DNA of 32,685 bases from Clostridium sp. GTDB lineage: Bacteria; Bacillota; Clostridia; Clostridiales; Clostridiaceae. The stretch covers positions 1-32,685 of the forward strand of contig DAOUPR010000003.1 in the NCBI GenBank assembly GCA_030626065.1, in the 5' to 3' direction. The notes beneath the pieces were generated by a model. That model had not been told where the DNA came from. It saw only the letters and a list, made by a program, of their open reading frames with translations, and did no database searches. Numbering within the stretch: the first letter of the stretch is position 1; the number at the start of each line of letters is the position of its first letter. The translations under genes were made by a program, and so were the position numbers. This document shows, piece by piece, positions 1-32,685 of this stretch.

Positions 1-1
1 A

Positions 2-1324
2 ACACAAATAGGCTCCAGTTTAGTAGGAGTTTTATATATTTTAGATGAACCAAGTATTGGATTGCATCAAAGAGATAATGATAGATTGATATCAACGTTA
101 AAGCAGCTAAAAGATATAGGAAATACTTTGATAGTAGTAGAGCATGATGAAGACACCATAAAGGAAGCTGATTTCATAGTTGACATTGGACCTAGAGCGG
201 GAGAACATGGTGGAGAAGTAATAGCGGCTGGTGATATTGATACTATTATGAATACTCAAAGATCTATAACGGGACAATATTTAAGAGGTATAAAGCGTAT
301 TGAAGTTCCTAAAGAAAGACGTAAGGGTAATGGAAAAATTATTACTGTTTCAGGAGCTAAAGAGAATAATTTAAAAAATATAGATGTCAAATTTCCTTTA
401 GGGAAATTCATATGTATTACTGGAGTTTCAGGTTCGGGGAAAAGTACATTGGTAAATGAAATTCTATTTAAAGGATTGAATAGAAAAATCAATAAATCAA
501 AGTATTTACCAGGAAAACATAAAGAAATAACAGGTTACGAAAATATAGATAAGATTATAAACATTGATCAAAGCCCTATAGGTAGGACTCCAAGATCTAA
601 TCCAGCTACTTATACAGGTTTATTTGATGTTATAAGAGGATTGTTTGCTAATACACCAGAATCCCGTATGAGAGGATATAAACCCGGGAGATTTAGTTTT
701 AATGTTAAAGGTGGAAGATGCGAGGCTTGTTCTGGCGACGGTATTATAAAAATTGAGATGCAATTTTTATCAGATGTTTATGTACCTTGTGAAATATGTA
801 AAGGTAAGAGATATAACAGAGAAACTTTGGCAGTTAGGTATAAAGGTAAAAATATTAGTGAAGTATTAGAAATGACAGTAGAAGAAGCTCTTGAGTTTTT
901 TGAAAATATACCGAGGGCAAAAAATAAACTTCAGACATTAATGGATGTTGGTTTAGGTTATGTTAGACTAGGTCAACCAAGTACACAGCTTTCAGGTGGT
1001 GAAGCTCAAAGGATAAAGTTAGCATCTGAATTATCTAAAAGAAGTACAGGGAAAACTTTTTATATATTAGATGAACCAACAACTGGTCTTCATATAGATG
1101 ATGTAAATAGATTGATAGAAATATTACAAAGGCTAGCAGATGGGGGAAATACAGTTCTTGTAATAGAACATAACTTGGATGTAATTAAAAGTTGTGATCA
1201 TATTGTTGACTTAGGTCCTGAGGGCGGAGATAAAGGTGGAGAAATTATTTGCACTGGAACGCCTGAAAAAGTAAAGGAAAATCAAAATTCCTATACAGGA
1301 TATTATTTGAAGAATATGTTATAA
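2..1324 (+). CDS. uvrA: UvrABC system protein A, C-terminal part (5' end outside the window)
   Basis: Frame is open from base 2 ([25 protein letters not shown]...). ABC signature [15 protein letters not shown], Walker A GVSGSGKS, zinc-finger [33 protein letters not shown]. The ORF-track start at 62 is internal. Confidence 0.97.
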
Positions 1325-1364
1325 TAGAGTAAATTTAAAATACTTTATTAAAGCAGGTGGAGAT

Positions 1365-1859
1365 ATGCCTATTTTAAGTAAGTTGGGATTGGTTATTAGA
1401 TTTTTCATAGTAGTAATTATATATTTAATAATATTCTATTCCCTGAAAATTATGAAAAATGACCTTTCTCAAAGTTCCAATGGAAAACAGAATGACGAAA
1501 ATATGAAACAAAAAGATGTAGATATTGATACTGAAACGAATAAGCAAAAACGCCTTAAAATTGGTCTTGAAATACTAGAGATTTATAGAAAAGATAATGA
1601 TTTAAAAATAGGTAGTATTATACCTTTCCATAATAATCTAACAATAGGAAGACATAAGAAAAATAATATTTCATTGCCAGATCCTTATGTTTCTAAGTAT
1701 CATGCAAAGCTTTATAGAAAGAATGATAAGATATTGATAAAAGATAATAAAAGTACTAATGGTATTGAAGTTAATAATGATTTAATTAGGAAAGAACAAC
1801 AAGTTGAATATGGAGACATTATTAGAATAGGCAATTATACTTTTAGAGTGATAGGATAA
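1365..1859 (+). CDS. Membrane-anchored FHA-domain protein
   Basis: N-terminal hydrophobic segment, then FHA core IGRHKKNNISLPDPYVSKYHAKLYRKNDKILIKDNKSTNGIEVN. SD ggtgga upstream. Confidence 0.85.
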   Translation: MPILSKLGLVIRFFIVVIIYLIIFYSLKIMKNDLSQSSNGKQNDENMKQKDVDIDTETNKQKRLKIGLEILEIYRKDNDLKIGSIIPFHNNLTIGRHKKNNISLPDPYVSKYHAKLYRKNDKILIKDNKSTNGIEVNNDLIRKEQQVEYGDIIRIGNYTFRVIG

Positions 1860-1875
1860 AATGAGGAGTTTTTTT

Positions 1876-3177
1876 ATGTTACAGAAAATAGAAGAAAAAA
1901 AATTACTCAGGCTAACATATGTATTAGCCTGTTTATGTTTTGTTAATCTAAGTATACTTAAATGGCCTATTGATTTTAAAGCTATAGTATATGGCATAGT
2001 TATTATTTTTATTATTACATGGGGAAATTTTCTTTTGAGAAGATTCTTTCCAAATGGAGATAAATTTATTTACACATATGCATCAATACTTTCGATAATT
2101 GGAATTACTATGATATATCGAATAAATCCATCCTTGGCCTTTAGACAAATAATTATATTTTTGATAGGACAATTCACTTTTTTAGGAATTGTAATAATAT
2201 TACCAGGAATAAGGCGATATTGTAGATTGAAATATTTCTATTTAGTAGGAACTTTTATATTTATGTCTATGAGTACTTTTTTTGGAGTAGAGAAAAATGG
2301 TGCTCAAAACTGGGTGGAATTTGGAAATATCAATCTTAGTTCTTTTTCAGTGTTTAATTCTATTTTTGCTAAATTAGGTTTAAATGGAGAAGTTATATTA
2401 CCAGGGCTTAGTTTTCAACCATCTGAGGTAGGGAAAATTTTTTTGGTTGCGTATTTAGCGTCTTCTTTAAGGAAATATAAAGAAAGAAAAGATTTGTATT
2501 TGCCAGCGGCAGTTGTAGCAGCAAGCTTAGGGTTTATGGTTATACAGAAAGATTTAGGTAGTGCTTTGATAATTTTTGCTATTTCGGTAACTATGTTGTA
2601 TATTGCTACTTCAAATATAAAGTATATTTTATTGTGTATAATTCTTTCGTGTTTAGGTTCAACTTGTGGATATTATTTATTCTCTCATGTAAGAGTAAGG
2701 GTGAGTATTTGGATGAATCCTTGGGCAGATCCTTATGGAAAGGGATATCAAGTGGTCCAGTCATTAATTTCGATAGCTTCAGGTGGATTGTTTGGAACTG
2801 GACTAGGTTTAGGATATCCTAATACAGTACCGTATAGTTATTCGGATTTTATTTTTTCGGTTATTTGTGAAGAAATGGGTATGCTAACAGGCATAGCTGT
2901 TATTATAATTTATTTTTTATTATTTTATAGAAGTATTAGAGCTTCTATAGGAGCTAATGATAATTTTACAAAATTACTTTCTGTAGGTTATAGTTCAATG
3001 ATTGCGGCGCAAACTTTGGTTATAATTGGAGGCGTTATGAAGTTTATACCATTGACAGGAATTACTCTTCCTTTGGTAAGTTATGGAGGAAGTTCTATGG
3101 TAACAACATATATGGCTTTAGGGCTATTGCAGAAGATATCAGAGGAGGAATATTCTCTTGAACAATCTCTCGAATAA
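1876..3177 (+). CDS. FtsW/RodA/SpoVE-family peptidoglycan polymerase
   Basis: Multi-pass membrane protein with SEDS-type C-terminal motif PLTGITLPLVSYGGSSMV. SD gaggag favours ATG at 1876 over 1861. Confidence 0.92.
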   Translation: MLQKIEEKKLLRLTYVLACLCFVNLSILKWPIDFKAIVYGIVIIFIITWGNFLLRRFFPNGDKFIYTYASILSIIGITMIYRINPSLAFRQIIIFLIGQFTFLGIVIILPGIRRYCRLKYFYLVGTFIFMSMSTFFGVEKNGAQNWVEFGNINLSSFSVFNSIFAKLGLNGEVILPGLSFQPSEVGKIFLVAYLASSLRKYKERKDLYLPAAVVAASLGFMVIQKDLGSALIIFAISVTMLYIATSNIKYILLCIILSCLGSTCGYYLFSHVRVRVSIWMNPWADPYGKGYQVVQSLISIASGGLFGTGLGLGYPNTVPYSYSDFIFSVICEEMGMLTGIAVIIIYFLLFYRSIRASIGANDNFTKLLSVGYSSMIAAQTLVIIGGVMKFIPLTGITLPLVSYGGSSMVTTYMALGLLQKISEEEYSLEQSLE

Positions 3178-4618
3178 TATAAAAAAAGTAATTATTTTAT
3201 ATCTATTATTATTTTTAGCCACTATATCTGGAATGATATATTTTTTAATTGTACAGGCCGGAGAATTAGAAGAAAGCTCGTATAATAAAAGAATTTGGAT
3301 TGAAAGAGAAAAGGTTTCTAGGGGTACTATTTACGATAATGACAATGAAGTATTGGCTATAACAGATGAAAATGGCCAAAGAAAGTATCCAGATGGAGCT
3401 GCTTTTTCACATATAGTAGGATATTATAGAGTTAATGAGTCAATTGCGGGCTTAGAAAAACAATACGATAAATATTTAAGAGGAGATTGCTTTTTAGGTA
3501 TATCAGAATTAGTTGATAAGGTTGATAATGCTATAAAGGTCAAAGATAGTGATGATGGATTTATGGCTGATAAAGGCTATGATATAGTAACAACATTAGA
3601 TGCAGCTGTTCAAAAGAAAGCATATGATATGCTTGCAGGCGAAAATGGTGGTAATGGTGCAGTAGTTGCTATTGAGCCACAAACAGGGAAAGTTTTAGCT
3701 AGTGTATCATATCCAGCATTTAAGCCATTAGCGGATTCCTCAACGTGGCAAGGTTATAATAAGGACGAAAATGCCCCATTGTTTAACAGAGCTTTTTCAG
3801 GATTGTATCCACCAGGGTCTACATTCAAAATGGTTACACTGCTTTCAGCGTTGCAAAATATAGAAGATGTAGATCAAAGAGTTTTTCAAGATGATGGGAT
3901 AATAGTTTTTAATGATCAAGAGTCAATTTCAAACTCTCATGGAGCTATGGGAGAAATAAGTTTACAAAAAGCTTTTATTAAATCTAGTAATGTTGTATTT
4001 GGTGAACTTGGTATAGAATTAGGAAATGGAAACTTAAAGAATACTGCGGGACAATTATTTTTTAATAAAGAATTCAGCATTGATGGCTTTAGTGTTAAAG
4101 AAAGTAATTTTCCAACGTTAAGTAGTTGGGAAAAAGGAGATATTGCACAAAGTGCAATAGGTCAAGGGCAGGTAGTTGTATCACCAGCTCAAATGGCAAT
4201 TATTACTTCTATAATTGCTAATAATGGATTATATAAAGAACCATACATTGTTGAAAAAATAGTTAATGATAATGGATATGTAGTACAAGATAGAAGATTT
4301 TCTTCAAATAGTGTTAGAATAATTTCAGAAGAAAATGCTAAAGTAATTAAAAAATACATGAAAAAAGTTGTAGAAGATGATGAAGGAACTGGTAGTAGAA
4401 ATGCTCGAATAAGTGGAGTAGAGGTTTGTGGTAAAACGGGAACAGCACAATATGGAGATAAAACTGGAGATGAAACTCAAGAACATTCTTGGTTTGTTGC
4501 TTTTGCTCCGGCAGAACATCCAAAGATAGCTGTAGCTGTTATTGTAGAAGGTGGTGGGGCTGGCAGTGGAAAAGCAGCGATAATCGCCAGAAAAGTAATT
4601 ATAGAGGCTTTGAAATAA
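3158..4618 (+). CDS. Penicillin-binding protein transpeptidase (class B-like)
   Basis: TTG start with SD agaggagga; overlaps the ftsW-like gene by 20 nt. Transpeptidase motifs STFK, SSN and KTGTAQ. Confidence 0.92.
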   Translation: MNNLSNNIKKVIILYLLLFLATISGMIYFLIVQAGELEESSYNKRIWIEREKVSRGTIYDNDNEVLAITDENGQRKYPDGAAFSHIVGYYRVNESIAGLEKQYDKYLRGDCFLGISELVDKVDNAIKVKDSDDGFMADKGYDIVTTLDAAVQKKAYDMLAGENGGNGAVVAIEPQTGKVLASVSYPAFKPLADSSTWQGYNKDENAPLFNRAFSGLYPPGSTFKMVTLLSALQNIEDVDQRVFQDDGIIVFNDQESISNSHGAMGEISLQKAFIKSSNVVFGELGIELGNGNLKNTAGQLFFNKEFSIDGFSVKESNFPTLSSWEKGDIAQSAIGQGQVVVSPAQMAIITSIIANNGLYKEPYIVEKIVNDNGYVVQDRRFSSNSVRIISEENAKVIKKYMKKVVEDDEGTGSRNARISGVEVCGKTGTAQYGDKTGDETQEHSWFVAFAPAEHPKIAVAVIVEGGGAGSGKAAIIARKVIIEALK

Positions 4619-4627
4619 AATATTGAT

Positions 4628-4670
4628 AATATAGCAGCTTTTGTTGAAAAAGTTGCTATATTATTTTTTT
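4628..4670 (+). terminator. Rho-independent terminator after the PBP gene
   Basis: aatatagcagctttt-gttg-aaaaagttgctatatt stem followed by attttttt. Confidence 0.85.
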
Positions 4671-4769
4671 GTTCTTTAGAGCTTTCGTCTATGCTATAAA
4701 TTTTTCAAGGATTATTTATTTTTTACTAAACTAAATATTTTTTAATAGGAGGTAAGAAAATCATAAAAG

Positions 4770-4798
4770 ATGAACACATGTTCCTTTTGTGATATAAT
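4770..4798 (+). promoter_or_regulatory. LexA (SOS) box overlapping the -35 of a sigma-A-type promoter
   Basis: GAACACATGTTC at 4772-4783 fits the Gram-positive LexA core GAAC-RNRY-GTTC. TATAAT at 4793-4798 with 17 nt spacing to a -35-like ATGAAC at 4770-4775. Confidence 0.75.
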
Positions 4799-4986
4799 GT
4801 GAAGATAATAAATTATTATTTAAACTAAACTAATTTACTTAGCAAAAATTTTAATATCAACAGTATTCTAAAATATTACTTTTTATTAAAAGAAGTAGAC
4901 TAAATTATTCAAACAATAGTTTAAATATAAACATTATCTAAAAGTAGAGCGAAAAAATAGAACTTGACATAAGAGAAGGAGACATA

Positions 4987-5592
4987 ATGAGAGGAAAAAC
5001 ACATGCAGGAGTGGGAGCTGTAGCTTATATTGCTTTGTGTAATAAGCTTGGAGGATTTTCATATTTAGGATTATTAACTGTGACAGTAGCCGCATTGTTA
5101 CCAGATATAGACCATCCTAAAAGTACTTTTAATAAGTTTGTTTTGCCTATAAGGAATAAGAAAACAAAAGTTACTTTTTATTTATCTTTATCATTAATAA
5201 TATTTTGGTATGATACAATAGTGATAGGAGGAGAACCGGTATTAAAAGCACTTTCTCTTGTTAGTATAATGGCTGCATTTTCAACTCATAGAAATGGACT
5301 TAGTCATAGTATATTTGGTATGTTATTATATTCTTTAATAGTAGGTTATGTTTCTTTGAATTACAAAATAGAGAGACTTGTAGATTTTTTTATGATAGGT
5401 TATGCGTCACACTTGTTACTTGATTCCATGACTAAAATGGGTATTCCACTTTTCTATCCATTTAGAAAAAAGAAATTCAAGTTTTTGTTTACTATATCGA
5501 CTAATTCAAAAAAAGGAAAGATAATAGAAGAATCAATAATGATTTTGGGTTTAGTATATTTAATATATAAAGTTCCACATTTATTTAATTAA
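4987..5592 (+). CDS. YdjM-like membrane-bound metal-dependent hydrolase
   Basis: MRGKTHAGVGAVAY, LLPDIDHPKS, HRNGLSHS, ASHLLLDSMTKMGIPLFYPF motifs. SD agaaggag. Confidence 0.85.
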   Translation: MRGKTHAGVGAVAYIALCNKLGGFSYLGLLTVTVAALLPDIDHPKSTFNKFVLPIRNKKTKVTFYLSLSLIIFWYDTIVIGGEPVLKALSLVSIMAAFSTHRNGLSHSIFGMLLYSLIVGYVSLNYKIERLVDFFMIGYASHLLLDSMTKMGIPLFYPFRKKKFKFLFTISTNSKKGKIIEESIMILGLVYLIYKVPHLFN

Positions 5593-5618
5593 TGGTATCA
5601 TATATAGGGAGTGTTTAA

Positions 5619-7481
5619 ATGTTTGATTTTGAATTTCAAATAAAAAATCTTCCACAAAAACCTGGAGTTTACATTATGAAAAATTCTATGGGGGGAGTTA
5701 TTTATGTAGGGAAAGCTAAAAACCTGAAAAATAGAGTGACTCAATACTTTAGAAGTGGGAAGAATTCATCAGCTAAGGTTAAAGCAATGGTAAGTAATAT
5801 TGCTCAATTTGAATATATTATAACTGATTCTGAAATGGAAGCACTAATACTTGAATGTAATTTGATTAAGAAATATAAACCAAGATACAATATTTTATTG
5901 AAAGATGATAAACATTATCCTTTTATAAAAATAACTATAAATGAAGATTTCCCAAGAGTATTTGTAACTAGAAGAAAGTTAAAAGATGGAGCTAAATACT
6001 TTGGGCCATATCCTGCAGTAGCTGATGTACATGAAACTATGGAATTGTTGAAAAAGGTTTTTCCAATGAGAACATGTAGAAAATCTATTAAAGAGAATAT
6101 GGTAAAGGATAGGCCATGCTTGAATTATCATATAAAACTATGTAGTGGTCCTTGTGCAGGGGAAATATCTAAAGAAGAATATGGAGTAATGGTCTATAAA
6201 ATAATAGATCTTTTGAATGGGAAAGATATTGGATTAAAAGCAGAATTAAAAAGGAAGATGCTCGAAGCTTCCGACAATCTAGACTTTGAAAAGGCAGCAG
6301 ACCTTAGAGATAAAATAAATTCTATTGATAAAATAACACAAAGACAAATAATAATTTTGAAGAATTTTGAGAATGAAGATTTCATAAATTTACATATAGA
6401 AGAAGGCGTAAGCTGTGTTCAAATATTTTTTGTAAGAGATGGCAAAGTAATTGGTAATGAGCATTATATTTTTGAAGAAGTAATAGAAGAGAGTAAGGAA
6501 AGGATAATTGCTAATTTTATAAAAGAGTTTTATGGAGGAACTGCATATATACCAAAGAGTATATTTGTTCCTTTTATAGAGGATGGTTCGCTCTTAGAAG
6601 AATGGTTAACAGCAAAAAAAGGAACAAAAGTAAATATAAAAACACCTCAAAAGGGTGAAAAAAAGAAAATTATTAATTTAGTTAAGATAAATGCAAAGAA
6701 TGCTTATCAAAACTTTAGATTAGAATTATTAAAACAAAAGCGGGATGCAATATCAGTAGTTGAAGAGCTTAAAGATTTATTAGATTTAGACTATATTCCA
6801 GAGAGGATAGAAGCCTATGATATTTCAAATATTCAAGGTGTAGATTCTGTAGGAAGTATGGTAGTATTTGAAAATGGAAAGCCTAAAAATAGCGATTATA
6901 GGAGATTTAAAATTAAAACTGTTATAGGCGCAGATGACTATGGAAGTATGAGAGAAATTTTAACAAGAAGATTTAGTAGAGGGCTAGAAGAAGTAGAAAA
7001 GATAAAAGAAAAACATCTGGATATATCTTTGGGGAAATTTTGTTATTTTCCAGATTTGATTATGATGGATGGTGGTAAAGGTCAAGTCAATATCGCTTTA
7101 TCAGTTTTAGAAGAATTAAATATTAGCATACCGGTTGTTGGTATGGTAAAAGATGATAAACACAGAACTAGAGCATTAATATATAAAAATGAAGAAATTG
7201 AAATAAAAAGTAGAGGAATAGTTAATAAATTTGTAACAAGAGTTCAAGATGAAGTTCATAGGTTTGCAATTAGTTACCATAGAAGTTTGAGAGATAAGAA
7301 AAATCTTAAATCTGTTTTAGAGTCTATTCCTAATATAGGTAAATCAAGGAGACAGGAATTATTAAAGAAATTTGGTAGTGTTGAGAGAATTAAAAAGGCT
7401 AAATATGATGAATTAATAGAAACAAAATCAATAAATGATAAAGCGGCAAAAAGCATTTTAGAGTATTTTGGGAAGAAGTAA
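5619..7481 (+). CDS. uvrC: UvrABC system protein C
   Basis: GIY-YIG start LPQKPGVYIMKNSMGGVIYVGKAKNLKNRVTQYF, UVR region, C-terminal RNase H-like and HhH domains. Confidence 0.97.
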   Translation: MFDFEFQIKNLPQKPGVYIMKNSMGGVIYVGKAKNLKNRVTQYFRSGKNSSAKVKAMVSNIAQFEYIITDSEMEALILECNLIKKYKPRYNILLKDDKHYPFIKITINEDFPRVFVTRRKLKDGAKYFGPYPAVADVHETMELLKKVFPMRTCRKSIKENMVKDRPCLNYHIKLCSGPCAGEISKEEYGVMVYKIIDLLNGKDIGLKAELKRKMLEASDNLDFEKAADLRDKINSIDKITQRQIIILKNFENEDFINLHIEEGVSCVQIFFVRDGKVIGNEHYIFEEVIEESKERIIANFIKEFYGGTAYIPKSIFVPFIEDGSLLEEWLTAKKGTKVNIKTPQKGEKKKIINLVKINAKNAYQNFRLELLKQKRDAISVVEELKDLLDLDYIPERIEAYDISNIQGVDSVGSMVVFENGKPKNSDYRRFKIKTVIGADDYGSMREILTRRFSRGLEEVEKIKEKHLDISLGKFCYFPDLIMMDGGKGQVNIALSVLEELNISIPVVGMVKDDKHRTRALIYKNEEIEIKSRGIVNKFVTRVQDEVHRFAISYHRSLRDKKNLKSVLESIPNIGKSRRQELLKKFGSVERIKKAKYDELIETKSINDKAAKSILEYFGKK

Positions 7482-7502
7482 ATTTACAAGGAGGATCTTA
7501 AA

Positions 7503-8237
7503 ATGAAATTAGTGGCAGATTTGCATACACACACAATGGCAAGTGGGCATGCATATAGTACTTTAATGGAGAATGCAAAATATGCAGCATCAGTTGGAAT
7601 AGAGGTGTTAGGAACAACTGAGCATGGACCTCTTATGCATAGTGCTCCCCACATATGGCATTTTCACAATTATAAAATTTTACCAAGAGAATTATTCGGG
7701 GTAACTATGTTATATGGGTGTGAAGCGGACATTATAAATCAATATGGAGAGCTTGATATTCCGAAACAAACACAAAAAGAAATAGATATTATGATAGCTA
7801 GTATGCACGACCTTTGTTTTAGACCTATGGGTATTGAATTAAATACACAAGCATTTTTAAATGTTATGGATAATCCGTATTTGGATATTTTAGGACACAT
7901 AGGGAATCCTCAATATCCTATTAATGAAGAAGAAGTAGTAAAAAAAGCAAAGGAAAAAGATATCATAATCGAAATCAACAATAGTTCACTAGGTAAATCA
8001 AGACCTGGTAGCAGACCAATATGTAAAAGAGTGGCTGAATTGTGTAAAAAATATGGAACTAAGGTAATACTTAATACTGACTCTCATTTTTGTATGTCTA
8101 TAGGAAGTTTTCCATATTCAATGGAAATCGTAAATGAAGTGGGATTGACAGAAGATCAAATTATGAATACAAGTAAAGATAAAATAATTAAATATTTGAA
8201 GAATAAAGGTAAACTACAGGATATCAATCTTGATTAG
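7503..8237 (+). CDS. PHP-domain phosphatase/hydrolase (YcdX-like)
   Basis: DLHTHT start, TTEHGP, NTDSHF metal-site motifs. SD aggagg. Confidence 0.88.
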   Translation: MKLVADLHTHTMASGHAYSTLMENAKYAASVGIEVLGTTEHGPLMHSAPHIWHFHNYKILPRELFGVTMLYGCEADIINQYGELDIPKQTQKEIDIMIASMHDLCFRPMGIELNTQAFLNVMDNPYLDILGHIGNPQYPINEEEVVKKAKEKDIIIEINNSSLGKSRPGSRPICKRVAELCKKYGTKVILNTDSHFCMSIGSFPYSMEIVNEVGLTEDQIMNTSKDKIIKYLKNKGKLQDINLD

Positions 8238-8300
8238 TAGCATATATTTAAGTATACTAAAAATGTTATGGGTATTATTATAAGCTTAAGGAGATTATGA

Positions 8301-9221
8301 ATGATTAATAAAGATAAGATAGTAAAAAAAATGACAGAATTCATAGACATATCTAATGTACTTGTTGATGAACCTATGAAAAACCATACTTCTTTTAAAG
8401 TTGGTGGACCAGCAGATATTTTAGTGAATCCCAAGGATTATAAACAGGTAGAAAAAGCTATAAAATTATGTAAAGAAACTAATACAGAATATATTGTAAT
8501 AGGCAATGGTTCGAACTTGTTAGTAAAAGATGGTGGAATCAGAGGAGTAGTTGTTAAATTAACAAATCTTAATGAAATTCAAGTTAAAGGGAATTTGATG
8601 ATTGTGCAAGGTGGAGCTCAACTTACTAGAGTAAGTAAAAAAGCCTTAGAATTTGGATTGTCTGGGTTAGAATTTGCATGTGGTATTCCAGGCAGTATAG
8701 GCGGAGCAGTTACTATGAACGCTGGTGCATATGATGGTGAGATGAGTTATGTTATAAAAGAAGTAATAGTTCTTGATGAAAATGGTAATATACTTAAGCT
8801 GAATAAAGAACAACTGGATTTAGGATATAGAACTTCTGTAATACTAAATAAAAAGTATATAGTATTAGAAACAACACTTGTTTTAGAAAATAAAGATAAA
8901 GATGAAATTGAAAATAAAATGAGAGAGTTAATGCAAAGAAGAAAAGAAAAACAACCTTTAGAATTTCCATCAGCTGGTAGTACGTTTAAAAGACCAACGG
9001 GGTACTATGCAGGAAAGTTAGTTCAAGATTCTGGTTTAAAAGGTACTTCCGTAGGTGGTGCTGAAGTATCAGCGAAACATTCTGGATTTATTATTAATAA
9101 AGGTAATGCAACAGCAAATGATATATTGGAACTTATAGAATTAGTTCAAAATAAAGTAAAAGAGGATTTTGGGGTTGAATTATGTACTGAAGTAAGAATT
9201 ATAGGAGAAGAAATAAAATAA
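8301..9221 (+). CDS. murB: UDP-N-acetylenolpyruvoylglucosamine reductase
   Basis: [70 protein letters not shown]. Confidence 0.97.
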
Positions 9222-9281
9222 GTTTATTATTTTATTTTTCACGTGGATTATAGAGTTTTTACAGAAAAACTCTATATAAAT

Positions 9282-9315
9282 AAAAGACTGCTAATATATT
9301 GTTGGCAGTCTTTTA
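9282..9315 (+). terminator. Rho-independent terminator after murB
   Basis: aaaagactgc-taatatattgttg-gcagtctttta. A second hairpin atagagtttttacagaaaaactctat (9250-9275) lies just upstream. Confidence 0.75.
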
Positions 9316-9452
9316 TATTAGGCTATATTTTAAAGTGGTGTTGATATGAATAAGTCTTATTTTAGTGTTAATTAAAAATAATAACATGATATAATAAATT
9401 AAGACAAAATTGATTTTTTAAGAAGGATAGACTGAAAAATAGGAGGTTCATT

Positions 9453-10337
9453 ATGAAATTTGTAATTGTGACAGGACTATCAGGAGCAGGAAAAACAGAA
9501 GCAATTAGAAGTTTAGAAGATTTAGGCTATTTTTGTATAGATAATTTACCCCCAACATTAATACAGAAATTTGCAGAAGCAAGTTTTCAAACTAGTGGAA
9601 AGATAAGTAAAATTGCATTAGTTATAGATATAAGAGGCGGAGATTTTTTTGATGCTTTGTTTGAAAGCTTAAAATATTTAAAAGATAATGAATACTATTA
9701 TGAAATTTTATTTTTAGATGCAAGTGATGAGGTATTAGTAAAAAGATATAAAGAAACAAGAAGAAAACATCCACTAGCACCTGATGGTAGAATACTTACA
9801 GGAATAAAACTTGAGAGAGAAAAACTTAATGAAGTAAAGTATAGAGCAAATAATATTATTGATACATCTAAAATTAAACCTCGACAACTGAGGGAAAAAA
9901 TTAATAGAATTTATGCAGAAGAGGGACAAATAGAAAATCAACTAATTGTTACAATATTATCTTTTGGGTTTAAATATGGAATTCCTGTGGATTCTGATTT
10001 AGTATTTGATGTTAGATTTTTACCAAATCCCTTTTATATACCAGAATTAAAAAAGCATTCAGGCAATGATGAAGAAGTTTTTAATTATGTTTTAGGATTT
10101 GATGAAACAAAAGAGTTTATTAATAAATTAAATGATATGTTGGAGTTTTTGATTCCGCACTATTTAAAAGAGGGTAAACGTCAATTAATTATTTCTATTG
10201 GATGTACAGGAGGAAGACATCGATCTGTATCTATTGCCAATGAAATGCATAAAAAATTAAAAAAATGCGGACATAATGTTAGTATTGAGCATAGAGATAT
10301 ACATGAGGATGTTAAAAAGGGTGGAATTAAATTATGA
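9453..10337 (+). CDS. rapZ: RNase adapter / nucleotide-binding protein RapZ (YvcJ)
   Basis: [39 protein letters not shown]. Confidence 0.97.
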
Positions 10338-11329
10338 TTGACTTAAAAAATAAAATACTATGCAAGGGCCCCAAAATAGTTGCTATTGGTGGTGGTACAG
10401 GACTATCTACAATATTAAGGGGTATTAAGGAATATACGTCTAATATCACAGCAATTGTTACGATGGGGGATGATGGTGGAGGGTCTGGTGTGTTAAGACA
10501 AGACCTTAAGATGCTTCCGCCAGGAGATATACGAAATTGTATAGTAGCATTAGCAGAAACTGAGCCCTTGATGAAAGAACTTTTGCAGTATAGATTTAAA
10601 GATGGAAAATTAAAAGATCAGAGTTTTGGTAATTTGTTTTTAGCAGCTATGGATGGCATATCGGATAATTTTCAGGAAGCTGTACAGAAAATGAGCTCAG
10701 TATTAGCTGTTACAGGTAAGGTTCTTCCAGTAACTTTAGAGGATATGGTATTGAAAGCAGAATTAGAAAATGGAAATATTATTTTAGGAGAATCAATAAT
10801 TCCAAAGGAAGTAATTAAACAAAAGAGTAAAGTTAAGAAACTTTATATAGAACCGTATGAGGCTAAAGCTTTAGAGGAATCAATACAAGCTATATTGGAA
10901 GCTGATGCAATAATTTTAGGCCCAGGAAGTCTTTATACAAGTATAATACCTAATCTCCTAGTAAAAGATATTGTAGAGTCAATATCTATTGCTAAAGGAG
11001 CTAAAATATATATAGCAAATGTGATGACTCAGCCAGGAGAAACAGATGATTATACATTAGAAGATCATTTAAGGGCATTGTATAATCACGCTAATTCGAA
11101 TATAATTGATTATGTTTTAATAAATAGTAATCAGGTGGGACAAGATGTAAGAAATAAATATTCAAAAGAAAAATCAATACCTATTAAATATGATAAAAAA
11201 TCATGTGAAGAGTTTGATGTTGAATATGTCGAAGGTGATATTGCATCTGTTGAGAATAACTTGATAAGGCACGATTCATATAAATTAGCAAGTTTAATAA
11301 TAGATATTATTGATAACAAGAAAAGATAA
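10334..11329 (+). CDS. yvcK: YvcK-family gluconeogenesis factor
   Basis: [43 protein letters not shown] overlaps the rapZ stop. Confidence 0.96.
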
Positions 11330-11376
11330 ATTATAGAGTTTCCACCGTGAAATTTTATAGCAAGGAGTAGAGTAAT

Positions 11377-12327
11377 ATGTCTTTTTCTTCAAAGGTAAAA
11401 AATGAAATTTGTAGACAACAAGAATTATCTAAAGATGAATCAAAAGCACTTTTATCCGGAATAATGAAAGTAAGTGGTACTCTTGGACTTACATCGGCAA
11501 GAAAAATAAGTTTTAGAATTTCTACTGAAAATCCATCGATTGCACGTTTGGTATTTAAGCAATTGAAAGAACACTTTAATATACATTCTAAATTAATGGT
11601 GAAAAAAAGTAATTCCCTTAAGAAAAACAATATTTATATTGTTTTAATAACTGATGAATCAGATATTAAAGGTTTTTTGCAAGAAATAGGGATATTAGAA
11701 GATGACCAAAATATGTTTCTATTGAATTATAGTGTACCTAAAAGACTTCTGGAAGAAGGGGACTGTAGAAGAAAGTTTATACGAGGCGCATTTTTAGGTG
11801 GAGGTAGTATAAGTAATCCAGAGAAAACATATCATCTAGAGTTCGTCATACACAATGAGGAATTTGCAAATGAACTTAAAGATGTTATTAATTCTTATGG
11901 ATTGAATTCAAAAGTTATTAAAAGAAAGAGTAGTTACGTTGTTTATCTTAAAGAGGGAGAACAAATTGTAGATATTTTAAATATTATTGAAGCTCATGAT
12001 TCTCTTCTTCAATTTGAAAATGTTAGAATTATGAAGGAAATGAGAAATAATGTAAACAGGCTAGTTAACTGTGAAACGGCAAATTTAAGTAAGACTGTAA
12101 ATGCTGCAGTAAGACAAATTGAAAGTATAAAATTAATACAAACACAAATAGGGCTTGAAAGATTACCTAAAAATTTAAGGGAAATAGCACAACTTAGATT
12201 ACAATATCCAAATGAATCTCTTAAAGAACTTGGTCAAATGTTAGAACCTCCAGTTGGTAAATCAGGAGTTAATCATAGATTGCGAAGAATCGAAAAAATA
12301 GCTTCGGAGTTAAATAAAGATGAATAA
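11377..12327 (+). CDS. whiA: Sporulation transcription regulator WhiA
   Basis: MSFSSKVKNEI start, RGAFLGGGSISNPEKTYHLE LAGLIDADG-like region, C-terminal HTH (LRLQYPNESLKELGQMLEPPVGKSGVNHRLRRI). Confidence 0.96.
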   Translation: MSFSSKVKNEICRQQELSKDESKALLSGIMKVSGTLGLTSARKISFRISTENPSIARLVFKQLKEHFNIHSKLMVKKSNSLKKNNIYIVLITDESDIKGFLQEIGILEDDQNMFLLNYSVPKRLLEEGDCRRKFIRGAFLGGGSISNPEKTYHLEFVIHNEEFANELKDVINSYGLNSKVIKRKSSYVVYLKEGEQIVDILNIIEAHDSLLQFENVRIMKEMRNNVNRLVNCETANLSKTVNAAVRQIESIKLIQTQIGLERLPKNLREIAQLRLQYPNESLKELGQMLEPPVGKSGVNHRLRRIEKIASELNKDE

Positions 12328-12336
12328 GGTGAAGAT

Positions 12337-15300
12337 ATGAAGGATGCAAAAAATAAAAGTGGGTTTGTTCATTTACATGTGCATACAGAATATAGCCTTT
12401 TAGATGGTTCAGGTAAAATAAGCAAGATGTTAAAAAAAGCAAAAGAAATGGGTATGAATAGCTTAGCAATAACAGATCATGGTGCTATGTATGGATGTGT
12501 TGAGTTTTATAAAAGAGCAAAAGAAATGGGGATAAAACCAATTATAGGTTGTGAAGTTTATGTAGCTGCACAATCTATGCATATTAGAGATAATAGTAAA
12601 AAAAATAAAACCCATCACTTGGTACTTCTTGTGAAAAACAATATTGGATATCAAAATCTTATGAAGATAGTATCTACCGCTTCAATAGAGGGCTTTTATT
12701 ACAAGCCAAGAGTTGATTTAAACTACTTAAAAGAGCATAGTGAAGGATTAATAGCTCTCAGTGCATGTTTAGCTGGAGAAGTACAAAATTTGCTTATGAA
12801 TGGTGAATATGATAAAGCAGAGCAAAAGGCTATAGAATATCAAGAAGCTTTTAATGGAGATTTTTATTTAGAAGTGCAAAATCATGGAATGGAAGAGCAA
12901 TTAAAAGTTAATAAATTTCTTATTCAGATGTCCAAGAAATTGAATATGCCATTAGTACCTACAAATGATGTGCATTATATTAATAAAGAAGATTCAAAGG
13001 CTCATGAAGTTCTTTTATGCATTCAGACTGGTAAGAACCTTCAAGATGAAGATAGAATGAAATTTCCTTCAGATGAATTTTATCTGAAGTCAGAAGATGA
13101 AATGCGAGAAATTTTTCCAGATATTCCAGAAGCTTTTGATAATACTCTTAAAATTGCGGAACAATGTAATTTTGATTATGAATTTGGAGTGTCTAAGTTA
13201 CCCAATTTTCCACTTCCAAAGAATACAAGTCATTATGAATATCTTAAGCAACAATGTCAAAAGGGATTAGAGCAGCGATATGAAGATATTACTGTAGAAA
13301 TTCAAGAAAGGCTAAATTTTGAATTAGGAATAATTCAGCAAATGGGATACGTAGATTATTTTTTAATTGTTTGGGATTTTATGAGGTTCTGTGAAGAAAA
13401 AAATATAATGACAGGTCCGGGTAGAGGGAGTGCAGCGGGTTCTATTGTAGCTTATACTTTGGGAATAACCAAGATTGACCCAATTAAATACAATCTTATT
13501 TTCGAAAGATTTCTTAATCCAGAACGTGTTTCTATGCCTGATATTGATTCGGATTTTTGCTATGAAAGAAGAAGCGAAGTTATTGATTATGTAGTTGATA
13601 AATATGGAGAAAATAATGTATCGCAAATCATAACTTTTGGAACAATGGCAGCGAGAGCTTGCATACGTGATGTAGGAAGAGCAATGAACTATCCATATTC
13701 AGATGTAGATAAAATAGCAAAAATGATACCTACTATGCTAGGGATTACTATAGATAAAGCATTGGAATTAAATAAAGACCTTGAAAATGAATATGAAGAT
13801 GATGATAAAATAAGGGAACTTATAGATATTGCTAAATCTCTTGAAGGTTTACCAAGACATACCTCAACGCATGCAGCAGGTGTTGTTATTTCGTCGAAAG
13901 AATTAGTTGAATATGTACCTTTATTAAAAAATGATGAATCGGTAGTAACACAGTTCACAATGACAGAGCTTGAAGAACTTGGGCTTTTGAAGATGGACTT
14001 TTTAGGATTAAGAACTCTTACGGTTTTGAGGGATACTATTGCACTTGTTAAAAAGAACAAAGGCGTAGAAATAGATTTGGATGCACTAAAATTTGATGAC
14101 AAAGAAGTCTACAAGATGATTGGCAAAGGTAAAACTATGGGGGTTTTTCAGCTTGAATCTGCAGGAATGACTTCTTTTATGAAAGATTTAAAACCGGAAA
14201 GTTTAGAGGATATCATTGCAGGAATCAGTTTATATAGACCTGGGCCAATGGCAGAAATACCAAGATACATAAAGAATAAACACAATCCTGAAAATATAGA
14301 GTACCAAACAAAGCAATTGGAACCTATTTTGAATGTAACATATGGATGTATTGTATATCAAGAGCAAGTAATGCAAATTGTAAGAGAATTAGCTGGATAC
14401 TCAATGGGACGTAGTGATTTGGTTAGGCGTGCTATGTCAAAGAAAAAACATAAAGTTATGGAAGAAGAAAGAAATAACTTTATAAATGGAATAGTGGATG
14501 AAGAAGGAAATATTGTCGTAACAGGATGCAAACGAAATGGTGTAAGTGAAAAAGATGCAAATAAAATATATGATTCTATGATGGACTTTGCTTCTTATGC
14601 TTTTAATAAGTCTCATGCTGCAGCATATGCAGTTGTAGCCTATTATACAGCGTATTGTGTTCATTACTATCCAGCAGAATTTATTGCAGCAATGTTGAAT
14701 AGTTTTAAAGGTAATAGTGATAAGGTAGCTTTTTATATAAGAGCTGCTAAGGAAATGGGGATTGAAGTTTTACCTCCAGATATTAATGAAAGTGAAGCAA
14801 AATTTATAGTAAAAGATGCCAAAATACGATATGGACTTTCAGCAATAAAAAATGTTGGAGAAAATATTGTAGATAACATAGTTAAGGTTAGAATAGAAAA
14901 AAACAATTTTACATCTTTTGAAGATTTTTGTACTAAGATAAGTACAGAAAGTATGAATAAACGTGTAGTTGAAAGTTTAATAAAGGCTGGTGCCTTTGAT
15001 AGTCTAAAGATGTATAGATCGAGATTACTTGCGGTTTATGAAAAAGTAATAGATTCTATTTCAAATAATAGAAAACGAAATATTGATGGTCAGATGAGTC
15101 TGTTTGGTTCTCTTGATGAAGATATGGGGGCAATAAGGATTAAATATCCTAGTAATTCGGAATTTGATAAAAAACAACTATTATCAATGGAAAAAGAGAT
15201 GACAGGACTTTATCTTTCAGGGCATCCATTGGATCAGTATGAAGATGTACTAGATAATTTAATCTCAATTAAAATATCTGATATAACTTTAGATGAGGCA

Positions 15301-15927
15301 CTAGAAGAAGAAACTTTTGATAACGAAATAACTTCAGACTTAAAAGTTAATGATGGAGATTTAGTTATAATTGGTGGAATAATTAGTGATGTTAATAAAA
15401 AGGTAACAAGAAACAACAATATAATGGCTTTTATGAAAATAGAGGATTTATATAGTTCTGTTGAGGTAATTGTTTTTCCGAATAAATTAGAGAGATATGA
15501 AAAACTTGTAAGAGAAGATGAAATAGTTCTATTAAAAGGAAGAATTACAATTAGAGAAGAAGAACAACCGAAGATAATTTGTGAAGATATAAGGAGTATT
15601 TCGGAACCTTTTGCATTTAAAAAAAATAATAATAGAAATTACAATAGTACAAAAAAGAGAATTAGTATTGACTTAAGTAAAGAAAAGAAAAAGTTATATA
15701 TTTTAATTCCTGAGAATAAAAACATAAATATGGAGAATAAAGTTTTAATAGAAAAAGTCAGCAAGCATAAAGGAAACATACCAGTTATCCTTTGTCAAAA
15801 ACTGAATGGGAAAAATAAGAAATATTTGTTAAATAAAGAGAACTGGGTTAATGATAATAATGACTTTATTATGGAGTTACAGGAATTTTACGGAATAGAT
15901 AACGTTAAATTGTTAAGTGATTCTTGA
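12337..15927 (+). CDS. dnaE: DNA polymerase III alpha subunit
   Basis: PHP start FVHLHVHTEYSLLDG, GPGRGSAAGSIVAY, PDIDSDFCYERR, LYRPGPM, C-terminal OB fold. Confidence 0.97.
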   Translation: MKDAKNKSGFVHLHVHTEYSLLDGSGKISKMLKKAKEMGMNSLAITDHGAMYGCVEFYKRAKEMGIKPIIGCEVYVAAQSMHIRDNSKKNKTHHLVLLVKNNIGYQNLMKIVSTASIEGFYYKPRVDLNYLKEHSEGLIALSACLAGEVQNLLMNGEYDKAEQKAIEYQEAFNGDFYLEVQNHGMEEQLKVNKFLIQMSKKLNMPLVPTNDVHYINKEDSKAHEVLLCIQTGKNLQDEDRMKFPSDEFYLKSEDEMREIFPDIPEAFDNTLKIAEQCNFDYEFGVSKLPNFPLPKNTSHYEYLKQQCQKGLEQRYEDITVEIQERLNFELGIIQQMGYVDYFLIVWDFMRFCEEKNIMTGPGRGSAAGSIVAYTLGITKIDPIKYNLIFERFLNPERVSMPDIDSDFCYERRSEVIDYVVDKYGENNVSQIITFGTMAARACIRDVGRAMNYPYSDVDKIAKMIPTMLGITIDKALELNKDLENEYEDDDKIRELIDIAKSLEGLPRHTSTHAAGVVISSKELVEYVPLLKNDESVVTQFTMTELEELGLLKMDFLGLRTLTVLRDTIALVKKNKGVEIDLDALKFDDKEVYKMIGKGKTMGVFQLESAGMTSFMKDLKPESLEDIIAGISLYRPGPMAEIPRYIKNKHNPENIEYQTKQLEPILNVTYGCIVYQEQVMQIVRELAGYSMGRSDLVRRAMSKKKHKVMEEERNNFINGIVDEEGNIVVTGCKRNGVSEKDANKIYDSMMDFASYAFNKSHAAAYAVVAYYTAYCVHYYPAEFIAAMLNSFKGNSDKVAFYIRAAKEMGIEVLPPDINESEAKFIVKDAKIRYGLSAIKNVGENIVDNIVKVRIEKNNFTSFEDFCTKISTESMNKRVVESLIKAGAFDSLKMYRSRLLAVYEKVIDSISNNRKRNIDGQMSLFGSLDEDMGAIRIKYPSNSEFDKKQLLSMEKEMTGLYLSGHPLDQYEDVLDNLISIKISDITLDEALEEETFDNEITSDLKVNDGDLVIIGGIISDVNKKVTRNNNIMAFMKIEDLYSSVEVIVFPNKLERYEKLVREDEIVLLKGRITIREEEQPKIICEDIRSISEPFAFKKNNNRNYNSTKKRISIDLSKEKKKLYILIPENKNINMENKVLIEKVSKHKGNIPVILCQKLNGKNKKYLLNKENWVNDNNDFIMELQEFYGIDNVKLLSDS

Positions 15928-15971
15928 AAAAAGTTATAAAAGACCGTTTAAACTTTTGTATTTTCAAACAA

Positions 15972-16017
15972 AATAATAGAGAGGAATAATTAATCCGCTC
16001 TATTTTATGTTTTTTTA
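15972..16017 (+). terminator. Rho-independent terminator after dnaE
   Basis: aatagag-a-gga...tcc-g-ctctatt stem followed by ttatgttttttt. Confidence 0.65.
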
Positions 16018-16177
16018 ATGTTAATTAGGTTGAATTATTTTAGGATTTCTTATAAAATTACTATAGGGATGAAATTTAGGTTTGAACAAATTCATAGTTA
16101 TTTTATAATTTTTTAAAATAGATAATTATAAAACTTATGGGACGTTTAATGTCCTAGTGGTCAAAGGAGGAATTATA

Positions 16178-17137
16178 ATGAGAACAATAGCTGTTTTAAC
16201 TTCTGGTGGAGATGCACCAGGAATGAATGCCGCTGTTAGGGCGGTAGTTAGATATGGTTTGGATAAAGGTCTTAAGGTAATGGGAATAAATAGAGGGTAT
16301 AGTGGACTGATTAATGGGGAAATTTATGATTTAGAAAGACATCACGTTTCAGATATAATTCAAAGAGGTGGAACGATACTTAGAACTGCTAGATGTGAAG
16401 AATTTAGGACAGAAGAAGGAAGAAAAAAAGCTGCTAATATTTTAAAAGCATTTGGAGTAGATGGATTGGTCGTAATTGGTGGAGATGGTTCATTCCAAGG
16501 GGCTAGATTACTTTCTAAATTAGGTATTAAGACTGTAGGTATACCTGGTACCATTGATAATGACTTATCATATACAGACTTCACAATAGGATTTGATACT
16601 GCTTTAAATACTATATTGGATGCGATAAAAAAATTGAGAGATACATCATCTTCTCATGAAAGAGTTAGTATAATAGAAGTTATGGGTAGAAATTGTGGAG
16701 ATCTTGCTTTGCATGCAGGTATTGCAGGTGGTGCAGAGTCTGTAATTATTCCTGAGAAAGAATTTAATGTAGATGAACTTTGTAGAACTATCCTTCAAGG
16801 TAAACTTCAAGGGAAAAGACATAACTTGATTATTCTAGCAGAAGGCGTAGGCGGAGCAGCAGAGCTTTCAAAAACTGTTCAAGAAATAACTGGAATTGGA
16901 ACAAGAGCTACTGTTCTTGGGCATATTCAAAGAGGAGGAAGTCCTACAGCAAACGATACTATTTTAGCATCTAGAATGGGAGCAAAAGCCGTTCAAGTAT
17001 TATTAGAAGGAGAATCATCAAAGGTAGTAGGAATTAAAGGTGGAGATATATTTTCTATGGATATAGAAGAAGCTCTATCAATGGAAAGCAAATTTGATGA
17101 TGAGTTATATGAAATAGAAAAAATATTAAATAAGTAA
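16178..17137 (+). CDS. pfkA: ATP-dependent 6-phosphofructokinase
   Basis: [34 protein letters not shown] aaaggagg before ATG 16178; the 16157 GTG in the track is less likely. Confidence 0.97.
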
Positions 17138-17238
17138 ACAAAAGATAAGACTATACAAATAAAGCCTAAATAAAATAAGGCTATATATAAATTTGTTATA
17201 AATAATTGTTTAAATCATACTGTTAAGGAGAGTATATA

Positions 17239-18996
17239 ATGCAAAAAACAAAAATGATATTTACTATTGGACCAACTAGTGAATCAGAGGAAATGTTAGG
17301 AAAATTAATGGAAGCGGGAATGAATGCAGCAAGACTTAATTTTTCACATGGTGATCATGAAGAACATGGTGCAAGAATTGCTAGAATTAAAAAAATAAGA
17401 CAACAACTAGATAAAAATGTTGCTATTGTTTTAGATACAAAAGGCCCTGAAATTAGAACGGGTGTATTTAAAGATAATAATGTAGATTTAATTGAAGGTA
17501 ATGAATTTACAATAGTTTGTGATAAAGAAATAGAAGGTGATGAAACTAAATGTTCTGTTACTTACTTGGATTTATATAAGGATGTAAAAGCTGGAGATAC
17601 AATTTTAATAGATGATGGTCTTGTAGGACTTGAAGTTGTAGCAGTTGAAGGAAAGAGTGTTAAATGTACTGTATCAAATACAGGCGTTGTAGGTAGTAGA
17701 AAGGGTGTAAACTTACCTGGAATAAAAACTAATCTGCCAGCGCTTACTGAAAAAGATAAGCAAGATTTAATATTTGGTGCACAAAATGATATTGATATGG
17801 TTGCAGCATCATTTGTAAGAAAAGCATCAGATGTACTTGCTATTAAAAAAATATTAGAGCAAAATGGTGCTCCAGATGTATTAGTAGTAGCAAAAATTGA
17901 AAATCAAGAAGGCGTAGATAATATAGATAAAATACTAAAATTTGCAGATGGTATTATGGTTGCAAGAGGAGATATGGGTGTTGAAATTGATTTTGACAAA
18001 GTTCCTCTTATACAAAAGGATATCATCAAGAAGTGTAATAAAGCAGGTAAATTAGTAATCACAGCTACTCAAATGCTTGATTCTATGATTAGAAACCCAA
18101 GACCAACTAGAGCAGAAGCTACAGATGTTGCTAATGCAATTATAGATGGAACTGATGCAATAATGTTATCAGGAGAAACAGCAAAGGGTAAATATCCAAT
18201 TGAAGCAGCTATGACTATGGCTAGTATAGCTAAATCTGTTGAAGAGAGTAAAAATTATCAAGAAAAAATGGAAAGAAGAAAAGATGTTCAATCAGTAAAT
18301 GTTGCGGGAGCTATTAGTTTAGCTACTTGTACAACTGCACAAAGCTTAAATGCTTCAGGTATTATTACAGCTACTCAAACAGGAAGTACTGCAAGAAGAG
18401 TTTCTATGTTTAGACCAAAAGCACCTGTTATAGCAGTAACTCCAAGTGAGAGAGTTGCAAGAAGATTAGCATTAACTTGGGGTGTATTCCCAATACTTTC
18501 AAGAATGGTGTACACAACAGATGAATTGATTATTGAATCAGTAAACAAATCAGTTGAAGCAGGAATAATTAAAAATGGTGACTTAGTAGTTGTTGCTGCA
18601 GGTATTCCAGTACATTATTCAGGAACAACAAATATGTTGAAAGTTCATATAGTGGGAGATGTATTAGTGCAAGGTAAAGGTGCTGGAAATCATCCTGGAT
18701 ATGGTAATGCAAGAATCTTGAAAAGTACAGATCATGCAGAAGATGTAGTAGAAAAAGGGGATATTCTTGTTGTAAAGAATTTAGATAAAAAATTATTGAG
18801 TGTTGTAGATAGAATAGCAGGAGTTATTGCTGAGCAAGGTGGATTAACTTCACACGTAGCAATAGAGTGTTTATCAAACGATATTCCAGTAGTTTGTGGA
18901 GCCGAACATGCAACAGAAATTATTAAACATGGTACTTATATTACACTAGACGCATCAAGAGGTGTAGTTTATAGTGGAAGAGCAAGTGTTGTATAA
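17239..18996 (+). CDS. pyk: Pyruvate kinase with extra C-terminal PEP-utilising mobile domain
   Basis: KMIFTIGPTSES, LNFSHG, DTKGPEIRTG, MVARGDMGVE, plus C-terminal EQGGLTSHVAIECLSNDIPVVCG. Confidence 0.97.
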   Translation: MQKTKMIFTIGPTSESEEMLGKLMEAGMNAARLNFSHGDHEEHGARIARIKKIRQQLDKNVAIVLDTKGPEIRTGVFKDNNVDLIEGNEFTIVCDKEIEGDETKCSVTYLDLYKDVKAGDTILIDDGLVGLEVVAVEGKSVKCTVSNTGVVGSRKGVNLPGIKTNLPALTEKDKQDLIFGAQNDIDMVAASFVRKASDVLAIKKILEQNGAPDVLVVAKIENQEGVDNIDKILKFADGIMVARGDMGVEIDFDKVPLIQKDIIKKCNKAGKLVITATQMLDSMIRNPRPTRAEATDVANAIIDGTDAIMLSGETAKGKYPIEAAMTMASIAKSVEESKNYQEKMERRKDVQSVNVAGAISLATCTTAQSLNASGIITATQTGSTARRVSMFRPKAPVIAVTPSERVARRLALTWGVFPILSRMVYTTDELIIESVNKSVEAGIIKNGDLVVVAAGIPVHYSGTTNMLKVHIVGDVLVQGKGAGNHPGYGNARILKSTDHAEDVVEKGDILVVKNLDKKLLSVVDRIAGVIAEQGGLTSHVAIECLSNDIPVVCGAEHATEIIKHGTYITLDASRGVVYSGRASVV

Positions 18997-19065
18997 ATAT
19001 TAAGTTTATGTAATAAATTTCAATAAATATGTATATTTATTGTAAGTTAAGATATAATTATAATA

Positions 19066-19116
19066 TGCCGAAAGGCAGTTGTTTCATCCTATTGCCCCAT
19101 TTTGGGGCTTTTTTTG
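19066..19116 (+). terminator. GNRA-capped mini-hairpin followed by an intrinsic terminator downstream of pyk
   Basis: tgcc-GAAA-ggca (19066-19077), then gcccc-attttg-gggc and a T8 tract (19094-19116). Confidence 0.8.
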
Positions 19117-19179
19117 TGTATTTATATTGAATAAAACTACCTATTTTACAAACAATAAGGTTAATAGGAGGTTAGTTTA

Positions 19180-19539
19180 ATGGAAAATAAGTTGACATGT
19201 ACAGCAACTGAATGTGTACATAATTTAAATGGATTATGTTCTGCTAAAAGAATTCATATAGGAGGAATAACTGCTGTTGGTATTTCTGAAACTCAATGTG
19301 ATACTTTTTCCCCTAAGGGTGTAAAAAATGCATTTTATAATTTAGGTAATATGAATGTAACAGGAGAAATAAAACAGTTATTTAATAGAGATTCCGTTGA
19401 AATGAGTCCAGAAATAAAATGTAGTGCTGAAAAATGTAAATACAATACAGAAAAAATTTGCAAAGCGCCAAATCTTAGTATTGATGGATATGGAGCACAT
19501 GAATCTGATGGAACTAAATGCACTACTTTTGAAATATAG
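19180..19539 (+). CDS. Tandem DUF1540-like Cys-rich protein
   Basis: Two repeats of the pattern CTATECVHNLNGLCSAKRIHIGG..TQCDTF / CSAEKCKYNTEKICKAPNLSIDG..TKCTTF. Confidence 0.85.
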   Translation: MENKLTCTATECVHNLNGLCSAKRIHIGGITAVGISETQCDTFSPKGVKNAFYNLGNMNVTGEIKQLFNRDSVEMSPEIKCSAEKCKYNTEKICKAPNLSIDGYGAHESDGTKCTTFEI

Positions 19540-19543
19540 AATA

Positions 19544-19613
19544 CTTCTTTTAAAATATAGAGTGTAATTTGCAGAGTGCTTCTTTTAAAATATAGAGTGC
19601 AATTTGCAGAGTG
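19544..19613 (+). repeat. 35-bp tandem duplication (2 copies)
   Basis: cttcttttaaaatatagagtgYaatttgcagagtg at 19544-19578 and 19579-19613, one mismatch. Confidence 0.95.
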
Positions 19614-19622
19614 CAGAGTTCA

Positions 19623-19654
19623 GTTAAAACATTAAAAGGTTAAAACATTAAAAG
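19623..19654 (+). repeat. 16-bp perfect tandem duplication (2 copies)
   Basis: gttaaaacattaaaag at 19623-19638 and 19639-19654. Confidence 0.95.
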
Positions 19655-19696
19655 ATTTTTCACCGAGGGTAATTAGGTAAAATAAAAATAAAGGTA

Positions 19697-19734
19697 AAAC
19701 ATATTTGTAAAAGTTATTGCAAATATGTTTTTTT
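19697..19734 (+). terminator. Intrinsic terminator
   Basis: aaacatatttg ... caaatatgttt followed by tttt. Confidence 0.75.
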
Positions 19735-19858
19735 AGTTTACAATAGAGAAGTGTTGCTTTAACATAGAATTAATGACTGATGTACATATAAATGAGACAC
19801 TATGAAGTTTTATAGTATAAGGTTAATTTTAAATTAGGTATTTAAGAGGAGGATTATA

Positions 19859-21250
19859 TTGGAAAAAACAGTTTTTTTCGTTAAGAATGAAGAATATATT
19901 TTAGATATAGTAGATCAAGGGTATGAAGGAGAAGGAATTGCGAAAATAGATAGATTTCCTATATTTATTAAGGGAGCTATTAAAGGAGAAAAAGTAAGAG
20001 TTAAATGTATTAAAGTCAATAAAAATTTTGCTTTTGGAAAATTGATTGAAGTTATGGAAGCTTCAAAAATGAGAGAAACCCCCATTTGTACTATTTATAA
20101 TAAATGTGGTGGTTGTAACATTCAACATATGAATTACCAGGGGCAGTTAGAATTTAAAAAGAATAGAGTGAAGGATTGTTTAGTTAAAATAGGGAAAATT
20201 GATGAGGAAGCATTAAATGAGGATGTTCTTAAAGACACTATAGGTATGGAAACGCCATATAGATATAGAAATAAAGTTCAATTACCTATTAGACTGAATG
20301 CAGCTGGAAATACGGATATTGGTTTTTATTTAGAGAGAAGTCACGATCTTATAGATGTTAAGGAATGTTTTATTCAGCATGAAGAGGCTGATAAAATAAC
20401 AAATATAACAAGAGAGTGGATTAATAAATTCTCAATAAAACCTTATAATGAGCAAAGACATTCAGGTCTTTTAAGACATTTAGTGATAAGAAGAGGTTTT
20501 AAAACAGGAGAAATAATGATTGTTCTTGTGACAAAAATGAAAAAATTACCTTATGTTGAAGAGTATATATCTATGATTAATGAAGAACTTGATAATGTAG
20601 TTAGCATAATACATAATATTAATCCTAATAAAGGAAATAAAATACTTGGAGATAATTTTAGCACATTATGGGGTAAAGATAGCATAGTAGATTATATAGG
20701 TGAGTTTAAATTTAATATATCTGCTTCTGCATTTTTCCAAGTTAATCCTATTCAAACAGAAAAGTTATATAATAAGGCTCTAGAATATGCTGGGCTTACT
20801 GGAAATGAAGTTGTTTTTGATGCTTATTGTGGTACTGGTACTATTACTTTATTTTTAGCACAGAAGGCTAAAAAAGTATATGGTGTAGAGATAATTGAGG
20901 AAGCTATAGAGAAGGCAAAAATAAATTCTGAGGAAAACTCTGTGGATAATTGTGAATTCATTATGGGTAAATCAGAAGAAATAATTCCAGCATTATTAGA
21001 AGAAGGCGTTAAACCAGATGTAATTGTTGTAGATCCACCAAGAAAAGGTTGCGATAGAGAGTTATTAGTTGCAATCGGGGAGAGTTTACCTGAAAAAATA
21101 GTTTATGTTTCTTGTGACCCAGCTACTTTAGCTAGAGATATTAATATATTAAGTGGATATGGATATGTGGTAGAAAAAGTACAGCCGGTTGATATGTTCA
21201 GTCAAACAAGTCATGTGGAGACTGTAGTAAAATTATCTTATCAAGATTGA
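19859..21250 (+). CDS. rlmD: 23S rRNA (uracil-5-)-methyltransferase, RlmD/RumA family
   Basis: TRAM-like N-terminus, [19 protein letters not shown] Fe-S motif, [34 protein letters not shown] start with SD gaggagg. The exact target uridine cannot be told from sequence. Confidence 0.9.
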
Positions 21251-21270
21251 TAAATATATAGATATTAAAA

Positions 21271-21301
21271 CGTCTCAATAATTAAATGAGGCGCTTTTTT
21301 T
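21271..21301 (+). terminator. Intrinsic terminator after the rlmD-like gene
   Basis: cgtctca-ataattaaa-tgaggcg followed by a C and T7. Confidence 0.85.
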
Positions 21302-21341
21302 ATTGTATAGGAAAGTTCTTTTTTCCTATACAATAAAAAAA
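21295..21341. repeat. 20-bp perfect inverted repeat (long hairpin)
   Basis: tttttttattgtataggaaa (21295-21314) / tttcctatacaataaaaaaa (21322-21341), 7-nt loop gttcttt. Confidence 0.95.
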
Positions 21342-21637
21342 TGAATGAGGAAGGGGAAAGGTTCACCGCTTGTTTCAGGAGGGTGCTCAGACGCGTTAGT
21401 ATCGTAGAAGGCAACTTAAAGTTTTCTAGCAAAGTAGTTTTGCTGCCTTTTAGTCGTTTTAGTGCTTGAACTTGTAGCGTAGATGTGGGGTTATAGGTTT
21501 CTTACAATTCGTAATGAACTGTTTTGTATAGTTGATTAAACTTTTGGAATTATTTAGATAAATTGATAAATTTGAAAAAAAAATGATATAGGTGTAAAAT
21601 TTTAATGGATATAAATTAGAAAGGAATTGATAATAAA

Positions 21638-22120
21638 ATGAAAATTGCAATTATTTATCACAGTGAATCAGGTAACACAGAGAAAGCAGCAGTTCTTGTT
21701 GCTAAAGGTGCGGAGAAAGTTGAAGATGTTGAAACAAAATGTATGTCAATTAATGATGTTGATGAAGAATTTGTTAATGAAGCAAAAGTTGTATTCTTTG
21801 GAACACCTACTTATGCAGGAACATATTCTTGGCAAATGAAAAAATGGCTTGACACTTGTAAAATTAAATTAGCTGGAAAAGTAGGTTGCGTATTTGCAAC
21901 AGAAAACTTTATAGGTGGCGGAGCAGATAATGGTGAATTAGCACTTATAAGTGAATTATTAGTTAAAGGAATGTTTACTTATTCAGTTGGAGCTAGTGAA
22001 GGACAACCATACACTCACTTTGGATCAGTACTTATAAAAGATGGAAGTGAAGATCAAAAGGAAAGAGTAGAAATATTTGCTGAAAGAGTTGCTAGAAAAG
22101 TAAAAGAAATATTTAAGTAA
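21638..22120 (+). CDS. Flavodoxin-family protein
   Basis: FMN-phosphate loop YHSESGNTEKAA, TPTYAGTYSWQMKKWLD, ATENFIGGGADNG. Confidence 0.9.
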   Translation: MKIAIIYHSESGNTEKAAVLVAKGAEKVEDVETKCMSINDVDEEFVNEAKVVFFGTPTYAGTYSWQMKKWLDTCKIKLAGKVGCVFATENFIGGGADNGELALISELLVKGMFTYSVGASEGQPYTHFGSVLIKDGSEDQKERVEIFAERVARKVKEIFK

Positions 22121-22221
22121 TTAAATTTATGGAGAGGGGAAGTATATAAGACTTATGATACAAATATGAATTTGATATAAAGTAAGGTGATTAACATTTT
22201 AGAAACATTTTTAACACCTAC

Positions 22222-22249
22222 TTGTCACATAACTAGAGTATTATATAGT
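22222..22249 (+). promoter_or_regulatory. Predicted sigma-A-type promoter of the candidate sRNA
   Basis: TTGTCA (22222-22227), 16-nt spacer, TATAGT (22244-22249). Confidence 0.6.
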
Positions 22250-22255
22250 TAATAG

Positions 22256-22336
22256 ATAAATAAAACTAACTTATTCCCCCCCTAAGATAAGTTTAGAAGT
22301 TAAACCCATACTCATTGGAGTGTGGGTTTATTTTTG
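22256..22336 (+). ncRNA. Candidate small RNA with C-rich hairpin loop and Rho-independent terminator
   Basis: Stem aacttat/ataagtt (22268-22274/22287-22293) with loop containing C7 (22276-22282). Terminator stem taaacccatactc-attg-gagtgtgggttta (one G-U) followed by ttttt. Start is inferred from the promoter. Confidence 0.55.
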
Positions 22337-22401
22337 AGTTATAATAGGTTACTTTAAGCTGGTTGTACAGAATGAGATGTAGATAGGTTTGTTGTTTTTG
22401 T

Positions 22402-23223
22402 CTATGAATAATTACTTACATACCAGTCAATAATCTTCCTTGCGATACTATGTTCATCGGGGAGGATTGGAAAATTATCTGGAGTGAACCAATCAGCATG
22501 AGCAATTTCAACGCCATCAGTTTTTATTTCTCCAGAATCGTAGTCAGCAACAAATCCAAGCATTAATGAATTAGGAAATGGCCAAGGTTGGCTATTAAAA
22601 TATCTGATATTTTTAACTTTTAAACCAACTTCTTCTTGAACTTCACGATGAACAGTTTCTTCTAAGTTCTCACCTAGTTCAACAAATCCAGCGATAATAC
22701 TATATAATCCTTCAGGAAAGTTATTGTTATGAGCTAAAAGAATTTTTTTGTCTTTAATAATTGCAACAATAATTGCGGGAGAAGTTTGTGGAAATAATAA
22801 ATTATTACATTTTGGACAACTCTTTGATTTGTCTGGATTCATTGGTTTGAATTTTGTTCCACACACACCACAGTATTGATGCTTTCTGCTCCAGTTTAAT
22901 AATTGATAAGCTTGGACTGCTATAGGAAATATTTTTTGCTTGCAGAAATTTCTACTACAATCCATGAAATTTTTAAAAATATAATTTTGTGGTAATACTA
23001 AATTAGTTTCAAGATCAATTACATAAAAACTTTTCCCATTATACTCACAGATATAAAAGCCATTAAGTTCAGACAAGATATTAGTTTTGAAAGTATTTTC
23101 GTCAGGAAGAGTTAATGAGGTTTCATTTTCTTGAATTAATAATTCATTCTTTCTAAATATTAAGAAAGAATAAGAACTATTTTTGTTTTCTAATAAATCA
23201 GTTTTGTTTGTCATTTTATTCAC
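22402..23223 (-). CDS. nudC: NAD+/NADH pyrophosphatase NudC-like Nudix hydrolase
   Basis: Zinc ribbon CGVCGTKFKPMNPDKSKSCPKC and Nudix box GFVELGENLEETVHREVQEEVGL. Confidence 0.92.
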   Translation of the reverse strand: MNKMTNKTDLLENKNSSYSFLIFRKNELLIQENETSLTLPDENTFKTNILSELNGFYICEYNGKSFYVIDLETNLVLPQNYIFKNFMDCSRNFCKQKIFPIAVQAYQLLNWSRKHQYCGVCGTKFKPMNPDKSKSCPKCNNLLFPQTSPAIIVAIIKDKKILLAHNNNFPEGLYSIIAGFVELGENLEETVHREVQEEVGLKVKNIRYFNSQPWPFPNSLMLGFVADYDSGEIKTDGVEIAHADWFTPDNFPILPDEHSIARKIIDWYVSNYS

Positions 23224-23437
23224 TCCTAAACTTATTGATAAAAGTAAAAAAACTATATCAATATCTTTTTAATTTTAGCACAGTAGGGGGGATTATAATA
23301 TATAAAAAAGAAAAAATACATTTAGTTATTGATTAATAAATTTTTAGGTATCGATATAGTAGTTAGAGATTTTAAGTTATAATATTAAGTATGATAAATA
23401 GATTGAGAAAAATTATTAACTTATAGGAGAATGTTTT

Positions 23438-23761
23438 ATGAAAGGATTAGAAAAGGTAAGTAGTGTAGATAATCAGAAAAAAACTTTAGAGTATATGGTA
23501 AAACTTTATTGTAGAAAAAATCATAATCCAAAAGAAGAGATTTGTGATGAATGTGAAGAATTATTAAATTATGCATTAAATAGACTTGATAATTGTAGAT
23601 ATGGAGACAAGAAGCCTAATTGTGGAAACTGTAAAAATTGTTGTTATAATAAGGATATGAGGATAGAAATTAAGAAAATTATGAAATATTCAGGGCCTAG
23701 GATGATTTTTTATAATCCTAGGATGACTTTAAAGCATATTCTTAATAAAAAAGGTAAATAA
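23438..23761 (+). CDS. YgbA-family Cys-rich protein (nitrous-oxide-stimulated-promoter family)
   Basis: Matches my recollection of YgbA: KKTLEYMVKLYCRKNHNPKEEICDECEELLNYALNRLDNCRYGDKKPNCGNCKNCCYNKDMRIEIKKIMKYSGPRMIFYNPRMTLKHIL. SD aggag. Confidence 0.82.
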   Translation: MKGLEKVSSVDNQKKTLEYMVKLYCRKNHNPKEEICDECEELLNYALNRLDNCRYGDKKPNCGNCKNCCYNKDMRIEIKKIMKYSGPRMIFYNPRMTLKHILNKKGK

Positions 23762-23817
23762 ATTAATTCAATACAATCCATAAAAATGGAAAAAATACAT
23801 TTTAAAGGAGAAAACTT

Positions 23818-24636
23818 GTGGATAATAAATATGATAATCTTATAAATTATTTGAAAGAATTAAAAAGTGTTGTAGTAGCTTTTTCAGGAGGGGTAGATAG
23901 TACCTTCTTATTAAAAGCTTGTGAAGAAGCATTGGGAGAAAATGCTGTTGCATTAACAATAGTATCCCCATTTACACCTAAATGGGAGATTGCAGAAGCA
24001 AAAGAATTGATAGAGGATATGAAAATAAAACATGAATTCATAGAAGTTTTACTGGATGAAGAAATCAAATTTAATCCTGAAGATAGATGTTATATATGTA
24101 AAAAAGGTATTTTTTCAAAAATAAAAAATTATGCGAAGAAAAAAGGAATTAATTATGTACTAGATGGTACTAATATAGATGATACAAAAGATTATAGGCC
24201 AGGAATAAAAGCTTTAAAAGAATTAGAAATAAAAAGTCCTTTATTGGAAAATGAATTTACTAAAGAAGATATAAGAGAATTTTCGAAAAAATTAGAGCTT
24301 CCAACTTGGGATAAACCTGCATATGCATGTCTTTTATCTAGATTGCCCTATGGTAGTGAAATAAAAAATATAGAATTAGAAAGAATTGAAAAATCAGAAT
24401 TATTTTTGATGTCTTTAGGATTTAGAGAAGTTAGGGTTCGTTCTCATGGCGATTTAGCTAGGATTGAAGTGAACAGAGATAAAATAGAAAAGTTATTTGA
24501 TCAAAAGCTATTAGATAAGATATCTAACAAATTAAAAGAATTAGGTTTTAAATATGTAACTATGGATTTATGTGGATATAGAGTTGGAAGCTTAAATGAA
24601 ACAATAGAGGATTTGGATAAAAAATTATTAGAATAA
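23818..24636 (+). CDS. larE: LarE-like ATP-dependent sulfur transferase
   Basis: PP-loop VAFSGGVDSTFLLKA, RCYICKKGIF, LDGTNIDDTKDYRPG, WDKPAYACLLSRLPYG. GTG start with SD aaaggag. Confidence 0.88.
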   Translation: MDNKYDNLINYLKELKSVVVAFSGGVDSTFLLKACEEALGENAVALTIVSPFTPKWEIAEAKELIEDMKIKHEFIEVLLDEEIKFNPEDRCYICKKGIFSKIKNYAKKKGINYVLDGTNIDDTKDYRPGIKALKELEIKSPLLENEFTKEDIREFSKKLELPTWDKPAYACLLSRLPYGSEIKNIELERIEKSELFLMSLGFREVRVRSHGDLARIEVNRDKIEKLFDQKLLDKISNKLKELGFKYVTMDLCGYRVGSLNETIEDLDKKLLE

Positions 24637-24896
24637 AGTTTAGGAATCATATTGTATAATTGCTAATTGGACAAAGGTTATCTTAATGTTAAAATTATAT
24701 ATAATATCAGTTCACATTATATACATATCATATAAACTAGTGTATAATATATAACATGTAGTATTAAAAACTATAAAAAGAAAAAGATGAATTGTTAAAT
24801 ATAGTAATGGGGAATTAAGTATACTTTTAAAAGGTGGTGAATTCATATGCTATTTTCAATATGCAATTAGTATATTAAAAAAGCATATGTGGCAGA

Positions 24897-25748
24897 ATGA
24901 AATATAAAATAATAGTAGATACATCATGTGATTTAGAAATTGGAAGTAATAAGCTGATAGACGTTAAGTTTATACCATTCACTATTCAAATAGACGAACA
25001 GTCATTTAAAGACACTGAAAAAACTCAAATTGAAATGATAAAATTAATGGCCAATAGTCCTTATCCTGCAAAAACATCTTGTCCTTCTCCAAATGAATTC
25101 ATTGAGGCTTTTAAAGGAGAGGATGATGAAGTAATATTTGTTGTGACAATATCTTCAAATTTAAGTGGAACGTACAATAGTGCTCTTCTAGCAAAAAAAA
25201 TATATTTGGAAGAACATAACGAAAAGGAAATATATATAATAGATTCTAAAAGTGCAGCCGCCGCCGAAACATGTATAACGTATTACTTAATGGAATTATT
25301 ACAAAATCAGCAGAATACTGAAGGTGTAGAGGTTTATAAGAAAGTAAATTCCTTTGTTTCGGAAACTAAAACATTATTTATTCTAGATGATTTAAATAAT
25401 CTTATGAAAAATGGACGTTTAAATAAAGTAAAAGGAATAATTGCTAATCTTCTTCATATTAAACTTATTCTAGGCGAAGATGGAAAAGGTGAGATAACTT
25501 TATATAAGAAAGCTAGAGGAAATAAAAGAGCGTATAAAGCATTGTTAGATTCAATCGAAGAAAGAGCTGTAGGGATTAACATAGAAGAAAAAGAAATTTT
25601 CATATCACATTGCAACGCATTGCAAAAGGCATTAGACCTTAAGGAAATGATTAAGCAGCGTTATAATTTTAAAGATATTCATATTTTAGAGACTAATGGA
25701 TTGAGTACTATATATACTTCAGATGGTGGGGTAGTTGTAGCGTTCTAA
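24897..25748 (+). CDS. DegV-family fatty-acid-binding protein
   Basis: IIVDTSCDL start, KTSCPSPNEFIEAF, ISSNLSGTYNSA, NNLMKNGRLNKVKG. Confidence 0.93.
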   Translation: MKYKIIVDTSCDLEIGSNKLIDVKFIPFTIQIDEQSFKDTEKTQIEMIKLMANSPYPAKTSCPSPNEFIEAFKGEDDEVIFVVTISSNLSGTYNSALLAKKIYLEEHNEKEIYIIDSKSAAAAETCITYYLMELLQNQQNTEGVEVYKKVNSFVSETKTLFILDDLNNLMKNGRLNKVKGIIANLLHIKLILGEDGKGEITLYKKARGNKRAYKALLDSIEERAVGINIEEKEIFISHCNALQKALDLKEMIKQRYNFKDIHILETNGLSTIYTSDGGVVVAF

Positions 25749-25796
25749 TATTATAACTTTTGTTGGTGGTTATTACTGATATCAAAAAAATATATA

Positions 25797-25835
25797 AGAG
25801 AAATTATTGCAAGTTAATAATTTCTTTTTTTTTTT
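25797..25835 (+). terminator. Intrinsic terminator after degV
   Basis: agaaattatt ... aataatttct followed by a long T run. Confidence 0.85.
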
Positions 25836-26024
25836 GCTTGTAAAAATATATTTGGGTTTATCAAAACTTAATAAATATTAGTATGTAATATATTTGGATT
25901 ATATTATAAATTGAATAATGTGATAAAATAGTATTATGATATTTTTGTTGCAAAAAAAATATTATAATTTATAATTAATTAGTATACGTAGAAATATGCA
26001 AACTTGAAAACTAGGAGAGATATA

Positions 26025-26555
26025 ATGAAGAAAAAGAGTTTTTTTACTGAATGGGTTATACCAGTTATATCAGCGTTGTTAATTGCATACATAATTAATA
26101 AATTTGTTTTTTTTAATGTTACTGTTCCGACAAGTTCAATGTACCCTACAATTAAACCAGGAGATAGAATGGTTGTAACAAGAATTTATAATTTAGAAAA
26201 ATTACAAAGAGGAGATATTGTAGTTTTTGATTCTGATGAACTTGATGAAACTTTAATAAAAAGATTAATAGGCTTACCAGGAGATAATATTTTAGTTGAA
26301 TATTCAGGTGAAGTGTTTATTAATGGTCAATTATTAGAGGAACCTTATGTTTTAAATACAGGGGATGAAGCGGGAAGTTTTAAAGTACCAGAGGATTCTT
26401 ATTTTTTCCTAGGAGATAACAGAGGAAATTCAAAAGATGCTAGGTATTGGAAACAACCATATATAGATGGCTCTAAAATAAGAGGTAAAGCAAGATTTAT
26501 AATTTATCCATTTGATAGATTTGGTAAATTTAAAATTGGAGAAGAAGCTCTGTAA
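26025..26555 (+). CDS. lepB: Signal peptidase I
   Basis: VPTSSMYPTIKPGDRMVV, RGDIVVF, KRLIGLPGD, YFFLGDNRGNSKDARYW. ATG 26025 has SD ctaggagag; the track start 26004 is an upstream TTG. Confidence 0.95.
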   Translation: MKKKSFFTEWVIPVISALLIAYIINKFVFFNVTVPTSSMYPTIKPGDRMVVTRIYNLEKLQRGDIVVFDSDELDETLIKRLIGLPGDNILVEYSGEVFINGQLLEEPYVLNTGDEAGSFKVPEDSYFFLGDNRGNSKDARYWKQPYIDGSKIRGKARFIIYPFDRFGKFKIGEEAL

Positions 26556-26574
26556 AAGATAGGGGGATTTCATT

Positions 26575-27666
26575 ATGCTAATAAAAGATATCAAGATCGG
26601 AAAAATTAATGTTCCTTTAATAAGAAGTTTCAAATCTATTATAGGAACTGCAACTTGTGTAGAAGAGATAGTTATTAAAATTATAACTGATACACAAGAA
26701 GAAGGGATTTGTAGTGCGGCTCCAACTCCGTTAATTACAGGTGAAACTAAAGCTTCTATAGTAGCAGCAATAAAAGAAATAAAACCCAAGTTAATTGGTA
26801 AAGATATAGATGATATAGAAGGAATTATGTTTATTATTGATAATGAAATAGTTAGAAATACAAGTGCAAAAGCGGCATTGGATATGGCTATATATGATTT
26901 GTTTGGGAAAAAGTATAACATGCCGTTGTATAAATATTTTGGCGGAAATAAAAAAGAGATTATTACTGATAGAACTATTGGATTAGGTAGTATAGAAGAG
27001 ATGGTACAAGAGTCTTTAGAAGCTATAAGAGATGGGTTTAAATATCTGAAAGTTAAAGTTGGTACAGACCCTTGTATGGACTTGAATAGAGTTAAAGCTA
27101 TAAGACAAGCGGTTAGAAAAGATACTAAAATTATAGTTGATGCAAATCAAGGATGGACAGCAAAACAAGCTATAAAATTAATTACTAAATTTGAAGACTT
27201 AGATTTGAACATTGAACTAATTGAACAACCAGTAAATGCTTGGGATATAGAGGGATTAAAACGAGTTACTAATAATGTACTTACACCTATTTTAGCAGAT
27301 GAATCGGTTCATACTTTTGAGGATGCTTTAACTATTATTAATAATAGAGCTGCAAATTCTATAAATGTTAAATTGATGAAGTGTGGCGGATTACATAATG
27401 CCAGAAAAATACTTAATTTAGCAGAAGTAGTAGGGATAGAGTGTATGATGGGATGTATGGTTGAAAGTAAGATAGGTGTTTCTGCTGCAGCAAGTTTAGC
27501 CTTGGCAAAAAAGAATATAACGAAAACAGACCTCGACATACTTATGAGTTATGAAGAAGATACTATAAAAGGAGGAGTTGACATAAAAGATAATAGAATT
27601 TTAGCAAATGATGCTCCTGGACTAGGTATATTAGAAGTACAAAATTGGATAGAATTAGAAATATAA
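26575..27666 (+). CDS. Enolase-superfamily dipeptide (Ala-Glu type) epimerase
   Basis: LKVKVGTDPCMDLNRVKAIRQ, VDANQGWT, IEQPVNAWD, LADESVHTFEDA, NVKLMKCGGL. Confidence 0.88.
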   Translation: MLIKDIKIGKINVPLIRSFKSIIGTATCVEEIVIKIITDTQEEGICSAAPTPLITGETKASIVAAIKEIKPKLIGKDIDDIEGIMFIIDNEIVRNTSAKAALDMAIYDLFGKKYNMPLYKYFGGNKKEIITDRTIGLGSIEEMVQESLEAIRDGFKYLKVKVGTDPCMDLNRVKAIRQAVRKDTKIIVDANQGWTAKQAIKLITKFEDLDLNIELIEQPVNAWDIEGLKRVTNNVLTPILADESVHTFEDALTIINNRAANSINVKLMKCGGLHNARKILNLAEVVGIECMMGCMVESKIGVSAAASLALAKKNITKTDLDILMSYEEDTIKGGVDIKDNRILANDAPGLGILEVQNWIELEI

Positions 27667-27696
27667 AGTATTTTTAATTTAAGGGTGAGGAAAATT

Positions 27697-29832
27697 ATGG
27701 ATAACAGTTTTGAAAATGAAATTATGATAGAGTTAGAGAAGGAAAGGCAAAAGGAAGTAGAAGAAGAACATCTTGATAAAACTATAAAACTTATTAGAGA
27801 TGAAATAATAAGGTTTATAGAAAAAAGAAAAAAAGCAGCGAATTATATACGTGATTATAGAAAAGAAGCTATGGATGAATACAAGGATGATGAAGATGAA
27901 GTAACAAAATATTTTGATCATGAGAGATTTTATAAAGAGGAGAGTTTTAGTTATATTGATAGAAAGTTAAAAGAATTGACAATATTAAAGGATTCTCCTT
28001 ACTATGGAAAAGTAGAATTTATAGATGAAGAATTTGATGAATTAGAAGATATCTATATTGGTAGATTTGGGGTAACTATTGAAGATTCAAATGAACCCAT
28101 TGTTGTGGATTGGAGAGCACCAATAGCGTCTTTATTTTATGCTGGAAAGCTAGGTGAGTTAGAGTACAAAGCCCCAGTGGGAGAAATACCGGTAAAAGTA
28201 ACTCAGAAAAGACAATTTATAATCAAAGAAGGAAAGTTATTAGGCATGTTTGATTCTGATATAGAGGTAAAAGATGATATACTTCAAATGATGCTGGCTA
28301 AGAATACAGGGGATAAGCTTAAGGATATTATAATGACCATCCAAGGTGAACAAGATACTATTATACGTCAAGAAAGAAAAAAAACAATAGTAGTAAATGG
28401 TGTTGCTGGAAGTGGAAAAACAACTATAGCATTACACAGAATAGCCTATTTACTTTATAACTATAGAGAAATTCTTCAGGATAAATTGATGATACTTGGA
28501 CCTAATAAAATATTTATGGAATATATTTCGGATGTACTTCCTAGTTTGGGAGAAATAGGAGTAAATCAAGCTACTTTTCAAGAATTTGCTTTGGGCATTT
28601 TAGACTTAGATAAAATAATGGAAACAAATAAATATATGGAAAAGGTATTTGAAGGTGATGAAGAATTTTTAAGTATTATAAAAACTAAAACATCCAAAGA
28701 ATTTATAGTGGAATTAGATAGATTTATTAGTGTGCTAAATGAGAGATACTTTATTTTTAGAGATTTAAACTTTGGTAACAGCATACTTGTAAATAAAGAG
28801 GTAATTCAAGAAATATTCTTATATTATAAAGATATGCCGTTATTTAGAAGAAATAAAAAAATAAAGAGAATATTATATTCAAAAATATTAGAAGAAAGAG
28901 ATACTCAAATAAGAAAAATTAAAGCTTGGTATGAAAATGAAATGGAAAAAATAAAGAAGGAAGACAAAGAAGAACAAGCACCAGAAATTGAGTATAGAAG
29001 AAAATTGAAGGTTAGAGAAGTTATTAGAAATGTAATAAATGCAAAGAAATCATTGGACTGGTTAGAGAATGAATCAGTAATCCATTTATATTCAAAATTA
29101 ATGAATATTGATGAATTCACAATTGATGATTTAGCTCCAATGCTTTATCTAAAGAATAAGCTTGAAGGATTTATGTTAGATGAAGAATTAAAATATATAG
29201 TTATAGATGAAGCTCAGGATTATAGTGAATTACAATTTATAGTAATTAAAGAAATTACAGGGTGTAATTCTTATACGATAGTAGGAGATTCTAACCAAAA
29301 GCTTTTATCTGCTAATGAAGAAATTCCATTTTTAGAGTTAGACAGTTTTTATGATAATGTAGAATTGTATAATTTAGATAAGAGTTATAGGTCAACGCAA
29401 GAAATTATGGAATATGCAAATAGATTTTTGGATAATAAAATTGTTCCTCTTGTAAGAAATGGAGATAAGGTTCTAGAAAAAGAATTTTTGAGTTATGAGG
29501 CTATAGCAGAAAAAATAGTAGATAGAATAAATAATGTAGATTTTAAAGACTACGATAGTATAGCTGTTATCTGTGAAGATTTAAAAACTAGTGAAAGAGT
29601 TGCTACTTTGATAAAAAAGAAGATGCCTGTTTTATTGTTAGATAAAGAGGAAATTTTGTTTAAGAAGGGTGTTGTAATTCTTCCAGCATATTATGCGAAA
29701 GGTTTGGAATTTGATGCTGTAATTTTAGTAGAGGAAAATAGCGGTGAATTAAAAAATAATAAAATGAAGTACGTCATGTCAACAAGAGCACTTCATAGGT
29801 TAGAAGTTTATAATTTGAAAAAAGAAGACTGA
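27697..29832 (+). CDS. HelD-like superfamily 1 (UvrD/Rep-like) helicase
   Basis: N-terminal coiled-coil, VVDWRAPIASLFY, Walker A VNGVAGSGKTTIALHR, VIDEAQDYSELQ, LDKSYRSTQEI. ATG 27697 with SD preferred over GTG 27685. Confidence 0.9.
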   Translation: MDNSFENEIMIELEKERQKEVEEEHLDKTIKLIRDEIIRFIEKRKKAANYIRDYRKEAMDEYKDDEDEVTKYFDHERFYKEESFSYIDRKLKELTILKDSPYYGKVEFIDEEFDELEDIYIGRFGVTIEDSNEPIVVDWRAPIASLFYAGKLGELEYKAPVGEIPVKVTQKRQFIIKEGKLLGMFDSDIEVKDDILQMMLAKNTGDKLKDIIMTIQGEQDTIIRQERKKTIVVNGVAGSGKTTIALHRIAYLLYNYREILQDKLMILGPNKIFMEYISDVLPSLGEIGVNQATFQEFALGILDLDKIMETNKYMEKVFEGDEEFLSIIKTKTSKEFIVELDRFISVLNERYFIFRDLNFGNSILVNKEVIQEIFLYYKDMPLFRRNKKIKRILYSKILEERDTQIRKIKAWYENEMEKIKKEDKEEQAPEIEYRRKLKVREVIRNVINAKKSLDWLENESVIHLYSKLMNIDEFTIDDLAPMLYLKNKLEGFMLDEELKYIVIDEAQDYSELQFIVIKEITGCNSYTIVGDSNQKLLSANEEIPFLELDSFYDNVELYNLDKSYRSTQEIMEYANRFLDNKIVPLVRNGDKVLEKEFLSYEAIAEKIVDRINNVDFKDYDSIAVICEDLKTSERVATLIKKKMPVLLLDKEEILFKKGVVILPAYYAKGLEFDAVILVEENSGELKNNKMKYVMSTRALHRLEVYNLKKED

Positions 29833-29855
29833 AATTAATCAGTCTTCTTTGCTTT
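29821..29855. terminator. Terminator between convergent helD-like and CDF genes, possibly bidirectional
   Basis: aaagaagactga (29821-29832) / tcagtcttcttt (29839-29850), perfect 12-bp stem containing the helD stop codon. Confidence 0.8.
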
Positions 29856-29876
29856 TGAATTTGTTAATAAGATTAA

Positions 29877-31055
29877 CTATGAAAAATCTCTATCTAGAGT
29901 GATAATTGCAGCATAAAAAGGATGTATTTGCTTAATGGACCTATTTATTTTTGCAATAATTATTTCTTCATCTTTAAAATTGAAATTTGAATCTTTATCG
30001 ATTATTACGTCAAATATTAAATTTTTATTTTCTCCATCACCGATTATTCTTAAATCATGAAAGGATTTAATCTCAGGATATTTATACAGAATTTCAGCGA
30101 CTTCTTTCATTGCTTTTTTTAGTTCGTTATCATCAATATTAAGTGGGTCCATATGTATAACAAGGAAAATACCATAATTTTCAAATATATTTCTTTCGAT
30201 ATTATCAATTACTTCATGTATGGACATAATATCTTCAGTAGATGAAACTTCAGCATGAATACTGGCCATTATTCTACCGGGACCATAATTGTGGACGACT
30301 AAATCATGAGATCCTAAAATATAATCATTTTTTAAGACTTGTTCTTCAATTAAAGTTATTAACTCATCATTTGGAGCTTCTCCAAGTAAGGGGTTAATAG
30401 TCTCCTTTATAAGAGAGTATCCTGAATACAAAATAAATAGAGAGATAAATGTACCTATGTATCCATCAATTGGGAAGGGTACATATTTACTTGCGAGTAG
30501 AGATAAAGCAACTACAGATGAAGAGAAAACGTCGCTTAATGCATCTACTGAAGAGGCTTTTAAGGCAGAAGAATTAATTTTAGTGCCCATAAATTTATTG
30601 AATCTACTAAGCCAAATTTTTATGCTGATAGAAATTATAATCAAAATAAATGGTATTAATTTAAATTTAACTTCGGTAGGAGTTAGTATTCTGCTAATAG
30701 AAGTTTTTAAAAATTCTATACCAACATACAGAACCATAAATGATACTATAAGTCCAGAAATATATTCAATTCTTCCGTGTCCGTATGGATGCTCATGGTC
30801 TGCTGGTTTTGAAGCTAACTTAAAACCTATTATAGTTATTAGTGAAGATATCGTATCAGAAAGGTTATTGAAGGCATCGGCAGTGACCGCAATACTATTC
30901 AATATGATACCTACTGATAATTTAACTGAAAATAAAATAAGATTGGCAATGATGCCAACAATACCACCTAGATATCCATAACTTTCCCTTACTTTTTTAT
31001 TTTTTACATCTTCATAATCTTTTATGAATTTTTTTACTAGCTGTTCAGATATCAA
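29877..31055 (-). CDS. Cation diffusion facilitator family transporter
   Basis: IAVTADAFNNLSDTISSLITIIG, HPYGHGRIEYISGLIVSF, SVDALSDVFSS. Confidence 0.93.
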   Translation of the reverse strand: MISEQLVKKFIKDYEDVKNKKVRESYGYLGGIVGIIANLILFSVKLSVGIILNSIAVTADAFNNLSDTISSLITIIGFKLASKPADHEHPYGHGRIEYISGLIVSFMVLYVGIEFLKTSISRILTPTEVKFKLIPFILIIISISIKIWLSRFNKFMGTKINSSALKASSVDALSDVFSSSVVALSLLASKYVPFPIDGYIGTFISLFILYSGYSLIKETINPLLGEAPNDELITLIEEQVLKNDYILGSHDLVVHNYGPGRIMASIHAEVSSTEDIMSIHEVIDNIERNIFENYGIFLVIHMDPLNIDDNELKKAMKEVAEILYKYPEIKSFHDLRIIGDGENKNLIFDVIIDKDSNFNFKDEEIIIAKINRSIKQIHPFYAAIITLDRDFS

Positions 31056-31196
31056 ATTATTGCCTCCTTTTATTTAAATAATAATGTGCAAATTGATTAA
31101 TCTATAGTACCATTTTATTACTATAGATGAACTACTTCAACATTAATTTATATAAGTCCATAACTCTTAAAGTATTGAGTTTTATATATGTATGAA

Positions 31197-31232
31197 TTAA
31201 AAAGACCCTACATTTTAAAGTAGGATCTTTAT
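31197..31232 (-). terminator. Terminator of the ferredoxin gene
   Basis: Minus strand: aaagatcctac-tttaaaat-gtagggtcttt followed by T run. Confidence 0.8.
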
Positions 31233-31249
31233 GTTTAATGGTTAAATAA

Positions 31250-31423
31250 TTAATCTTGTGGTACAGGTGCATCAACGGGACAAACACTTGCGCAAGCACC
31301 ACAGTCGATGCATACATTTGGATCAATTACATAATTTTCGTCGCCTTCAGTTATGCAGCTAACGGGACATTCAGGTTCACAAGCACCACATTTAATACAA
31401 CTATCTTTAATTATATATGCCAT
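31250..31423 (-). CDS. 2[4Fe-4S] clostridial-type ferredoxin, 57 aa (absent from the ORF track)
   Basis: Read from the minus strand: MAYIIKDSCIKCGACEPECPVSCITEGDENYVIDPNVCIDCGACASVCPVDAPVPQD. Two CxxCxxCxxxCP motifs, SD aaggagg. Confidence 0.97.
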   Translation of the reverse strand: MAYIIKDSCIKCGACEPECPVSCITEGDENYVIDPNVCIDCGACASVCPVDAPVPQD

Positions 31424-31548
31424 AGTTAGACCTCCTTAGTTTAATATAATTAGTTTTTACAATAAATCTCTTTATATTCACAAATAGTATTTAATGTATT
31501 ACAATTAATGATGGAAGTTAATACTTTATGTAGATGGAGTGTGAAATT

Positions 31549-32289
31549 ATGAATTTGGAAGGTAAAATTGCAGTAGTTACAGGTTCAAGCAGAGGGATTG
31601 GAAGGGCAATAGCTGTTGAACTTGCTAGTAATGGTGCTAGTGTAGTGTTGAATTATGAAAAAAATGATATTGCAGCGGAAAGTGTTTTAGAATACATAAA
31701 AAAAAATCAAGGATATGCAATATTAAAAAAAAATAATGTTAGTATATATAAGGAAGCAAAAGAGCTTATAGATTTTACAATAAGTAAATTTGGTAAAATA
31801 GATATTTTGGTTAACAATGCAGGTATTTCTAATGTAAATATATTTACAGATATGACAGAAGAGAGTATTGATGAAATTTTTAATGTGAATTTAAAAGGAG
31901 TAGTTAGTGTTTCTCATAATGCAGTTAAGTATATGATGAAAAGAAAATCTGGTGTTATACTTAATATATCCTCAATTTGGGGAGACGTTGGTGCATCTTG
32001 TGAAGTGTTATATTCTACCACTAAAGGTGGAATTAATTCTTTTACAAAAGCTTTAGCTAAAGAACTTGGACCCTCAAACATAAGAGTTAATGCTATATTA
32101 CCAGGAGTTATTAATACAGAGATGAATGATTGTTTTGATAAACAAGAAAAAGAAACTTTGGTGGAGGAAATACCATTAAACAGATTTGGAGAACCAAACG
32201 AAATAGCAAAAGCAGCATGTTTTTTATGTTCTGAAGATGCATCTTATATTACAGGAAGCATACTTAAGGTAGATGGAGGAATGATCTGA
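31549..32289 (+). CDS. Short-chain dehydrogenase/reductase (FabG-like)
   Basis: VTGSSRGIGRAIA, NNAG, SSIWG, YSTTKGG, ITGSILKVDGG. ATG 31549 has the better SD spacing than 31534. Confidence 0.92.
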   Translation: MNLEGKIAVVTGSSRGIGRAIAVELASNGASVVLNYEKNDIAAESVLEYIKKNQGYAILKKNNVSIYKEAKELIDFTISKFGKIDILVNNAGISNVNIFTDMTEESIDEIFNVNLKGVVSVSHNAVKYMMKRKSGVILNISSIWGDVGASCEVLYSTTKGGINSFTKALAKELGPSNIRVNAILPGVINTEMNDCFDKQEKETLVEEIPLNRFGEPNEIAKAACFLCSEDASYITGSILKVDGGMI

Positions 32290-32301
32290 AAACCAAAGAA
32301 T

Positions 32302-32350
32302 AATGCACAATGCACGATGCACGATGCACAATGCACAATGCACAATGCAC
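32302..32350 (+). repeat. Heptamer array, 7 units of (A/G)ATGCAC
   Basis: AATGCAC x2, GATGCAC x2, AATGCAC x3, then aatta. Confidence 0.95.
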
Positions 32351-32360
32351 AATTACGGAT

Positions 32361-32379
32361 GATTTTGCTACGCAAAATC
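32361..32379. repeat. 8-bp hairpin with 3-nt loop
   Basis: gattttgc-tac-gcaaaatc, followed by tttt; could also terminate the SDR gene. Confidence 0.7.
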
Positions 32380-32550
32380 TTTTAATAAATTAAACAATTA
32401 AAAATTTCAACGACAAAAGAGAAATATTCACAATCGAACATTGAAAATTTATTAGAAATAAAAACTAATGCTTTATAGACCAGCAACTATTTATAATAAA
32501 GATAATTGTTAAAACATTTTTGCTAATAAGTAAAATAGCTAATATAATAA

Positions 32551-32592
32551 ATTGAAGTCATTGAAGTCATTGAAGTCATTGAAGTCATTGAA
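32551..32592 (+). repeat. 9-bp tandem repeat, 4.7 copies
   Basis: attgaagtc x4 plus attgaa. Confidence 0.97.
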
Positions 32593-32685
32593 ATTAGTTA
32601 AAGATTTTCTGAGGAACGAATAAAATCATCATTAATTGTGCATTGTAAATTGTGCATTGTGCATTGAACTAAAATTGTGCATTGA

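Follow-up and report, generated by a model that had tools for sequence, protein, structure and literature searches.

Between a flavodoxin gene and a convergent nudC-like gene, the window (the whole stretch of clostridial DNA that was analyzed, 32,685 nt) carries a hairpin with seven consecutive cytosines in its loop, just ahead of a terminator stem. The question raised by this locus is whether the element is simply the 3' end of the flavodoxin mRNA or also the body of a small regulatory RNA (sRNA). The sequence feature at 22222–22335 is real and unusual, and plausibly either a C-loop sRNA or a 3' UTR that could act as one; it is ordinary in kind and undecided as a gene. Our preferred reading, to which we assign a probability of roughly 0.42, is that the flavodoxin transcription unit ends in the C7 element, which probably doubles as an approximately 80-nt sRNA that would block Shine-Dalgarno (SD) sites.

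Features of the flavodoxin–nudC gap

Inspection of the sequence confirmed the positions that an earlier note on this DNA had given for a promoter-like pair of hexamers, a hairpin with CCCCCCC in its loop, and a 13-bp terminator stem with a T tract, as well as their placement in the gap between flavodoxin and the convergent nudC gene (Table 1).

Table 1. Coordinates of the features in and around the flavodoxin–nudC gap (window numbering)
Feature	Position	Strand	Remarks
Flavodoxin gene	21638–22120	+	Flavodoxin_1, 4.7e-10
Intergenic gap, flavodoxin/nudC	22121–22401		
Sigma-70-like promoter candidate, TTGTCA-N16-TATAGT	22222–22249	+	10/12 match; weak
Candidate short transcript, ~80 nt	22256–22338	+	Start inferred from the -10 box
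C7 hairpin, AACTTATT-CCCCCCCTAA-GATAAGTT	22268–22293	+	8-bp stem AACUUAUU/GAUAAGUU; 10-nt loop CCCCCCCUAA
C7 tract, proposed seed against G-rich SD sites	22276–22282	+	Predicted unpaired
Terminator, TAAACCCATACTC-ATTG-GAGTGTGGGTTTA	22301–22330	+	13 pairs; then TTTTT, 22331–22335
nudC-like NUDIX gene	22402–23223	-	Convergent flank, outside the RNA

The 83-nt RNA was predicted to fold at -25.5 kcal/mol, with a z-score of -5.5 against shuffled sequences that is for the most part due to the terminator. When the first hairpin was folded alone, its stability was modest (z-score, -1.9), and 8 of 200 shuffles were equally good. The CCCCCCCUAA loop was predicted to be unpaired in the minimum-energy fold.

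The host genome has a GC content of 29%. With a C content of 13–15%, the chance of a C7 run on one strand of the gap was calculated to be approximately 2–4 per 10,000, and about 23 separate C7 runs were counted in the 2.85-Mb genome. Twenty-one other C7 runs were inspected; at least five of them were the visible complement of G7-type SD sites (for example, with the complement AGGGGGGG...ATG), and none resembled a C7 loop that precedes a terminator. Terminator statistics were obtained from 101 sequences, which comprise 837 kb of the 2.85-Mb genome and contain 141 terminators. Within these 837 kb, no hairpin with a loop of four or more Cs was found within 60 nt upstream of any other of the 141 terminators. 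In another genome (G139), a hairpin UAUUAUU-CCCCC-AAUAAUAG lies immediately ahead of a terminator (L202:1974–2047, minus strand), just after a substrate-binding-protein-like gene; it repeats the C-loop layout in an unrelated 3' UTR.

Terminator, promoter match, and the probable end of the flavodoxin mRNA

The terminator at 22301–22335 is solid, and it was the sole terminator-like site found after flavodoxin on the plus strand. As there was no second such site, the flavodoxin mRNA most likely ends there, and the hairpin would be at least part of its 3' UTR. A near-identical terminator (97% over 32 nt) was found on contig C235 at 11247–11278 of the minus strand (L038:1748–1779), where it is located downstream of an oligoendopeptidase (pepF)-like gene and is not accompanied by the C7 hairpin. 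The promoter pair TTGTCA-N16-TATAGT put forward in the earlier note is present, but such matches were no better than chance before terminators. A match of at least 10/12 at 25–100 nt upstream was found for 8 of the 141 terminators (5.7%), compared with 4.3% of random positions; therefore, the promoter match adds almost nothing. The claim of an independent transcript of approximately 80 nt was not supported, since the promoter match is at the background level and no other terminator was found after flavodoxin, so that the hairpin may belong to the 3' UTR. A separate RNA of this size, whether started at the candidate promoter or released by cleavage, is unproven.

The same two results, the lone terminator and the background frequency of the promoter match, argue for a plain explanation in which the locus is merely the flavodoxin 3' UTR with its terminator, the C7 hairpin is incidental or stabilizing, and the promoter match arose by chance. 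We regard this explanation as a serious one, with odds somewhat below even. The weak energy of the upstream hairpin and the lack of conservation at the family level are consistent with it, whereas the C7 loop, exceptional at 29% GC and unique among the 141 terminators, is not readily accounted for. The distance from the stop codon also speaks against it: the terminator stem of the window stands 180 nt after the flavodoxin stop, compared with at most about 110 nt for the terminator-like stems of flavodoxin relatives in genus g3 (L144 and L145) and genus g5 (L146). The inverted repeats could alternatively act in both directions, as a terminator common to the two genes and without any regulatory RNA, and the convergence of the genes favors such an arrangement, as does the lack of another candidate in the interval from the stem to the nudC stop. 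However, no T tract follows the stem on the minus strand, and the terminator search gave no minus-strand terminator there; we consider a shared terminator the least likely of all the explanations weighed here.

In the fold of the long 3' UTR, GGAGAGGGG/GGAGAGGGGAAG (22130–22141), located just after the flavodoxin stop, was predicted to pair with the C7 hairpin (22272–22296). According to this model, the pairing could hide the C7 loop in a read-through transcript; it was not clearly beyond the shuffled sequences, of which 26 of 500 and 79 of 500 were as good.

Complementarity to ribosome-binding sites and a proposed working

The loop had been described as complementary to G-rich SD regions, and the search of start regions bore this out. 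The seed UUCCCCCCCUAAG matched 33 start regions at -14 kcal/mol or better, compared with 5 control stretches from the interior of those genes. A run of at least five Gs was present in 54 of the 623 start regions in the analyzed part of the genome (837 kb of 2.85 Mb), and a run of at least six in twelve. Since G-rich SD sites would pair with any C tract, the target match is unspecific. Long G runs are frequent in the ribosome-binding sites of this genome and were also seen at L269, L273, and L307; in the window, a G6 run at 23286–23291 has no obvious start codon after it.

The strongest seed matches included L307 (flavodoxin/4Fe-4S protein), L236 (FAD subunit, molybdopterin dehydrogenase), and L268, a large 4Fe-4S oxidoreductase-like protein as judged from its cysteine motifs. 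Two of the nine genes with 4Fe-4S motifs were among the 17 strongest matches (p = 0.02, uncorrected). With these nine motif-positive genes, tests at two chosen cut-offs gave p-values of 0.02 and 0.01 for a bias toward Fe-S proteins, but a rank test was null (p = 0.97). The cut-off tests suggest such a bias as an exploratory lead only.

In the preferred reading, an RNA of approximately 80 nt would be transcribed from a weak promoter of its own or arise when the flavodoxin mRNA is processed. Its hairpin would keep the seven Cs unpaired, and the exposed Cs could pair with SD sites of five to nine Gs, so that ribosome binding would be blocked. The terminator stem would shield the 3' end, and Hfq, the gene for which is present in the genome, might assist. 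This SD-blocking mechanism is proposed from the anatomy of the element and by analogy; a separate transcript, in vivo pairing, and targets of any kind are likewise inferred. With respect to the trans-acting regulator envisaged in the earlier note, the anatomy, the complementarity of the loop, and the presence of an Hfq gene were in agreement with it, but neither an independent transcript nor conservation was supported.

The analogy is with sRNAs that act through exposed cytosines. IsrR of Staphylococcus aureus, which belongs to the iron-sparing response, acts against SD sites through C-rich loops, one of which has 4–7 Cs, and FsrA of Bacillus subtilis also binds SD sites through a C-rich motif (PMC9410917). 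IsrR resembles the window RNA in its C-rich hairpin loops and intrinsic terminator, and its host, like that of the window, is AT-rich with G-rich stretches that are mostly SD sites. IsrR is, however, 174 nt long, with three hairpins, three C-rich regions, and Fur boxes, whereas the window RNA would be approximately 80 nt with one C-rich loop, and no Fur-type box resembling TGATAATNATTATCA (up to 3 mismatches) was found near 22222. No sequence or synteny link to FsrA was seen. Listeria LhrC (RF00616) likewise presents C-rich unpaired stretches against SD sites; it was no match to the window (18.5 bits compared with a gathering score of 110), and no Rfam family reached its gathering threshold with the window RNA. 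Two features of the trans-acting sRNAs with C-rich loops (FsrA, IsrR, and RoxS/RsaE), namely an unpaired C-rich loop and an intrinsic terminator with a U tract, were found in the element. By this analogy, the best reading is a C-loop sRNA embedded in a 3' UTR with a working like that of FsrA or IsrR, which is plausible but unproven; such an RNA would belong to a kind that is known already.

If transcribed, the element would provide a simple case of one C7 loop directed at ribosome-binding sites that are unusually rich in G in its own genome. Flavodoxin in other bacteria replaces ferredoxin under iron shortage, and the position of a transcribed element next to flavodoxin would suggest a testable role in iron sparing for an anaerobe.

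Search for relatives of the element and a CCC-motif RNA family of Clostridiaceae

No convincing DNA relative of the element was found in 208 genomes of the family, all from other genera. DNA matches in 58 relatives and the 208 family genomes were due to chance or were terminator-like only, and the best foreign match of the second DNA search (L049) lay inside a helicase gene. Plasmids and viral contigs gave no match to the element. The nudC relatives in the family were mostly less than 50% identical, and a NudC search of genome contigs returned distant organisms only; in the nudC relatives examined, neither flavodoxin nor the C7 hairpin was found downstream of nudC. The 3' flanks of flavodoxin relatives contained no C run in those flanks that were read in the right orientation, with several minus-strand loci left out. 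Since sRNAs change fast and these relatives are distant, the missing conservation counts neither for nor against the RNA.

A search with a covariance model (R1) built on the window RNA gave a weak match to an intergenic RNA that is conserved in genus g18. A second model (R2), built from four g18 copies, matched 45 of the 208 family genomes at 54 bits or more, in genera g18 and g27. The members of this CCC-motif family (L319–L363; for example, L319:1501–1631 and L326:1501–1624, both on the minus strand) are approximately 120–137 nt long, with three hairpins and unpaired CCC motifs.

The window RNA might be a divergent and relocated member of the CCC-motif family, which was reached from the window model. 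Family models built without the window RNA matched it at 38.4 and 39.9 bits, and the latter was the best score in the 825 kb scanned of the host genome, 12 bits above the next (27.8 bits). The window RNA and the family (R2/R3) also appear alike in having UUAUUCCC in the loop and, directly after the hairpin, a terminator stem of the AACC type. However, the window RNA lacks the 5' GCCCAUACC of the family, with ACACCUACU at best in the alignment, as well as its paired first hairpin, in which several pairs are broken, and the AAACCCCACA CCCC linker. Taken alone, the sequence of the window hairpin did no better than chance, with equally good scores for 806 of 3000 random segments, its locus has other neighbors, and no such RNA was found beside the relative of the family's neighbor gene in the window's own genome. 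In addition, the family was picked for its resemblance to the window, and the E-value is therefore flattered. We consider membership unlikely and do not claim it. Less likely still is a specific descent in which a CCC-motif RNA was relocated and shortened, lost its 5' half, had its loop grown to a C7 that matches G5–G9 sites, and became tied to flavodoxin with a bias toward Fe-S targets.

Apart from its relation to the window, the strongly covarying CCC-motif family looks like an undescribed conserved sRNA and is more broadly useful than the element in the window. In 27 of 32 pairs, both sides had changed, and 96% of cells were paired, compared with 25–44% when the partners were slid; these covariation figures are somewhat favored by an alignment that was fitted to the structure. 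No Rfam 15 family reached its gathering threshold with the CCC-motif RNA, and it was not found in the literature on a limited search. The family contains the near-invariant stretches GCCCAUACC, AACCCCACA, and UUCCCUUUC, and a TATAAT-like box lies upstream of most copies. Genes for an M23 peptidase, a short membrane protein, and a hisE-like protein, named by reading the sequences, recur as its neighbors.
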